Made by a program: the position numbers and the translations under genes. A stretch of DNA of 64,000 bases from Streptomyces sp. AM 4-1-1 (GTDB taxonomy: Bacteria; Actinomycetota; Actinomycetes; Streptomycetales; Streptomycetaceae): contig NZ_CP119145.1 of NCBI RefSeq assembly GCF_029167625.1, forward strand, positions 4,526,001-4,590,000, in the 5' to 3' direction. Numbering within the stretch: the stretch's first letter is position 1; each line of letters opens with the position of its first letter. This document shows positions 1 through 64,000 of the stretch, piece by piece. The notes beneath the pieces were generated by a model. That model had not been told where the DNA came from. It did no database searches and worked only from the letters and a program-made list of their open reading frames with translations.

Positions 1-2059
1 TGAGGGACTGCTGGACGCAGGCGAGCAGGCAGTTGGCCTCCGAGTAGAGCCAGTCGAGCGCCTGGCCGTGCTCGGCGAACGAAAGGCCCGGGTACGCGGT
101 CGGCTCCAGATGGTCCACCGTGCGGTCGCCCGGCCGCTCGATCGCGTACACCCCGGCCGCGGTGGCGAGGTAGAAGTCCAGCAGCCGAGAGAGCGCCGAC
201 TCCCGTCCCTGGACCGGGTCCTCGTCACGTTCCGCGCAGGAACGGGCGTAGAGGCGGACCAGGTCGTGGTAGCGGTAGCGGCCGGGGGCCGCCGATTCCA
301 GCAGGCTCGTGTCGATGAGCGCTTCGAGCAGGTCCTCGGCCTCCTGCGGTGCCAGGTCCAGCAGGGCCGCGGCGGCGGCCAAAGAGATGTCCGGCCCGTC
401 CGCCAGGCCCAGCAGACGGAAGGCGCGGGCCTGCCCGGGCTCCAACTGGCCGTATCCCAGCTCGAAGGTGGCCTTGACCGCGAGGTCGCCCGCCTGGAGC
501 TCGTCGAGCCTGCGGCGCTCGTCGGCGAGCTTCGCGGCCAGCACCGACACCGTCCAGGTGCGGCGGGCGGCCAGCCGGGAGGCGGCGATCCGGATGGCCA
601 GCGGAAGGAAGCCGCAGGCGGCCACCACGTCGAGGGCCGCCTCGCGTTCGGAGTTGACCCGCTCGGTGCCGACGATCCGGGTGAACAGCTGAAGGGCCTC
701 GTCGGGGGACATGACGTCCAGGTCGATGAGGTGCGCGCCGGCCAGGTCGACCATCCGGACCCGGCTGGTGACCAGGGCCGCGCAGCCCGCCGTGCCGGGC
801 AGCAGCGGGCGGATCTGGGCCGCGTCGTGGGCGTTGTCCAGGAGGACCAGGATGCGGCGGCCGTCCAGGGTGGAGCGGTAGAGGGCGGCGCGTTCGTCGA
901 GGGTTTCCGGGATCGCCGACTCCGCGGTGCCCAGGGCCCGCAGGAACGAGCCGAGCACGGTCTCCGGTTCGGCGGCCCGCGCCCCCGCGCCCTGGAGGTC
1001 CACGTACAACTGCCCGTCGGGGAAGTGCGGTCGGGCCTGGTGGGCGACGTGCACGGCCAGGGTCGTCTTGCCGACCCCGCCTATGCCGGCCAGCGCGGAC
1101 ACGGCCATCACGGAGGTCTCGGCGGCGGCGAGCCGGGCGCCCAGCTCGCGCACGACGGACGAGCGCCCGGTGAAGTCGGGCACGGTGGCGGGCAGTTGGG
1201 CCGGGCGGACCGGGGCCGGCGCGCTGTCCTCGGGATCGCCCGCGCGGGCCAGTCCCTCGTCGGCCTGGAGGATGCGCTGCTGGAGCTGGGCGAGCCCGGG
1301 GCGCGGATCGACGCCCAGCTCGTCGGCGAGCAGCCTGCGGGTGTCCGCGTACACCGCCAGCGCCTCCGCCTGCCGTCCGCTGCGGTAGAGCGCCACCATC
1401 AGCAGCTCCCGCAGCCGCTCCCGGAGCGGGTGCGCGGCGGTGAGCGCGGTCAGCTCGGACACGGCCTCCGCGTGCTGGCCGACCTCCAGGTCCAGGTCCA
1501 GGCGCGTCTCGGTCAGCTGGAGGCGCCACTCCGCGAGCCGGGTCCGCTGGTTCTCCGCGTACGGGCCCGGTACGGAGGCCAGCGGCTCACCGGCCCACAG
1601 CCCCAGCGATTCGTCGATCAGCGCACGGGCCCGCTCCCGGTCCCCGCGCGTCCGCGCCTTCTCCGCCTCGGCCGCCAGCTCCTGCGCGTGTACGAGGTCC
1701 AGGGCCGCCGCGTCCCGGCCGACCCGGATCGCGTACCCGCCCGACTCGCTGACCAGGGTGTCCGGATCGAGCACCTTCCGGAGCCGGGAGGCGTACGTCC
1801 GTACGGCGGCGAGCGCCTGGGACGGTGGCTCCTCGCCCCAGATGGCGTCGATGAGTTCGGAGGCGGTCGCCGTGCGGCCGTCCCGCAGCAGCAGCGCGGC
1901 CAGCAGCGCCCGCTGCTGCGGCGAACCGGACGGCAGGGCCTCGTCGCCGCGCCACGCCCGCACCGGCCCGAGCACGGCGAAGCGCAGCCCGGCGCCGGCC
2001 GTCGGTCGCGGGGCCCGTTGCCCCGGAACACGCGTGCTCGGCCCGGTGTCACGGTCCAT
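1..2059 (-). CDS. AfsR/SARP-family transcriptional regulator (3' end outside window)
   Basis: Starts at the ATG ending at base 2059, after a GGGGG-rich ribosome site, and stays open to base 1, so at least 686 residues are present and the C-terminus is missing. Residues about 25-110 form the OmpR-like winged helix typical of SARPs (VLGPVRAW, ELIDAIWGEEPPS, VRTYASRLRKVL). A bacterial transcriptional activation domain follows to about 260. An NB-ARC/STAND ATPase begins near 310, with P-loop GIGGVGKTTL at about 325 and the Walker-B-like RRILVLLDNAH. AfsR-type proteins activate secondary-metabolism promoters by binding direct repeats and usually end in TPRs, which would lie beyond the edge. Nothing in the window identifies its target. 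The family call is firm; the function is inferred. Confidence 0.93.
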   Translation of the reverse strand, partial: MDRDTGPSTRVPGQRAPRPTAGAGLRFAVLGPVRAWRGDEALPSGSPQQRALLAALLLRDGRTATASELIDAIWGEEPPSQALAAVRTYASRLRKVLDPDTLVSESGGYAIRVGRDAAALDLVHAQELAAEAEKARTRGDRERARALIDESLGLWAGEPLASVPGPYAENQRTRLAEWRLQLTETRLDLDLEVGQHAEAVSELTALTAAHPLRERLRELLMVALYRSGRQAEALAVYADTRRLLADELGVDPRPGLAQLQQRILQADEGLARAGDPEDSAPAPVRPAQLPATVPDFTGRSSVVRELGARLAAAETSVMAVSALAGIGGVGKTTLAVHVAHQARPHFPDGQLYVDLQGAGARAAEPETVLGSFLRALGTAESAIPETLDERAALYRSTLDGRRILVLLDNAHDAAQIRPLLPGTAGCAALVTSRVRMVDLAGAHLIDLDVMSPDEALQLFTRIVGTERVNSEREAALDVVAACGFLPLAIRIAASRLAARRTWTVSVLAAKLADERRRLDELQAGDLAVKATFELGYGQLEPGQARAFRLLGLADGPDISLAAAAALLDLAPQEAEDLLEALIDTSLLESAAPGRYRYHDLVRLYARSCAERDEDPVQGRESALSRLLDFYLATAAGVYAIERPGDRTVDHLEPTAYPGLSFAEHGQALDWLYSEANCLLACVQQSL

Positions 2060-2398
2060 TGCTGCCCCCTGTCCTGCTCCTGCGCGCCACTCCCGCACGG
2101 GCCGTGCGGTCCGCACGGCGTCGTACGCCCACCGCTGTGTTCCCTGCTCCGTGCCGGCCCCGGCCGCTCGCCGCCGGGCGCGCGTACGCCCGGATGGTGC
2201 GGCGGCACTTGGTATGGCGCTCAACAGTCTGCCTTGTTCCGGGTGGACACGTCAGCAGCGGGTGACTCTCTGCACAAGCCCTCGACAAGGAACGGGGGCT
2301 CCGGACACCGGAAAAGGCAGGAGCCCCGTTCCCCGCCGAGGCGGAGGAGCGGGGCTCCTTGGGTACTGCAGCCGGCCGCGATCGGCCGACCCGGGCAA
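2060..2398. other. Intergenic region between the SARP and cold-shock genes
   Basis: No gene is visible. It holds the upstream region of the minus-strand SARP gene and, at its right end, the hairpins that should terminate the minus-strand cold-shock gene. Short ORFs on both strands lack family resemblance and coding-type third-position bias. Confidence 0.6.
2289..2359 (-). terminator. Double hairpin terminator downstream of the cold-shock gene
   Basis: Two stem-loops lie just past the stop of the cold-shock gene. One pairs 2289-2302 with 2320-2332 (GGAACGGGGGCTCC against GGAGCCCCGTTCC, one bulged G). The other pairs AGGAGC at 2345-2350 with GCTCCT at 2354-2359 around a GGG loop. There is no U tract, which is common for Streptomyces terminators. 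Confidence 0.65.
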
Positions 2399-2602
2399 CT
2401 AGGCCGGGGTGACGTTCTCAGCCTGGGGGCCCTTCGGACCCTGAGTGACGTCGAAGTTCACGACCTGGTTCTCCTCAAGGGAGCGGAACCCGGACGCGTT
2501 GATCGCGGAGTAGTGGACGAAGACATCCGGGCCGCCGCCGTCCTGGGCGATGAAGCCGAAGCCCTTTTCAGCGTTGAACCACTTGACGGTTCCGGTAGCC
2601 AT
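2399..2602 (-). CDS. Cold-shock protein (CspA/ScoF type)
   Basis: A 67-residue single cold-shock domain, the usual length for the family. The start at 2602 gives [18 protein letters not shown] and follows an AAGGAGGG ribosome site. Both RNA-binding motifs are present: RNP1 as KGFGFI (residues about 13-18) and RNP2 as VFVHYS (about 28-33). These proteins bind single-stranded RNA and DNA and act as RNA chaperones in the cytoplasm. The gene stands alone, with a structured leader upstream and hairpins downstream. Streptomyces carries several paralogues, so this copy may be growth-regulated rather than strictly cold-induced. Confidence 0.97.
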
Positions 2603-2667
2603 AAGCCCTCCTTGGGCCAAAGGGTTGCCCTGCTCCAGAACCTGCAAAGAAGTCTGAAAACTACAAA

Positions 2668-2695
2668 AGCCTGCGGGTTACATGCTCCGCAGGCT
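2668..2695 (-). promoter_or_regulatory. Hairpin in the 5' leader of the cold-shock gene
   Basis: AGCCTGCGG (2668-2676) pairs perfectly with CCGCAGGCT (2687-2695) around a 10-nt loop, about 66 nt upstream of the cold-shock ATG and inside its likely 5' UTR. It could be a post-transcriptional control element, as in other csp leaders, or an attenuator. Its role is inferred. Confidence 0.5.
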
Positions 2696-2923
2696 CTGTA
2701 CTGCAAGGGAAACCAAACTGCAACTTGCGGCGAGCCTAGCACGCAGGATGTGGGGAGCGGTAGAGGGAAAGATCACTTCACCCGAATGTTTGACAGCCCT
2801 GCCGATGGCCTGGGGAAGAAGGGCTCACGACGGCCTTCGGGGACCTCCCGGAGGGTGGCCCGCCCGCCAGGGATTACGGGACGGCCCGAAGGCCCCGATG
2901 GTGCCGGCCGGCCCGCGCGGGTC

Positions 2924-3823
<900 letters not shown>

Positions 3824-4254
3824 CCGCGGCGCCACGCGTCGGGGCGGGGTCCCGCGTACCGGCCGGGCAATAGGTGAATCCTGTACTTCCCGAGGCGAGT
3901 TGTGACGCCGGTGCATATGTTCGGTTCGGGTGTTCGGTACGTATGTTCTGTGCCGTTCATCGGCCTTCCGGTCCCATTCATCCGGCGCCGGTATCCTCCG
4001 GCCCGCTCCGGTGAATGCCGTGAATGCCCGCCCCGTCGGCGGTCGATTAGCGCACGGCCTCCGGAACGCGTCCCCGCCGGTCACCGGTCCGGCCCCCGGT
4101 ATCGATCGGTTGGACGACGTATTCGCGCCTTTTACTGTGTCGAAAGCCTCCGTTCGTTCCCTTGGGGGTGAAATCGGCGGATGGTTTCCCTGTGACCCCG
4201 TGAGCCTTGCGCCTAGGCTTCGGTCGGATGTCCGGAGGTCGAGGGGGAGCCCAT
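3824..4254. other. Intergenic region upstream of the kinase gene
   Basis: About 430 bp without a credible gene. It has locally lower GC and three phased TGTTC[GT]G heptamers at 3918-3950. A -10-like TAGGCT near 4214 and GGAGG/GAGGGGG ribosome sites at 4234-4248 lead into the kinase gene. Confidence 0.6.
3918..3950 (+). repeat. Three phased heptamer repeats TGTTC[GT]G (13-bp period)
   Basis: TGTTCGG at 3918, TGTTCGG at 3931 and TGTTCTG at 3944 are spaced exactly 13 bp apart in the region upstream of the kinase gene. Evenly spaced direct repeats like this suit a regulator binding one face of the helix or a multimeric factor. The factor is unknown. Confidence 0.5.
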
Positions 4255-6099
4255 ATGCAGCCGCTGGAAGCAGGTGACCCGCGCACCGTCGGTGCCTATC
4301 GACTGCTCGGCCGACTCGGTGCGGGCGGCATGGGCCGGGTTTATCTCGGACGCAGTGCGGGCGGCCGCACCGTCGCGGTCAAGGTGGTCCATCCGCATTT
4401 CGCGCTCGACGAGGAGTTCCGCGCCAGGTTCCGCCGCGAGGTGGAGGCGGGCAGACGGGTCGGCGCGCAGTGGACGGCGGCGGTCCTGGACGCCGATCCG
4501 GACGCCCCGGTGCCCTGGGTCGCCACCGGCTACGTGGCCGGTCCCGCGCTCTCCCAGGCGGTCACCGAGCACGGCCCGCTGCCCGAGTACGCGGTACGGA
4601 CCCTGGGCGCCGGGCTCGCGGAGGCGCTGACCGCCGTGCACGCGCAGGGCCTCATCCACCGGGACGTGAAGCCGTCCAACGTACTGCTGGCCCTCGACGG
4701 TCCCCGGCTGATCGACTTCGGCATCGCCCGCGCCACCGACGCCACCGCCTCGCTCACCTCCACGGGCGTCTCGGTCGGCTCGCCCGGCTACATGGCACCG
4801 GAGCAGATCCGCGGCCAGGACATCTCCGGCGCGGCCGACGTCTTCTCGCTCGGCGCGGTGCTCGTGTACGCGGCGACCGGTTCGGCGCCCTTCCTCGGCG
4901 ACTCGTCCGCCGTACTCCTCTACAAGGTGGTGCACGAGGAGCCCGAGCTGGCGGAGCTGGAGGGCGGGCTGCGGGAGGCGATCGCCCGGTGCCTGGCGAA
5001 GGACCCGGCGGACCGGCCGTCCCCGGCCGAGCTGGCCCGGCAGCTGGCGCCCGGTGGCGCGGGCCCCCTGGTGGCGGGCGGATGGCTGCCGGGGCAACTG
5101 GTGCGGGAGGTCAGCCGGGCGGCGGTGGCACTGCTGGACCTGGAGCCCCGGGACGAACCGGAGGGGTCGGGGCCGGTGTCGTTCAGCAGCCCGGCGGTGG
5201 GTGGTGCGGTCGGTGCCCGGCCGGGTGATCCGGTGGGCGGCGGACCCGGTGACCTCGGACCGCGCGAGTCCGGGCCGCCTCCCGGTCCGCCGTCCGCCGG
5301 CCGGGACCCGCGGACCCCGTATCCGTACCCGTACCCCGCGCCCTCCCCCTACCCGGCCGCCTTCCCGCTGCCGCCGTCGGAACTCCCGTCGGCCTGGCCG
5401 GACGACGACTCGCTGACCGGCGGGGTGTGGTACACCGGCCCCCGGCCGGACGGTTCCGGCCGCCCGACCCCCTCCGACCGCGACCGGGACCGCGGACGCA
5501 GGCTGAGCTGCACCGTCACCCTCGCCGTGGCGAGCGCGCTGGCCGCCGTGACCGTGGCCGGGGCCTATCTCTCCGGGCTGCTGCCCGGCACCGGGGAGGA
5601 CGCGGGCGAGCGCAACGGCGGCGTCGCCCAGCCCCCCGCCGCCACCTCGCCCGACGCCACCGCCGACCCGCACGGCGGCCCCGCCACGACGGCGTCGGCC
5701 CCGGCGGGCGGCGCCGACCAGGTGACCGAGCTGCCCGAGAGGTTCGTCGGCACCTGGAAGGGGCCGACCACCGAGCGGACCGGCGCCCCGCACGGCATGC
5801 TCACCGTGGTCTTCACCGAGGGCAGGAAGGGCACCGACGTCGTCCGGCTGACCCAGTCCGTCTCCGCCCTCGGCACCGAGGTCACCTGCCACAGCATCGG
5901 CAGGCTCAGCTCCGCCACCCGCACGAAGCTGAAGGTGCGCGAGCGCGTCGACCCGGACCGCGCGGGCTCCACGGACCTCTGCACCGCCGACGACGCCGAC
6001 CTCACCTTCGCCCTCACCGACGAGGGCTCCCTCCACTACCAGTCCGAGGAGGAGGGCGCGGGCCTGCCGCGCGGCACGCTCACCCGGTCCGCCCACTGA
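4255..6099 (+). CDS. Membrane-anchored serine/threonine protein kinase with extracytoplasmic sensor domain
   Basis: A 614-residue Hanks-type kinase. Start ATG 4255 follows a GAGGGGGA ribosome site. Residues about 12-270 form the kinase domain: GRLGAGGMGRVYLG loop, AVKVV lysine near 43, HRDVKPSN near 134, DFG, and the activation segment GSPGYMAPEQ. A Pro/Tyr-rich linker (about 290-410) leads to one transmembrane helix near 417-445. The outer domain (about 490-614) has no PASTA repeats. It reads as a beta-rich, lipocalin-like domain beginning FVGTWKG, with two cysteines that could form a disulfide. The ligand is unknown. It lies between mqnA and mqnC, but no functional tie to menaquinone synthesis can be read from sequence. 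Confidence 0.93.
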   Translation: MQPLEAGDPRTVGAYRLLGRLGAGGMGRVYLGRSAGGRTVAVKVVHPHFALDEEFRARFRREVEAGRRVGAQWTAAVLDADPDAPVPWVATGYVAGPALSQAVTEHGPLPEYAVRTLGAGLAEALTAVHAQGLIHRDVKPSNVLLALDGPRLIDFGIARATDATASLTSTGVSVGSPGYMAPEQIRGQDISGAADVFSLGAVLVYAATGSAPFLGDSSAVLLYKVVHEEPELAELEGGLREAIARCLAKDPADRPSPAELARQLAPGGAGPLVAGGWLPGQLVREVSRAAVALLDLEPRDEPEGSGPVSFSSPAVGGAVGARPGDPVGGGPGDLGPRESGPPPGPPSAGRDPRTPYPYPYPAPSPYPAAFPLPPSELPSAWPDDDSLTGGVWYTGPRPDGSGRPTPSDRDRDRGRRLSCTVTLAVASALAAVTVAGAYLSGLLPGTGEDAGERNGGVAQPPAATSPDATADPHGGPATTASAPAGGADQVTELPERFVGTWKGPTTERTGAPHGMLTVVFTEGRKGTDVVRLTQSVSALGTEVTCHSIGRLSSATRTKLKVRERVDPDRAGSTDLCTADDADLTFALTDEGSLHYQSEEEGAGLPRGTLTRSAH

Positions 6100-6123
6100 C
6101 CCCGACCGGAGCTGGCGTACGCT
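6096..6123 (+). promoter_or_regulatory. Candidate mqnC promoter
   Basis: CTGACC (6096-6101) and TACGCT (6118-6123) are separated by 16 bp and resemble a principal-sigma -35/-10 pair. The -35 overlaps the stop codon of the kinase gene, so mqnC could be transcribed independently. Confidence 0.45.
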
Positions 6124-6171
6124 GGCTCGGACCGCAGATCCGTTGAAAAACCGCCGAAAGGTGACAGCCCG

Positions 6172-7371
6172 GTGACCGAGAAGGCCGACCTTCAGCCCAT
6201 CCTCGACCGCGCCGCCGGGGGTGGACGGATCACCCCGGAAGAGGCACTCGACCTCTACCGCTCGGCGCCGCTGCACGCCCTGGGCGCCGCCGCCGACGCG
6301 GCGCGCCGTCTGCGCTACGCCGGTACGGAGCACATCGCGACGTACATCATCGAGCGGAACATCAACTACACCAACGTCTGCGTCACCGCCTGCAAGTTCT
6401 GCGCGTTCTACGCCGCCCCCAAGGACACCGGCAAGGGCTGGACCCGCGACCTCGACGACATCCTGCGCCGCTGCGCGGAGACCGTCGAACTGGGCGGCAC
6501 CCAGATCATGTTCCAGGGCGGGCACCACCCGGACTTCGGGGTGGAGTACTACGAGGAGCACTTCTCCGCGATCAAGAAGGCGTTCCCGCAGCTGGTCATC
6601 CACTCCCTGGGCGCCTCCGAGATCGAGCACATGGCCCGGATCTCCGGTGTCTCCGCCGAGGAGGCCATCGAGCGCATCCACGCGGCGGGCCTCGACTCCT
6701 TCGCGGGCGCGGGCGCCGAACTGCTGCCCGCCCGGCCGCGCAAGGCGATCGCCCCGCTCAAGGAGTCCGGCGAGCGCTGGCTGGAGATCATGGAGACCGC
6801 GCACCGGCTCGGTGTCGAATCCACCTCCACCATGCTCATGGGCACCGGCGAGACCAACGCCGAACGCATCGAGCACCTGCGGATGATCCGTGACACACAG
6901 GACCGCACGGGCGGCTTCCGCGCGTTCATCCCGTACACGTACCAGCCGGAGAACAACAAGCTGAAGGGCCAGACGCAGGCCACGCTCTTCGAGTACCTGC
7001 GGATGATCGCCATCGCCCGGCTGTTCCTCGACAACGTCGCGCACATCCAGGGTTCCTGGCTCACCACCGGCAAGGAGGTCGGCCAGCTGTCGCTGCACTA
7101 CGGCGCGGACGACCTCGGCTCGATCATGCTGGAGGAGAACGTCGTCTCTTCGGCCGGTGCCAAGCACCGCTCCAACCGGCTGGAGATCATCGACCTGATC
7201 CGCAAGGCGGGCCGCGTCCCCGCGCAGCGCGCCACGACGTACGAGCACATCGTCGTCCACGACGACCCGGCGAACGACCCGGTCGACGAGCGCGTCGTCT
7301 CGCACATCTCGTCCACGGCGATCGAGGGCGGCACCGCGCACCCCGAGCTGAAGCTGCTGAACGCCAACTGA
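6172..7371 (+). CDS. mqnC: Cyclic dehypoxanthinyl futalosine synthase MqnC (radical SAM)
   Basis: A 399-residue radical SAM enzyme of the futalosine pathway that cyclises dehypoxanthinyl futalosine. The [4Fe-4S] motif CVTACKFC supplies Cys70, Cys74 and Cys77 (Cx3Cx2C). Other conserved segments are MFQGGHHPDFG, HSLGASEIEHMA, SFAGAGAELL and the C-terminal GSIMLEENVVSSAG block. GTG 6172 is preceded by GAAAGGTGA. The length is typical for the family. The next gene begins 7 nt after the stop, indicating a two-gene transcript. Confidence 0.97.
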   Translation: MTEKADLQPILDRAAGGGRITPEEALDLYRSAPLHALGAAADAARRLRYAGTEHIATYIIERNINYTNVCVTACKFCAFYAAPKDTGKGWTRDLDDILRRCAETVELGGTQIMFQGGHHPDFGVEYYEEHFSAIKKAFPQLVIHSLGASEIEHMARISGVSAEEAIERIHAAGLDSFAGAGAELLPARPRKAIAPLKESGERWLEIMETAHRLGVESTSTMLMGTGETNAERIEHLRMIRDTQDRTGGFRAFIPYTYQPENNKLKGQTQATLFEYLRMIAIARLFLDNVAHIQGSWLTTGKEVGQLSLHYGADDLGSIMLEENVVSSAGAKHRSNRLEIIDLIRKAGRVPAQRATTYEHIVVHDDPANDPVDERVVSHISSTAIEGGTAHPELKLLNAN

Positions 7372-7378
7372 GGCCGCC

Positions 7379-8029
7379 TTGTTGCTGATCCACGCCGCCG
7401 ACGCGGTGCTCGGCGCTCCTGATGCCCCCGAGGGCTCGGACGCGGTGGCCGTGAGCGGCGGCGCGGTCGTCGCCGTCGGCCCGTACGCGGAACTGGCCGC
7501 CGCCCACCCGTCGGCCCGGGTGCGGCGCTGGCCCGGCCTGATCACGCCGGGGCTGCTGAACGTCCGGGCCGGGGCTCTGCTGGAGGCCGCCTACCACCCG
7601 GACCCGCGCGAGGCGGACATCCTCGGCACCGCCCCGCTGACCGGTGACGCGCTCGCCGCGCTCACCATGGACGACACCCGCTGGGGCGCCGGCGCGCGGC
7701 GCGGGGTGCAGCGGATGCTGAGCCACGGCACGACCGCCGTCGCCGCCACCTTCACCAGACCCGCCGTGCGGACGGCGGTCGCCCGAGCGGGCCTGCGCGT
7801 CCACGCTCCCCGTACGCCTCCGCACGGGGCCGCCGCGGCGCCCGTCGCGTCCGACCTCGACCCGTTCGCCGCCGTACGGGAGTGGCGGGACGCGTTCGCC
7901 GGGCCGCTGACCGTGGGCGGGGCCGCGGATCTCGCGGTCTTCGCGGTACGGGGCGGGGCGGATGCGGGTGAGGGCAGCAGATGCGTGGCGACCGTGCTCG
8001 GCGGGCGGCTGGTGTACCGGAGCTCCTGA
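7379..8029 (+). CDS. Amidohydrolase-like protein lacking the metal-binding core
   Basis: A 216-residue protein starting at TTG 7379 (or TTG 7382), 7 nt after mqnC and probably co-transcribed. The N-terminus matches the beta-sandwich edge of imidazolonepropionase/amidohydrolase proteins ([17 protein letters not shown], then LITPGLLN). The C-terminus matches the closing end ([20 protein letters not shown]). Where catalytic members carry His-x-His after PG[LF][IV]N, this protein has [12 protein letters not shown]. The central barrel with the remaining His and Asp ligands is missing, although SHGTT is retained. It is probably non-catalytic, perhaps a partner of MqnC or a decayed enzyme. Real aminofutalosine deaminases are about twice this length. 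Confidence 0.8.
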
Positions 8030-8345
8030 CCGGGGCGGGTGCCGGGGGCCGGACACGAAGCACCGGCCGGGACGGGTGGGTACGGGTCCGGCGGGCCGAT
8101 CCCGGGAACACCGGCCGGAGCGGTTGAGTACCGGGCCGGGCTCGGGCCGAAGGCACCGGCGGCCCGGCACCGGCGCCGGGTCACGGGACCGCTGGGCCGC
8201 TCCGGTACGAACCGCCGGAGGTGTACGGCCAGGCGTCGGCCACGCACCCCTCCGGACCGTCACCGAGTGCCGCCGGACCGGAAAGGCCGAAGTCGGTCCT
8301 TCGACCGCCGCGGGCCGGCACCGGACGGGCTGCTTGAATGGACGG
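8030..8345. other. Intergenic region upstream of the menaquinone methyltransferase gene
   Basis: About 316 bp, extremely GC-rich, with recurrent CCGG/ACCGG words but no ordered repeat and no supported gene. The right end has TTGAAT (8334-8339), 6 nt before the GTG at 8346, consistent with a -10 for a leaderless transcript. Confidence 0.55.
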
Positions 8346-9038
8346 GTGACCCGAGCATCCCTGGACAAGCAGCCGCACGAAGTCGCCTCGATGTTCGACG
8401 ACGTGGCGGCGAACTACGACCTCACCAACGACGTGCTCTCACTGGGCCAGGACCGCGTGTGGCGCAAGGAGGTCGCCAAGGCGGTGAACGCCCGCCCGGC
8501 CGAGAAGATCCTCGATCTGGCCTCGGGCACGGCGACCTCGTCGCTGCCGTTCGCCGCGACCGGCGCGTACGTCGTACCGTGCGACTTCTCCCTCGGCATG
8601 CTCCGGGAGGGCAAGAAGCGGAACTCCTGGCTGCCCTTCACGGCGGGCGACGCCACGAAGCTCCCGTTCCGCGACGAGACCTTCGACGCGGTGACGATCT
8701 CCTTCGGCCTGCGCAACGTCCAGGACACGGACGCGGCGCTGACCGAGCTGTACCGGGTGACGAAGCCCGGCGGCCGGGTGCTGATCTGCGAGTTCTCGCA
8801 GCCGACCTGGGCGCCGTTCCGTACGGTGTACACCGAGTACCTGATGCGCGCGCTGCCGCCGGTCGCCCGGTCGGTGTCGTCGAACCCGGACGCGTACGTG
8901 TACCTCGCCGAGTCCATCCGGGCCTGGCCCGACCAGGCCGGACTGGCGGCCCGCCTCCAGAGGGCGGGCTGGTCGAAGGTCGCGTGGCGCAACCTCACGG
9001 GCGGCGTGGTGGCGCTGCACCGGGGCGTACGACCCTGA
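8346..9038 (+). CDS. menG: Demethylmenaquinone methyltransferase (UbiE/MenG family)
   Basis: A 230-residue SAM-dependent methyltransferase for the last step of menaquinone synthesis, C-methylation of demethylmenaquinone. Family signatures: [19 protein letters not shown] near the N-terminus, the SAM loop [14 protein letters not shown] (about 50-63), [30 protein letters not shown] and [13 protein letters not shown] 8346 is chosen because family homology begins a few residues later and no ribosome site exists farther upstream. It may be leaderless. It shares the pathway with mqnA and mqnC. Confidence 0.96.
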
Positions 9039-9193
9039 CGGGAGCGCCCTTCCGCGCCGAACTCCGTTGACGGGAACCGCCGAACGGGGATGATGTGTCC
9101 GTCGCTACGACACACGTCTTCCCCGTTCGCCCGCGCCGCCGGTACCGTCCCCCTTCCGTACCGCCCCGGCCCACGCCCTGTCGCGGAGTTCTC

Positions 9194-11290
9194 ATGCCCT
9201 CGTACTGCCCCTACTGCGGAACCTCGGCGCCGGACGAGGCGCGCTTCTGCATGAAGTGCGGACGCGAACACCCGCGACCGGCCGAGCCGCGGCAGGCGCC
9301 CGTACCGCCCGCCCTCCCCGCTCCCCCCGCGCTCGCGTCCCCGGCCCTCCCACCGTCTCCGCCGCTCTCTCCGTCGGCCCCGCCTTCGGACGCGCAGGCC
9401 GGGAGTCATACGCCGTCCCCGTCCCCGCCGCCGTCCCCGCCCTCCGGTCACATACCTCCGCCCCCGCAGGCCCCGCCCCCGCCGGCCGGACCGCCGCAGC
9501 CCTCTGCGTTCGGGCTGTTCCTCGGCCGGGCGTTCCGCGGTGACTGGGCGGGCTCGCTGAAGGCGGCGGCCTGGCCGACCGGACTTCTCGTCGCGCTCGC
9601 GGTGGTGCTCGCCTTCCCGTCGTACGGGCAGGACGACCACGTCGTCGGCTGGAGCGACCGGATGCGGATGGCGCTGGCGGTGCTTCTCCAGGCGGTCGGC
9701 GGCAGCTTCTCGATGAAGGCCACGCAACCGCCCCGACGGTACGGCTCCGACTCCGGGTCCGGTTCCGACTTCGGCTCGGACTTCGGCTCGGACTTCGGTT
9801 CCGGCTACGGCGGTTCGAGCCCCTTCGACGGCACCGCACAGCCGGGTCTCGCGCTCTCACTGGTCCCGCTCACCGTCACCGTGCTGTGGTTCGCCGCGCT
9901 GGTGATCGCCGCCAGGTCGGCCCGCAGACAGCGTGGCGGGCTGGAGGCGGCGGTCCGCATCAGCCTTCTGACGGCCCTGGCCGTGCTGCTCCTTGCCCTG
10001 TTCGCACAGCCCGACATCAAGAACGTGTCCGTCTCGTCGTCGCCGCTGCTCGCGATGTTCGGCGCGCTCGTCACCTCACTGGTGGTCACCGGTGCCGTAC
10101 TCCAACGCGACGACCTCGCCGGGTGGTTCGCGCGCCGGCCGGGCGCCCGGTTCCTGGCACGTGCCGCGGGCGCCGCGCTCCGGGCACTCGGGGCGGTGCT
10201 CCTGCTGTGCTCCCTGATCGGGTTCGTCTCGTACGCCTGCGCCGACGGTGTGTCGGGCAAGGAACTGCTGTTCGCGCTGGCGGTGCTGCCCAACATCGGG
10301 CTGCTGGTGCTCGGGGTGAGCTGGGGCGCGTCGATCGAGTACGCCGTGCACGGGTGGGGCGCCTGGATCGGCCTCGGTTCGGACGGTGAGTCCTTCGGCC
10401 TCTCCGAGCTGGGCGACACGGTGAACGGCTGGGCGGTGACGGGAGCGGTGGCCACGGGAGTGGTATGCGCGCTCATCGTCGGTACGACGGCGGCGCGGCG
10501 GTGTGCCGACCGGCGTGAACAGGCCCTCGCCGGGGGGCTGTTCCTCGCGGCCTTTCTGCTGCTGTGCGGGATCGGCGGGGCCACCATGAAGCTCACCGGG
10601 ATCTCGGCCACGGGCCGGTCGAGCGGGACCGTGGCCGAGGTCTCGGTCGGGGTCGGTGTGCCGGAGTCGCTGCTGTTCGGCCTGCTGTGGGTGGGCGGCG
10701 CGGTGCTCGTGGGCCCGTACGTCCAACGCGTGCTGTCGGGCGGTACGAGGCAGGCCCCGCCGACGGGTTACCCGGCGCCCGCCACGGGACACCCGGCGCC
10801 GCCCTTCCCCGCGGCCCCGGCCGGCCCGCCCGCTCCCGACCCGTCCGCTTCCACGCCGGTCGCGTACGCCTCGTCGTTCCCGGCCCCGCCCACGCAGCCC
10901 GTACGCCTCTACCCACCGTCCGCGACGCCCTCCACGCCCACCGGAGCCCGTAACCGTCCGGTCCTGGTCTGGACCGTCACGCTCGTGGTGGCGTTCGTCA
11001 TCGGGGGTGGGGTGGCGGCCGGGGTGATGCTGCTGAAGGACGACGGTTCCGACGGAGCGCCGCAGGACAACAGGCCCGGCACCAGCGCCACCGACACCCC
11101 GGGCGACCCGTACGAAGACCCGGACGACGGCGACGCGTACGAGGACGACGACGCGCCGTACGACGACCCGGACACGGATGTCGGCGACGACACGGGCGTG
11201 GACGAGGTCCGGGCCCCGGCCGCCGCCCCGGTCGTACCGCGGAGCGTCACCGCCGAGGCGGCGGCCTTCAGCTCGGCCGGCACCGGCTGA
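9194..11290 (+). CDS. Zinc-ribbon multi-pass membrane protein (streptophobe-type)
   Basis: A 698-residue protein. ATG 9194 begins MPSYCPYCGTSAPDEARF, and two Cx2C pairs (CPYC, CMKC) form a zinc ribbon in the first 25 residues. A long Pro/Ala/Ser-rich cytoplasmic linker (about 30-110) follows. Ten or eleven hydrophobic helices are then spread to about residue 620, interrupted by a Gly/Ser/Asp/Phe repeat (GSDFG units near 195) and a Pro-rich loop (about 520-590). The last helix is followed by a strongly acidic Asp/Glu/Pro tail. Such hydrophobic proteins are common in Streptomyces and have no assigned function. The plus-strand menG precedes it and the minus-strand acetyltransferase gene follows. 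Confidence 0.85.
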   Translation: MPSYCPYCGTSAPDEARFCMKCGREHPRPAEPRQAPVPPALPAPPALASPALPPSPPLSPSAPPSDAQAGSHTPSPSPPPSPPSGHIPPPPQAPPPPAGPPQPSAFGLFLGRAFRGDWAGSLKAAAWPTGLLVALAVVLAFPSYGQDDHVVGWSDRMRMALAVLLQAVGGSFSMKATQPPRRYGSDSGSGSDFGSDFGSDFGSGYGGSSPFDGTAQPGLALSLVPLTVTVLWFAALVIAARSARRQRGGLEAAVRISLLTALAVLLLALFAQPDIKNVSVSSSPLLAMFGALVTSLVVTGAVLQRDDLAGWFARRPGARFLARAAGAALRALGAVLLLCSLIGFVSYACADGVSGKELLFALAVLPNIGLLVLGVSWGASIEYAVHGWGAWIGLGSDGESFGLSELGDTVNGWAVTGAVATGVVCALIVGTTAARRCADRREQALAGGLFLAAFLLLCGIGGATMKLTGISATGRSSGTVAEVSVGVGVPESLLFGLLWVGGAVLVGPYVQRVLSGGTRQAPPTGYPAPATGHPAPPFPAAPAGPPAPDPSASTPVAYASSFPAPPTQPVRLYPPSATPSTPTGARNRPVLVWTVTLVVAFVIGGGVAAGVMLLKDDGSDGAPQDNRPGTSATDTPGDPYEDPDDGDAYEDDDAPYDDPDTDVGDDTGVDEVRAPAAAPVVPRSVTAEAAAFSSAGTG

Positions 11291-11366
11291 AGGCCCCCCG
11301 GCTCGCGCTCACCTCACCCGGATGGGAAGTCCCCCACCTCGGATCGGAAGGCCCCCGGATCGGAAC

Positions 11367-11891
11367 TCACCCGGTGAGCGCGAGCCGGTAGCAGTGCGCC
11401 CGCTGCCCCGCCTTCGGGGTGGTGAAGGTCTCGGCCAGTCGCATCCCCAGCCGCAGGGCCACCGCGATCGACCGCGCGTTGTTCGAGTCGATCATCGCGA
11501 CGACCTCGGGCACCCCGGCCGCGCGTACCCGCTCCAGCGTGGCGCGCGCGGCGGCGGTCGCGTACCCCCGGCCCCAGGCCGCCCGGCCCAGCCGCCAGCC
11601 GATCTCGATCTCGCCCACCGGCCCGAACGAGGTGTGCGGCCACGGCTGAGCGCCCGTGAAACCGAGCACGTCTCCGCCGTCGTCGAGGACGGTCCACAGG
11701 CAGTAGCCGCGTTCGGCGTCGTGCCGCCGCTGCCGGGCGGTCAGCTCCTCGTACACGGAGAACTCCGACGACCGGCCGCCGAAGAACTCCATGACTTCCG
11801 GGTCGTCGAAGATCCGGTGCCAGACGAGCGCGTCCTCGTCGGTCGGAACACGCAGTTGTACGGAGGGGACGGCAGGAGGCGCGATCGTCAT
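11367..11891 (-). CDS. GNAT-family N-acetyltransferase (RimJ/RimL type)
   Basis: A 174-residue protein starting at ATG 11891 with AAGGG upstream. The acetyl-CoA-binding motif A reads WRLGRAAWGRGYATAAA, matching the R-x-x-G-x-G/A pattern. The end has the typical NARSIAVALRLGMRLAETF. The N-terminal VQLRVPTDEDALVWHRIFDD resembles acetylases acting on protein N-termini or small amines. The substrate cannot be predicted. It is transcribed divergently from the GGR-family gene, sharing a short intergenic region. Confidence 0.88.
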   Translation of the reverse strand: MTIAPPAVPSVQLRVPTDEDALVWHRIFDDPEVMEFFGGRSSEFSVYEELTARQRRHDAERGYCLWTVLDDGGDVLGFTGAQPWPHTSFGPVGEIEIGWRLGRAAWGRGYATAAARATLERVRAAGVPEVVAMIDSNNARSIAVALRLGMRLAETFTTPKAGQRAHCYRLALTG

Positions 11892-11989
11892 CGGGGCAGC
11901 CCTTCGGATGGTTGGTCGGCACACCCCCATAGACTGCACGGGACATGTGCCGCGCGGCACGCGAATTCGAGTCTTCGGGAGATCCGACC

Positions 11990-13273
11990 GTGACCGAGCC
12001 CCTCTCCGAACACAGCGCGGATGTGATCGTCGTCGGAGCGGGCCCAGCCGGCTCCACGACGGCGTACTACCTCGCGAAGGCAGGACTGGACGTCCTCCTC
12101 CTGGAGAAGACGGCCTTCCCCCGGGAGAAGGTCTGCGGCGACGGACTCACCCCGCGCGCCACCAAGCAGCTCGTCTCCATGGGCATCGACATCTCCGAAG
12201 AGGCCGGCTGGCTGCGCAACAAGGGACTGCGCATCATCGCGGGCGGTGTCCGACTTCAGCTGGACTGGCCGGATCTGGCCTCCTACCCGGACTACGGGCT
12301 GGTCCGCAAGCGTGACGACTTCGACGAGCAACTGGCCCGCCAGGCGCAGAAGGCGGGGGCGCGGCTGTACGAGCGGTGCAACGTCGGCGCACCGATCGTC
12401 GACGAGCGCACCGGCCGCATCACGGGTGTCAACGCCAAGATGGGCGAGGAGAAGACCCCGGTCACCTTCCACGCCCCGCTCGTCGTCGCCGCCGACGGCA
12501 ACTCCACCCGGCTGTCCCTGGCGATGGGCCTGCACCGCCGCGAGGACCGCCCGATGGGCGTCGCGGTCCGTACGTACTTCACGTCACCGCGCCACGACGA
12601 CGACTACCTGGAGTCCTGGCTGGAACTGTGGGACCGCCGAGGCGCCGAGGACCGGCTGCTCCCCGGCTACGGCTGGATCTTCGGCATGGGCGACGGCACG
12701 TCCAACGTCGGCCTGGGCATCCTCAACTCCTCGTCCGCCTTCAAGGAGCTGGACTGGCGCGAGGTCCTGAAGGCGTGGTGCGCGTCCATGCCGGAGGACT
12801 GGGGCTACACCCCGGACAACATGACGATGCCGATCCGGGGAGCCGCGCTCCCGATGGCCTTCAACCGCCAGCCGCACTACACCAAGGGCCTGCTGCTCGT
12901 GGGTGACGCGGGCGGCCTGGTCAACCCGTTCAACGGCGAGGGCATCGCGTACGCCATGGAGTCGGGCCAGATCGCGGCGGACGTCATCGTCCAGGCCCAC
13001 GCCCGAGCCACCCCGGCCCAGCGCGAACTGGCCCTCCACAACTACCCGAAGATCCTGAAGGACACGTACGGCGGCTACTACACCCTGGGCCGCGCGTTCG
13101 TGAAGCTGATCGGGAACCCGAAGGTGATGAAGCTCGCGACGCAGCGCGGCCTGACGCACCCGATCCTGATGAAGTTCACCCTCAAGATGCTCGCCAACCT
13201 GACGGACCCGACAGGCGGCGACGCGATGGACCGCATCATCAACGGCCTGACGAAGGTGGCCCCGAACTCCTGA
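11990..13273 (+). CDS. Geranylgeranyl reductase family FAD-dependent oxidoreductase (MenJ-like candidate)
   Basis: A 427-residue flavoprotein. The GTG start at 11990 follows a GGGAG site. The FAD Rossmann motif GAGPAG is at residues 16-21, the family block FPREKVCGDGLTPRA follows, and the second FAD contact is LLLVGDAGGLVNPFNGEGI. The family reduces isoprenoid double bonds; the mycobacterial member MenJ saturates one isoprene of menaquinone. With mqnA, mqnC, menG, nuo and a long-chain prenyl synthase nearby, reduction of the menaquinone tail is a reasonable inference but is not proven by sequence. It ends before a bidirectional hairpin. Confidence 0.9.
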   Translation: MTEPLSEHSADVIVVGAGPAGSTTAYYLAKAGLDVLLLEKTAFPREKVCGDGLTPRATKQLVSMGIDISEEAGWLRNKGLRIIAGGVRLQLDWPDLASYPDYGLVRKRDDFDEQLARQAQKAGARLYERCNVGAPIVDERTGRITGVNAKMGEEKTPVTFHAPLVVAADGNSTRLSLAMGLHRREDRPMGVAVRTYFTSPRHDDDYLESWLELWDRRGAEDRLLPGYGWIFGMGDGTSNVGLGILNSSSAFKELDWREVLKAWCASMPEDWGYTPDNMTMPIRGAALPMAFNRQPHYTKGLLLVGDAGGLVNPFNGEGIAYAMESGQIAADVIVQAHARATPAQRELALHNYPKILKDTYGGYYTLGRAFVKLIGNPKVMKLATQRGLTHPILMKFTLKMLANLTDPTGGDAMDRIINGLTKVAPNS

Positions 13274-13311
13274 CGGACGACGGGAGAGCCCCGGCCGGTG
13301 AGCCCGCCCCT

Positions 13312-13334
13312 GTCCGGCATGTGACGGGGCGGGC
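13312..13334. terminator. Bidirectional terminator hairpin
   Basis: GCCCGCCCC (13312-13320) pairs with GGGGCGGGC (13326-13334) between the convergent GGR-family gene (+) and lipoprotein gene (-). The loop is only 5 nt. Confidence 0.65.
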
Positions 13335-13341
13335 GGACGGG

Positions 13342-13926
13342 TCATCCGCCTGCGGTAGGGACGTTGCTGGGGCTGTCGGATGACCGGAAGCACCTGGAGT
13401 ACAGGCTGACCTCAATCAGTGCTTCGTGCCCGTCCAGCCCTTTGAGCCAGGTCACTTCGAGTTGACTGCGCGTCGTCGGATGAACGGCCAGGATCTCCAG
13501 GTTCCTGTTCGCGCTGCTGTCTTTTCCTTCCTTCTCGATCTTCCACCCCTGACGGGGAAGCTCACGACTGAGATTGGCCATGCCTTTCTCCAGAACGGTG
13601 TTACTCACGCCGTACATCGACCAGGGGTGCCGGACCCTGTAGTAATCAGCGGAATCTGAGTCATCACATGGACTGACGTTGGGCCCCGGCTCCGTCACTT
13701 TTCCGTTGGTGCCCATCATGTCCAACACCTTGCTCGACAGCGAGGCGATCTCGCCCTTCACGTCCTGTGTTCTGCGTGAGTCGGGCTCGTAACCCAGCGA
13801 CTTCTTACCCTCGTTCATCGATGAACATCCCATGCAGAGCATAAAAATAATTGCGGACAGAGCGACTTTTCCTACTTTTGTCGCTCCTCTCGGGACGGGT
13901 GGCAGGATTCTAATCCAGAATGACAT
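13342..13926 (-). CDS. Putative lipoprotein of the WXG100/DUF1023 module
   Basis: A 194-residue protein. The ATG at 13926 overlaps the end of the hydrolase gene by 17 nt, so translation is probably coupled. A basic stretch (RGATKVGK) precedes a hydrophobic segment ending MLCMGCSS, a signal peptide with a degenerate lipobox; Cys34 has the usual Gly at -1 but a Cys at -3. The mature part has a few cysteines and no recognised domain. Codons such as ATT, TTT and AAA make it visibly less GC-rich than its neighbours, suggesting recent acquisition or relaxed selection. By position it could be an accessory or inhibitor of the hydrolase; that is speculation. Confidence 0.72.
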   Translation of the reverse strand: MSFWIRILPPVPRGATKVGKVALSAIIFMLCMGCSSMNEGKKSLGYEPDSRRTQDVKGEIASLSSKVLDMMGTNGKVTEPGPNVSPCDDSDSADYYRVRHPWSMYGVSNTVLEKGMANLSRELPRQGWKIEKEGKDSSANRNLEILAVHPTTRSQLEVTWLKGLDGHEALIEVSLYSRCFRSSDSPSNVPTAGG

Positions 13927-15727
13927 CCTTGTACCTTCCTGTGACGACCCGGGCTTGGTTCTTCAAGCTGAGGGACGCTTTTTGGCCTTCGAAACTCCAG
14001 AAGCCGCCGTGCCCGTCCGAGTCGTTCTTCATGACGTTCCCACCGAACCGTTCATCAGTCGGAATGACTCCGTTGTCACCGAGCCCCACGAGCCGCCCCC
14101 CTTGCCGGACGATCTGATCGTCCCCGGGGCCGCCCATGGCCCACACGTGCTTGGCTCCGACGCCCAGGTCTGCGGCACGGTCGGCCTGTACCCCTGGGCT
14201 GCCGATGACGAGGACGTCGTCGGCGATGGGGCCGTCCTTCCAGCTCCCGGACTGCGCGGCGACTCCCACCACGGTGCTGCCGTAGCTGTGTCCGATGATC
14301 GTGGTGTGGGCCGCCTGACCGGTGGCCTGTTGATGAGCCACTCGACTTCCATCGAGGAATTGACGCAGCACCGGGCCGCCTTCCTCCGCGTACTGGCCGC
14401 GGGTGGCTTCCGGCAGAACACTGTCCGGCGCGTTGTAGTCCAGCCAGGTGATGGTGGCGATTTCCTTGCTGGGAGCCATCCTGTGGCTCTCCGCCCACAG
14501 CTTCTCGGCTCGCCCGAGATCCCCGTGACCGTCGCCCTTGCCGATGGTGTCGATTCCGGCGTGGGTGCCGGGCACGTACGCGGCCGTGTGATCGGCCGTA
14601 TCGGGATTGCCGTTCGCAAGGATGATCGTGCCGTCCCCCTTCCCTTCGGTATCGAATCCCAGGAGGTACGCCTCGGGAAGCCCTTCCTCGCCTGTGCGAT
14701 CGAATCGCTCCTGGAGGGCTCGCATCCCTTTCATGCGTTGCTCCAAGCTCGCCTTCTGCTCCCCGTACTTGTCGTTCCACCGTGCCCAGGCGACAGTCTC
14801 GACAATGGCCGGGTAACTTCCGTTGACGTTGCGGGTGTATTTCGTCGGCTCCGGCGGGATGGCGTCCAGTGCCAACTGATACTGGGCTCCGGTTTCCGCG
14901 AGCACCATGCGGTTGGCTTCGTCCCGGACTTCTGCCGGAAGTCCGTTCAGGGCTCCCACGGAAGCGGGATGCGTGGAAATGTAGTCGGCCCGTTGTTCGT
15001 CAGAAAGGTCATTCCACCACTTGGCGTTCTCTTCCGGTGAATTGCCTTCAGGGGGCGTGCCGATGGTGCCGAGGTAGTGCTCGGCACCCTTGAGGACGCC
15101 TTCGGTGTCCTTCCGCACGTCCACCCAGTCCCGGTCGGACACGGTCAGGTCGTCGTCGGCCGTCAGCGCACGCAGCTTCGGCGCCCACGCGCTGTCGACC
15201 TCGGCGGCCTCCTTGATCGCGGCCGAGATCCGGTCCGCGTACCCCTGCGCCCTGGCGTAGTACGGGTTCGGGTCGAAGCCCGCCGCCTGACGGTAGATCG
15301 CGGCGGAGGCCGGGTCCGTCGCGCCGTGTGCGTTGCCGGCGGCGGGGAACGTACCGTCGACCTTCGTGTCTCCCGCCGGATAGCCGACCGACCCGTCGGA
15401 GTTCACGGAGAAGTCGGCGGCGTGGGCCTCCGCCACCGCCGATTCGAGCTTCTTCTTCGCCGCCGCCATGTCGTAGGCGAATCCGTTGAGCGCCGCGCTG
15501 ATGAGGCCGCACTCCACCTGGACGTAGTGGAAGTTCTCGGACAACTGCCCAAGCTGTACGAGGGCGGCTCCGGCCGCCTCACCGCTGACCGCCTCTCGCA
15601 TGGCGGCGGCGATCTCGTTGTCGATGCGATCCTTGGCCGCGCTGGCCATGTCACTCGTCGCGCGGTACCCGTCGGCGGAGTCCTCGAAGGCGGACGGCAC
15701 GAGAGCTTTGAGCGTCGGGTAGTCCAT
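13910..15727 (-). CDS. DUF1023 alpha/beta hydrolase with N-terminal helical WXG-like region
   Basis: A 605-residue protein. The first ~110 residues are Ala-rich helices like WXG100/LXG secretion domains. A middle block carries the typical WWNDLSDEQRADYISTHPA segment, then the hydrolase domain. The nucleophile elbow GHSYGS puts the catalytic Ser near 481; candidate acid and base are the GDDQ Asp near 534 and the DGHGG His near 573. Actinobacterial DUF1023 proteins often travel with WXG100-like genes and may leave by a type VII-like route. The ATG at 15727 follows the WXG-like gene by 9 nt, and the lipoprotein gene overlaps its end. The substrate is unknown. Confidence 0.86.
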   Translation of the reverse strand: MDYPTLKALVPSAFEDSADGYRATSDMASAAKDRIDNEIAAAMREAVSGEAAGAALVQLGQLSENFHYVQVECGLISAALNGFAYDMAAAKKKLESAVAEAHAADFSVNSDGSVGYPAGDTKVDGTFPAAGNAHGATDPASAAIYRQAAGFDPNPYYARAQGYADRISAAIKEAAEVDSAWAPKLRALTADDDLTVSDRDWVDVRKDTEGVLKGAEHYLGTIGTPPEGNSPEENAKWWNDLSDEQRADYISTHPASVGALNGLPAEVRDEANRMVLAETGAQYQLALDAIPPEPTKYTRNVNGSYPAIVETVAWARWNDKYGEQKASLEQRMKGMRALQERFDRTGEEGLPEAYLLGFDTEGKGDGTIILANGNPDTADHTAAYVPGTHAGIDTIGKGDGHGDLGRAEKLWAESHRMAPSKEIATITWLDYNAPDSVLPEATRGQYAEEGGPVLRQFLDGSRVAHQQATGQAAHTTIIGHSYGSTVVGVAAQSGSWKDGPIADDVLVIGSPGVQADRAADLGVGAKHVWAMGGPGDDQIVRQGGRLVGLGDNGVIPTDERFGGNVMKNDSDGHGGFWSFEGQKASLSLKNQARVVTGRYKDVILD

Positions 15728-15736
15728 GGCTGTGTA

Positions 15737-16174
15737 TCAACGCCCCCTGGCCTGGCCGCCGAGGGCGGGCGTTTCCTCGTACGAACTCTTCAGCTTGCCG
15801 ATCTCGGCCTCGATCGATGCATCCGTCTCCAGCTGATCATTACCTGTTCTCATCAGTACGACTTGAAGATCGGCGCACCTTCTGTCCACGCTCCTGACGT
15901 AGCGCTGCCAGGAATCGTGAACACTTCGCTGAGCTGCCGCACTTGAGCAACTGAGGCTCTCGCCCAACCCTGCCTGGCCTTCCTCCAGTTTCACCAGCGC
16001 CTTGCCGGTGGCTCCCCGAAGCGAGCCGACCCCGTTCCCCGCCGCGGTCCATGCCGGCCTGCTGGACTTCAGATCGGCGGAACCCCCCTGCCCATCGGTG
16101 CCATTGGCGCTGTCCAGGCTCATGCGAGCGGCGGCACCCTGTTTGAGCTGAGCCCACTCCTCCGCGAACGTCAT
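15737..16174 (-). CDS. WXG100-like helical protein
   Basis: A 145-residue protein. Start ATG 16174 follows GGGAGG and gives MTFAEEWAQLKQGAAARM, the recurring N-terminus of small helical Streptomyces proteins encoded before DUF1023 hydrolases. The rest is largely helical and includes DSWQRYVRSVDRRC and an acidic C-terminal helix. No enzyme motif is present. It is the first gene of a three-gene unit with the hydrolase and lipoprotein and may act as a chaperone or co-secreted partner. A longer start at 16231 is unlikely because conserved sequence begins at MTF. Confidence 0.75.
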   Translation of the reverse strand: MTFAEEWAQLKQGAAARMSLDSANGTDGQGGSADLKSSRPAWTAAGNGVGSLRGATGKALVKLEEGQAGLGESLSCSSAAAQRSVHDSWQRYVRSVDRRCADLQVVLMRTGNDQLETDASIEAEIGKLKSSYEETPALGGQARGR

Positions 16175-16515
16175 CCTTCGGACCCTCCCGTTTCGCATCA
16201 CATGGCACGCGACGAGACCGACGCCGTCCACCGCACACGAAGCAACTTCTCCTGAAGACGTGGACCGGTTTTCGGGGTTCGGCGGTTCGGCGGTGGCCCG
16301 TGCTGTCGTCGATGACGAGCACGGTAGTGGGTGATGTTCCGCGTCTCGTCCGCGTGATCCGTCATGAGTGCTGAGTACGGGTACTCATGTGCTGCTCGGT
16401 CGGGCCACCCGCTGTCCGCCGGCCGGAGAACACCCGGCGAGCGATGCCGTGGACACGACTCCGCCCGTCGGCCATGGAGCGCGGACGGGCGGAAAGGGGG
16501 GCACGGGTGGGAATG
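16175..16515. other. Intergenic region between the WXG-like and Nudix genes
   Basis: About 340 bp. Nothing in it looks coding on either strand. It should contain the promoter for the minus-strand WXG/DUF1023 unit and holds the near-perfect palindrome at 16372-16387. Confidence 0.55.
16372..16387. promoter_or_regulatory. Palindrome TGAGTAC-GG-GTACTCA (candidate operator)
   Basis: Seven-base arms 16372-16378 and 16381-16387 match perfectly around a GG centre. It lies in the region upstream of the WXG/DUF1023 unit, about 200 bp from its start. The binding factor is unknown. Confidence 0.35.
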
Positions 16516-16959
16516 TCACGACCATCCGTGCTCGGTGAGTTCATCGGCGCCCTTGAGGTAGCCGTAAAGGCCCGCCGCGGGGTACTCGATGATGTCCTCG
16601 GGGAGGGCGTCGACCGGGAACCACGTCAGCGCGAGGCACTTCTCGGGCTCGCGATTGACCGGCTCGCCGTTCCACTCGGTCGCGAGGAAGAACAGGCCGA
16701 TCCGCTGGACCGCCTCGCTCTGCCTGTGGTGGACGGTGTGGACGAGCCGCAGGTGCTCGGGGTCGACCTCGACGCCGGTCTCCTCGCGCAGTTCGCGGGC
16801 GGCGCCGACCGTCAGTGGCTCGCCCTGGTCGAGCTTGCCGGAGGGGGCGTGCCACCGTCCGTGGCCGTACGGCCCGCCGCGTTGTGACAGGAGGACCATG
16901 TCGCCGTCGCGGAGGATCACGTGAGTGTCGATGACGGGGGCTGCGGGCGCGGGGCTCAT
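16516..16959 (-). CDS. Nudix hydrolase
   Basis: A 147-residue protein with a complete Nudix box at residues 41-63: G-x5-E-x7-RELREETGV, including the metal-binding glutamates. The family hydrolyses nucleoside diphosphates linked to another group, often to clean up oxidised or non-canonical nucleotides; the substrate here is not predictable. Its ATG overlaps the TGA of a short upstream open frame (ATGA), implying coupling with a preceding gene that is now hard to recognise. Confidence 0.93.
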   Translation of the reverse strand: MSPAPAAPVIDTHVILRDGDMVLLSQRGGPYGHGRWHAPSGKLDQGEPLTVGAARELREETGVEVDPEHLRLVHTVHHRQSEAVQRIGLFFLATEWNGEPVNREPEKCLALTWFPVDALPEDIIEYPAAGLYGYLKGADELTEHGWS

Positions 16960-17087
16960 GGGTTCACCGTGTGGTCGTCGGAACTGTCGGGGCCGCTTCG
17001 GACGCTATCCCTGTCCCCGGGCAGCGCGTCGGCGATTCGGCGCGCTACGTCCTTCGGGGTGACCGCGGCGGAGTCGGTCACGAGCAC
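16956..17087 (-). pseudogene. Short coding-like fragment overlapping the Nudix start
   Basis: The open frame ends at TGA 16956, overlapping the Nudix ATG. It reads VTDSAAVTPKDVARRIADAL with normal Streptomyces codon bias and continues upstream without a stop to 17196 (…ISGAARTLTTLGVQQVLV…), but no ATG is found. GTG at 17087 is the first plausible start and has no ribosome site. It resembles the tail of an ATPase or kinase-like protein, but I cannot name the family. It may be a truncated remnant or a small gene with a missed start. Confidence 0.35.
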
Positions 17088-17195
17088 CTGTTGTACGCCC
17101 AGGGTTGTGAGGGTCCGCGCCGCGCCCGAGATCGAGTTCGTCCCCTGACAGCGAGGCGTGGCAGTGGGCTGCGGCTCGTGGGACGACGGAACAGG

Positions 17196-17573
17196 TCAGG
17201 CGCCGCCGAGCGTGACGTACGTCAACGGCCGCACGTGCCACTCGATCTGGCCTCCGTCCCGTAACCCGAGGAGAAATCCGCAGGGTTCGTCGCGATGCAG
17301 TGCGGCGAGCGCGTGTACCCAGACCTCTGATTCCGCCTGGCGACGGGCGTGGGCCAGGTCGTGGGACGAGAGGCCGAGGGGTTCGCCCGTGTGGAGTTGG
17401 GTGCGGATGGTGCGAATGGCTTCGTGCGGTGTGGCCGTGACGTGGCGGGCGACCGGGTCCGGGTCGTCGTCGGTCGCGGGCCTGATCCGCAGGGCCTCCA
17501 GAAGGTAGCCCTTCTGGCCGTTCGACTCCGTGGGGGAGAAGGAGCGCCCTTGGGGAGGAGGGGGTGTAAGCAT
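17196..17573 (-). CDS. Hypothetical protein
   Basis: A 125-residue frame from ATG 17573. The C-terminal ~90 residues look protein-like (HTGEPLGLSSHDLAHARRQ, FLLGLRDGGQIEWHVRPL) with helical then beta-strand character. The N-terminus is Pro-rich and lacks a good ribosome site, so the start is uncertain. I do not recognise a family. It is on the same strand and in the same reading frame as the fragment at 16956-17190, separated by a TGA, so the two could be parts of one broken gene. Confidence 0.5.
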   Translation of the reverse strand: MLTPPPPQGRSFSPTESNGQKGYLLEALRIRPATDDDPDPVARHVTATPHEAIRTIRTQLHTGEPLGLSSHDLAHARRQAESEVWVHALAALHRDEPCGFLLGLRDGGQIEWHVRPLTYVTLGGA

Positions 17574-17942
17574 GGTCGACCGTCCGATCGCAGCGGCGGG
17601 TACCTGCTTGCTCCCTGGCGTGCGGGACGAGCGGCAGGGAGGTCGCAGCTGAGATTTGCACATCAACGTGCCTGTAGGCAGCGGAAGTTGAGCCGTACAG
17701 TCTGTTGTCCGTTGGTGGTCGGGCAGACCTGACGACATACGGTGACCGTAGCGTCACAGCCCATGTCGTCGCAACAGTGGGCCGTCCCAAAGTTGCGCCG
17801 TGCTGCGGGGGTGATCCAACCTGAGATTGGTGCCGGGGGGCGCGAAACGGCAACGGCTGCCCGCTCTGAACGAACGGACAGCCGAGTTCTGTGATGTGCG
17901 CGATGGTTGAGGACGGCGAATAAGGAGCATTCGCGGGAGCGG

Positions 17943-18143
17943 TCAGACCAGGTGGTCGAACTCTCCGGCCTTCACGCCGAGCACGAACGCGCGCAGCTTG
18001 GCAGCGCTTGTCGTGACGATCACGTCAGGATCGTCACTTTCGCGCAACTTGATCACGCCGCCAACAGGCGCCAGCTCGATGCAGCTCTGATTGTCGTCCG
18101 GTCCTGAAAACGAGGATTTCTGCCATTTGATTGCATCGGTCAT
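17943..18143 (-). CDS. DUF397 domain protein
   Basis: A 66-residue single DUF397 domain: KWQKSSFSGPDDNQSCIELA near the N-terminus, IKLRESDDPD in the middle, and the closing LRAFVLGVKAGEFDHL. DUF397 proteins are small partners of Xre-type regulators in actinomycetes. The gene starts 9 nt after the Xre gene and is surely co-transcribed with it. Confidence 0.94.
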   Translation of the reverse strand: MTDAIKWQKSSFSGPDDNQSCIELAPVGGVIKLRESDDPDVIVTTSAAKLRAFVLGVKAGEFDHLV

Positions 18144-18152
18144 GGCGTTGGC

Positions 18153-19001
18153 TCACATTTCCTGTGCGATGCGTTGGATGAAACGGTCCGACTCCTCCGT
18201 GTCGAGGGAGATCGACCCGACGGAGTCAAGTAGCTCTCGGTACCTGATGAGTTGAGCCTCCGCGTCCAGGAACCCCGCGCTGAAGGCGCTGTCGATCTGG
18301 ACTGTGTCGAGCGCCGGAATGACGGCTCCCGCATACATCATCGAGTGCACCGAGCTGGTGATCTGTGTCGAGAAGGGAATGATGCGAATCGTCACTGAAG
18401 GCCAGCTCGCGACCTCGTGCAGGAAGTCGAGCTGTTCCCTCATGGTCGTGCTGTCGCAGTACCGCATCCGAAGTGCGGCCTCATGAATGAATGCTTCGAA
18501 CGGCGTCGGCGCGGGGCGATCGAAGATATCGCGGCGCCTCGTGCGATGTTCGACGCGAGCGTTCAGTTCGGTGACTGGGAGGTCGGATACGCCGCTGCGG
18601 ATGAGGTCACGTGCGTATCGCTCGGTCTGGAAGATCCCTGGCACGTGGAGCATCTGAATGGTGCGGATATGAGTCGCATGGTGCTCCAGCTCGGCCAGAT
18701 CCAGGAAACCGGGCGAGAGTATGCCGCGATACTCGTCCCACCATCCCTTGCTGCGCTCCTCGGCCATACTCGCGAGCGCATCGACCAGATGCTTGTCGTT
18801 CGCCGAGTAATGCGCGGCAAGTCTGCGGACACGCTGATCGCTGACGCCGTAGCGGCCCGACTCGATATGGCTGATCTGGGCCCGCTCGCCACCCAGATAC
18901 GCGGCGGCTGCGCTTCCGGACAGGCCGGCGCGTTCCCGCAGCTTGCGAAGCTCCGCGCCCAAGCGCTTCTGGCGGGCGGTCGGGTAGCTCCTCGGTGGCA
19001 T
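18153..19001 (-). CDS. Xre-family helix-turn-helix regulator with DUF5753 domain
   Basis: A 282-residue protein. ATG 19001 follows AGGAGAGG. The HTH lies at about 10-65 (LGAELRKLRERAGLSGSAAA, then the recognition-helix region RAQISHIESGRYG). The DUF5753 ligand/partner domain fills about 100-280, with the typical IQMLHVPGIFQTERYARDLI and FEAFIHEAALRMR segments. With the DUF397 gene downstream and an RsbW-like ATPase gene on the other strand it forms an abaA/whiJ-type locus; such sets influence development and antibiotic production in Streptomyces. The specific target is unknown. Confidence 0.93.
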   Translation of the reverse strand: MPPRSYPTARQKRLGAELRKLRERAGLSGSAAAAYLGGERAQISHIESGRYGVSDQRVRRLAAHYSANDKHLVDALASMAEERSKGWWDEYRGILSPGFLDLAELEHHATHIRTIQMLHVPGIFQTERYARDLIRSGVSDLPVTELNARVEHRTRRRDIFDRPAPTPFEAFIHEAALRMRYCDSTTMREQLDFLHEVASWPSVTIRIIPFSTQITSSVHSMMYAGAVIPALDTVQIDSAFSAGFLDAEAQLIRYRELLDSVGSISLDTEESDRFIQRIAQEM

Positions 19002-19248
19002 CGACACCTCTCCTTCGTGCGGGTATGAGTGTGCCGCGTTGCCGGGCCGCTGGTCCACTCGTACGGGTGGGACGGTCGTCACACTGTTGCGCCGTCCCAC
19101 TGTTGTGCCCTAGCTTCGGAATGCGCTGCACAGCATGTCGGGGATACCCGAAGTGCGCTCGCCCGTACGCCAGTTGGGTGCGTATAGGGCGGTCCATGCC
19201 ACGGATGGCAGCGGCGCGTGAGACCGATCCGCGTAGGGAGACCACGAC

Positions 19249-19719
19249 ATGACCTCCGTATCCGCCCAGCCCCGTTCGACTCCGCCCCTTCCGCAGCGTG
19301 GCGCGCGATACCGCCTCGTCGTGCCGAACACCTCCGTCGCGCCCCGGATCGTGCGCGACTTCCTCGGCTTGCTGTTGCGTTCCACCGGACACCCGACGCT
19401 GGCGGACGACGCTCGTCTCTGTGTGAGCGAGGTCGTCACCAACGCGCACCGCCACACGCGTTCGCCGCTGATCCGGGTCGGGGTCGCGGTCACCCGACGA
19501 CAGGTGACGGTGTACGTCACGGACGACGAGCCGGGTGCGCTTCCGGCGCGGCGCGGGGGTGAGGCGGTGGGGGCCGTGGAGGACGAGGGCGGCCGGGGAC
19601 TCTTCCTCCTGAGCGGCCTCGCCGCCCGGTGGGGCGTCTCGTCCCACAGCGGGGACGCACTCGCGGTGAAGACGGTCTGGTTCACGCTGGCCGAACCACA
19701 CCCGGGCGTACCCGCCTGA
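19249..19719 (+). CDS. ATP-binding protein of the RsbW/HATPase_c family
   Basis: A 156-residue GHKL ATPase. The N-box reads LCVSEVVTNAHRHT, the G1 region VTDDEPG and the G2 region GGRGLFLLSGLAARWG. Such small proteins are anti-sigma-factor or kinase-like partners in Streptomyces. ATG 19249 is preceded by AGGGAGA. It is divergent from the Xre/DUF397 pair, as in abaA-like clusters, where the ATPase is thought to act with the Xre protein. No C-terminal effector domain is present. Confidence 0.9.
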   Translation: MTSVSAQPRSTPPLPQRGARYRLVVPNTSVAPRIVRDFLGLLLRSTGHPTLADDARLCVSEVVTNAHRHTRSPLIRVGVAVTRRQVTVYVTDDEPGALPARRGGEAVGAVEDEGGRGLFLLSGLAARWGVSSHSGDALAVKTVWFTLAEPHPGVPA

Positions 19720-19901
19720 GAGGAAGGTCCCGGGTCCGCCCGCTGCCGTTCGGAACGTCGACCGGCCTCTGTCCGGACGTGCGCGGTGCGGTGGGGGTGA
19801 ACCTGGTGCACCTATAAGGCTGTTGCGGCGGCGCGACTTCAAGCACCTCGGGGATCGTGGGGTGGTCGACGCAGGCGTGGTGGGCGAGGGGGAATGGTCG
19901 T

Positions 19902-21095
19902 ATGGTCATGAGGCGGTCTGCTCCGTGGCACAGGTCGGCGGTACTGGCCGCCCTGATGCTGGCCGCCCTCACCTTCAACACGGCGGAGAACCTGCCGATC
20001 GGTCTCCTGGAACTCATCTCCGATGACCTACGGGTATCCCTGTCGGCGGTCGGCTACCTGGTCACCGGTTACGGCGTGACGGTCGCCGTGACGTCCTTGC
20101 CGCTGGCCCACATCACGCGGGCCGTGCCCCGACGGCACGTACTCACGGGACTGCTTCTCGCGCTCGTCGTGTCCAGTCTGGTCGCGGCGCTGGCCACGGC
20201 CTACTGGCTGCTGCTCGTGGCGCGGTTGCTGACCGCGCTCGCCCAGGCGCTGTTCTGGGCCGTGATGGGGCCGGTCGCGGTGGGCCTCTTCCCTCCCGAG
20301 GTCCGTGGACGAGTGGTGGGGGCGCTGTCCGTCGCCGGTTCGCTCGCCCTCGTGGTCGGCGTCCCCGCCGGGACCTGGCTGGGACGATGGAGCGGCTGGC
20401 CGGTGCCTCTCGCGGTACTGGCGGGGCTGGGGCTCATCTCCCTCGTGACGATCGCCGTCCTGCTGCCGACCTCGCGTCCGGAAGAAGGGCGCGCGGCCTA
20501 CGGAGCCGACCCCGACCCCCGCCGGTTCGGGACCGTGCTGGCGGCCGGGGCCCTGTCCGCCACCGGGGCGTTCGCCGGATACACGTACATCGTGAAGTTT
20601 CTGGGCGCGGTGGGCGGCTTCTCCCAAAACGCGGTCGGTGTCCTGTTCGTGGCTTTCGGTGTCGCGTGTCTGGCCGGGGTGAGCATCACCGGGGCGCTGC
20701 TGGACCGCTTCCCGGACTCCGTACTGACCGCCGCGGTGGCCACGCAGGCGGTGGGGATGCTCGGCCTGTACGCGGCCGGCGGGCGTCCGGTGGCAGCGGT
20801 GGTGTTCCTGGTACTGATGGGCGGCGCACTCGGTCCGGTTTTCATGGCCACCCAGAACGAGATGCTGCGTTGCGCACCAGGCCGTACGGACATGGCACTC
20901 GCGGCCAACTCCGGTGCCTACAACGCCGGTATCGCGGCTGGCGCCGGGCTCGGGGGACTGGTCCTGTCGCTCACCGGCGTGCGGGGCACCTGCCTCATGG
21001 GCGGTCTGCTGACCGTCGGGGCCTGCGCGGTCCTGCTGGGGGAGCGGCTGCTGCCCGGGGATGTTGCGGGAAAGGCCCACCCGGGTGAGGAGTGA
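19902..21095 (+). CDS. MFS exporter (AraJ/chloramphenicol-resistance-type)
   Basis: A 397-residue protein with about 12 hydrophobic helices. ATG 19902 lies 8 nt after AGGGGGA. The first helix contains ENLPIGLLELISDDL, typical of DHA-type exporters of the AraJ/Cml group, and the loop after helix 2 carries basic RAVPRRHVL. The PV-rich stretch after helix 5 (VVGVPAGTWLG) matches the antiporter motif region. It likely exports a drug or sugar derivative by proton antiport; the substrate is not predictable. It ends before a strong bidirectional hairpin. Confidence 0.9.
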   Translation: MVMRRSAPWHRSAVLAALMLAALTFNTAENLPIGLLELISDDLRVSLSAVGYLVTGYGVTVAVTSLPLAHITRAVPRRHVLTGLLLALVVSSLVAALATAYWLLLVARLLTALAQALFWAVMGPVAVGLFPPEVRGRVVGALSVAGSLALVVGVPAGTWLGRWSGWPVPLAVLAGLGLISLVTIAVLLPTSRPEEGRAAYGADPDPRRFGTVLAAGALSATGAFAGYTYIVKFLGAVGGFSQNAVGVLFVAFGVACLAGVSITGALLDRFPDSVLTAAVATQAVGMLGLYAAGGRPVAAVVFLVLMGGALGPVFMATQNEMLRCAPGRTDMALAANSGAYNAGIAAGAGLGGLVLSLTGVRGTCLMGGLLTVGACAVLLGERLLPGDVAGKAHPGEE

Positions 21096-21238
21096 CGCGC
21101 GGGCGAGGACGGAGCACGGCGCCGAGGACGACACGGCGGGTGAGGCGTGCGGGAGTACGGCGGTCGTGGTCGCTCCCGGACCTCCGCGCGTCCGTTCACG
21201 ATCGTCGCCCGTGGTGTCCCGTACGGGCGCGGACACGG

Positions 21239-21280
21239 CGAAGGGCCGCCGTTCCCGAGCGGGGGAGCGGCGGCCCTTCG
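21239..21280. terminator. Strong bidirectional terminator hairpin
   Basis: CGAAGGGCCGCCG (21239-21251) pairs perfectly with CGGCGGCCCTTCG (21268-21280), a 13-bp stem between the convergent MFS (+) and NlpC/P60 (-) genes. Confidence 0.85.
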
Positions 21281-21345
21281 TCTGCCGCGTGACCACCGGA
21301 CATGCCTGGGTGGGGCCGGTCGCGGGGACGCGGGTGTGTGCTTGT

Positions 21346-21380
21346 GAATCAGAGAACGCGGATGAATCAGAGAACGCGGA
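21346..21380 (-). repeat. Tandem 18-bp duplication across the NlpC/P60 stop codon
   Basis: The unit GAATCAGAGAACGCGGAT occurs at 21346-21363 and again, lacking only its last base, at 21364-21380. Read on the minus strand, each copy ends in the same reading frame with CGC-GTT-CTC-TGA, so two identical stops follow one another. Confidence 0.8.
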
Positions 21381-22224
21381 CCGCGCCCGACGGACGGTCG
21401 TAGTCCAGGGAGCGCAGCACCACACCGGTCGAGGAGTTCTGCGCGCCGACGAACTGGCCGCCGCCCACGTAGACGGCGACGTGGTACGCGTTGCCCGCGC
21501 TGCCCCAGTACAGGATGTCGCCCGGCTGAAGGTTGCTCAGGGAGACCTGGGTGCCCGCCACCGACTGGTTCTGCGAGACGCGCGGCAGGTCGATGCCGAC
21601 CGTGCGGAACGCGGCCTGGACCAGGCCCGAGCAGTCCCACGAGTTGGGGCCGGTGCCGCCGGGCACGTACGCGTCGCCGACCTGCGCCTTGACGAAGGAG
21701 ACGATGGAGGCGGCGGAGCCGGTGGCGTTGGACGACTTCGACGAGGAGGGCGACGAGGCCGTCGTGGCGTGCGTGGCGGAGGAACCGCGCGACGTGGACG
21801 GCGAGGAGACGCTGAGCGTCGTACGCGCCGTGGAGCGGGAGGCGCGCTGCTGGGCGGCCTTCTCCTTGGCCTTGGCGGCCGCCTCGGCCTTCGCCTTGGC
21901 CTCCGCCTTGCGGACGGCCTCGGCCTTGGCCTTCTTGGCGGTCTTCGCGGCCTGGTCGGCCGCGGCGTCCTCCTGGGCACGGGCTTCCAGGTCGAACGCG
22001 ACCTGCTGGGTCGCCTGCGCGGACTCCGCGACGACGGTGGAGAGGCCCGAGGTGATGGTGGGCATCTCGATGGTCTGGGTCACCGGCTCGGCCTGGGCCG
22101 GGCCCGCGGCGCCGGCCACTGCGATGGTGCTGAGGACGCCACCGGCAACTCCGGCACGCAGCGCCGTCTTCGAGGCGTTTCGGCGCGGCTTCCGGTGGCT
22201 GGGTATGAGAGCGGTGTGGGACAT
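21367..22224 (-). CDS. Secreted NlpC/P60 peptidoglycan endopeptidase
   Basis: A 285-residue exported cell-wall hydrolase. The start at 22224 (MSHTALIPSHRKPRR) precedes a twin-basic, hydrophobic signal peptide ending GPAQA, with cleavage expected after residue 45. Residues about 60-130 are an Ala/Lys/Glu coiled coil with AEAKAK-type repeats, then a Ser/Thr linker, then the NlpC/P60 domain (about 175-285). The catalytic Cys lies in NSWDCSGLV and the His in AYHVAVYVGGG. It likely cuts peptide stems of peptidoglycan during growth or sporulation. It is divergent from nuoA across a 780-bp region; a longer N-terminal reading to 22374 lacks signal-peptide logic. Confidence 0.94.
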   Translation of the reverse strand: MSHTALIPSHRKPRRNASKTALRAGVAGGVLSTIAVAGAAGPAQAEPVTQTIEMPTITSGLSTVVAESAQATQQVAFDLEARAQEDAAADQAAKTAKKAKAEAVRKAEAKAKAEAAAKAKEKAAQQRASRSTARTTLSVSSPSTSRGSSATHATTASSPSSSKSSNATGSAASIVSFVKAQVGDAYVPGGTGPNSWDCSGLVQAAFRTVGIDLPRVSQNQSVAGTQVSLSNLQPGDILYWGSAGNAYHVAVYVGGGQFVGAQNSSTGVVLRSLDYDRPSGAVRVL

Positions 22225-22354
22225 GGGTACAACCGCTATCAGGGCTTTCGGGGTTCCTTCAAGAAACGTGTGTTGCGACACAGTCACGTTCGGAATTGGT
22301 GAATCCGCTTCCTGACGGGCCTTATTGACGCCGTAACGGGCAAATCGGGCGCGG

Positions 22355-22374
22355 GTGATCACTGCCGTGATCAC
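22355..22374. promoter_or_regulatory. Tandem GTGATCAC palindromes
   Basis: GTGATCAC occurs at 22355-22362 and again at 22367-22374, separated by TGCC, about 130-150 bp upstream of the NlpC/P60 start. The whole 20-bp block could bind a dimer or dimer pair. The factor is unknown. Confidence 0.45.
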
Positions 22375-22890
22375 GGTCTTTCGGTAATACGTCCGAATTG
22401 CCCGCCGCCTACCATCCGTTCACATCGATGGCCAAGCCCGCTTTTGTTGAAGCCTCAATGGAGTGACGCAGGTCACAGGGTGATCGGCGGCTCGCGAGGG
22501 GAGCGGGTGGCCGGATCGCGTCGCTCTCCCGGGGTGCCGCCGGAGCGGGCCCCGAGCCGACCGGTGACGGAACCGTATGTCCGGTGGATCGTGAATGCGG
22601 GCACATGTCCCGTTCGGTCCGCCGGGACTCTCCCGTGAACCGCCCCCGGCTGCGGCGCCGTTCAATATCACCCGAGCGCGTCCAGCTCCAATTTGCGTGC
22701 AGCCACCATCTCTTGATACTGCAACACCCCTTTGACCAGCGCCTACGAGGTCGGATGTCACGTCTGGTGATCACTCGACCGCTTCGCGTACGAAGATCAC
22801 CGCTCATCCGACTTCATGATCGTTCGTCAGGTGGTGGAGATCACAAAGACGTTGTCGCACCCCGTGTCGCAGATCACAGGACGGCGGGCA

Positions 22891-22896
22891 TAGGAT
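22891..22896 (+). promoter_or_regulatory. Likely -10 of the nuo operon promoter
   Basis: TAGGAT (22891-22896) fits TANNNT. The start of transcription would be near 22903, immediately before the Rex-like site. No clear -35 is present. Confidence 0.4.
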
Positions 22897-22912
22897 GCGG
22901 GGCAGTCGGGCT

Positions 22913-22928
22913 TGTGAACTGCCTCACA
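22913..22928 (+). promoter_or_regulatory. Rex operator upstream of nuoA
   Basis: TGTGAACTGCCTCACA matches the published S. coelicolor Rex operator form TGTGAACnnnTTCACA with one mismatch outside the spacer. Rex senses NADH/NAD+ and represses when NADH is low; nuoA is among its reported Streptomyces targets. The site sits just downstream of the proposed transcription start, ideal for repression. Confidence 0.8.
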
Positions 22929-23008
22929 TGTACACGATCTTGGTGAGGTGGCGAGCCGGTCGCCCGATGCGGTCCAACGGTCAAGGACGACTGGAAGGAG
23001 CGAGGAGC

Positions 23009-23368
23009 GTGAATGCCTACGCGCCCATCCTCGTGCTCGGCGCCCTCGGGGCAGGGTTTGCGATCTTCTCCGTGGTCATGGCCACGCTTATCGGCCCGAA
23101 GCGGTACAACCGAGCAAAGCTCGAAGCGTACGAGTGCGGTATCGAACCCACACCCACCCCGGCCGGAGGCGGCCGCTTTCCGATCAAGTACTACCTGACG
23201 GCGATGCTCTTCATCGTCTTCGACATCGAGATCGTCTTCCTCTATCCCTGGGCCGTCACCTTCGACTCCCTGGGGATGTTCGGGCTCGTCGAGATGCTGC
23301 TCTTCGTGCTCACCGTCTTCGTCGCCTACGCGTACGTATGGCGTCGCGGCGGCCTGGAATGGGACTGA
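23009..23368 (+). CDS. nuoA: NADH-quinone oxidoreductase subunit A
   Basis: A 119-residue membrane subunit of complex I. GTG 23009 follows AAGGAGCGAGGAG. Three hydrophobic helices are seen; the conserved loop after the first contains KLEAYECGIEPT with its invariant Cys. RFPIKYYLTAMLFIVFDIE with helix-2 acidic residues follows. It helps form the quinone channel at the membrane/peripheral-arm junction. It is the first gene of nuoA-N, under the Rex-like operator. Confidence 0.98.
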   Translation: MNAYAPILVLGALGAGFAIFSVVMATLIGPKRYNRAKLEAYECGIEPTPTPAGGGRFPIKYYLTAMLFIVFDIEIVFLYPWAVTFDSLGMFGLVEMLLFVLTVFVAYAYVWRRGGLEWD

Positions 23369-23386
23369 GGGGCTGAGGGGCACACC

Positions 23387-23941
23387 ATGGGACTCGAAGA
23401 GAAGCTGCCCAGCGGCTTCGTGCTGACCACTGTCGAGCAGGCGGCCGGCTGGGTACGGAAATCCTCCGTCTTCCCGGCCACCTTCGGCCTCGCCTGCTGC
23501 GCCATCGAGATGATGACGACCGGAGCCGGGCGCTACGACCTGGCCCGTTTCGGGATGGAGGTCTTCCGCGGATCACCGCGGCAGGCGGACCTGATGATCG
23601 TGGCGGGGCGGGTCAGCCAGAAGATGGCGCCCGTCCTGCGGCAGGTCTACGACCAGATGCCGAACCCCAAGTGGGTCATCTCCATGGGGGTTTGCGCGTC
23701 ATCGGGCGGGATGTTCAACAATTACGCCATTGTTCAGGGTGTCGACCACATCGTCCCGGTGGACATCTATCTGCCGGGCTGCCCGCCGCGTCCCGAGATG
23801 CTGATCGACGCGATCCTCAAGCTCCACCAGAAGATCCAGGGCTCCAAGCTCGGGGTCAACGCGGAGGAGGCCGCCCGCGAGGCGGAGGAAGCGGCGCTCA
23901 ACGCGCTCCCCCTGATCGAGATGAAGGGGCTGCTGCGGTGA
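23387..23941 (+). CDS. nuoB: NADH-quinone oxidoreductase subunit B
   Basis: A 184-residue peripheral-arm subunit carrying cluster N2, which hands electrons to menaquinone. Cluster ligands are visible: tandem Cys in [11 protein letters not shown], Cys in [10 protein letters not shown] and Cys in [12 protein letters not shown]. The C-terminal ~25 residues are an Ala/Glu-rich helix ([15 protein letters not shown]). Its stop overlaps the nuoC start by 4 nt. Confidence 0.98.
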
Positions 23942-24648
23942 CCGACGAACAGAGCGGCAACGCCGTACCCGCGCCGCGCGACGCGTCCGGTGAGGTCATC
24001 CGCGTACGCAAGGGCATGTTCGGCGCCAACAACGGCGGCGACACCTCCGGCTACGGCGGCCTCGTCCGTACCGTCACCCTGCCGGGCGCCACGCCCCGCC
24101 CGTACGGCGGCTGGTTCGACGAAGTGGCCGACGAGCTCGAAGGGGCCCTGGAGGAACAGGACCTGCTGCCCGCCCACGCCATCGAGCGGACCGTCGTCGA
24201 CCGTGGCGAGCTCACCTTCCACATCGCCCGCGAACACCTCGTCCAGGTCGCCAGGACCTGCCGCGACGACCCGGCGCTGCGCTTCGAACTCTGTACGGGG
24301 GTCAGCGGCGTCCACTTCCTCGGTGACAAGGGCCGCGAACTGCACGCGGTCTACCACCTGCGGTCCCTCACCCACGGCCGGCTGATCCGGCTGGAGGTGT
24401 CCGCCCCCGACAGCGACCCGCACATCCCGTCGCTCGTCGCGGTCTACCCGACCAACGACTGGCACGAGCGCGAGACCTACGACTTCTTCGGGCTCGTCTT
24501 CGACGGGCACCCCGCCCTCACGCGGATCATGATGCCGGACGACTGGCAGGGCTTCCCGCAGCGCAAGGACTACCCGCTCGGCGGCATCGCCGTCGAGTAC
24601 AAGGGCGCCCAGATTCCGGCTCCGGACCAGCGGAGGTCGTACTCCTGA
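23938..24648 (+). CDS. nuoC: NADH-quinone oxidoreductase subunit C
   Basis: A 236-residue 30-kDa-type subunit, separate from NuoD (not the enterobacterial fusion). GTG 23938 overlaps the nuoB stop (GTGA). The conserved family signature [18 protein letters not shown] lies near residues 180-197, followed by [20 protein letters not shown]. An N-terminal extension of about 50 residues, rich in Gly and Asp, precedes the domain. Confidence 0.97.
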
Positions 24649-25970
24649 TGACCACTCCCCACGCAACGCCCCGCGCTACGACCGAGGGGACTGTATATAC
24701 AGTCACCGGCGGCGACTGGGACGAGGTCGTCCAGTCCGCCGCCAAGGCCGACGACGAGCGCATCGTCGTCAACATGGGCCCGCAGCACCCCTCCACGCAC
24801 GGCGTGCTGCGGCTCATCCTGGAGATCGACGGCGAGACCGTCACCGAGGCCCGCTGCGGCATCGGCTACCTCCACACCGGCATCGAGAAGAACCTCGAAT
24901 TCCGGAACTGGACCCAGGGCACCACGTTCGTCACGCGCATGGACTACCTGACGCCCTTCTTCAACGAGGCGGCGTACTGCCTCGGCGTCGAGAAGCTGCT
25001 CGGCATCGAGGACCAGATCCCCGACCGGGCCACCGTCATCCGCGTCCTGCTGATGGAACTCAACCGGCTCTCCTCGCACCTGGTGTGCATCGCCACCGGG
25101 GGCATGGAGCTGGGCGCCACGACGATCATGATCTACGGGTTCCGCGACCGGGAACTCGTGCTCGACCTCTTCGAGCTGATCACCGGGCTGCGCATGAACC
25201 ACGCGTTCATCCGCCCCGGCGGCCTCGCCCAGGACCTTCCGCCGGGCGCCGTCGACCAGGTGCGCGAGTTCGTGCGGACCATGAAGAAGAACCTGCCGGA
25301 GTACGACGCGCTCGCCACCGGCAACCCCATCTTCAAGGCCCGGATGCGGGACGTCGGCTACCTCGACCTCACCGGCTGCATGGCGCTCGGCGCCACCGGG
25401 CCGGTCCTGCGCTCCGCCGGGCTCCCGCACGACCTGCGCAAGACCGACCCGTACTGCGGATACGAGACGTACGACTTCGACGTCCCCACCGCCGACACCT
25501 GCGACGCCTACGGCCGCTTCCTGATCCGGCTGGAGGAGATGCGCCAGTCGCTGCGGATCGTCGAGCAGTGCCTGGACCGCCTGGCACCCGGCCCGGTCAT
25601 GGTCGCCGACAAGAAGATCGCCTGGCCCGCGCAGCTCGCGCTCGGCCCGGACGGACTCGGCAACTCCCTCGACCACATCAAGAAGATCATGGGCACCTCC
25701 ATGGAGGCCCTGATCCACCACTTCAAGCTGGTGACCGAGGGCTTCCGGGTCCCGGCCGGACAGGTGTACACGGGCGTCGAGTCCCCCAAGGGCGAACTCG
25801 GCGTGCACGTCGTCTCGGACGGCGGCACCCGGCCCTACCGGGTCCACTTCCGCGACCCGTCCTTCACCAACCTCCAGGCCATGGCGGCGATGTGCGAGGG
25901 CGGCCAGGTCGCCGACGTCATCGTCGCCGTCGCGTCCATCGACCCCGTGATGGGAGGCGTCGACCGGTGA
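24648..25970 (+). CDS. nuoD: NADH-quinone oxidoreductase subunit D
   Basis: A 440-residue 49-kDa subunit that lines the quinone site with NuoB. Family blocks: [47 protein letters not shown], the [12 protein letters not shown] region, and C-terminal [18 protein letters not shown] 24648 overlaps the nuoC stop (TGATG). Codons 15-19 include a run of rare A/T-rich codons that form a perfect palindrome, listed separately. Confidence 0.98.
24690..24703. promoter_or_regulatory. Perfect 14-bp palindrome inside the nuoD start region
   Basis: ACTGTATATACAGT is fully self-complementary and encodes part of TVYTV near residue 16 of NuoD. It uses ACT, GTA, TAT and ACA, all rare in this genome type. The sequence is striking in a GC-rich gene and may be an operator or processing site; the function is unknown. 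Confidence 0.45.
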
Positions 25971-26821
25971 CCGCAGCGAACAGTGAAGTCAGCCTGGGGA
26001 TGCCGCAGCTCCCCGCCCCCGCCTACCCGGCCGAGGTGCGCGCCAGGCTCGAAGCGGACGCGCGGGAGGTGATCGCCCGCTACCCCGACAGCCGCTCCGC
26101 GCTGCTGCCGCTGCTGCACCTCGTGCAGTCCGAGGAGGGGTACGTCTCCCGCACCGGCATGGCGCTCTGCGCCGAACTCCTCGGCCTCACCACCGCCGAG
26201 GTCACCGCCGTCGCGACCTTCTACACGATGTACCGCCGCAGGCCCGGCGGCGACTACCAGGTCGGCGTCTGCACCAACACGCTCTGCGCGGTGATGGGCG
26301 GCGACGCCATCTTCGACCGGCTGAAGGACCACCTCGGCGTCGGCAACGACGAGACGACCGAGGACGGCAAGGTCTCCCTCGAACACATCGAGTGCAACGC
26401 CGCCTGCGACTACGCGCCCGTCGTGATGGTCAACTGGGAGTTCTTCGACAACCAGACACCGGAGAGCGCCCAGCGGCTCGTCGACGACCTGATCGCCGGC
26501 CGGACCGTCGAACCCACCCGCGGCGCCCCCCTCTGCACGTACAAGGAGACCGCCCGCATCCTGGCCGGTTTCCCCGACGAGCGCCCCGGCGCCGTCGAGG
26601 CGACCGGCGGCGCCGGACCCGCCTCGCTCGTCGGACTGCGGCTCGCCAAGGGCGAGGAGGCGAGGCCGCACGTGGTCTCCCCGCGCGGCGCCGCCCCCCA
26701 CGGGGTCCAGCCGCACGACCCGTCGCCGTCCGAACACCTCAGCTCGCACGACGCACCGCAGCAGACCTCGGCGTCCGACCCGGACAACCCGGCCGGACCC
26801 ACCGCCGAGGAGGGGGAGTGA
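25967..26821 (+). CDS. nuoE: NADH-quinone oxidoreductase subunit E
   Basis: A 284-residue 24-kDa subunit with the N1a-type [2Fe-2S] cluster. Ligands are the Cys pair of CTNTLC and the pair of [12 protein letters not shown] 25967 overlaps the nuoD stop. The thioredoxin-like fold ends near residue 190, and a Pro/Ser/Asp-rich low-complexity tail of roughly 80 residues follows, longer than in most bacteria. Confidence 0.97.
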
Positions 26822-28185
26822 TGACGTTGACCGCCGAAATCAACGAGAACGGGACCAGCCCCGAAAAGCTCCTGTCCCCGGTCCTCTCCGCCTTCTGGGA
26901 CCAGCCGGAGTCCTGGACCCTGGACACCTACCGGCGCCACGAGGGGTACCAGGGACTGCGCAAGGCCCTCGCCATGACCCCCGACGACCTCATCGCGTAC
27001 GTCAAGGACGCCGGACTGCGCGGCCGGGGCGGCGCCGGCTTCCCCACCGGGATGAAGTGGCAGTTCATCCCGCAGGGCGACGGCAAACCGCACTACCTGG
27101 TCGTCAACGCCGACGAATCGGAGCCCGGGACCTGCAAGGACATCCCGCTCCTCTTCGCCAACCCGCACTCCCTCATCGAGGGAATCGTCATCGCCTGCTA
27201 CGCGATCCGCTCCTCCCACGCCTTCATCTACCTCCGCGGCGAGGTCGTGCCCGTACTGCGGCGGCTGCACGAGGCCGTGCGCGAGGCCCGGGAGGCGGGC
27301 TACCTCGGGACCGACATCCTCGGCTCAGGGCTCGACCTCGAACTCACCGTCCACGCGGGCGCGGGCGCGTACATCTGCGGTGAGGAGACCGCACTCCTCG
27401 ACTCGCTCGAAGGGCGGCGCGGCCAGCCCCGGCTGCGGCCCCCCTTCCCCGCGGTCGCCGGTCTGTACGCCTGCCCCACCGTGGTGAACAACGTCGAGTC
27501 CATCGCCTCGGTTCCCGCGATCCTGAACCGCGGCAAGGACTGGTTCAGGTCGATGGGCAGCGAGAAGTCCCCCGGATTCACGCTGTACTCGCTCAGCGGG
27601 CACGTCACCAGCCCCGGCCAGTACGAGGCCCCGCTCGGCATCACCCTGCGCCAGCTGCTCGACATGAGCGGCGGCATCCGGGCCGGGCACCGGCTGAAGT
27701 TCTGGACCCCCGGCGGCTCGTCCACCCCGATGTTCACCGACGAACACCTCGACGTCCCGCTCGACTACGAGGGCGTCGGCGCCGCCGGCTCCATGCTCGG
27801 CACCAAGGCCCTCCAGTGCTTCGACGAGACGACCTGCGTCGTACGGGCCGTGACCCGGTGGACCGAGTTCTACGCCCACGAGTCCTGCGGCAAGTGCACC
27901 CCGTGCCGCGAGGGGACGTACTGGCTCGTCCAGTTGCTCCGCGACATCGAGGCGGGCAAGGGCAGGCCGGACGACCTCGACAAGCTCAACGACATCGCCG
28001 ACAACATCAACGGCAAGTCCTTCTGCGCCCTCGGCGACGGCGCGGCCTCGCCGATCTTCTCCTCGCTGAAGTACTTCCGCGAGGAGTACGAGCAGCACAT
28101 CACGGGCAAGGGCTGCCCCTTCGATCCCGCCAAGTCGACCGTCTGGGCCGACGACAAGACCGCTCACCAGGGGGTGAACGCATGA
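26821..28185 (+). CDS. nuoF: NADH-quinone oxidoreductase subunit F (NADH and FMN binding)
   Basis: A 454-residue 51-kDa subunit where NADH reduces FMN. The NADH/FMN loop [13 protein letters not shown] is near residue 63, the second glycine loop is [19 protein letters not shown], and the N3 [4Fe-4S] motif [11 protein letters not shown] with a later Cys ([10 protein letters not shown]) is present. ATG 26821 overlaps the nuoE stop. Confidence 0.98.
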
Positions 28186-30689
28186 CAGTCACCACGAGTG
28201 CGCCCTCCGGGGGCGGCGAGGCGGCCGTCCCGCCGGAAGACCTCGTCACGCTGACGATCGACGGCATCGAGATCAGCGTGCCCAAGGGCACCCTGGTCAT
28301 CAGGGCCGCCGAACTCCTCGGCATCGAGATCCCGCGCTTCTGCGACCACCCGCTCCTCGACCCGGCCGGCGCCTGCCGCCAGTGCATCGTCGAGGTCGAG
28401 GGCCAGCGCAAGCCGATGGCGTCCTGCACCATCACCTGCACCGACGGCATGGTCGTCAAGTCGCAGATCACCTCCCCGGTCGCGGAGAAGGCCCAGCGCG
28501 GGGTGATGGAGCTGCTGCTCATCAACCACCCGCTGGACTGCCCCGTCTGCGACAAGGGCGGCGAGTGCCCGCTCCAGAACCAGGCGATGTCGCACGGCGG
28601 CGCCGACTCCCGGTTCGACGGCAGGAAGCGCACCTTCGAGAAGCCCGTGCCGATCTCCACCCAGGTGCTCCTCGACCGCGAACGCTGCGTTCTCTGCGCC
28701 CGCTGCACCCGGTTCTCCAACCAGGTGGCGGGCGACCCGATGATCGAACTGATCGAGCGCGGCGCGCTCCAGCAGGTCGGCACGGGCGAGGGCGACCCGT
28801 TCGAGTCGTACTTCTCCGGCAACACCATTCAGATCTGCCCGGTCGGCGCGCTGACCTCGGCGGCGTACCGCTTCCGCTCCCGCCCGTTCGACCTCGTGTC
28901 GTCGCCGTCGGTGTGCGAGCACTGCGCGGGCGGCTGCGCGACCCGCACCGACCACCGGCGCGGCAAGGTCATGCGGCGGATGGCGGCCGACGATCCCGAG
29001 GTCAACGAGGAATGGCTCTGCGACAAGGGCCGCTTCGGGTTCCGTTACGCGCAGAAGCCGGACCGGCTGACCACCCCGCTCGTACGCAACGGCGACGGCG
29101 TCCTGGAACCGGCGAGCTGGCCGGAGGCCCTGGCCGCCGCCGCGCGGGGGCTGGCGGCGGCGCACGGCAGGACCGGTGTGCTGACCGGCGGCCGGCTGAC
29201 CGTCGAGGACGCGTACGCGTACAGCAAGTTCGCCCGGGTCGCCCTCGGCACGAACGACGTCGACTTCCGGGCCCGGACGCACAGCGCCGAGGAGGCCGAC
29301 TTCCTCGCCGCGAGCGTCGCCGGGCGCGGCCGGGACCTCGACGGCACCGGAGTCACCCACACCTCGCTGGAGAAGGCCCCGGCGGTGCTGCTGGTCGGCT
29401 TCGAGTCCGAGGAGGAGGCCCCGGGCGTCTTCCTGCGGCTGCGCAAGGCGCACCGCAAGCGCGGACAGCGGACGTTCGCCCTCGCCTCGCACGCCACGCG
29501 CGGTCTGGAGAAGGCGGGCGGCACCCTGCTCCCCGCCGCCCCCGGCACCGAGACCGAGTGGCTGGACGCGCTCGCGGGCGGCGTCGGCCTGGAGGGCAAG
29601 GGGGCCGAGGCAGGCGAGGCGCTGCGCGCCGGGGGCGCCGTGATCGTGGTGGGTGAGCGGCTGGCCGGGGTGCCGGGCGCGCTGACCGCCGCCGTACGGA
29701 CGGCGACCGCGACCGGCGCCACGCTGGTGTGGATTCCGCGCCGGGCCGGGGAGCGGGGCGCGGTGGAGGCGGGCGCGCTGCCTTCGCTGCTGCCCGGCGG
29801 CCGTCCGGTGACCGACCCGGGGGCCAGGGCCGAGGTGGCCTCCGTGTGGGGGGTCGCCGAACTCCCGGCCCGGTTCGGCCGCGACACCGGCCAGATCGTG
29901 GAGGCGGCGGCCACCGGCGAACTGGGCGCGCTGCTCGTCGCCGGGGTCGAGACCACGGACCTGCCGGACCCGGCACGCGCCCTGGAGGCGCTGGACCGGG
30001 TCGGTTTCCTGGTCTCGCTGGAGCTGCGGCCCAGCGAGGTCACCGAACGGGCCGACGTGGTGTTCCCCGTCGCGGCCGTCGTCGAGAAGCCCGGCACCTT
30101 CCTCAACTGGGAGGGCAGGGCCCGGATGTTCGAGGCCGCGCTGAAGCCGGAACAGATGACCCGCAGGCTCGCGCCGAGCGACGCCCGGGTGCTGCACATG
30201 CTGGCCGAGGCGCTCGACGTGCGGCTCGCGCTGCCGGACCTGCGGTCCGCCCGGCGGGAGCTGGACCGGCTCGGCGGCTGGGCGGGCGCCCACGCCGAGG
30301 GGCCGTCCGAGTCCGCCAGGCCGCTGCCCAGGCCCGGCGACGGCGAGGCGGTCCTCGCGGGCCACCGGATGCTGCTCGACCGGGGCCGGTTGCAGGAGGG
30401 CGACGAAGCGCTGGCCGGGACCCGGCACGCGGCCGTCGCGCGGCTCTCCGCGACCACGGCCGCCGAGGCCGGGGTGAAGGACGGCGACCTGCTGGCCGTC
30501 ACCGGCCCGACGGGCGGCGTCGAACTCCCGCTGAGGGTCACCGACATGCCGGACCGGGTGGTCTGGGTGCCGCTGAACTCCGCCGGGCGGGGCGTACCGG
30601 CCGACACCGGCGCCCGACCCGGCGGCCTGGTCCGGATCGGCCCCGCCGCGCCGGACACCCACGTCGTCACATCGGAGGTACGAGGGTGA
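28182..30689 (+). CDS. nuoG: NADH-quinone oxidoreductase subunit G
   Basis: An 835-residue 75-kDa subunit carrying several iron-sulfur clusters. N-terminal [2Fe-2S] ligands are in [16 protein letters not shown] and the H-containing cluster is in [19 protein letters not shown]4/N5-type motifs are [10 protein letters not shown] and a later QICPVGAL. An extra Cx2Cx3C motif (CEHCAGGC…C) marks the molybdopterin-like domain that fills the C-terminal 550 residues without a cofactor. ATG 28182 overlaps the nuoF stop. Confidence 0.98.
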
Positions 30690-32089
30690 CTGGCCTCGCT
30701 CTACTCGCGACGGCACCCGACAGCGCCGTACTCGCTGCCGAGGACCTGTCGATGTTCGGCACCGACCCCTGGTGGCTCGTCGTCGTCAAGGCGGTGTTCT
30801 GCTTCGCCTTCCTGATGGTGACCGTGCTGGTCGCCATCGTCTGGGAGCGCAAGGTCGTCGCCTGGATGCAGCTGCGCATCGGGCCCAACCGGCACGGGCC
30901 CTGGGGCATGCTCCAGTCCCTCGCCGACGGCATCAAGCTGATGCTGAAGGAAGACCTTGTCGTCAAGCGGGCGGACAAGTTCGTCTACGTCCTGGCGCCG
31001 ATCGTCGCGGCCGTGCCCGCGTTCATGGCGATCGCGGTGATCCCGTTCGGTCCCTCGGGCAACGAGGTGTCGATCTTCGGCCACCGCACGGCGATGCAGC
31101 TGACGGACCTGCCGATCGCGATGCTCTACGTCCTCGCGGTCGCCTCGGTCGGCATCTACGGCATCGTCCTCGCCGGCTGGTCGTCCGGATCGACGTATCC
31201 GCTGCTCGGCGGGCTCCGCTCGTGCGCGCAGATGATCTCGTACGAGATCGCGATGGGCGCCGCGTTCGCCTCCGTCTTCCTCTACTCCGGGTCGATGTCG
31301 ACCTCGAAGATCGTGGAGGCGCAGGCGGACCGCTGGTACATCCTGCTGCTGCCCGTCTCGTTCATCATCTACATCGTCACGATGGTCGGCGAGACCAATC
31401 GCGCCCCGTTCGACATGCCGGAGTCCGAGGGCGACCTGGTCGGCGGCTTCAACACCGAGTACTCGTCGATCAAGTTCGCGATGTTCATGCTCGCCGAGTA
31501 CGTCAACATGGTCACCGTGTCCGCGGTCTCCGCGACGCTCTTCCTGGGCGGCTGGCGGGCCCCGTACCCGATCAGCACCTTCTGGGAGGGCGCGAACCAC
31601 GGCTGGTGGCCGATGCTCTGGTTCGTCGTCAAGGTCCAGCTGCTGCTGTTCTTCTTCATCTGGCTGCGCGGCACCCTGCCCCGCGTCCGTTACGACCAGC
31701 TGATGAAGCTCGGCTGGAAGGTCCTCATCCCGGTCTCCGTCGTCTGGCTGATGCTCGTCGCGACCATGCGGGCGCTGCGGAACGAGGGATACGACTTCAC
31801 CCGGATCGTGCTGTACGTCGCCGGTGTCGTGATCGCGATCCTGCTGATCTCCGCCGTCGTCGACGTCTTCCGCGACCGCCGGGCGAAGGCGACCGCGGCG
31901 GAGGAGGAACCGGAGCCCGCGTTCGACCCGATGGCGGGCGGGTTCCCGGTGCCGCCACTGCCCGGACAGACCCTTCCGCCGGTACCGCGCCGCAGGCCAC
32001 GTCGCGAGCGGGAGCTCGTTGTCAGTGGTGGGGCGGATACTCACAGTGACGGAGAAGCGAGTGACGGAAAGGAGGCCGGCGATGCCTGA
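30686..32089 (+). CDS. nuoH: NADH-quinone oxidoreductase subunit H
   Basis: A 467-residue membrane subunit with about eight helices that forms much of the quinone chamber. Signatures: [20 protein letters not shown] in the first cytoplasmic loop and [20 protein letters not shown] in the third. The C-terminal ~75 residues are Pro/Arg-rich and cytoplasmic, an actinobacterial extension. GTG 30686 overlaps the nuoG stop. Confidence 0.98.
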
Positions 32090-32783
32090 GTCAGCTGCGT
32101 CATCCGGATTGCCGGAGCCCACCGGGTCCTCAGGGTCCTCGGGGTCCTCGGGGGACAGGTTCCTGAACCCCGTGGCCGGTTTCGGCGTGACCTTCAAGGC
32201 CATGTTCAAGAAGCGGCTGACCGAGCAGTACCCGGAACAGCAGAAGGTCACGGCGCCGCGCTTCCACGGCCGGCACCAGCTCAACCGTCATCCGGACGGC
32301 CTGGAGAAGTGCATCGGCTGCGAGTTGTGCGCCTGGGCGTGTCCGGCGGACGCGATCTACGTCGAGGGCGCGGACAACACCGAGGAGGAGCGCTACTCCC
32401 CGGGCGAGCGGTACGGCCGCGTCTACCAGATCAACTACGCCCGCTGCATCCTCTGCGGGCTGTGCATCGAGGCGTGCCCCACCCGGGCGCTCACGATGAC
32501 CAACGAGTTCGAACTGGCCAACACCAGCCGCGAGAGCCTGATCTACACCAAGGACGAGCTGCTCGCCGGCCTGGAGGAAGGCATGGTCGACAGCCCGCAC
32601 GCGATCTTCCCCGGGATGGACGAGCAGGACTACTACCGGGGCGTGGTCACCGAGGCGGCACACGGCACGGAACGCCAGACGGCGGTGACCAAGGGCGAGA
32701 AGCCCGACGAGCCGCGGGACGCGGTCCCGGGCGTTCGCGCCGAGGACGAGAAGACGGTCCGTACCGGGGGGGTGGGCGCATGA
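32082..32783 (+). CDS. nuoI: NADH-quinone oxidoreductase subunit I
   Basis: A 233-residue subunit with two [4Fe-4S] clusters (N6a/N6b): [12 protein letters not shown] and [15 protein letters not shown] 32082 follows AAGGAGG and overlaps the end of nuoH. The N-terminus contains three Gly-Ser-Ser repeats encoded by near-identical 9-bp units (about 32124-32152), and the C-terminus has a charged tail of about 45 residues. Confidence 0.98.
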
Positions 32784-33604
32784 CCGGCCTGGCCGCGGCC
32801 GCCTCCACCACCTCGACCGGCGAGGCGGTCCAGTTCTGGGTGCTCGGCACGGTCGCCCTGATCGGCGCCCTGTTCACCGTGCTGATGAGGAGGGCCGTCC
32901 ACAGCGCGCTCTCGCTCGCGGGGACGATGATCGTCCTGGCGGTGTTCTACCTCGCCAACGGCGCCTATTTCCTAGGTATCGTGCAGATCATCGTCTACAC
33001 CGGCGCGATCATGATGCTGTTCCTCTTCGTGGTCATGCTCGTCGGCGTCACGGCGGCGGACTCGCTGAAGGAGACCATCAAGGGCCAGCGGTGGCTGGCC
33101 GCCGGATGCGGCATCGGCTTCGGCGTGCTGCTGATCGCGGGCATCGGCAACGCCTCGCTGAACAGTTTCAACGGCCTCGGCGGCGCCAACGCCGCGCACG
33201 GCGGGAACGTCGAGGGACTGGCCAGCCTCATCTTCACCAGGTACGTCTTCGCCTTCGAGATCACCGGCGCCCTGCTCATCACGGCGACCGTCGGCGCGAT
33301 GGTGCTCACGCACCGGGAACGCACCGAACGGGCCAAGACGCAGCGGGAGATGTCGCAGGAGCGCGTCCGCGGCAAGCACCTCCCGCCGCTGCCCGCCCCC
33401 GGTGTCTACGCCCGGCACAACGCGGTGGACATCGCGGGCCTGCTGCCGGACGGCACCCCGTCCGAGCTGACCGTCATGAGCACGCTGCGCGAGCGCGGCC
33501 AGATCCGGGACGTGTCGCACGAAGCACTCGCCGACCTGAAGGCGCTGGAACAGCGCTCCGAGGAGCGGCTCGGCCGTGACCAGGAAGAGGAGGTCACCAA
33601 GTGA
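32780..33604 (+). CDS. nuoJ: NADH-quinone oxidoreductase subunit J
   Basis: A 274-residue membrane subunit with five helices. The conserved [20 protein letters not shown] segment is near residues 64-83, at the proton-pathway pi-bulge. The ~100-residue C-terminal cytoplasmic extension is Arg/Glu-rich. ATG 32780 overlaps the nuoI stop. Confidence 0.97.
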
Positions 33605-33900
33605 ACCCGGTCAACTACCTCTATCTCGCGGCCCTGCTGTTCACCATCGGCGCGGCCGGGGTGCTGATCAGGCGGAACGCGCTCGTGGTGTTCATGTGCG
33701 TGGAGCTGATGCTCAACGCCTGCAACCTCGCGTTCGTCACCTTCTCCCGGATGCACGGCAACCTCGACGGGCAGATCATCGCGTTCTTCACGATGGTCGT
33801 CGCCGCAGCCGAGGTCGTGGTCGGGCTCGCGATCATCGTGTCGCTGTTCCGTTCCCGCCACTCGGCCTCGGTCGACGATGCCAGCCTGATGAAGCTGTAA
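33601..33900 (+). CDS. nuoK: NADH-quinone oxidoreductase subunit K
   Basis: A 99-residue, three-helix membrane subunit. Key buried acidic residues appear in [13 protein letters not shown] and in the [13 protein letters not shown] helix, as required for proton transfer. GTG 33601 overlaps the nuoJ stop. Confidence 0.98.
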
Positions 33901-33916
33901 GGGGCCGCTGGACACC

Positions 33917-35863
33917 ATGGAGAACCTGATCGCGCTGCTCGTCGCGGCGCCTCTGCTCGGAGCGGCCGTGCTGCTCTGCGGCGGTCGACGGCTCGACCGC
34001 GTAGGACACTGGCTCGGCACCCTGTTCGCCGCCGCCTCGTTCGTCATCGGCGTGGTGCTCTTCGCCGGGATGCTGGGGGACGAGGCCACGGCCCGCACCC
34101 TGCGCCAGCACCTGTTCAGCTGGGTACCGGTCGAGGGGTTCCAGGCCGACGTGGCCTTCCAACTCGACCAGCTGTCGATGACGTTCGTGCTGCTGATCAC
34201 CGGTGTGGGCACCCTGATCCACATCTACTCGATCGGCTACATGGAGCACGACGAGCGACGCCGTCGCTTCTTCGGCTACCTGAACCTGTTCCTCGCGGCG
34301 ATGCTCCTGCTGGTCATCGCCGACAACTACCTGCTGCTGTACGCCGGGTGGGAGGGCGTCGGCCTGGCGTCGTACCTGCTCATCGGCTTCTGGCAGCACA
34401 AGCCGAGCGCGGCCACCGCCGCGAAGAAGGCGTTCCTGGTCAACCGGGTCGGCGACATGGGCCTGTCGATCGGGATCATGCTGATGTTCACCACCTTCGG
34501 CACCTTCGCCTTCGGGCCGGTGTTCGCCGCCACCGGCGACGCGAGCGAGGGCAAGCTGACGGCCATCGGCCTGATGCTGCTGCTCGCCGCCTGCGGCAAG
34601 TCGGCCCAGGTCCCGCTCCAGTCCTGGCTCGGTGACGCGATGGAGGGCCCGACCCCGGTCTCGGCCCTCATCCACGCCGCCACCATGGTGACCGCGGGCG
34701 TCTACCTCATCACCCGCTCCGGCGCGATCTTCAACGGCGCCCCCGACGCCCAACTGGCCGTCGTGGTCGTCGGCGCGGTCACGCTGATCTTCGGGGCGAT
34801 CGTCGGTTGCGCGAAGGACGACATCAAGAAGGCCCTCGCCGGTTCGACGATGTCGCAGATCGGCTACATGATCATGGCCGCCGGGCTCGGCCCGATCGGC
34901 TACGTCTTCGCGATCATGCACCTGGTCACCCACGGCTTCTTCAAGGCCGGACTCTTCCTCGGCGCCGGTTCGGTCATGCACGGCATGAACGACGAGGTCG
35001 ACATGCGGAGGTACGGCGGCCTGCGGAAGTACATGCCGGTCACCTTCGTCACCTTCGGCCTCGGCTACCTGGCGATCATCGGCTTCCCCGGTCTGTCCGG
35101 ATTCTTCTCCAAGGACAAGATCATCGAGGCGGCCTTCGCGAAGGGCGGCACCGAGGGCTGGATTCTCGGCGGGGTCGCCCTGCTGGGCGCCGCGATCACC
35201 GCGTTCTACATGACGCGCGTGATGCTGCTGACCTTCTTCGGCGAGGAGCGGTGGCGTCGCGCGGCGACCCCCTCACCCGCCGAACCGGACGTCGAGCCCG
35301 CCGCCGAGACCCGCGGCGAGCACACCGAACCGCACCCGCACGAGTCCCCGAGGTCGATGACCATCCCCATGATCGTCCTCGCCTTCGGATCGGTGTTCGC
35401 CGGAGGGTTCTTCTCCATCGGCGACCGGTTCCTGAACTGGCTGGAACCCGTCACCGGGCACGACCACGGAGACGCCCCGGTCAGCGCCGCGACCGTCACC
35501 ACCGCCACCATGGTGGTGCTGGTCATCGGCGTCGGCATCGCCTGGGCGATGTACGGCAGGCGCCCGGTGCCCGCCGTCGCCCCGCGCGGCTCGCTGCTCA
35601 CCCGGGCCGCCCGCCGCGACCTCCTCCAGGACGACTTCAACCACGTGGTCCTGGTACGCGGCGGCGAACACCTCACCCGCTCCCTGGTCTACGTCGACCA
35701 CACCCTGGTCGACGGTGTCGTCAACGGCACGGCCGCCTCGTTCGGCGGACTCTCCGGCCGGCTGCGCAAACTGCAGAACGGCTACGTCCGCTCCTACGCG
35801 GTCTCGATGTTCGGCGGTACGGCGGTCGTCATCGCCGCGACCCTGCTGATGAGGACGGTCTGA
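33917..35863 (+). CDS. nuoL: NADH-quinone oxidoreductase subunit L
   Basis: A 648-residue antiporter-like proton-pumping subunit with about 16 helices and the long lateral amphipathic helix in the C-terminal third. Family core: [32 protein letters not shown], the [17 protein letters not shown] block and [13 protein letters not shown]. It starts 16 nt after nuoK, the widest gap in the operon after nuoA/nuoB. Confidence 0.98.
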
Positions 35864-35868
35864 TCACC

Positions 35869-37464
35869 ATGTCCTTTCCTCTCCTGACAGCGACGGCGGC
35901 GCTCCCCGCGATCGGTGCGGTCGTCACCGCCGCCGTCCCGGCCGCACAGCGCACCGCCGCCAAATGGCTGGCACTGCTCTTCTCGCTGGCCACCCTCGTC
36001 CTGGCGGCCGTCGTGCTCGTCCGCTTCGAACCCGGCGGCAGCCGCTACCAGCTCACCGAATCGCACGCCTGGATCAAGGACTTCGGGGTGCGGTACGAGC
36101 TGGGGGTGGACGGCATCGGGGTGGCGCTCCTCGCGCTCACCGCGCTGCTGATCCCGTTCGTGATCCTGGCGGGCTGGCACGACGCCGACCCGCGGACCGA
36201 GCCCACGGCGGGCTCCGCCCCGGTCAAGGCGTCACGCTGGCGGCCCACCCAGGGTTTCTTCGCGCTGATCCTGATGACCGAGGCGATGGTGATCCTCTCC
36301 TTCGAGGCCACCGACGTCTTCCTCTTCTACATCCTCTTCGAAGCCATGCTCATCCCGATGTACTTCCTCATCGGCGGCTTCGGGGACCGGGCGCACGCGG
36401 GCACCGACGAGCACGCGGCGGCGCAACGCTCGTACGCCGCGGTGAAGTTCCTCCTCTACAACCTGGCCGGCGGGCTCCTCATGCTCGCCGCGGTCATCGG
36501 GCTGTACGTCGTCGCGGGCAGCTTCTCGCTCTCCGAGATCGCCGAGGCACGGGCCAACGGCTCGCTGTCCATGGCGACGAGCACCGAACGCTGGCTGTTC
36601 CTCGGCTTCTTCTTCGCCTTCGCGGTGAAGGCGCCCCTCTGGCCGCTGCACACCTGGCTGCCCAACGCCATGGGCGAGGCGACCACCCCGGTCGCCGTGC
36701 TGCTCACCGCGGTCGTCGACAAGGTCGGCACCTTCGCGATGCTCCGCTACTGCCTCCAGCTGTTCCCGGAGGCCAGCAAGTGGGCGACACCGGTGGTGCT
36801 GGCGCTGGCCCTGGTCAGCATCGTCTACGGGGCGCTGCTCGCCGTCGGCCAGCGGGACATCAAGCGGCTCATCGCCTACGCCTCGATCTCGCACTTCGGC
36901 TTCATCATCCTGGGCATCTTCGCGATGACCAGTCAGGGCCAGTCCGGCGCCACGCTGTACATGGTCAACCACGGCATCTCGACGGCCGCCCTGATGCTGG
37001 TCGCCGGATTCCTGATCACCCGGCGCGGTTCGCGGCTCATCGGTGACTACGGCGGAGTGCAGAAGGTCGCCCCGGTGCTCGCGGGCACCTTCCTCATCGG
37101 CGGTCTGGCCACTCTGTCACTGCCCGGACTCGCCCCGTTCGTCAGCGAGTTCCTGGTCCTGGTCGGCGCGTTCAGGGCCTACCCGGTGGTCGGCATCATC
37201 GCCACCGTGGGGATCGTGCTCGCCGCGCTCTACGTCCTCGTCCTCTACCAGCGGACGATGACGGGCCCGGTCACCGCCCGGGTCGACGGCATGGCGGACC
37301 TCAAGGTCCGTGAGCTGGTGGTGGTCGTCCCGCTGATCGCTCTGCTGATCTTCCTGGGCGTCTACCCGAAGCCGCTGACGGAGATCGTCAACCCAGCGGT
37401 GAAGCACACCATGTCGGACGTACAGAAGAAGGACCCCCAGCCCGAGGTGGAGGCCGCCAAGTGA
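35869..37464 (+). CDS. nuoM: NADH-quinone oxidoreductase subunit M
   Basis: A 531-residue antiporter-like subunit. Signatures include LFYILFEAMLIPMYFLIG, FAVKAPLWPLHTWLPNAMGE and RLIAYASISHFGFIILGIF, with the essential Glu and Lys of the proton channel. ATG 35869 lies 5 nt after the nuoL stop. Confidence 0.98.
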   Translation: MSFPLLTATAALPAIGAVVTAAVPAAQRTAAKWLALLFSLATLVLAAVVLVRFEPGGSRYQLTESHAWIKDFGVRYELGVDGIGVALLALTALLIPFVILAGWHDADPRTEPTAGSAPVKASRWRPTQGFFALILMTEAMVILSFEATDVFLFYILFEAMLIPMYFLIGGFGDRAHAGTDEHAAAQRSYAAVKFLLYNLAGGLLMLAAVIGLYVVAGSFSLSEIAEARANGSLSMATSTERWLFLGFFFAFAVKAPLWPLHTWLPNAMGEATTPVAVLLTAVVDKVGTFAMLRYCLQLFPEASKWATPVVLALALVSIVYGALLAVGQRDIKRLIAYASISHFGFIILGIFAMTSQGQSGATLYMVNHGISTAALMLVAGFLITRRGSRLIGDYGGVQKVAPVLAGTFLIGGLATLSLPGLAPFVSEFLVLVGAFRAYPVVGIIATVGIVLAALYVLVLYQRTMTGPVTARVDGMADLKVRELVVVVPLIALLIFLGVYPKPLTEIVNPAVKHTMSDVQKKDPQPEVEAAK

Positions 37465-39125
37465 GCGCAACAGCTGTCCACAGTCTGTGGACGACGGCGG
37501 GCGGGGTGACATCGGCCGCCCCGGACGAGAAGTTCACGGCGCCGACCATCGAGTACGCCCAGCTGACACCGGTACTGATCGTGATCGGCGTCGCCGTTCT
37601 CGGGGTGCTGGTCGAGGCGTTCGTACCACGCAGGGCCCGCTACCACACGCAGGTCTTCCTCACCGTCGTCGCGCTCGCCGCCGCGTTCGCCGCGGTGGTC
37701 GGGCTCGCCGTCGGGGGGTACGGCACGACGAAGGCGCACATCGCCGCGATGGGCGCGGTGGCCGTCGACGGACCGGCGCTGTTCCTCCAGGGCGTCATCC
37801 TGCTGACCTCGCTGGTCGCGGTCTTCACCTTCGCCGAACGCCGGCTCGACCCGGAGTCGCACGGCAACCGCGTCGACTCGTTCGCCGCGCAGGCCGCGTC
37901 GATCCCCGGCAGCGACAGCGAGAAGGCCGCCGTCCGGGCCGGGTTCACCACCACCGAGGTCTTCCCGCTGGTCCTCTTCTCCGTGGCGGGAATGCTGGTC
38001 TTCCCGGCGGCCAACGACCTGCTGACGCTCTTCGTCGCGCTGGAGGTCTTCTCGCTCCCGCTCTACCTGCTCTGCGCCGTCGCCCGCCGCAAGCGGCTGA
38101 TGTCGCAGGAGGCGGCGGTCAAGTACTTCCTGCTCGGCGCCTTCTCCTCGGCGTTCCTGCTGTTCGGGATCGCCCTGCTGTACGGGTACGCGGGCTCCGT
38201 CTCGTACGCCACGATCGCCGACGTCGTGGAGGGCTCGGTGCAGAACATCGACCCGGCGCTCGCCGACACCATGGGCAACGACGTGCTGCTGCTCATCGGC
38301 GGCGCGATGATCCTGACCGGACTGCTGTTCAAGGTCGGCGCGGTGCCGTTCCACATGTGGACCCCGGACGTCTACCAGGGCGCTCCGACTCCGGTCAGCG
38401 GTTTCATGGCCGCCGCCACGAAGGTCGCCGCCTTCGGCGCGCTGCTGCGCCTGCTGTACGTGGTGCTGCCGGGCCTCACCTGGGACTGGCGTCCGGTGAT
38501 GTGGGGCGTCGCGATCGCCACGATGCTGGGCGGTGCGGTCGTCGCCATCACCCAGACCGACATCAAGCGGCTCCTCGCGTACTCCTCCGTCGCGCACGCC
38601 GGGTTCATCCTCGCGGGCGTGATCGCGGCCACCCCGGCGGGCATCTCGTCGGTCCTCTTCTACCTCGCCACGTACTCCTTCGTGACGGTCGGCGCGTTCG
38701 CCGTCGTCACCCTGGTGCGCGACGCGGGCGGCGAGGCCACGCACCTGTCGAAGTGGGCGGGGCTCGGGCGGCGCTCCCCGCTGGTCGCCGCGGTCTTCGC
38801 GGTGTATCTGCTGGCCTTCGCCGGTATCCCGCTGACCTCGGGCTTCGCCGGAAAGTTCGCCGTCTTCAAGGCGGCGGCGGAGGGCGGGGCGAGCGGTCTC
38901 GTCGTGGTCGGTGTGATCGCGTCGGCCATCTCCGCGTTCTTCTACCTCCGGGTCATCGTGCTGATGTTCTTCAGCGAGCCGAAGGCGGACGGCCCGACGG
39001 TCGCCGTCCCGTCCCCGCTGACGATGACGACGATCGCGGTCGGCGTGGCGGTCACGGTGGTGCTGGGTGTGGCCCCGCAGTACTTCCTGGACCTGGCGAG
39101 CCAGGCCGGGGTGTTCGTGCGGTAA
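37461..39125 (+). CDS. nuoN: NADH-quinone oxidoreductase subunit N
   Basis: A 554-residue antiporter-like subunit that ends the operon. Signatures: LFVALEVFSLPLYLLCAVAR, FKVGAVPFHMWTPDVYQGAP and RLLAYSSVAHAGFILAGV. GTG 37461 overlaps the nuoM stop. A strong hairpin follows the gene. Confidence 0.98.
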   Translation: MSATAVHSLWTTAGGVTSAAPDEKFTAPTIEYAQLTPVLIVIGVAVLGVLVEAFVPRRARYHTQVFLTVVALAAAFAAVVGLAVGGYGTTKAHIAAMGAVAVDGPALFLQGVILLTSLVAVFTFAERRLDPESHGNRVDSFAAQAASIPGSDSEKAAVRAGFTTTEVFPLVLFSVAGMLVFPAANDLLTLFVALEVFSLPLYLLCAVARRKRLMSQEAAVKYFLLGAFSSAFLLFGIALLYGYAGSVSYATIADVVEGSVQNIDPALADTMGNDVLLLIGGAMILTGLLFKVGAVPFHMWTPDVYQGAPTPVSGFMAAATKVAAFGALLRLLYVVLPGLTWDWRPVMWGVAIATMLGGAVVAITQTDIKRLLAYSSVAHAGFILAGVIAATPAGISSVLFYLATYSFVTVGAFAVVTLVRDAGGEATHLSKWAGLGRRSPLVAAVFAVYLLAFAGIPLTSGFAGKFAVFKAAAEGGASGLVVVGVIASAISAFFYLRVIVLMFFSEPKADGPTVAVPSPLTMTTIAVGVAVTVVLGVAPQYFLDLASQAGVFVR

Positions 39126-39194
39126 GCGGTAAGCGGTAGCGGTACGCGGTCGGCGGTGAGCGCCGGCCGGTACGCGGTACCGGGACACGGGATC

Positions 39195-39238
39195 GGTGAT
39201 CGCCGGGCGGCCCTGGAACGGGCGGCCCGGCGATCACC
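39195..39238 (+). terminator. Terminator of the nuo operon
   Basis: GGTGATCGCCGGGC (39195-39208) pairs perfectly with GCCCGGCGATCACC (39225-39238), with further partial pairing of GGCC-type bases inside the loop. It lies 70 nt after nuoN and before recQ. The stretch between nuoN and the hairpin carries short GCGGTA repeats. Confidence 0.85.
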
Positions 39239-39393
39239 GTTCTCCGGACCGGGGAAGAGGGGATCGGGGCAGGTCCGGGGCAGGGTGGCGGCGGCCGGAA
39301 TGTCAAGGGTGGCGAGGTGTTGTCACAGGCGGCGCCTATCGTGGGCGGCGGACAGGCAGGGCCGAGGCGGTACGGATCTCCAGGGACAGGACG

Positions 39394-41547
39394 ATGGACG
39401 GGACGATGAGCGAGCTGGCCGGAAGCGCGGTGGCCGGGGGCGAGGTGGCCGAGAGCGACGCGGTGCGGACGCTGCACCGGGTGTTCGGTTACGAGACGTT
39501 CCGGGGCGAGCAGGAAGCGGTCGTCGACCATGTGGTGGCCGGCGGCGACGCGGTCGTGCTCATGCCGACCGGTGCCGGGAAGTCGCTGTGCTACCAGATC
39601 CCGTCGCTGGTCAGAAGCGGCACCGGGATCGTGATCTCGCCGCTGATCGCCCTGATGCAGGACCAGGTGGACGCCTTGCGCGCGCTCGGTGTGCGGGCCG
39701 GGTTCATCAACTCCTCGCAGGACTTCGACGAGCGCAGGTCGATGGAGGCGCAGTTCCTCGCGGGCGAGCTGGACCTGCTGTACCTGGCCCCGGAGCGGCT
39801 GCGGCTGGACGCCACGCTGGGGCTGCTCGCCCGGGGCGAGATCTCCGTCTTCGCGATCGACGAGGCGCACTGCGTCGCCCAGTGGGGCCACGACTTCCGG
39901 CCGGACTACCTGGCCCTGTCCGTGCTCGGCGAGCGGTGGCCCGACGTACCCCGGATCGCGCTCACCGCGACCGCCACGCACGCCACGCACCAGGAGATCA
40001 CCCAGCGGCTGGGCATGCCCGACGCGAAGCACTTCGTGGCGAGCTTCGACCGGCCCAACATCCAGTACCGCGTCGTACCGAAGGCCGACCCGAAGAAGCA
40101 GCTGCTCACCTTCCTCAAGGAGGAGCACGCCGGGGACGTCGGCATCGTCTACTGCCTCTCGCGGAACTCCACGGAGAAGACCGCCGAGTACCTCTGCCGC
40201 AACGGCATCGAGGCCATCCCGTACCACGCGGGTCTGGACGCCGGGACCCGCAGGCGTCACCAGGCGCGGTTCCTCCGTGAGGACGGTCTCGTCGTCGTCG
40301 CGACGATCGCGTTCGGCATGGGCATCGACAAGCCGGACGTCCGGTTCGTCGCCCACCTCGACCTGCCGAAGTCGGTCGAGGGCTACTACCAGGAGACCGG
40401 CCGCGCGGGCCGTGACGGACTGCCGTCCACGGCCTGGATGGCGTACGGACTCCAGGACGTGGTCCAGCAGCGCAAGATCATTCAGGGAGGGGAGGGCGAC
40501 GAGGCGTTCCGCCGCAGGGCCGCCGCCCACCTCGACTCGATGCTGGCGCTCTGCGAGACCGCGCAGTGCCGCCGCGCCCAGCTCCTCACCTACTTCGGGC
40601 AGGAGCCGCGGACCACGGCCTGCGGCAACTGCGACACCTGCCTCACCCCGCCCGAGACCTGGGACGGCACGGTCGCCGCGCAGAAGGTGCTCTCCACCAT
40701 CGTGCGGCTGAAGCGCGAGCGCGGGCAGAAGTTCGGCGCGGGACAGATCATCGACATCCTGATGGGGCGCAAGACCGCCAAGGTCATCCAGTTCGACCAC
40801 GACCAGCTCTCCGTCTTCGGCATCGGCGAGGAGCTGACCGAGGCTGAATGGCGGGGCGTGGTGCGGCAGTTGCTCGCCCAGGGCCTGCTGGAGGTCGAGG
40901 GCGAGTACGGCACGCTGGTGCTGACCGGCGACAGCGCGTCCGTGCTCGGCCGGGAGCGGGAGGTGCGGCTGCGCAAGGAGCCCAGGACGCTCACGACCCG
41001 GGCCCCGAAGAGCGAGCGCAAGGCCAGGTCGGCGGCGGTCGTCGCCGACCTGCCCCCGGAGGCCGTCCCGGTCTTCGAGGCGCTGCGGACCTGGCGCGGC
41101 GCCCAGGCGAAGGAACAGGGCGTCCCGGCGTATGTGATCTTCCACGACGCCACACTGCGCGAGATCGTCGCCCTGCGGCCCGCCTCGGTGGCGGAGCTGG
41201 GCGGGATCAGCGGCATCGGTGAGAAGAAGCTGGCGACGTACGGGGAAGGGGTGCTCGCGGTGCTGGCGTCGTTCGACGGGGCGCCGGGTGGGGATGCGGA
41301 CGCGGGCGTGGGCGCGGACTCGATGGATGCCGCCGGGGGACCGGTTCCGCGGAGCGTCCCGGCCGCCGACCCCGCCCCCGCCGCGGCTGCCCCGGCAGCC
41401 GCCGACCCGGTGGTGGTTCCGGCGCGGGCGGGCGGAGACCCGGCTGCGAAGCCGGCGCGGGTCGGGAGGGCCGCCGGTCGTGGGGCCGACGCGTACGACG
41501 GGGCGGACCACCTGGGCTGGGACGAGGAACCTCCCGAGTACGAGTGA
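39394..41547 (+). CDS. recQ: ATP-dependent DNA helicase RecQ
   Basis: A 717-residue 3'-5' helicase for recombination and replication-fork repair. ATG 39394 (39406 is an alternative) follows AGGGACAGGA. Walker A MPTGAGKSLCYQ is near residue 56, the DEAH box IDEAHC near 155, and motif VI QETGRAGRDG near 335. The RecQ zinc site is seen as CETAQC then CGNCDTC (about 387-415), followed by the winged-helix domain. An HRDC domain lies near 552-625. The last ~90 residues are an Ala/Pro/Asp-rich tail. It is not in an operon with nuo. Confidence 0.97.
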   Translation: MDGTMSELAGSAVAGGEVAESDAVRTLHRVFGYETFRGEQEAVVDHVVAGGDAVVLMPTGAGKSLCYQIPSLVRSGTGIVISPLIALMQDQVDALRALGVRAGFINSSQDFDERRSMEAQFLAGELDLLYLAPERLRLDATLGLLARGEISVFAIDEAHCVAQWGHDFRPDYLALSVLGERWPDVPRIALTATATHATHQEITQRLGMPDAKHFVASFDRPNIQYRVVPKADPKKQLLTFLKEEHAGDVGIVYCLSRNSTEKTAEYLCRNGIEAIPYHAGLDAGTRRRHQARFLREDGLVVVATIAFGMGIDKPDVRFVAHLDLPKSVEGYYQETGRAGRDGLPSTAWMAYGLQDVVQQRKIIQGGEGDEAFRRRAAAHLDSMLALCETAQCRRAQLLTYFGQEPRTTACGNCDTCLTPPETWDGTVAAQKVLSTIVRLKRERGQKFGAGQIIDILMGRKTAKVIQFDHDQLSVFGIGEELTEAEWRGVVRQLLAQGLLEVEGEYGTLVLTGDSASVLGREREVRLRKEPRTLTTRAPKSERKARSAAVVADLPPEAVPVFEALRTWRGAQAKEQGVPAYVIFHDATLREIVALRPASVAELGGISGIGEKKLATYGEGVLAVLASFDGAPGGDADAGVGADSMDAAGGPVPRSVPAADPAPAAAAPAAADPVVVPARAGGDPAAKPARVGRAAGRGADAYDGADHLGWDEEPPEYE

Positions 41548-41564
41548 GTCGTCCGGGCCGGTCC

Positions 41565-41607
41565 GGGCGCCCGAGCCGAAACCGGGGCCCTGGGCGCTCG
41601 GACGCCC
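41565..41607. terminator. Bidirectional terminator between recQ and the flavoprotein gene
   Basis: GGGCGCCCGAGC (41565-41576) pairs with GCTCGGACGCCC (41596-41607), a 12-bp stem with one mismatch. A small CCCCGC/GCGGGG hairpin overlaps the right arm at 41605-41620. Confidence 0.55.
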
Positions 41608-41714
41608 CGCCTGTGCGGGGATGGCCGGGGGCGGATCACGCCGACTCTTTCCGGGCCCGCCGCCCCGCGCATGCCGTAATGATCCCGGAGCCGGCCGGCC
41701 CCGGTCCCGGCCGG

Positions 41715-44507
41715 TCATGCGGTCGCGGTGGCTCCTCTCGCCGCGTAGGCGCGTACGTCCGCGTCCGGGTCGGCGGTCGCCGAGGCGAGGGCCGACCTGG
41801 CCGGTGCGTGGGCCGGGTGGCGGAGCAGGGCGAGGACCGCGGCCTTGCGCACATCGGCGTTCGGGTCGTCGAGAGCGGCGGCCAGCGCGGGTACGGCCAC
41901 CGCCGGGTCGGCGGCGGCGAGCGCGGTGGCGGCGCCCGCGCGGACCTGCCACGCCCGGTCGGTCAGGGCGGTGACGGCGGCGGTGGCGTACGGCGCCGGG
42001 CACCCCGTCGCGGCCAGCGCGGCGAGCGCGGCGGCCCGGACCAGCGGGTCGTGGTCGTCCAGGAGCGGCGCGAGCGGGCCGGGGCCGGGGGAGCGGACCG
42101 CCGCCAGACCCTTCGCGACCGCCACCCGCACCTCGCGGGACGGGTCGGCGGCGGCCCCCGCCAGTTCGGCGGTGGCGTCGACGGAGACGAGGGCGCGCAC
42201 GGTGTGCGTCCGGACCTCGGCGTCGGGGTCGGTGAGCGTACGGGCGAACAGGGCCGCGTGGCCCAGGCGCAGCGCCCGCAGCGCGTCGAGCGCCGCTGCC
42301 CGTACGACGGGATCGTCCGAGGTGAGCGCGGTGACCAGCGGTGCGCGCAGGGCGGGTTCGGCCGGCAGTACCTCGACCAGTTCCCGGAGTGAGGCCGCCG
42401 CCGCTGCCCGCACGGACGGCGACCGGTCCGAGAGCGTGGCCGCCAGCGCGGGACCGGTGCCCGTCGGGTTCGCCTCGGTGAGCGCGGCGACGGCGGCCCG
42501 GCGGACCGAGGGATCGGGGTCGGCGAGATACGGGGCGAGGGCGGCGAGATCCGGCTGTTCCTCGGCCAGGGCCAGCAGTTCGAGGATGCGCGGGGAGGGG
42601 GCGGCGTCGAGGTCCTGGTCGGTGGTCCCGGGCCCGCGCCGGTCTTCCGGGGGCGCCGGAGGCGGTGTGCCGTGGGTGTCGCCCGTGGCCGGGCGGTCCC
42701 CGAGGTCCGCCGACGCCGTGCGGTCGCGGGTGCCCGCCGTCGCCGTGCGGTCCGGGACGATCTCGCCCAGGTGGCGGGGTTCGCCGCCGACGGGGCTGAA
42801 CTCGTCCACCGGTACGAGGTACGGCTCCACCGGCCGCGCCGTGAACTCCATCGTCCCGACCGGTGACTTGCGCAGGTCCAGATGGTGGAGCCAGCCCTCG
42901 TCGTCCCGCCCCGGATGGTCGGTGCGTTCGTGGTAGAGCCCCCAGCGGGACTCCGTGCGGGCGAGCGAGGAACGGGCCGCCATCTCCGCGCAGTCCCGGA
43001 TGAAGGTGACCTCCGCGCACCGCATCAGCTCGTGCGGGGTCGTGGCCCCCATCTCCGCGATCTCGCCGCGCATCCGCTCGAACGACTCGACGGCGATGGA
43101 GAGCCTGGCGCCGGACTTCGGCGGGGCGACGTAGTCGTTCACGAAGCGGCGCAGCTTGTACTCGACCTGCGGTTGCGGCGGGCCCTCGGGGTTGCGCAGC
43201 GGACGGTAGACGAGTTCGTGGGCCGCCCGCAGCTGGTCGGGCGGCAACTCGCCCTCGTACACCGTGAACCGCGCGGCGTCCGCACCCGCCAGATCGCCGA
43301 AGACGAACGCGCCGATCATGTAGTTGTGCGGTACGCAGGCGAGGTCACCGGCCGCGTACAGGCGCGGCACGGTGGTGCGGGCGTGGTCGTCGACCCGTAC
43401 CCCGGACGCGGAATGGCCGCCGCAGAGGCCGATCTCCGAGATGTGCATCTCGATGTCGTGGGTGCGGTAGTCGTGGCCCCGGTTGGCGTGGAAGGTGGCA
43501 CGGGTGGGGCGTTCGGTGGTGTGCAGGATCGTTTCGAGAGCGGCGACCGACTCCTCGGGGAGATGGCTCAGCTTCAGATAGACCGGGCCCCGGTCGGAGG
43601 CCAGTTCCTCGGCGAACTCGGCCATCATCTGCCCCGACCAGTAGTCGGAGTCGACGAAGCGTTCGCCGTGCCGGTTGACCTGGTAACCACCGAACGGGTT
43701 GGCCACGTAGGCGCACGCCGGACCGTTGTAGTCCTTGATCAGCGGGTTGATCTGGAAGCACTCGATGCCGGTCAGTTCGGCGCCCGCGTGATAGGCCATG
43801 GCGTAGCCGTCGCCCGCGTTGGTGGGGTTCTCGTACGTACCGTAGAGATATCCCGAGGCGGGCAGCCCGAGGCGTCCGCAGGCGCCGGTGGCGAGGATGA
43901 CGGCTCCGGCGCGCACGGTGACGAAGCGGCCGGTACGGGTGTTGAAGCCGGCCGCTCCGACGGCCCGGCCGTCGTCGCCGGTGAGGACGCGGACCGGCAT
44001 CACGCGGTTCTCGATCCGGATGCGTTCGCGCATCTCGCGGCGGCGCAACTGCCGGTACAGGACCTTCTTGACGTCCTTGCCCTCCGGCATCGGCAGCACG
44101 TACGAACCGGAGCGGTGCACCTGGCGCACGGCGTACTCGCCGTGTTCGTCCTTCTCGAACTTCACGCCGTACGACTCCAGCCGGCGCACCATGTCGAAGC
44201 CGCGCGTCGCGGTCTGCCGGACGGTGGACTGGTCGACGATGCCGTCGTTGGCGCGGGTGATCTCGGCGACGTAGTCGTCGGGTTCGGCCCGGCCGGGGAT
44301 CACGGCGTTGTTGACCCCGTCCATGCCCATGGCGAGGGCCCCGGAGTGGCGTACGTGGGCCTTCTCCAGGAGGAGGACGGAGGAGCCGTTCTCGGCGGCG
44401 GTGAGCGCCGCCATGGTGCCGGCCGTGCCGCCCCCGATGACCAGGACGTCACAGCTCAGTTCCTCGGCGTCGGTGAGGGCGGGGATGCGCACGGTCGGGC
44501 CTTTCAC
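41715..44507 (-). CDS. AprA/SdhA-like FAD flavoprotein fused to a HEAT-repeat solenoid
   Basis: A 930-residue two-part protein. Residues about 1-590 form an SdhA/FrdA/AprA-type flavoprotein: FAD loop VLVIGGGTAGTMAAL near 21, NAGDGYAMAYHAGAEL, the family segment RLYAAGDLACVPHNYMIG, and a helical C-terminal part. A Pro/Asp-rich linker follows. About 640-930 is a run of nine HEAT/PBS-lyase-type repeats of ~31-36 residues, each with DPDxxVRxAAxxAL. With the AprB-like ferredoxin of the same operon it suggests an adenylylsulfate-reductase-like or related two-subunit redox enzyme; the HEAT domain may bind a partner. GTG 44507 overlaps the ATPase stop; GTG a few codons later is possible. Substrate unknown. 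Confidence 0.88.
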   Translation of the reverse strand: MKGPTVRIPALTDAEELSCDVLVIGGGTAGTMAALTAAENGSSVLLLEKAHVRHSGALAMGMDGVNNAVIPGRAEPDDYVAEITRANDGIVDQSTVRQTATRGFDMVRRLESYGVKFEKDEHGEYAVRQVHRSGSYVLPMPEGKDVKKVLYRQLRRREMRERIRIENRVMPVRVLTGDDGRAVGAAGFNTRTGRFVTVRAGAVILATGACGRLGLPASGYLYGTYENPTNAGDGYAMAYHAGAELTGIECFQINPLIKDYNGPACAYVANPFGGYQVNRHGERFVDSDYWSGQMMAEFAEELASDRGPVYLKLSHLPEESVAALETILHTTERPTRATFHANRGHDYRTHDIEMHISEIGLCGGHSASGVRVDDHARTTVPRLYAAGDLACVPHNYMIGAFVFGDLAGADAARFTVYEGELPPDQLRAAHELVYRPLRNPEGPPQPQVEYKLRRFVNDYVAPPKSGARLSIAVESFERMRGEIAEMGATTPHELMRCAEVTFIRDCAEMAARSSLARTESRWGLYHERTDHPGRDDEGWLHHLDLRKSPVGTMEFTARPVEPYLVPVDEFSPVGGEPRHLGEIVPDRTATAGTRDRTASADLGDRPATGDTHGTPPPAPPEDRRGPGTTDQDLDAAPSPRILELLALAEEQPDLAALAPYLADPDPSVRRAAVAALTEANPTGTGPALAATLSDRSPSVRAAAAASLRELVEVLPAEPALRAPLVTALTSDDPVVRAAALDALRALRLGHAALFARTLTDPDAEVRTHTVRALVSVDATAELAGAAADPSREVRVAVAKGLAAVRSPGPGPLAPLLDDHDPLVRAAALAALAATGCPAPYATAAVTALTDRAWQVRAGAATALAAADPAVAVPALAAALDDPNADVRKAAVLALLRHPAHAPARSALASATADPDADVRAYAARGATATA

Positions 44508-45568
44508 TGGGGCTCCCGGGACGGGGGCGGCGGAGGGGGAAGGGGAGGAGACGCCGGCGAGGTCGGGACGGGGGGTGGGGCTTCCGGAGCCGTGGAAGGT
44601 GCGGTTCCGGAGGCCGCGGTCGCCGGGGCTCCGGGGAGCGCCGAGGTCAGCGACGCGAGGACTTCGCGGCGCAGGGCGACGGTCGCCGGGTGGCCGTGCG
44701 CGGCACGTTCACGCGGACGCGGTACGTCGAGCACCCGGCCCGTGGAGAGCAGCGCGACCCGGTCGCCCAGGAACACCGCCTCGTCCACGTCGTGCGTGAC
44801 GAACACGACGGTGGCGCCCGTGCCCCGCCACACGTCGACCAGCAACTGCTGCGTGGCGGCCCTGGTCTGCGCGTCGAGCGCGCCGAACGGCTCGTCCATC
44901 AGCACGGCCCGGGGTTCGGCCACCAGGGCGCGGGCGAGCTGGACGCGCTGACGCTGCCCGCCGGAGAGCCGGTGCGGCGGCTTCGCGCCGTGACCGTCCA
45001 GGCCGACCCGGGTCAGCCAGTGTTCGGCGCGCTCCCGGCGCTCAGCGCGGGCCACGCCCCGGATGGCGAGGGGGAGTTCGACGTTCGCCCGGACCGTGCG
45101 CCATGGCAGCAGCGCGTCGTCCTGGAAGACGAGCGCCCGGTCGGCGTGCGGTCCGGTGATCGGCTCGCCGTCCTGGTGGACCTCGCCGTCGAGCGCGGGC
45201 AGCAGCCCGGCGAGGGTCCGCAGCAAAGTCGACTTCCCGCAGCCGGACGGGCCGACGACGGTGAGGATCTCGCCCGGCTCGACATCGAGGCCGATCCGGT
45301 CGAGCACCGGCACGGAACCCCGGCCGACGGCGGCCCCGCGCAGGGTGAGGCGGACGCCGCGGGGGCCGGTGCCGGTGCCCTTCACCGTGTCCGGGGTGCC
45401 GGGCCCGGACCTGCTTCCGGATACGGCTCCGGGCCCGGTCCCGGCTTCGGCGTGGGAACCCGCCGTCGGACGCGCCGCGCTGTTCATCGTGTCCGCCATG
45501 CTCCCCGTCGTGCTTCCCGTCGTGCTCTCTGTCGTGTTCTTCGTGTTCTTCGTGGTGGTCCTGGTCAT
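44504..45568 (-). CDS. ABC transporter ATP-binding protein (nitrate/sulfonate/taurine type)
   Basis: A 354-residue ATPase. Walker A GPSGCGKSTLL, Q-loop FQDDALLPWR, signature LSGGQRQRVQLARAL, Walker B VLMDEPFGALD and H-loop THDVDEAVFLGD are all present. Its FQDDALLPW and early EAVFLGD wording is typical of SsuB/TauB/NrtD importers. An ~80-residue Thr/Ser/Gly-rich N-terminal extension and a Pro-rich C-terminal tail are unusual; a later ATG (MADTM or MNSAARP) may be the true start. The ATG at 45568 overlaps the permease stop (ATGA). Confidence 0.92.
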   Translation of the reverse strand: MTRTTTKNTKNTTESTTGSTTGSMADTMNSAARPTAGSHAEAGTGPGAVSGSRSGPGTPDTVKGTGTGPRGVRLTLRGAAVGRGSVPVLDRIGLDVEPGEILTVVGPSGCGKSTLLRTLAGLLPALDGEVHQDGEPITGPHADRALVFQDDALLPWRTVRANVELPLAIRGVARAERRERAEHWLTRVGLDGHGAKPPHRLSGGQRQRVQLARALVAEPRAVLMDEPFGALDAQTRAATQQLLVDVWRGTGATVVFVTHDVDEAVFLGDRVALLSTGRVLDVPRPRERAAHGHPATVALRREVLASLTSALPGAPATAASGTAPSTAPEAPPPVPTSPASPPLPPPPPPSREPQ

Positions 45569-46521
45569 GGGCGCACCCGCTCCTGTGCGGTACGTACCGG
45601 GAGCCGGCCCTCGGCCGCCGGGGCCGGCACCGGGACCGGGGGTACGGCCCGGCGCCGTACGGGGGCGGCCGGGCGGCTCTCCGTACGCGGCAGCCACCGC
45701 GTCAGCCGGCGGCCCAGCAGTTCCACCGCCGTCGAGGTCAGCCGGCCCAGCACACCGATCGTGACCATGCCGACGAAGACCCCCGGATAGTCGACGACCG
45801 TGTAGTCCTGCCAGGTGCGGTACCCCACCCCGTACTCGCCGGAGATCATCTCCGCCGAGATCACACAGATCCAGGACACCCCGATGCCGACCGAGAGCCC
45901 GCCCAGGATGCCGGGGAGCGCGCCCGGCAGCACCACCGAGGCGAGCACCCGCCACCGGCCGCCACCCATCGTCAGGACCGCCTCCTCCCACACCGGGGTC
46001 AGCGCGCGCACCGCGTGCCGCGTCGAGACCATGACCGGGAAGAACGCCGCCGCGCAGGTGATGAAGACGATGCCCTGCTCGTTGCTGGGGAAGAGCAGGA
46101 TCGCCACCGGCACCAGCGCGATGGCGGGCACCGGGCGCACCACTTCCAGGACCGGGTCGAGCAGATCGGCCGCCAGGGCGGACCTGGCGATGGCCGTGCC
46201 GACCACGATCCCCAGGACGGAGGCGAGCGCGAAACCGGTGACGATCCTGCTCAGACTGTCGGTGACGTCCTGCCAGTACGTGTCGTCGCCCAGCCGGTCG
46301 CCGAAGGCGCGGGCGATGTCGACGACGGTCGGGAACTGCTCGAACCGCAACCACAGACTGACGTCCAGGGCGGTGAGCAGCTGCCACAGCCCCAGCGCGG
46401 CCAGTACGGACAGGACCCGCCGTACGAACGACCATCGTACGAACGACCGCCCTGCGAACGAGCGCCTGGCCAACAGCCGCCCCGCGAACGGCCGCCCCGC
46501 CAGCGGCCTGCGCGCGCTCAT
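45565..46521 (-). CDS. ABC transporter permease (SsuC/TauC type)
   Basis: A 318-residue inner-membrane protein with about six helices. The coupling segment EEAVLTMGGGRWRVLASVVL followed by PGALPGILGGL matches the EAA loop. The SWICVISAEMISGEYGVGY stretch is typical of sulfonate/nitrate importers. The first ~35 residues are Arg-rich imperfect repeats (GRPFAGR, GRSFVR). A Pro/Arg C-terminal tail follows the last helix. The start overlaps the binding-protein stop. Confidence 0.93.
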   Translation of the reverse strand: MSARRPLAGRPFAGRLLARRSFAGRSFVRWSFVRRVLSVLAALGLWQLLTALDVSLWLRFEQFPTVVDIARAFGDRLGDDTYWQDVTDSLSRIVTGFALASVLGIVVGTAIARSALAADLLDPVLEVVRPVPAIALVPVAILLFPSNEQGIVFITCAAAFFPVMVSTRHAVRALTPVWEEAVLTMGGGRWRVLASVVLPGALPGILGGLSVGIGVSWICVISAEMISGEYGVGYRTWQDYTVVDYPGVFVGMVTIGVLGRLTSTAVELLGRRLTRWLPRTESRPAAPVRRRAVPPVPVPAPAAEGRLPVRTAQERVRP

Positions 46522-47891
46522 GAGGCGGGAGCCCCGGCGACGGCCAGTGCGGTGGCGTAGGGGACGACACGGGAGCCGGGCCGCCCCGCCAGGTACGCCC
46601 GCGCCGCCGACTCGGTGACGTACGGCCGAAGTTCGGAGCCGTCCGCGACCCAGACCGCCCGGTCGGCGAACCAGAGCGTGCCCGTCGTCGCGTCGTGGAC
46701 GTACGCCGCCCGCACCTCGTCCCGGTGCGCGGCGACGTACCGCAGCAGTTCGGCCGGTGTGGCGAACGACCGCGTGGTGTCCGCGCCCTTGAGCCAGACC
46801 TCGCCGCGCGCGGCGGGCGGTCCCGCGGCGAGCGCCGTGGCGTAGGCGGAGCCGTACACCTTCTTCACGTACCGGTCGTCGACGAACGCGTCCACGTCCA
46901 CCTCGTCGACCAGCTCCGCCGAACGCAGCACCGGTACGTCCGCCTTCAACGCCGCCACCAGGGACGGTTTCAGCGTCGGGTCGAACGTGGCGATGCCCTG
47001 TGACCCGTTGTAGAGGTGGACGACCTCGGCGGGCAGCCCGGTCTCCTTAGCCACCGACTCGGCCGACGCCACCGGGTGCCGGCGCAGTTCGTCCGTCGCG
47101 CGGCGCTGCGCCCGCAGGAAGTCCTCCAGCACGGCGGGCCGCCTCTTCGCGAAGTCCTCACGGACGGTGACCCCGTGGAAGGTCGGCAGGTCCAGCTCCG
47201 CGCCGTCGTACAGCGCCTTCGCCCGGCCCTGGAAGGCCAGCAGCCCCGGCCAGGCCACGAACTGCGACAGTGCGTCGGCGCTGCCCGCCTGGAGCGCCGA
47301 AGCGCCCACGGCGGGCTGCTGGTTGAGCTTGCGGATGTCCTTGTCCGGGTCGAGCCCGGCCTGTCGGAGGGCGCGTACGAGCGTGCCGTCGGCGGCCGAT
47401 CCGATGCTGGTGGACACCTTCGCGCCACGCAGGTCCGTCAGCGAGGCGAGCTTCGAATCCGGTGCGGTGACCACGGTGTTGAGGCCGCCGCGCAGGTTGT
47501 AGCCGGTCACCGAGACGAGCTTGGTGGGGCGGTGCAGCTGTGCGCCCCGGGCCGCGTTGATCAGCAGCGGGAAGTCGCCCATCGAACCGATGTCGATCTT
47601 CCCGGCGGTCATCTGCGCGGTGATCGGGGCGCCGGTCGCGTAGTCCTGCCATTTCACCCGGTACGTGTGTCCGTCACGCGCGCCCCGGGCGCGCAGCTCC
47701 TCCTCGAAGTAGCCGAGGGAGCGCAGCAGGGTGCCGGCCGTGACGGTGTTGATGGTCCTGGACTGGTAGCCGACGGTCACCGTGACCGTGTGTCCGCCGT
47801 CCGCGCCCGCCTCGCCGCCGCAGCCCGTCGCGAGGGGGACCAGCAGGGCGGCGGTGAGCAGGGCGCCGGTGCGGGATGCCGTGCGTCGCAT
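46518..47891 (-). CDS. ABC substrate-binding lipoprotein with C-terminal NosL-like domain
   Basis: A 457-residue exported lipoprotein. Signal peptide MRRTASRTGALLTAALLV ends in lipobox LATGC with Cys24. Residues about 35-355 are a TauA/SsuA-type binding protein (TVGYQSRTINTVTAGTLLR, AQMTAGKIDIGSMGDFPLL, KVSTSIGSAADGTLVRAL). The last ~95 residues form a separate domain reading AAYVHDATTGTLWFADRAVW then AARAYLAGRPG. This matches the NosL pattern (copper/nitrous-oxide-reductase accessory family), though the usual Met ligands are not obvious. The fusion suggests a second ligand or metal handled at the cell surface. It lies 15 nt after the ferredoxin gene. Confidence 0.88.
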   Translation of the reverse strand: MRRTASRTGALLTAALLVPLATGCGGEAGADGGHTVTVTVGYQSRTINTVTAGTLLRSLGYFEEELRARGARDGHTYRVKWQDYATGAPITAQMTAGKIDIGSMGDFPLLINAARGAQLHRPTKLVSVTGYNLRGGLNTVVTAPDSKLASLTDLRGAKVSTSIGSAADGTLVRALRQAGLDPDKDIRKLNQQPAVGASALQAGSADALSQFVAWPGLLAFQGRAKALYDGAELDLPTFHGVTVREDFAKRRPAVLEDFLRAQRRATDELRRHPVASAESVAKETGLPAEVVHLYNGSQGIATFDPTLKPSLVAALKADVPVLRSAELVDEVDVDAFVDDRYVKKVYGSAYATALAAGPPAARGEVWLKGADTTRSFATPAELLRYVAAHRDEVRAAYVHDATTGTLWFADRAVWVADGSELRPYVTESAARAYLAGRPGSRVVPYATALAVAGAPAS

Positions 47892-47906
47892 GGGGGTGGG
47901 GGCCTT

Positions 47907-48134
47907 TCACCTGAGGAGGTAGGGCATGTTGACCGTGACCGCGTCGGTGGGGCACCGGGCCGCGCACGGGCCGCAGTACCAGCACTCGTCGACGTGCATG
48001 TACGCCTTGCCGCTGTCCGGGTCGATGGCGAGGGAGTCGAGCGGGCACATGTCGACGCAGAGCGTGCAGCCGTCGATGCACTTCGACTCGTCGATGGTCA
48101 CGGGCACGTCGGCCCGCTGGGGTGCCAGAGGCAT
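47907..48134 (-). CDS. AprB-like 2x[4Fe-4S] ferredoxin
   Basis: A 75-residue protein. ATG 48134 follows CTGGAG. Cluster ligands are CIDGCTLCVDMCP and CWYCGPCAARCP. The DECWYC segment, followed by a short C-terminal beta strand (AVTVNMPYLLR), resembles AprB, the electron-transfer subunit of adenylylsulfate reductases. AprB usually has a longer C-terminal tail that wraps AprA; this one lacks it. It is the first gene of the importer/flavoprotein operon and likely carries electrons to or from the flavoprotein. Confidence 0.9.
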   Translation of the reverse strand: MPLAPQRADVPVTIDESKCIDGCTLCVDMCPLDSLAIDPDSGKAYMHVDECWYCGPCAARCPTDAVTVNMPYLLR

Positions 48135-48244
48135 GGCGGTCTCCAGGGAAGGGGTCGGGGAGGGTTCGGGAAGCGGCGGGGCGGCGGGGCCCAGCGGTCC
48201 GGGATACGGGACACGGGAGGCGGGGTCCGGTCTCCCGCGTGGCG

Positions 48245-49024
48245 TCAGGCGGGGGCCGCCGCGCGGTGGAGGAGGGCGCTCATGCTGATGCGGTCACCCC
48301 GGAAGCGGATGAACTCCAGGTCGACGGGGCGTCCGTCGGAGAGATGGGTGAGGCGTTCCAGCATCAGCACGGCGGAACCGCGCGGGGTCTCCAGGACGGT
48401 CGCGGAGTGCGCGTCGGCGTTGACGGCCTCCAGGGTGATCTCGGCGGCGCCGAGGGTCCGGCCGGTGAGCGATTCCAGCAGCCGGAACACATCGGTGTTC
48501 TCCAGGTCGCTGCCGAGCAGTCCCGCGCCGATGTCCATCGGGATGTAGGTGAGGTCGAGCGAGAGCGGCAGGCCGTTCAGCAGCCTGCGCCGCTCGATGT
48601 AGAGCACGTCGGTGTGCTCGGCGATCCCGAGCCGGCGGGCGACGGGTGCGGGCGCGGGTACCGGCCCGACCGTACGGACCTCGTTGGTGACCCTGCCGTG
48701 CTCACGCAGGGTCTCCGCCAGGCCCTGGAGCCGGTCCAGGCCGTGCGGGTACTTCTCGCAGACGACGACCGTGCCGACCCCCGGCTGCCGGTCGACGAGC
48801 CCTTCGGCGCGCAGCAGGTCGAGCGCCTGACGGACGGTGTTGCGGGAGACCCGGTAGTCGGCGCCGATGATGTCCTCGTACGGCAGGACGCCACCCGGGA
48901 AGCCGCCCGTGCGCACCTGGTGGCGCAGCAGGTCGGCGAGGAGCCGGGCACCGTCCGCGCGCAGCCGCCGGCGGCGGGCGGCGGCGACGGGCACGGTGTG
49001 CTCGCGGATGCGTTCGGGTGGCAT
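48245..49024 (-). CDS. GntR-family transcriptional regulator (HutC-type)
   Basis: A 259-residue regulator. The N-terminal winged helix (about 20-90) contains the GntR recognition region DYRVSRNTVRQALDLLRAEG. The C-terminal ~150 residues are a UTRA/chorismate-lyase-like ligand domain (PLSLDLTYIP, then a beta-rich end). ATG 49024 is preferred over 49036 because a -10-like box lies 7 nt upstream, making the transcript leaderless. It sits 110 bp upstream of the ferredoxin gene on the same strand and probably controls the importer/flavoprotein operon in response to its substrate. Confidence 0.92.
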   Translation of the reverse strand: MPPERIREHTVPVAAARRRRLRADGARLLADLLRHQVRTGGFPGGVLPYEDIIGADYRVSRNTVRQALDLLRAEGLVDRQPGVGTVVVCEKYPHGLDRLQGLAETLREHGRVTNEVRTVGPVPAPAPVARRLGIAEHTDVLYIERRRLLNGLPLSLDLTYIPMDIGAGLLGSDLENTDVFRLLESLTGRTLGAAEITLEAVNADAHSATVLETPRGSAVLMLERLTHLSDGRPVDLEFIRFRGDRISMSALLHRAAAPA

Positions 49025-49031
49025 GGGGTGG

Positions 49032-49075
49032 ACCATACCGACGCTGTCCCGACGGTGGTGTTGCCACAGTGTTGC
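49032..49075 (-). promoter_or_regulatory. gntR promoter with GTGTTGC direct repeats (candidate operator)
   Basis: On the minus strand TATGGT (49032-49037) is a good -10. Two GTGTTGC copies on the plus strand at 49058-49064 and 49069-49075, 11 bp apart, overlap the expected -35 zone. They could be an autoregulatory operator; unproven. Confidence 0.4.
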
Positions 49076-49135
49076 GCCACTGACGGACCCGCGCAGCACC
49101 GCGCTGACCTGCGGTTGTGCCCGGCCGAGGAGGCA

Positions 49136-49195
49136 GATCCGCCACCAGGTCCGCCACCGCGTCCGCCACCGGGTCAGCCATCAGGTCCGCCACCG
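49136..49195. repeat. Five tandem 12-bp repeats
   Basis: Units of GGTCCGCCACCG and close variants fill 49136-49195, five in a row, between the gntR gene and the small exported-protein gene. It is a short variable-number-type minisatellite in an intergenic stretch. Confidence 0.8.
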
Positions 49196-49219
49196 CACAG
49201 AGGCCGCCTCCCGGCCGGT

Positions 49220-49525
49220 TCAGCGTTTCGGCAGTCCCCGCGCGCCGTCGGTGCAGCCGTCCCACCAGGCGTCGGACAGCTCGTCGAGCGGGGCGCCGTC
49301 CGTCTCCGCGTGCTCGCCGCACTCCGCCTCGGCGGCGGCCCGGCTCACCGCGTCGCCGCCCGAGAGGTGGATGCGCGGGGTACCGGAGCCGTAGCGGTAG
49401 CCGTCGGCGTACGTACGGAAGCCGTCAGGACCCGCGTACTGGGCCAGCACCGCGCCGACCACCAAGGTCAGCGCGGTGGCTCCCAGCGCGGCGAGCACGG
49501 TGTTCCGTACCGAGCGGCGTGTCAT
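49220..49525 (-). CDS. Small membrane-anchored or exported protein
   Basis: A 101-residue protein. N-terminal MTRRSVRNTVLAALGATAL and a hydrophobic segment to about residue 28 form a signal anchor. The rest is Gly/Ala/Asp-rich with two cysteines that could bond (EAECGE and WWDGCTDG) and a WWDGC motif. I do not recognise a family. ATG 49525 overlaps the fahA stop (ATGA), so it is co-transcribed with fumarylacetoacetase. Confidence 0.72.
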   Translation of the reverse strand: MTRRSVRNTVLAALGATALTLVVGAVLAQYAGPDGFRTYADGYRYGSGTPRIHLSGGDAVSRAAAEAECGEHAETDGAPLDELSDAWWDGCTDGARGLPKR

Positions 49526-50751
49526 GACGACGGGACGACGCGACCGGTCACCTCACCGAGACCGACCCTCGTGCCGTCCGGGCCGGGCGCCCACGCGGTC
49601 ATGGTCACGGTGTCGCCGTCCTCCAGGAACGCCCGCTTGCCGTCGGGGAGTTCCAGCGGGTCGCGGCCGTTCCAGGTGAGTTCCAGGAGCGAGCCGCGCT
49701 GACCGGCCTCGGGTCCGCTGACCGTGCCGGAGCCGTAGAGGTCGCCGGTGCGCAGCGAGGCGCCGTTCACCGTCATGTGCGCGAGCTGCTGGGCGGCCGT
49801 CCAGTACACGGAGGCGAACGGCGGTTCCGTGACGACCTGTCCGTTGATCGCGACCGAGATGCGCAGGTCGAAACCGCCGGGCTTGTCGGCGTCCGTGTCG
49901 TCCAGGTACGGGAAGAGCGGGAGGTCCCTGGCGGGCGGGGCGACCCTCGCGGTCTCCAGTGCCTCCAGCGGGGTCACCCACGCCGACACCGAGGTGGCGA
50001 ACGACTTGCTGAGGAAGGGGCCCAGCGGGACGTACTCCCACGCCTGGAGGTCGCGCGCCGACCAGTCGTTGAGCAGCGACAGCCCGAAGACGTGCTCCTC
50101 GAAGTCGCCCAGCGGGACCGGTGCGCCCCGCTCGGACGGCACTCCGACGACGAAGCCGACCTCCGCCTCGATGTCCAGCTTGACGGACGGTCCGAAGACC
50201 GGGGCCGGGTCGGCCGGGGACTTGCGCTGCCCGGACGGGCGCACCACGTCCGTGCCGGAGACGACGACCGTCCCGGCCCGGCCGTGGTAACCGATCGGCA
50301 GGTGCTTCCAGTTCGGCGTCAGCGGCTCGCCGTCCGGGCGGAAGATCCGGCCGACGTTGGTGGCGTGGTGCTCGCTCGCGTAGAAGTCGACGTAGTCCGC
50401 GACCTCGTACGGCAGATGCATCGTCACCGACTCCACCGGGTACAGCAGCGGCTCGATGTCCGCACGGTGCGCGGGCACCGTCACCCAGGCGGTCAGCGCC
50501 CGTCGCACGTCACGCCAGGCGGTGCGGCCCGCGGCGAGCAGCGGTGTCAGGCTGGGCCGCGCGAGCAGTCCGGCGTAGGGCGAGCCCAGTGCGCGGGCGG
50601 CGGCCCCGGCGTCCAGCACGTGGTTGCCGACGCGGACGCCGACCCGGCGGTCGTCGGGGTGGTCGGGGGTGGAGAACACACCGTACGGAAGGTTGTGCGG
50701 ACCGAAGGGATCGCCCTCGGCCAGATCGAGCGGGCTGCTCTGCTCGGACAT
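49522..50751 (-). CDS. fahA: Fumarylacetoacetase
   Basis: A 409-residue enzyme that splits fumarylacetoacetate to fumarate and acetoacetate at the end of tyrosine catabolism. Conserved segments: VADYVDFYASEHHATNVG, the catalytic HGRAGTVVVSGTDVVRP, metal-binding Glu pair in LDIEAEVGFVVG and Asp in LLNDWSARDLQAWEY. The N-terminal SH3-like domain begins FGPHNLPYGVFS. The ATG at 50751 starts the family-conserved N-terminus. It is not linked to other tyrosine genes here. Confidence 0.96.
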   Translation of the reverse strand: MSEQSSPLDLAEGDPFGPHNLPYGVFSTPDHPDDRRVGVRVGNHVLDAGAAARALGSPYAGLLARPSLTPLLAAGRTAWRDVRRALTAWVTVPAHRADIEPLLYPVESVTMHLPYEVADYVDFYASEHHATNVGRIFRPDGEPLTPNWKHLPIGYHGRAGTVVVSGTDVVRPSGQRKSPADPAPVFGPSVKLDIEAEVGFVVGVPSERGAPVPLGDFEEHVFGLSLLNDWSARDLQAWEYVPLGPFLSKSFATSVSAWVTPLEALETARVAPPARDLPLFPYLDDTDADKPGGFDLRISVAINGQVVTEPPFASVYWTAAQQLAHMTVNGASLRTGDLYGSGTVSGPEAGQRGSLLELTWNGRDPLELPDGKRAFLEDGDTVTMTAWAPGPDGTRVGLGEVTGRVVPSS

Positions 50752-50912
50752 GTGTTGCTGCCTCGCTTTCCAGGTCGCTTGGGGGACACGTTACGTCGGC
50801 GCGTCCACGGGCGGACGGCGCCCCAACTGCGGTCGGCGCCGGGAGCGTTCCGCGCCCCTCGGCGGGGGCGTCACACGCGCCCCGACCGCCGCCTCCGTCC
50901 CTCTCCCCGTTC

Positions 50913-52919
50913 TCAGCCCGCCGTACGCGGAATCCGGCGTTCCCAGGTGCGGTGGAAGACGATCTCGCCGCCGTCCTTGCACACCACCTCATCGGTGGTG
51001 ACGAAATCGTCCGCGTCCGCGCTGATCTCGGAGCGCGTCAGGACCTCCGTGTCCCACGCCAGGTCCGGCCGGTGCAGCCGGACCGTCCAGTCGGAGCGGG
51101 TGCGGGCCGACAGCGGGTCGTCCTCCTGGATCGTGTACGTCTCCAGCGCGTCCTCGGTGAATTCGAGACCGTCCGGGTAGACGCGGGTGCCGCCGTACCG
51201 GGGGTCGACCTCCAGTCGCCACTCGCCCCTGGCGACATCGCGGACCACCAGCCGCTCGGGGCGCTCCTCGTCGAGCGTGGCCGGGTAGGAGACGCCCAGC
51301 GGCTCCGACTGCTCCGGCTCGTCGAACGAGAGGGTGCCCGCCGGGTGGTCGTGGTCGGGGCGGCGCACCGGGAGTTCGACGAAGCTGCCCTCCGGTACGA
51401 GGGTGAAGCCCGCCGACCCCGGCTGCGGCCAGATCCACGGCCAGTACGAGGAGGAGACCGCGACCCGGATGCGGTGGCCGGGCGGGAAGGTGTGCCCGAT
51501 GCCGTTCAGCTCGAAGGTGACGTCCTCGGTGATGTCCCCGGCGGGCCAGTCCTCGGACCGGTCGCGGCCGTGCCGCGCGGAGAGGTTCAGCGCGCCCCGG
51601 GTGACCAGCGTCGACGAGCCGTCCGGCGCCACGTCGCAGAGCCGGGCGACGGCCTGGCCGCGCGGCACGTCCATCCGGACGCGGAGCCCGACCCTCGGCC
51701 GGCCCAGGATCTCGATCGGCAGGTCCTCGACGGGGAACTCGAACGACACCGACCTGGCGTCCTCCTCGCGCTGGTCGGGCGGCAGATCGGCCTGGTTGCC
51801 GAAGGGGAAGAAGCGCCCGGCGTCCACCCCGGTGTGCTGCGGCGAACGGACGGTCAGCGGGGCGCCCTGGAGGGCGTACACGACCGGCGAGACGTTCTCC
51901 GACGGCCAGGACGTGTCGCCCACCCACCGGCCGGGGAGCGTGTCGTACACCGTGGCGGGCCGGTGCGACTCGCTGATCCAGGAGCGCAGCAGCGGTTCGT
52001 CCATCACCCCGGTCTCCTCGCCCTTGAGGTGCTGGTCCCACCAGCGCAGGGTCTCCTGGAGGAAGCCGATCGCGGGCCCCGGCGGCAGCCCCCGGTCCGG
52101 GTACTGGTGCGACCACGGCCCGATCAGCCCGCGCACCTTCCCCGGGTCGAGGTGTTCGACGAGCCGCAGCACGGTGTCGCGGTACGGGTCGTGCCAGCCG
52201 CCCACCGCGAGGACGTGCGCCTCGATCGCGCCGTAGTCCTCGCAGACGCTGCCGTGCCGCCAGTAGGCGTCACGGGTCTGGTGCGCGAGCCAGGTGTGGA
52301 TGAACGGGTCGACGGACTCCAGCCGCTCCAGCCACATGTCCCGCCAGCCCTCGCCGACGTGCGCCGGGTCCGGCGGGCGGCAGACGAAGGCCAGCATGGT
52401 GGCGGCCCAGGCGTGCATGTCGACGGCGAGGACCGAGCCGCCCATGTAGTGGACGTCGTTGTCGTAGCGGTCGTCGGTGGAGCAGACGGTGACGATCGCC
52501 TTCAGCGGTTCCGGGGCGAGCGCGGCGAGCTGGAGCGAGTTGAAGCCGCCCCAGGAGATGCCGAACATGCCGACCCGGCCCGAGCACCACTCCTGCCGGG
52601 CGAGCCAGTGGATGACGGCCACCCCGTCGGCCAGCTCGGTGGAGTCGTACTCGTCGCCGGGCAGCCCCTCGCTGTTGCCGTGGCCCCGGACGTCGACCCG
52701 CACCGAGGCGTAGCCGTGGCCCGCGTACCAGGGATGGCGTTGCGCGTCGCGCGGGGCCGTCCAGTCGCTCAGCCGGTACGGCAGGTATTCGAGGAGCGCC
52801 GGTACGGGCTCCTCGGTGACCGGACGCCAGATCCGGGCGTACAGCCGGGTTCCGTCCGGCAGCGGGATGCGGATGTCCTCGCGGACCGTCTCGTACGGGA
52901 ACGTCGTGCGGATGAGCAT
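50913..52919 (-). CDS. CocE/NonD-family X-Pro dipeptidyl-peptidase-like hydrolase
   Basis: A 668-residue alpha/beta hydrolase. The N-terminal domain holds the nucleophile motif GMFGISWGGFNS, a VRGHGNSEG loop, and likely Asp and His around GWHDPYRDT and GPWSHQYPD. Residues about 380-660 form the jelly-roll domain usual for CocE/X-Pro peptidases. Family members cleave acyl or peptide bonds; the substrate is unclear. It starts 9 nt after the peptide-transporter stop on the same strand, so a peptide substrate is a reasonable guess. Confidence 0.92.
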   Translation of the reverse strand: MLIRTTFPYETVREDIRIPLPDGTRLYARIWRPVTEEPVPALLEYLPYRLSDWTAPRDAQRHPWYAGHGYASVRVDVRGHGNSEGLPGDEYDSTELADGVAVIHWLARQEWCSGRVGMFGISWGGFNSLQLAALAPEPLKAIVTVCSTDDRYDNDVHYMGGSVLAVDMHAWAATMLAFVCRPPDPAHVGEGWRDMWLERLESVDPFIHTWLAHQTRDAYWRHGSVCEDYGAIEAHVLAVGGWHDPYRDTVLRLVEHLDPGKVRGLIGPWSHQYPDRGLPPGPAIGFLQETLRWWDQHLKGEETGVMDEPLLRSWISESHRPATVYDTLPGRWVGDTSWPSENVSPVVYALQGAPLTVRSPQHTGVDAGRFFPFGNQADLPPDQREEDARSVSFEFPVEDLPIEILGRPRVGLRVRMDVPRGQAVARLCDVAPDGSSTLVTRGALNLSARHGRDRSEDWPAGDITEDVTFELNGIGHTFPPGHRIRVAVSSSYWPWIWPQPGSAGFTLVPEGSFVELPVRRPDHDHPAGTLSFDEPEQSEPLGVSYPATLDEERPERLVVRDVARGEWRLEVDPRYGGTRVYPDGLEFTEDALETYTIQEDDPLSARTRSDWTVRLHRPDLAWDTEVLTRSEISADADDFVTTDEVVCKDGGEIVFHRTWERRIPRTAG

Positions 52920-52928
52920 GGGGGTACC

Positions 52929-54428
52929 TCAGTGGACGGGGTGCATGGTGCGCCTGAGCCAGGGTGCGGCGGCGATGACGGCCACACCGGCCACCACCGC
53001 GACGGCGCCATTGACACCGAAGTAGGCGGGGTTGGACACCTCGCCGTACAGCTTCACGATCTGTGCCTGAATGCCGTTGGCGAGGGCCAGCGAGAGGAAC
53101 CAGAGGGCCATCGTCTGGCTGGCGAACGCCTTGGGGGCGAGCTTGGTGGTGGCGGACATGCCCGAGGTCTCCAGCAGGATGTCGCCGAGCCCCAGCAGCA
53201 GGTAGGAGCCGACGATCCACCACGCGGCCATCCGGTACGTGCCGTCGGCGTGCCCGGACGTCGGCAGGACCATCAGCAGGAACGAGAGCCCGCCGAGCAC
53301 CACCCCGAACGCGATCTTGTTGGAGGCGTGCGGCTGGCGGGTGCCCATCCGGGCCCAGACCGCGGCCACCACGGGAGCCAGCGCGACCTCGAAGGCGCCC
53401 AGCGCGGAGGCGTACCAGCTGGCCGGGAAGTGGAAGCCGAAGATCTCCGTACGGGCGTTCGTCGACGCCAGCAGCATCATCGTCGAGTACGCCTGGAAGA
53501 GGATGAAGTTGAAGACGACCGAGGCCAGGAAGAGCACGACGTACGGCCGCAGCCTGCCGCGCTCCTCCGAGGTCACCCGGGGGCTCCGGAACATCACCAC
53601 GAAGTACACGATCGGCGCGATCACCGAGATGAGGGTGAGCGCGTCGACGAAACGGTCCATGGTCAGCCATCCGGCCAGCGCGAGCGCGGTGGCGAGGGCG
53701 GCGACCACGACGGCCCCGACGACGATCAGCCGCACGGCGCGGCGCATCGGGGCGGGGGCGAGGGCGTACTCGGCGTCGCGCTTGCGTCCGGCCAGGTGAC
53801 GGCGGCCCAGCACGTACTGGATCAGGCCCAGCGTCATGCCGACGGCGGCGGCCGAGAAGCCCCAGTGCCAGCCCTGGTGGTCACCGAGCCAGCCGGTGAT
53901 CAGCGGGCCGAGGAACGCGCCGATGTTGATGCCCATGTAGTAGAGGGCGAAGCCGGCGTCCCGGCGCTCGTCCTCCGTGCGGTAGAGCTTGCCCACCATG
54001 GAGGCGACGTTCGGTTTGAGCAGCCCGGTCCCGGCGCTGATCAGACCGAGGCCGACCCAGGTCATGGTGGGGGTGGGCACGGCCATCGCGTAGTGGCCGC
54101 AGGCGATGAGGATGCCGCCCCAGAGGACGGCGCGGTACGAACCCAGGATGCGGTCGGCGAGCCAGCCGCCCGCCACCGAGACCAGATAGACCAGCGTGCC
54201 GTACGCGGCCGACACGGAGGCCGCCGTCCCGGGGTCGAAGCCCATGCCGCCGTGCGCGACGGTGTCGGCGAAGTAGAGGACCAGGATCGCCTGCATCCCG
54301 AGGAACGAGAACCGCTCCCAGACCTCCAGGCCCGACAGGGTCAGCAGACCCCGTGGCTGGCCGAGGAAAGCGTGGTCGTCGCCGGGCGGTGGCCCGGCGG
54401 TCCCGATGTCGTCTGTGGTGGGGGACAA
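52929..54428 (-). CDS. POT/PTR-family proton-dependent peptide transporter
   Basis: A 499-residue transporter with about 14 helices. The TTG start at 54428 is chosen for AGGAG 8 nt upstream; there is no ATG nearby. The first helix carries the POT ExxERF signature (LEVWERFSFLGMQAILVLYF), and the PTR motif appears as FALYYMGINIGAFLGPLI. It imports di- and tripeptides with protons. The adjoining CocE-like hydrolase could process its cargo. Confidence 0.93.
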   Translation of the reverse strand: MSPTTDDIGTAGPPPGDDHAFLGQPRGLLTLSGLEVWERFSFLGMQAILVLYFADTVAHGGMGFDPGTAASVSAAYGTLVYLVSVAGGWLADRILGSYRAVLWGGILIACGHYAMAVPTPTMTWVGLGLISAGTGLLKPNVASMVGKLYRTEDERRDAGFALYYMGINIGAFLGPLITGWLGDHQGWHWGFSAAAVGMTLGLIQYVLGRRHLAGRKRDAEYALAPAPMRRAVRLIVVGAVVVAALATALALAGWLTMDRFVDALTLISVIAPIVYFVVMFRSPRVTSEERGRLRPYVVLFLASVVFNFILFQAYSTMMLLASTNARTEIFGFHFPASWYASALGAFEVALAPVVAAVWARMGTRQPHASNKIAFGVVLGGLSFLLMVLPTSGHADGTYRMAAWWIVGSYLLLGLGDILLETSGMSATTKLAPKAFASQTMALWFLSLALANGIQAQIVKLYGEVSNPAYFGVNGAVAVVAGVAVIAAAPWLRRTMHPVH

Positions 54429-54584
54429 AAGCGCAACTCCTGATCGTATGAGCTGATCTCGAACATACCGGCGGTGGCGGGAAGGCGCCCACGGTGATCC
54501 AGAGGGGACCGGATACGCTGACTTGAGTGATGACAGCGACACATCGACATTCCGTGTGATCGTCAGCAGACAGGAGATCCCCTC

Positions 54585-55595
54585 GTGACCGTCGTCGGGC
54601 CGTTCGGGCTGAGCGTGCGGGACCAGGCACTTGAGGCCGATGTCCAGGCCGGTTTGGCTGCTGTCGAGGCGGGACTGCTGGCTGCCACCAAGAGCGACGT
54701 CCCGTTCATCACGGAGGCCGCGCAGCACCTGGTCCGCGCGGGCGGGAAACGGTTCCGGCCGCTGCTGGCGATGCTCGCGTCCCACTTCGGCGACCCCGAC
54801 GCACCGGGTGTCGTGCCCGCGGCCGTCGTCGTCGAACTGACGCACCTGGCGACGCTCTACCACGACGACGTGATGGACGAGGCCGAGGTCCGCCGCGGCG
54901 TCGACAGCGCCAACGCCCGCTGGGGCAACTCGGTCGCCGTGCTGACCGGCGACTTCCTCTTCGCGCGCGCCTCACACATACTGGCCGACCTCGGTCCGGA
55001 GGCCGTCCGGGTCCAGGCAGAGGCGTTCGAACGGCTGGTGACGGGCCAGATCCTGGAGACCGCGGGTCCGCGCGACGGGATCGACCCGGTCGAGCACTAC
55101 CTCGATGTGATCAGCGGCAAGACCGGTTCGCTGATCGCGGTGGCCGGACGGTTCGGCGCGATGATGTCGGGCGCCGACGAGTCGGCGATCGACATCCTCA
55201 CCCAGTACGGGGAGCGGCTGGGCGTCGCCTTCCAGCTCGCCGACGACGTGCTCGACATCGCGTCCGACTCCCACGAGTCCGGCAAGACCCCCGGCACCGA
55301 CCTGCGCGAAGGCATCCCCACCCTGCCCGTGCTGCATCTGCGGGCGCACGCGGCGGTGGGCGGCGGGCCCGACGACCTGGCGCTGGTGGCCCTGCTCGAC
55401 GGCGACCTCACCGATGACGCCAGGCACGCCGACGCGCTGCGCGGACTGCGCGCGCATCCGGCGCTGGAGCAGGCCAGGCGGGACACCGTGCGGTACGCCG
55501 AGGAGGCGCGGGCGACGCTGGCGCCGCTGCCCGAGGGCTATGCCAAGGCCGCGCTCGAAGAGCTGTGCGACGCCGTGGTGCACCGCGCGGGCTGA
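54585..55595 (+). CDS. Long-chain polyprenyl diphosphate synthase (menaquinone tail candidate)
   Basis: A 336-residue trans-prenyltransferase. The first Asp-rich motif DDVMD (about 93) and second DDVLD (about 219) bind the diphosphates. Other blocks are GGKRFRPLLAML, the VTGQILETAGPRDG region and YLDVISGKTGSLIAVA. Small residues before the first motif (HLATLYH) leave a deep pocket, as in hepta- to decaprenyl synthases. It lies in the menaquinone/complex I region, so it probably makes the menaquinone isoprenoid chain. GTG 54585 follows AGGAG. Confidence 0.92.
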   Translation: MTVVGPFGLSVRDQALEADVQAGLAAVEAGLLAATKSDVPFITEAAQHLVRAGGKRFRPLLAMLASHFGDPDAPGVVPAAVVVELTHLATLYHDDVMDEAEVRRGVDSANARWGNSVAVLTGDFLFARASHILADLGPEAVRVQAEAFERLVTGQILETAGPRDGIDPVEHYLDVISGKTGSLIAVAGRFGAMMSGADESAIDILTQYGERLGVAFQLADDVLDIASDSHESGKTPGTDLREGIPTLPVLHLRAHAAVGGGPDDLALVALLDGDLTDDARHADALRGLRAHPALEQARRDTVRYAEEARATLAPLPEGYAKAALEELCDAVVHRAG

Positions 55596-55857
55596 CGGCC
55601 CGATGCGAGGACGCGCGACCGCCGAGGTCCGCCGCCGGTGTGTGACCGCGGGCGTCCCCTACTGGACGGGGAACGGATCGGCGTCCGGTGTCATACCCGA
55701 GCAGTACGTGAGTTGATCCCGGGGGCTGACGCTTTTCCCCGCTCGATTTGGTCGGATGGAGAACAACCACTCCGGACCATATCGGGTGAGAATGGCGGCG
55801 CGGGGTGGACCAGTGCAACGGGGACGGAAGCCGCCGACCACGGAGGTAGAGCACACA

Positions 55858-57156
55858 ATGGCACCGAACGACAGCGTGGAGACCACCGGTACGGCCACGG
55901 ACCGGGCCGCCGACACGGTCACCGGCCCGGTCAGGACGCGGCGCAAGGCCGTGCGGTACGTCGTGCCGGTCGCGGTGGCGGGAGTGGCGGCGGCGACGAT
56001 CGGGCTGGTCCCGGCGCTCGCGGATTCCGGTGACCCGGAGCTGCCCACGATCAGCGCGCAGGAACTCGTCGAGAAGATCGCCGCGTCGGACACCCAGCGG
56101 CTCTCCGGCATGGTGAAGGTCAGCACCGACCTCGGCATCCCGTCGCTGGACGGGCTCGCGGGCGGGCTCCTCCAGGGCGGGGCCGGGAGCGGGGGCGACG
56201 GTTCGAGCGCCGCGCCGGACGCCAAGCTCACGGAGCTGGCCTCGGGCACGCACACCCTGCGGATCGCCGCCGACGGACCCGACAGGCAGCGGGTGTCGAT
56301 CCTGGAGAAGACCGGCGAGTACAGCCTCATCCACAACGCGGGCCAGGTCTGGGCGTACGACAGCGGGAGCAACGAGGCGTACCACGCCACCGCCCCCACC
56401 GCCGACCGGGCGGGCGGCGCAGGACACGGCGGGAAGCACGCCGTTCCGGACGGCGTGCCGACCACCCCGAAGGCGTTCGCCGAGCAGGCGCTGAAGGCGG
56501 CGGACGACACCACGTCGGTCACCGTCGACGGCACGGCGCGGGTCGCCGGGCGGGACGCGTACCGGCTGGTGATCAAGCCCAAGGGCTCCGGTTCGACGAT
56601 CGGCGCGATCAGGGTCGCGGTGGACGCGAAGACCGGTACCCCGCTGAAGTTCACGCTCAGCGCGAGCGACGGCGGCAAGGCGGCGGTCGACGTCGGCTTC
56701 ACCAAGGTCGACTTCGGGAAGCCGGACGCCTCCCAGTTCACGTTCACCCCGCCCAAGGGCGCCAAGGTGACCGAGGCCGACGGTCCGAAGACCGGCCGGC
56801 AGGACGACAAGGCGGACGAGAAGGCGGTCGGCAAGGCGCTCAAGGACCTGACCGGGCTGGGCGGCGGCGACCTGACGAACGGCCAGGGGCTGAAGGTCGT
56901 CGGCGAGGGCTGGACCTCGGTCGCCGAGATCACGGCGCCGGGCGTCGAGGGACTGGCCGGGGCCACCTCCGACGACGTACCGGCCGAGGCGGGCCAGTTC
57001 CTCGACGCGCTCGGCGACCACGTCAACGGCACGTTCGGCTCCGGCACGGTCTTCAAGACCCGTCTGGTGAACGCGCTGGTGACGGACGGCGGCAAGGTGT
57101 ACGTCGGTGCGGTGACCAAGGACGCGCTGGTGAGGGCGGCCGACGAGGCGCGCTGA
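55858..57156 (+). CDS. Exported LolA-like protein (DUF2092-type)
   Basis: A 432-residue protein starting at ATG 55858 (GGAGG upstream). A basic stretch (VRTRRKAVRYVV) then a hydrophobic helix ending LVPALADSG is a signal peptide or anchor. The mature part reads as a half-barrel LolA/LppX fold: ISAQELVEKIAASDTQRLSG at its start and then several beta-rich segments. The C-terminus is Asp/Lys/Gly-rich. It may bind a lipid or sense envelope state. A strong hairpin separates it from the ABC exporter genes downstream, so co-transcription is doubtful. Confidence 0.8.
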   Translation: MAPNDSVETTGTATDRAADTVTGPVRTRRKAVRYVVPVAVAGVAAATIGLVPALADSGDPELPTISAQELVEKIAASDTQRLSGMVKVSTDLGIPSLDGLAGGLLQGGAGSGGDGSSAAPDAKLTELASGTHTLRIAADGPDRQRVSILEKTGEYSLIHNAGQVWAYDSGSNEAYHATAPTADRAGGAGHGGKHAVPDGVPTTPKAFAEQALKAADDTTSVTVDGTARVAGRDAYRLVIKPKGSGSTIGAIRVAVDAKTGTPLKFTLSASDGGKAAVDVGFTKVDFGKPDASQFTFTPPKGAKVTEADGPKTGRQDDKADEKAVGKALKDLTGLGGGDLTNGQGLKVVGEGWTSVAEITAPGVEGLAGATSDDVPAEAGQFLDALGDHVNGTFGSGTVFKTRLVNALVTDGGKVYVGAVTKDALVRAADEAR

Positions 57157-57232
57157 GGCCGCCGGTCGTCCCCGGCGGGCGCGGGCGGGCCCAGGACCGT
57201 TCCGCCCCTCCGCCGTTCCCGTTCCGCGTGAC

Positions 57233-57273
57233 CGCCCCGCCCCGCCGTGCGCACCGCGCGGCGGGGCGGGGCG
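57233..57273 (+). terminator. Strong hairpin between the LolA-like and ABC genes
   Basis: CGCCCCGCCCCGCCG (57233-57247) pairs perfectly with CGGCGGGGCGGGGCG (57259-57273), a 15-bp stem with an 11-nt loop, 77 nt after the LolA-like stop. Confidence 0.8.
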
Positions 57274-57301
57274 TCGACCGATCCGATCCATGGGGGACCG
57301 C

Positions 57302-58372
57302 ATGACCGCCGAACCCGCCGAACCCGCCGAACCCGCCGAACCCGCCGGAACGTCCGGGCCCGGGGAACTCTCCCGAACATCCAGCCCCGGGGAGCCGTCC
57401 GGAACGTCCGGTCCTGGGGGACCCGCCGCACCCGTGGCGGCCGTGATCCGTACCCGTGGCCTCACCAAGCGCTACGACGCCGACCGGCTCGCCGTCGACG
57501 GTCTCGATCTCGACGTCCCGGCGGGCAGCGTCTTCGGGTTCCTGGGCCCCAACGGCTCCGGGAAGACCACCACCATCCGGATGCTGATGGGCCTGATCGA
57601 GCCGACCTCCGGCACCGCGCACGTGCTGGGCCTGCCCATGCCCGGCGCGGCCCGTACCGTACTGCCGCAGGTCGGCGCGCTGATCGAGGGACCCGCGCTG
57701 TACGGGCACCTCACCGGCCACGACAACCTCGTACGGTACGACTCCGCCGATCCCACCGCCGACCCCCGCACCCGACGCGCGCGCGTCGCGACCGCACTGG
57801 ACCGGGTCGGGCTCGGCGCCGCGGCCGGGAAGAGGGCCAGGGCGTACTCGCTCGGCATGAAACAGCGCCTCGGCCTCGCCGCCGCGCTGCTCCGGCCCCG
57901 GCGCCTCCTCGTCCTCGACGAACCGACCAACGGGCTCGACCCGCAGGGCATGCGTGAGATCCGCGCCCTCGTCCGGGAACTCGCGGCGGACGGCACCACC
58001 GTCTTCCTCTCCTCCCACCTCCTCGACGAGATCGAGCAGCTCTGCACCCACGTGGCGGTGATGGCGCGAGGCAGGCTGATCACCCAGGGACCGGTCGACG
58101 CCCTCGCGGCGGGCGGCCGGAGCCGGCTCGCCGTCACCACACCCGATCCGGCGGACGCCGTGCGCCTCCTCAAGGAACTCGGCGTCACGGACGTCGTGGC
58201 CGACGGCGACCGGGTGACCGGTGAGGCCCCGCGAGGCGACGTCGAACTGGCCGACCTGAACGCCGCGCTGGTCCGCGACGGGGTCCGCGTACGCTCCTTC
58301 GGCGTCGAGCGGGCCTCCCTGGAGGACGCCTTCGTCGCGCTCACCGGAGAGGGATTCGATGTCGCGGGCTGA
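57302..58372 (+). CDS. ABC exporter ATP-binding protein
   Basis: A 356-residue ATPase of the drug/multidrug (CcmA-like) type. Walker A GPNGSGKTTTIRML, signature SLGMKQRLGLAAALL, Walker B LLVLDEPTNGLDPQG and the H-loop SSHLLDEIEQL are clear. ATG 57302 is preferred (GGGGGA just upstream); ATG 57290 lacks a site. The ~50-residue N-terminus has four AEP repeats and Gly/Ser/Pro repeats, encoded by short DNA repeats. The downstream permease gene overlaps by 14 nt. Confidence 0.92.
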   Translation: MTAEPAEPAEPAEPAGTSGPGELSRTSSPGEPSGTSGPGGPAAPVAAVIRTRGLTKRYDADRLAVDGLDLDVPAGSVFGFLGPNGSGKTTTIRMLMGLIEPTSGTAHVLGLPMPGAARTVLPQVGALIEGPALYGHLTGHDNLVRYDSADPTADPRTRRARVATALDRVGLGAAAGKRARAYSLGMKQRLGLAAALLRPRRLLVLDEPTNGLDPQGMREIRALVRELAADGTTVFLSSHLLDEIEQLCTHVAVMARGRLITQGPVDALAAGGRSRLAVTTPDPADAVRLLKELGVTDVVADGDRVTGEAPRGDVELADLNAALVRDGVRVRSFGVERASLEDAFVALTGEGFDVAG

Positions 58373-59243
58373 CCTCGTACACAAGGACCTCCCGCACGGG
58401 CCGCGCAATCCGCTGTGGACGTTCGGCATCCTCCGTTCCGAACTCGGCACGACGCTCCGGCGCGGGCGCACCCTCGCCCTGCTCGGAGTGCTCGCGGCCG
58501 TACCCGTACTGATCGGCGTCGCCGTGCGGATCGAGACCGGTGGCGGCGGGTCGGCCGGGGCGGGTGGCGCCGGCCCGGCCTTCTTCGGCCAGATCACCAA
58601 CAACGGCCTCTTCCTGGTCTTCGCCGCACTCGCCGCGACGCTCCCGGTCTTCCTGCCGATGGCGGTCGGCGTCGTCGCGGGCGACACGATCGCGGGCGAG
58701 GCGGGCGCGGGCACCCTGCGCTATCTGCTGGTCGCCCCGGCGGGCCGGACCAGACTGCTGCTGACCAAGTACGCCGCCACGCTGGCCTTCTGCCTGGTCG
58801 CGACCCTGGTGGTGGCGGTGTCGGCCCTCGTCGTGGGCGCGCTGCTCTTCCCGGTCGGTGACGTCACGACGATCTCCGGGACCCGGATCGGTTTCGGGGA
58901 CGGGCTGCTGCGGGCGGGGCTGATCGCGGTGGTGGTGGCCGCGTCACTCAGCGGCTTCGCGGCGCTCGGGCTGTTCGTGTCGACGCTCACCAACAGCGGA
59001 ATCGCGGCGATGGCGGCGACGGTCGGGGTGCTGATCACGGTGCAGATCCTGGACACGATCCCGCAGCTGGGCGGGGTCCACCCGTATCTCTTCCCGCACT
59101 ACTGGCTGTCCTTCTCGGACCTGCTGCGGGAGCCGGTCTACTGGGACGAGCTGACGAAGAACCTCGGCCTGCAAGCGGTATACGCGGCGGTGTTCGGTTC
59201 GGCGGCCTGGGCGCGCTTCACCACGAAGGACATCACGGCCTGA
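58359..59243 (+). CDS. ABC exporter permease
   Basis: A 294-residue membrane protein of the ABC-2 type with about six helices. The N-terminal amphipathic ELGTTLRRGRTLALLGVLAA, and IAGEAGAGTLRYLLVAPAGR (the conserved contact segment with the ATPase), are present. It pairs with the preceding ATPase. The substrate is unknown. ATG 58359 is inside the end of the ATPase gene. Confidence 0.92.
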   Translation: MSRADLVHKDLPHGPRNPLWTFGILRSELGTTLRRGRTLALLGVLAAVPVLIGVAVRIETGGGGSAGAGGAGPAFFGQITNNGLFLVFAALAATLPVFLPMAVGVVAGDTIAGEAGAGTLRYLLVAPAGRTRLLLTKYAATLAFCLVATLVVAVSALVVGALLFPVGDVTTISGTRIGFGDGLLRAGLIAVVVAASLSGFAALGLFVSTLTNSGIAAMAATVGVLITVQILDTIPQLGGVHPYLFPHYWLSFSDLLREPVYWDELTKNLGLQAVYAAVFGSAAWARFTTKDITA

Positions 59244-59418
59244 TCCGGACGGCCCTCGCGCCGCCGGCCGGGCGAGCCGTCCCCCGATCGGCTCGTCGCG
59301 GCACGAACGGCACGAACGGTACGGACGAGAACGAAGCGACACGCAACGTTCCGTCTCCACAGGAGCATTGTTCGACTATTGGCGACGCGCTGTCAACAAG
59401 GATCGATTCGGGGCGCCC

Positions 59419-59424
59419 TATGCT
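59419..59424 (+). promoter_or_regulatory. Likely -10 of the leaderless tetR transcript
   Basis: TATGCT (59419-59424) fits TANNNT and ends 6 nt before the ATG at 59431, so transcription would begin at the start codon. No -35 with proper spacing is evident. Confidence 0.45.
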
Positions 59425-59430
59425 CGCCGA

Positions 59431-60018
59431 ATGATCACATCGCCGAGTTCCCTGCGCCGCAGCGAACGGTCACGGCGGGCGACCCTCGACGCCGCCCTCG
59501 AACTGTGCGCGGAGAAGGGGTACGGACGCCTCACCGTCGAGGCCATCGCGGCCAGGGCGGGCGTGAGCAAGAAGACGATCTACCGCTGGTGGCCGTCAAA
59601 AGGGGCGGTGATCCTGGAGGCGTTCACCGAGGCGCTGGTCGGGGCCACCCCGTTCGTCGACACCGGGGACATCGCGGCCGATCTGCGTACCCATCTGGCG
59701 AGCGCGGTGAATCTGATCTCGCTGCCGCCCTTCGGTCCCGCGTACGCCGGAATCCTCTCCGAGGCCGCGCACGACCGGACACTCGCCGAAGCGCTGCGCG
59801 AACAGCTGGTCGACCCCCGGGTCGACGCGGCCATCGCCCGCCTGCTCACCGCCCAGGAACAGGGCCAGGTCCCCCCGGGCGCGGACCTCCCCCTCGCGGT
59901 GGAGATGCTCTACGGCCCGCTCTACTACCGCCATGTCCTGAGCAAACCGATACAGGACGAGCCGGAGATCGCGAAGCTGGTGGACCACGTGCTGCGCGCC
60001 CTGGACGCCACCGCCTGA
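59431..60018 (+). CDS. TetR-family transcriptional regulator
   Basis: A 195-residue regulator. The HTH near residues 12-58 reads LDAALELCAEKGYGRLTVEA then AARAGVSKKTIYRWWPSKGA. The C-terminal domain (LISLPPFGPAYAGILSEAAH, then the YGPLYYRHVLS helix) is of the AcrR/TetR_C_11 kind. ATG 59431 is preferred to an upstream TTG because the -10 box ends just before it. It may control the upstream ABC exporter or itself. Confidence 0.9.
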   Translation: MITSPSSLRRSERSRRATLDAALELCAEKGYGRLTVEAIAARAGVSKKTIYRWWPSKGAVILEAFTEALVGATPFVDTGDIAADLRTHLASAVNLISLPPFGPAYAGILSEAAHDRTLAEALREQLVDPRVDAAIARLLTAQEQGQVPPGADLPLAVEMLYGPLYYRHVLSKPIQDEPEIAKLVDHVLRALDATA

Positions 60019-60048
60019 GTGCCCCGCCCCGGACGCCGGGTCTCGCGT

Positions 60049-60467
60049 CGACGGATGTTCCGCTGGCGGCGTTCTCGGCGATTACGCATGGTAGGAAGCC
60101 GAATGCTCCTGCGATACTTCACGCACTGGCCACCGCGCTGAAGAGTGTCGACGAGGAGACCGCGACGATCTTCAGTGAGCTCACCGAACTCGGCCTGGGA
60201 AACACCCCGGCCGCTCAGGTCTGGAGGGACCTCATGGCTGTCGACCTCTCGTTCTTCCGCTCCGAAACCTCCCAACGCCTACGCTCCGAAGGCAGGGTGG
60301 AAGGCCAGGCCGAAGCCGTCCTCCTGATTCTGGACCGCCGCGGCCTCCCCCTCACCGACGAAGCGGTCCACCGCATCCGCACCTGCACCGATCCCGACAC
60401 CCTCCACCACTGGCTCGAACGCGCCATCACCGCCACCACCACCGAGGAGCTCTTCGCCCAGGAGTGA
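60049..60467 (+). pseudogene. 5'-truncated Rpn/YhgA-like (PD-(D/E)XK) family relic
   Basis: The open frame from about 60049 reads DVPLAAFSAITHGRKPNAPA, then ALKSVDEETATIFSELTELG, VDLSFFRSETSQRLRSEGRV and a C-terminal regulatory helix ending LFAQE. This is the C-terminal ~140 residues of a Streptomyces protein family that normally has an N-terminal nuclease-like domain of about 160 residues. That N-terminal part is absent; immediately upstream is the tetR stop. No start codon with a ribosome site lies near the junction. It looks like a deletion remnant. Confidence 0.65.
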
Positions 60468-60609
60468 CCCACCGGACGGGAATCCGTCAGCACGGTGCGG
60501 CCGTTGTCGGCGGTTCGGTTGGAACTGGGGTGGATTCGGAACCGGTCCGACCGGGGGACGGTCTATCGCTGTACGGGCCAGGTACCCGCAGCGTAGAGGG
60601 GAAGACGAC

Positions 60610-60699
60610 ATGTGGCACATGCTCAGCGAGTGCGACCACGAGTGGATGCGGTGGAGTGGTAAGCAGCGTTGCCGTAGGTGTGGCATGACGCAAGGCTGA
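60610..60699 (+). CDS. Micro-ORF with Cys/His zinc-knuckle-like motif
   Basis: A 29-residue frame starting ATG 60610, 7 nt after GAGGGGA, and ending TGA 60699. It reads MWHMLSECDHEWMR then GKQRCRRCGMTQG: a C-x-H pair and a later Cx2C pair spaced like a small zinc-binding knuckle. It is too short for standard gene calling. Related tiny Cys/His frames could exist in other Streptomyces; I cannot confirm expression. Confidence 0.5.
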   Translation: MWHMLSECDHEWMRWSGKQRCRRCGMTQG

Positions 60700-60700
60700 C

Positions 60701-60727
60701 CCGGAGCCCGGAGCCCGGAGCCCGGAG
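60701..60727. repeat. Four tandem 7-bp CCCGGAG repeats
   Basis: CCCGGAG or CCGGAG units run head to tail from 60701 to 60727, followed by GGGATC repeats, between the micro-ORF and the FAD monooxygenase stop. It is a simple-sequence tract. Confidence 0.75.
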
Positions 60728-60746
60728 CCGGGATCGGGATCGGGAG

Positions 60747-62321
60747 TCAGCGCGCCAGGGCGTCGAAGTAGGTCCGTACCGCCTCGCTGTCCGTGGCCGT
60801 GGCGAGCAGGGCCACATGGTTGTCCGGGCGGACCAGGACCAGTGCGGGGACGTGGCCGCCGGTCGCACCGTAGGCGGCGTGGGCGTGGCCCGCCTCGTCC
60901 AGCAGTGTGCGCGGGTGGGGCGGGACCCGGTCGGCGGGGTGGGGCGGGGAGGGGATCAGGTAGGTCCGCACCGCCTCGCCGTGTTCCGTCTCCGCGTGCC
61001 GCAGCGCCCGCGCCGACTCCGCCCCGAATCCGAGCAGCGTGAAGTGCGGACCGGCGAACGCCTCGAAGAGGCGGGTCGGTTCGCCCGTGGCGGCGTCGCG
61101 GCAGGGCGCGTCGGGGGCGCGGTCGCCGGGGCGGAGTGCGCTGGTTCCGGCCGGCGTACCGGGGCCGCCGGGGGACAGGGAGCTCCAGCGGTAGCCCCGG
61201 TCCAGCCCGCTCGTCTCCCGGGAGACCGCCGCGTCCAGCCCGCCGCCCGGCTCCTTGATCGCGTCCAGCGTGGCGCGCAGTCGGTCCGATGCGAGGTCCA
61301 GCGTCCACGCGGCGACGGGCAGCCGCTCCTCCTCGTACGTGTCGAGCAGGGCGGCCCCGGACCGGCCGGTCGCCACGCGGGCCAGTTTCCAGCCCAGGTT
61401 GAACGCGTCCTGGATTCCGGTGTTCATGCCCAGTCCGCCCGCGATCGAGTGCACGTGCGCGGCGTCGCCCGCGAGGAGGACGCGGCCCACCCGGTAGCGG
61501 TCCACCATGCGTTCGTTGCCCCGGTCGGTCGAGAGCAGCGTGGCGTCGGTCAGGCACGTGCCGGGGAGGCCGGTGTACCGGGTCAGCAGGCGCCGGAAGC
61601 CGTCCAGGGAGGCAGGCAGCGGGGCGCCGTCCGCCGCGTACTCCGGTACGGACTGGAACCACCAGCCCGACCCGGTGCCGGGGATCGGGCACAGCAGCAC
61701 GGCGCCGTCCTCGTCGAACCACTGGTGCCAGTGGTCCCGGTCCGGGCCGGTCAGCTCGACGTCCCCGCAGACCATCAGCTGGTCCTCGGACGTCTTCCCC
61801 TCGAAGGAGAGGCCGAGCAGTTTGCGTACGGAGCTGCGAGCGCCGTCGCAGCCGACGAGGTGGCCCGCCCCGATGGTCGTGCCGTCGGCCAGCTCGGCCG
61901 TCACCGAGTTCCCGTGGTCCGCGATGGCCACCAGTTCGGCGTCCAGTTCGACCCGTACGCCGTACCGCGCGAGACGGTCGCGCAGGATCTCCTCCAGCCG
62001 CCACTGCGCGATGAGCCACGACCGGTCGTACGGGGCGTCCGGGGTCGGCGCCGAGCCCTCGTACGGGTCGGTGTCGGTGACCGGTGTCCGGTTCCGGTAC
62101 TTGCGCATCGGCAGCGGCGCCGAACCCGCCGCCAGCACCTCGTCGATGACGCCCAGGTCCGCCAGGACCTCCATCGAGCGCGGGTTGGGTCCCTTGGCGC
62201 GGGAGGCGCGCGGGAAGCCGGCGGACCTGTCGATGATCCGTACGCCGACGTCCCGGCGGGCGAGGTCGAGCGCCAGGATCAGTCCGGTCGGTCCCGCGCC
62301 CACGATCAGGACACTGGTCAT
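60747..62321 (-). CDS. FAD-dependent aromatic monooxygenase (PHBH family)
   Basis: A 524-residue flavin hydroxylase. FAD loop IVGAGPTGLILAL (5-18), DG motif GCDGARSSVRKLL near 160, and GD motif VLLAGDAAHVHSIAGGLGMN near 285 are all present. The C-terminal ~130 residues are the thioredoxin-like domain of polyketide or rifampicin hydroxylases. NAD(P)H-dependent hydroxylation of an aromatic compound or antibiotic is expected; the substrate is unknown. ATG 62321 begins the Rossmann fold. A palindrome lies about 70 bp upstream. Confidence 0.93.
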   Translation of the reverse strand: MTSVLIVGAGPTGLILALDLARRDVGVRIIDRSAGFPRASRAKGPNPRSMEVLADLGVIDEVLAAGSAPLPMRKYRNRTPVTDTDPYEGSAPTPDAPYDRSWLIAQWRLEEILRDRLARYGVRVELDAELVAIADHGNSVTAELADGTTIGAGHLVGCDGARSSVRKLLGLSFEGKTSEDQLMVCGDVELTGPDRDHWHQWFDEDGAVLLCPIPGTGSGWWFQSVPEYAADGAPLPASLDGFRRLLTRYTGLPGTCLTDATLLSTDRGNERMVDRYRVGRVLLAGDAAHVHSIAGGLGMNTGIQDAFNLGWKLARVATGRSGAALLDTYEEERLPVAAWTLDLASDRLRATLDAIKEPGGGLDAAVSRETSGLDRGYRWSSLSPGGPGTPAGTSALRPGDRAPDAPCRDAATGEPTRLFEAFAGPHFTLLGFGAESARALRHAETEHGEAVRTYLIPSPPHPADRVPPHPRTLLDEAGHAHAAYGATGGHVPALVLVRPDNHVALLATATDSEAVRTYFDALAR

Positions 62322-62352
62322 GTGTGCTCCTCGGTCGATGTGTTCCGTCGTC

Positions 62353-62402
62353 GACCAGAGAAACGTAACCGAGTTAAAAAGACAACTGAGTAACGATCGT
62401 TA
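62353..62402. promoter_or_regulatory. Operator-like region upstream of the FAD monooxygenase gene
   Basis: TAACGATCGTTA (62391-62402) is a perfect 12-bp palindrome that also covers the stop codon of the rarD-like gene. Just beside it, related words GTAACCGAGTTA and CAACTGAGTAAC occur about 19 bp apart, in an A/T-rich patch. It is placed where the monooxygenase promoter should be. No candidate regulator gene is adjacent. Confidence 0.45.
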
Positions 62403-63443
62403 GGTGTCGTCCGTCGTCGGACCGACCGCCGCACCGGCACCCGCACCCGGCCGGGCGGAAGGAGAAGGCGGGGGAGAAGGCCGCGGCTGCGGACCGACCG
62501 GCGCGTTCGAGGCTGCCGGGACATCCAGAGCCCGCCGCGCCGCCACCGCCGCCGCCCTCGTCCGCCGCGCCGTTCGGAACGCGTCCCACGTCAGCAGCGT
62601 GAGCGCCAGCCACACCAAGGAGAACCCGGCCCACCGCTCCAGCGGCATCGCCTCGTGGAAGTACACGATGCCCAGCAGGAACTGGAAGACCGGCGCCAGA
62701 TACTGGAGCAGCCCCAGAGTCGACAGCGGCACCCTGATCGCCGCCGCGCCGAACAGGACCAGCGGTACGGCGGTGACGACCCCCGTCGCCGCGAGGAGCG
62801 CGGCGTGCCCCGCGCCCGCGGACACGAACGTCGAGTCGCCGCGCACGCCGATCCACACCAGATAACCGAGCGCGGGCAGGAACAGCACCGCGCTCTCGGC
62901 GGTCAGTGACTCCAGGCCGCCCATGTCGACCTTCTTCTTCACCAGCCCGTACGTCGCGAAGGAGAACGCCAGCGTCAGCGAGATCCAGGGCGGCTGCCCG
63001 TACCCGATCGCCAGCACCAGCACCGCCGCGACCCCGACGCCGACCGCCACCCACTGCGTGGGGCGCAGCCGCTCGCCGAGCAGCAGAACACCCATGGCGA
63101 TGGTGACCAGCGGATTGATGAAGTAGCCGAGCGACGCCTCGACCACATGGCCGTTGTTGACCGACCAGATGTACAGACCCCAGTTGACCGAGATGGTGAG
63201 CGCGGCGACCGTGATCAGCCCCAGTTTCCGGGGCCTGCGTATCAGCTCACCGACCCACGCCCAGCGGCGCAGCGCCAGCAGCGCGACCCCGACGACCGCG
63301 AGTGACCACGCCATCCGGTGGGCCAGGATCTCGATCGCGCCCGACGGTTTCAGCAGCGGCCAGAAGAGCGGGACGACGCCCCACAGTCCGTACGCCCCGA
63401 CACCGGACAGCAGTCCGGCCCGCTGTTCCTTGATCCCTGTCAC
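62400..63443 (-). CDS. rarD: RarD/EamA-family transporter
   Basis: A 347-residue membrane protein with about ten helices in two EamA repeats. RarD landmarks: GLLSGVGAYGLWGVVPLFW at the start, EILAHRMAWSL, ISVNWGLYIWSVNNGHVVEA and YLAPVFQFLLGIVYFHE. GTG 63443 has AGGGG upstream; the alternative upstream ATG adds residues with no homology. The C-terminal ~50 residues are Pro/Ala-rich. It exports or imports an unknown small molecule. Confidence 0.92.
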   Translation of the reverse strand: MTGIKEQRAGLLSGVGAYGLWGVVPLFWPLLKPSGAIEILAHRMAWSLAVVGVALLALRRWAWVGELIRRPRKLGLITVAALTISVNWGLYIWSVNNGHVVEASLGYFINPLVTIAMGVLLLGERLRPTQWVAVGVGVAAVLVLAIGYGQPPWISLTLAFSFATYGLVKKKVDMGGLESLTAESAVLFLPALGYLVWIGVRGDSTFVSAGAGHAALLAATGVVTAVPLVLFGAAAIRVPLSTLGLLQYLAPVFQFLLGIVYFHEAMPLERWAGFSLVWLALTLLTWDAFRTARRTRAAAVAARRALDVPAASNAPVGPQPRPSPPPSPSARPGAGAGAAVGPTTDDT

Positions 63444-63733
63444 GGGCCCCTCCCGGCATGCGTGCGCCGACCGCTCGGTTCGCGCGGCCGACTGCACGAA
63501 AGGTAACGCCGGGAGGGCGTCCAGTCATAGCCGTATCCGGTGGACGGTCATGACGTGGGGTGGTGAGTTCCAGCGCCGCGTGGCCGACGACGGGGACGAG
63601 GACCCAGGCAGCTCCTCCGAGCCGTACGCCGACGAGCTGACGCGGTCGGAGGCGAGCACCCCGAGCGCGGACCGGGCGCCGCCCCGCTGCCGTGCGCGGT
63701 GCGGCGCCCGGGTCGGGGCGGGTCGGGGGACCG

Positions 63734-64000
63734 TCAGCCGACGACCGTCCAGGTGTCGTTGCCCGCGAGGAGCGTGGCGAGGTCGCCCTTGCCGCCACGG
63801 TCGACGGCGGCGTCGAGCTGGTCGGACATCAGCGTGTCGTAGACCGGCCGGACGACATCGCGGAGCACCCCGATGGGGGTGTGGTGCAGGGTGTCCGGGT
63901 CGGCGAGCCGGGACAGCGCGAACGCGGTGGTGGGCGAGGTGGCGTGCGCGTCGTGCACCACGATCCGGGACTCGTTCTCCGGGGTGACGGCCACGACCTC
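63734..64000 (-). CDS. korB: 2-oxoacid:ferredoxin oxidoreductase beta subunit, C-terminus only
   Basis: Open frame entering from the right edge: VVAVTPENESRIVVHDAH, then ALSRLADPDTLHHTPIGVLR and the final GNDTWTVVG. This matches the end of actinobacterial KorB, the thiamine-pyrophosphate subunit of 2-oxoglutarate:ferredoxin oxidoreductase. About 88 residues are visible; the N-terminal TPP-binding part lies outside the window. Symbol assigned on the C-terminal segment alone. Confidence 0.82.
   Translation of the reverse strand, partial: EVVAVTPENESRIVVHDAHATSPTTAFALSRLADPDTLHHTPIGVLRDVVRPVYDTLMSDQLDAAVDRGGKGDLATLLAGNDTWTVVG

Follow-up and report, generated by a model that had tools for sequence, protein, structure and literature searches.

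Genes and features of the locus

Within the window, by which we mean the whole 64,000-nucleotide stretch of DNA from the soil actinomycete Streptomyces sp. AM 4-1-1 that was analysed, a compact operon encodes a regulator, a ferredoxin, a binding lipoprotein, a permease, an ATPase and a flavoprotein extended by HEAT repeats (Table 1). The original prediction had named an AprB-like ferredoxin, a lipoprotein, a permease, an ATPase and a flavoprotein with a GntR gene upstream, and all six genes are found where it placed them, on the minus strand. Their assignments are backed by Pfam matches, and the genome holds a single copy above the family cut-off. Overlaps of 4 bp join the binding-protein gene to the permease gene, the permease gene to the ATPase gene, and the ATPase gene to the flavoprotein gene, and the binding-protein start lies 15 bp past the end of the ferredoxin gene. 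GC content at third codon positions exceeds 0.9 in the four ORFs for which it was computed (flavoprotein, permease, binding protein and gntR). The operon probably serves the import of a sulfur-containing compound and its processing by an iron-sulfur flavin enzyme.

Table 1. Features of the operon and its upstream region, with positions in the window
Feature	Positions	Strand	Basis
GntR/UTRA regulator at the head of the operon	48245..49024	-	PF00392 and PF07702 above cut-off
75-aa ferredoxin with two [4Fe-4S] motifs and AprB-like CWYC Trp	47907..48134	-	motifs, Pfam, alignment
Binding lipoprotein, SsuA/TauA-like, whose C-terminal domain (about 46521-46814) is NosL-like	46518..47891	-	profile, fold comparison
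ABC permease, SaoP/TauC-like, below those cut-offs	45565..46521	-	PF00528
ABC ATPase, TauB-like, below cut-off	44504..45568	-	PF00005
FAD flavoprotein, AprA/PAPSR-like (about 42783-44507), with a fused HEAT-repeat part (about 41718-42620)	41715..44507	-	NF010374 and NF006131 above cut-off
GGCGCAACA, conserved stretch 5' of gntR, a candidate for an operator or part of a promoter	49070..49078	-	upstream conservation in Streptomyces

The regulator is PhnF/HutC-like, yet scores far below the PhnF and HutC cut-offs. Upstream of the operon, GGCGCAACA recurs in 20 of 25 Streptomyces loci and has one further copy in the window, at 19085. Inverted repeats with 6-base arms are absent from the window's stretch upstream of gntR.

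The flavoprotein and its ferredoxin

The flavoprotein exceeds the cut-offs of both PRK08275 (NF006131; 855.7 versus 587 bits) and PRK13800 (NF010374; 1627.8 versus 1196 bits), whose names, together with membership in the same superfamily, would make it an aspartate oxidase or an enzyme of the fumarate reductase/succinate dehydrogenase kind. However, the dicarboxylate-site motifs HPT, HYxxGG and ANR are present in Escherichia coli FrdA, SdhA and NadB and in none of 14 family rows, and the flavoprotein scores far below the Frd, Sdh and NadB cut-offs. The phylogeny proposed as a check on the original prediction places the flavoprotein with AprA and with MtPAPSR, the APS-reductase-like PAPS reductase of the methanogen Methanothermococcus thermolithotrophicus (8a8o; PMC10322725), on a fork with support of 91/91, apart from fumarate reductases and aspartate oxidases, which together with Sdh form a fork of 89/87; a long-branch warning applies to this tree. 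A fumarate reductase or aspartate oxidase identity was therefore rejected on motifs and tree placement, and the function in the database name is scarcely credible.

Judged from sequence, the flavoprotein lies on the AprA/PAPS-reductase side, apart from Frd, Sdh and NadB, but is not AprA. It shares the RxE[ST]RWxxY stretch with AprA, but falls far short of the AprA cut-off (TIGR02061, 127.5 versus 641.75 bits), and all 14 family rows have Leu where the Archaeoglobus fulgidus AprA and MtPAPSR rows have Arg, corresponding to AprA R265. The ferredoxin likewise misses the AprB cut-off (TIGR02060, 33.4 versus 135.65), and an identification as AprBA proper, as opposed to an AprBA-like pair, is not supported. 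The ferredoxin's AprB-like character is nonetheless borne out, because all 20 aligned ferredoxins have eight Cys and ECW[YF]C, with an invariant Trp adjoining the second cluster motif; a Trp beside the ferredoxin cluster is the AprB motif. The HEAT repeats span about residues 630-930 of the flavoprotein. The predicted structure of flavoprotein and HEAT part has a mean pLDDT of 66, and its FAD part is mostly unusable.

The importer and its NosL-like tail

By sequence and fold the binding protein (model pLDDT 84) is nearest to SsuA/TauA, and its fold is of the SsuA/TauA type, which upholds the importer part of the original prediction. All curated Ssu/Tau cut-offs are missed, at 125.6 versus 163.5 for the binding protein (SsuA_fam), 234.8 versus 357 for the ATPase (TauB) and 117.9 versus 342 for the permease (TauC). 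A sulfonate is a plausible substrate.

In the binding protein, the NosL-like domain takes up roughly residues 360-457. Although the window protein matches PF05573 weakly (14.8 bits versus a cut-off of 24, E 0.036), the domain is picked up at E <=0.1 in 21 of 27 relatives (best 1.2e-6), and the 27-row binding-protein profile matches NosL 7og7 at E 1e-4. The proteins are 447-488 amino acids long in all 27 aligned. No NosL entry is among the 50 VIA-align rows, which mainly span residues 32-356 and are no counter-evidence. The two predicted domain fusions, the NosL-like one with a match under the cut-off in the window, are usual within the family and not the oddity they were thought to be.

Distribution and conserved linkage

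Linkage between flavoprotein and ferredoxin is far beyond chance. In every one of the 133 loci surveyed, no more than 9 kb separates the ferredoxin from the flavoprotein, and the same distance takes in HEAT repeats, fused or separate, in 131 loci, a GntR match in 121 loci, the binding protein in 104 and a LysR reference match in 3, the reference proteins having been partly drawn from those loci. This count excludes the short loci L001-L013 and L166-L180, the fragment L190, and L118, whose 366-bit match is PAPSR-like and which has no flavoprotein over threshold. Pseudomonas and Burkholderiales are over-represented, because 80 of the 133 loci stem from one scan with a Cupriavidus-led alignment, in which the top-scoring matches were retained.

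Of the 29 actinobacterial loci, 27 have the HEAT part fused to the flavoprotein and two have it as a gene of its own; in other bacteria it is joined by DUF971 or Mrp/NBP35. Wherever a plasmid record has the ferredoxin (48 records), it also carries the flavoprotein, and the three flavoprotein plasmid records without a ferredoxin (of 51) are all partial matches, covering 42-50% of the query. Among sampled genomes, the module is present in 64 of 199 from Streptomyces and in 65 of 199 from the genus to which a Pseudomonas putida genome belongs. The parts also occur in proteobacteria and cyanobacteria, with cyanobacterial and rhizobial copies on plasmids, and are therefore not peculiar to one actinomycete. 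Because the ferredoxin is AprB-like, the flavoprotein AprA-side, the importer SsuA/TauA-like and the linkage with ferredoxin and importer conserved, the grouping originally proposed withstands the observations that had been named against it.

Neighbouring genes and the direction of electron flow

The genes next to the module point to sulfur acquisition in a minority of loci, in several lineages. These neighbours, and the nearness of the binding protein to SsuA/TauA in sequence and fold, weigh against a non-sulfur system in which an SsuA-like protein would bind nitrate, bicarbonate, a thiamine precursor or, through NosL, a metal complex, and the flavoprotein would reduce or oxidise that ligand; we consider such a system rather unlikely. 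Neighbour clustering also yields unrelated transport, efflux and regulator genes, and most clusters are limited to one genus. Amidase/GNAT genes adjoin the Methylocystis and Nostoc copies, and the Rhizobium copy adjoins thiamine genes.

In a handful of distinct lineages, again in a minority of loci, the module has genes for FdxA, FNR or 2-oxoacid:ferredoxin oxidoreductase close by, which suggests that electrons enter rather than leave the module; on this ground we favour reduction over oxidation. The original prediction had pointed the other way, to AprBA-like oxidation of sulfite after sulfonate uptake, by analogy with a proposal in print for SAR11 (PMC5864207). That proposal and the AprA/AprB-type anatomy lend it some weight, but the electron-donating partners near some copies, the widely missed AprA and AprB cut-offs, the replacement of Arg by Leu, and the operon itself, in which no sulfate adenylyltransferase gene was seen, make sulfite oxidation very unlikely.

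Relation to Asf

The asf cluster is reported to comprise a binding protein, an ABC transporter, a reductase/ferredoxin and a regulator, and an asfA insertion to abolish the use of aromatic sulfonates while that of aliphatic ones was kept (PMC4267179). The similar parts list raises the possibility that the module is equivalent or identical to Asf, its flavoprotein and ferredoxin feeding an FMNH2-type monooxygenase encoded elsewhere that frees sulfur from aromatic sulfonates. Luciferase-type monooxygenases do occur nearby in five genera, and the genera from which asfA is reported (Variovorax, Cupriavidus, Burkholderia, Pseudomonas and Rhodococcus; PMC9694294) overlap in part with those of the flavoprotein family. 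We first adopted an AsfA identity, and dropped it because the genome of Cupriavidus metallidurans CH34 (G719), an organism reported with AsfAB (PMC2864759), has no match to the flavoprotein family at E 1e-48. A search of its megaplasmid for the dicluster-ferredoxin pattern (600-795 kb and 921-938 kb) gave two hits, one a TcuB-like protein at 795 kb, the other an FAD-protein/ferredoxin pair at 928-930 kb, which belongs to a different family and may or may not be the reported AsfAB; locus-tag arithmetic for the reported proteins fits both poorly. The name AsfA is absent from the fragment matches listed (120 of 1,919), and asf is said to be LysR-regulated, whereas a GntR regulator is found here. 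Equivalence with Asf is thus doubtful, if a serious candidate. Among open-licence papers we found no description of the operon, and passages of PMC7661421 and PMC3596284 do not mention it.

Proposed function

Our preferred reading, to which we give a nearly even chance, is that the operon is a sulfur-scavenging module for import and reduction and does not oxidise sulfite. The SsuA/TauA-type lipoprotein with its NosL-like tail would catch a sulfonate or a comparable sulfur compound before it enters the cell, and uptake would then fall to the permease and ATPase. Low-potential electrons would then pass to the AprB-like ferredoxin, through its two [4Fe-4S] clusters and conserved Trp, to the FAD of the AprA/PAPSR-like subunit, which would reduce or reductively cleave the compound so that its sulfur, as sulfite or in a more reduced state, could be assimilated. 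The HEAT part, with DUF971 or Mrp/NBP35 elsewhere, may aid iron-sulfur loading or complex assembly, and the GntR/UTRA protein probably senses the imported compound or its product.

More broadly, the module could represent a widespread and unnamed class in actinobacteria, proteobacteria and cyanobacteria, in which an AprAB-fold flavoenzyme with its own importer and HEAT, DUF971/Mrp helpers cleaves or reduces imported sulfonates, and so liberates their sulfur, with low-potential electrons from ferredoxin instead of oxygen and FMNH2; this generalisation is unlikely as it stands. Much of the organic sulfur in soil is reported to be in sulfonates (PMC4267179), and reductive sulfur release from organosulfonates, if true, would bring a further type of enzyme into the soil sulfur cycle. 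Widespread as it is, the module is labelled only by a misleading fumarate-reductase name. It offers testable cases both of an AprA/PAPSR fold put to new use and of a single iron-sulfur flavoenzyme that is accompanied by HEAT and DUF971 helpers of its own.

Comparison with known systems

The flavoprotein belongs with PRK13800/PRK08275 by score, but the fumarate reductase/SDH label of that family is unsupported by motifs. With AprBA the module shares the anatomy of FAD and two [4Fe-4S] clusters, RxE[ST]RWxxY, and the AprB motif, a Trp beside the ferredoxin cluster; it differs in scores far out of reach of the AprA and AprB cut-offs and in Leu in place of the AprA Arg. SsuABC and TauABC are alike in binding-protein fold and in type of permease and ATPase, whereas here the binding protein has a NosL-like tail and scores stay below the curated cut-offs. 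The asfRABC genes of Pseudomonas putida S-313 match in their list of reductase, ferredoxin, binding protein and ABC transporter (PMC4267179), but differ in a LysR instead of a GntR/UTRA regulator, and CH34, the reported bearer of AsfAB, has no member of the flavoprotein family.

The FAD alpha subunit of MtPAPSR belongs to the same superfamily, and the family profile matches it along its whole length at 263 bits; its beta subunit, as reported, is ferredoxin-like and carries two [4Fe-4S] clusters as well as a Trp to which a part in electron transfer is ascribed as a proposal (PMC10322725). According to the same report, its reverse, sulfite-consuming reaction was not measurable, and reduced ferredoxin is suggested as a possible donor. 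The family described here forms a separate clade, has Leu (NPLIKD) for the Arg of ALRVKD in MtPAPSR, and, unlike MtPAPSR, is tied to an importer, HEAT repeats and a GntR regulator.

Operon structure and upstream elements

The original prediction described an importer joined to an AprAB-like redox operon, and a six-gene arrangement of this kind is confirmed in the window (see table). Three 4-bp overlaps and one 15-bp gap suggest a single transcript from the ferredoxin gene onward. The 7.47-Mb host genome carries one copy of the flavoprotein family above the curated NCBIfam cut-off, and the nearest named relatives of the window flavoprotein are from Streptomyces.

The element GGCGCAACA is common to 20 of 25 Streptomyces loci; a second GGCAACACC often comes after it, with TATGGT farther along. 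It is a candidate operator or promoter.

Coordinates of features in the window and at surveyed loci
Feature	Position	Strand	Description
Six-gene operon	window 49024 to 41715	minus	head to tail: GntR/UTRA regulator, 75-aa ferredoxin, binding lipoprotein, permease, ATPase, flavoprotein+HEAT
GGCGCAACA	window 49070-49078	minus	5' of gntR
Repeats of GGTGGCGGA type	window ~49115-49210		short, imperfect, seen by eye; upstream of gntR promoter region
A. caldus protein	locus L021 (plasmid pTcM1) 10574-14032		1153 aa; after FdxA, downstream of module
CH34 FAD-protein	locus L208 6882-8863 (megaplasmid 927.9-929.9 kb)		different FAD-protein + ferredoxin family

Distribution and gene associations

Using tblastn of reference proteins, we surveyed 133 loci in 28 genera or groups, and the module's genes are linked. 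Within 9 kb we detect ferredoxin (133 loci), HEAT (131), GntR (121), ATPase (109), permease (104) and the binding protein, SBP (104), and less frequently DUF971 (83), Crp (7), LysR (3) and Mrp (3); SBP is absent within 9 kb at 29 of the surveyed loci. The most frequent order is gntR-flavoprotein-ferredoxin-SBP-permease-ATPase-HEAT-DUF971 (41 loci), 24 loci have the actinobacterial order found in the window, and 15 have gntR-flavoprotein-ferredoxin-HEAT-DUF971. Five genes separate flavoprotein from ferredoxin in Nostoc. Among plasmid records, the flavoprotein occurs in 51 and the ferredoxin in 48, all 48 containing both; the other three are partial matches.

Nine of 296 genomes sampled from the window's phylum match at E 1e-100, eight of them above the cut-off. 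The family is present in 64 of 199 sampled Streptomyces genomes. Counts in the genera of a P. putida and a Cupriavidus genome are 65 of 199 (in three of these the match is split into two frames) and 15 of 60 (14 above the cut-off), respectively. This uneven distribution suggests that the module is an accessory trait that can be transferred. The flavoprotein copies with split matches (genomes G524, G569 and G640) look broken.

Relationship of the redox proteins to AprAB

The flavoprotein scores above the curated cut-offs of both NF010374 and NF006131. Its only name, "fumarate reductase/succinate dehydrogenase flavoprotein subunit", is the label of these two families. The closest solved chain to a profile built from eight family members is the alpha subunit of Methanothermococcus thermolithotrophicus PAPS reductase (MtPAPSR; 263 bits), followed by A. 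fulgidus AprA (191) and SDH (140). In a 22-row tree, for which the tool flags long branches and AprA was entered as two pieces, the family is monophyletic (95/95) and joins AprA/PAPSR at 91/91; E. coli FrdA, SdhA and NadB and the host's SDH-type protein lie apart (89/87). The dicarboxylate motifs of FrdA/SdhA/NadB are absent from all 14 aligned family rows, and RxE[ST]RWxxY is common to the family, AprA and MtPAPSR.

AprA itself is ruled out: the score is far under the AprA cut-off, and an Arg of AprA and MtPAPSR, R265 in A. fulgidus AprA, is Leu in the family, within NPL[IM]KDYNGP. Because identity between the window flavoprotein and proteobacterial or cyanobacterial members is 55-60%, conservation across phyla makes a specific substrate likely.

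All 20 aligned ferredoxins have eight cysteines and ECW[YF]C. The MtPAPSR beta subunit is described as carrying two [4Fe-4S] clusters, together with a Trp for which a part in electron transfer is proposed (PMC10322725). An AprAB-type electron path is therefore probably kept.

Possible electron supply and iron-sulfur loading

FdxA and ferredoxin-NADP reductase (FNR) genes neighbor the module in Methylobacterium and Variovorax, as do FdxA and a Pyr_redox_2 protein in A. caldus. Two Streptomyces copies with unfused HEAT have genes for an FdxA-like ferredoxin and 2-oxoacid:ferredoxin oxidoreductase nearby, with ~1 kb intervening at one. Counts are small (FdxA-like 6 and FNR 2 of 133 loci), and these separate lineages agree in pointing to electrons being fed into the module.

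Pyr_redox_2 is the sole Pfam match of the 1153-aa A. caldus protein, most of which is unmatched at E 1e-6. Loci L146 and L148, from two genomes of the window's genus, represent a second locus type in which flavoprotein and HEAT are encoded separately. Upstream lie LysR and a YeiH-type gene; downstream are genes for an FdxA-like ferredoxin and 2-oxoacid:ferredoxin oxidoreductase. A window-type copy is additionally present in one of the two genomes.

DUF971 carries CxCxxC at 79 of 83 loci. A paper on HCF101, an Nbp35-like iron-sulfur protein, describes a C-terminal DUF971 with the same motif and terms the domain's function elusive (PMC7980591). Cyanobacterial copies have Mrp/NBP35 where others have DUF971. 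Given this likeness and substitution, we infer that HEAT and DUF971/Mrp act in iron-sulfur loading; a role for the NosL-like tail is likewise putative.

Sulfur-related neighbors and comparison with known systems

Some neighbors are minority features that we picked out, with no background count: sulfite or sulfate exporter-type genes (two cyanobacteria, one Aquabacterium, two Streptomyces), luciferase-type monooxygenases (five genera), type-2A encapsulin genes ~9 kb or less away (L064, L070, L075, L103 and L107; Paraburkholderia, Burkholderia and Acinetobacter), and a second FAD-protein family in S. americanum and S. fredii. Elsewhere, this second family is accompanied by a ferredoxin and an SBP of its own and by sulfur genes such as cysDN. 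The genes of the module, their folds, their linkage and their kinship are established. Our preferred reading, placed just short of an even chance, is a sulfur-scavenging import and reduction unit, with substrate and direction both putative.

The original interpretation stands in part: the importer and AprAB-related proteins hold, and the evidence here does not favor the role of SAR11 AprBA, reported as a possible sulfite-detoxifying step following taurine use (PMC5864207).

This second FAD-protein family, with its ferredoxin, also occurs in C. metallidurans CH34 and at loci L219-L222. Its CH34 megaplasmid FAD-protein scores only 56 bits against PRK08275; the family is found in 59 plasmid records, with SBP/ABC and sulfur genes nearby, and could be the true Asf family. 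The S. fredii copy adjoins the module in three pieces and is missing from the gene table.

The module could instead be Asf. CH34 is said to contain AsfAB (PMC2864759); its genome has no match to our family, and the reported pair could not be placed in it. Asf is therefore a rival and close analogue whose identity with the module is not established. In P. putida S-313, the asf genes encode a comparable set of components and are proven to act in the use of aromatic sulfonates (PMC4267179).
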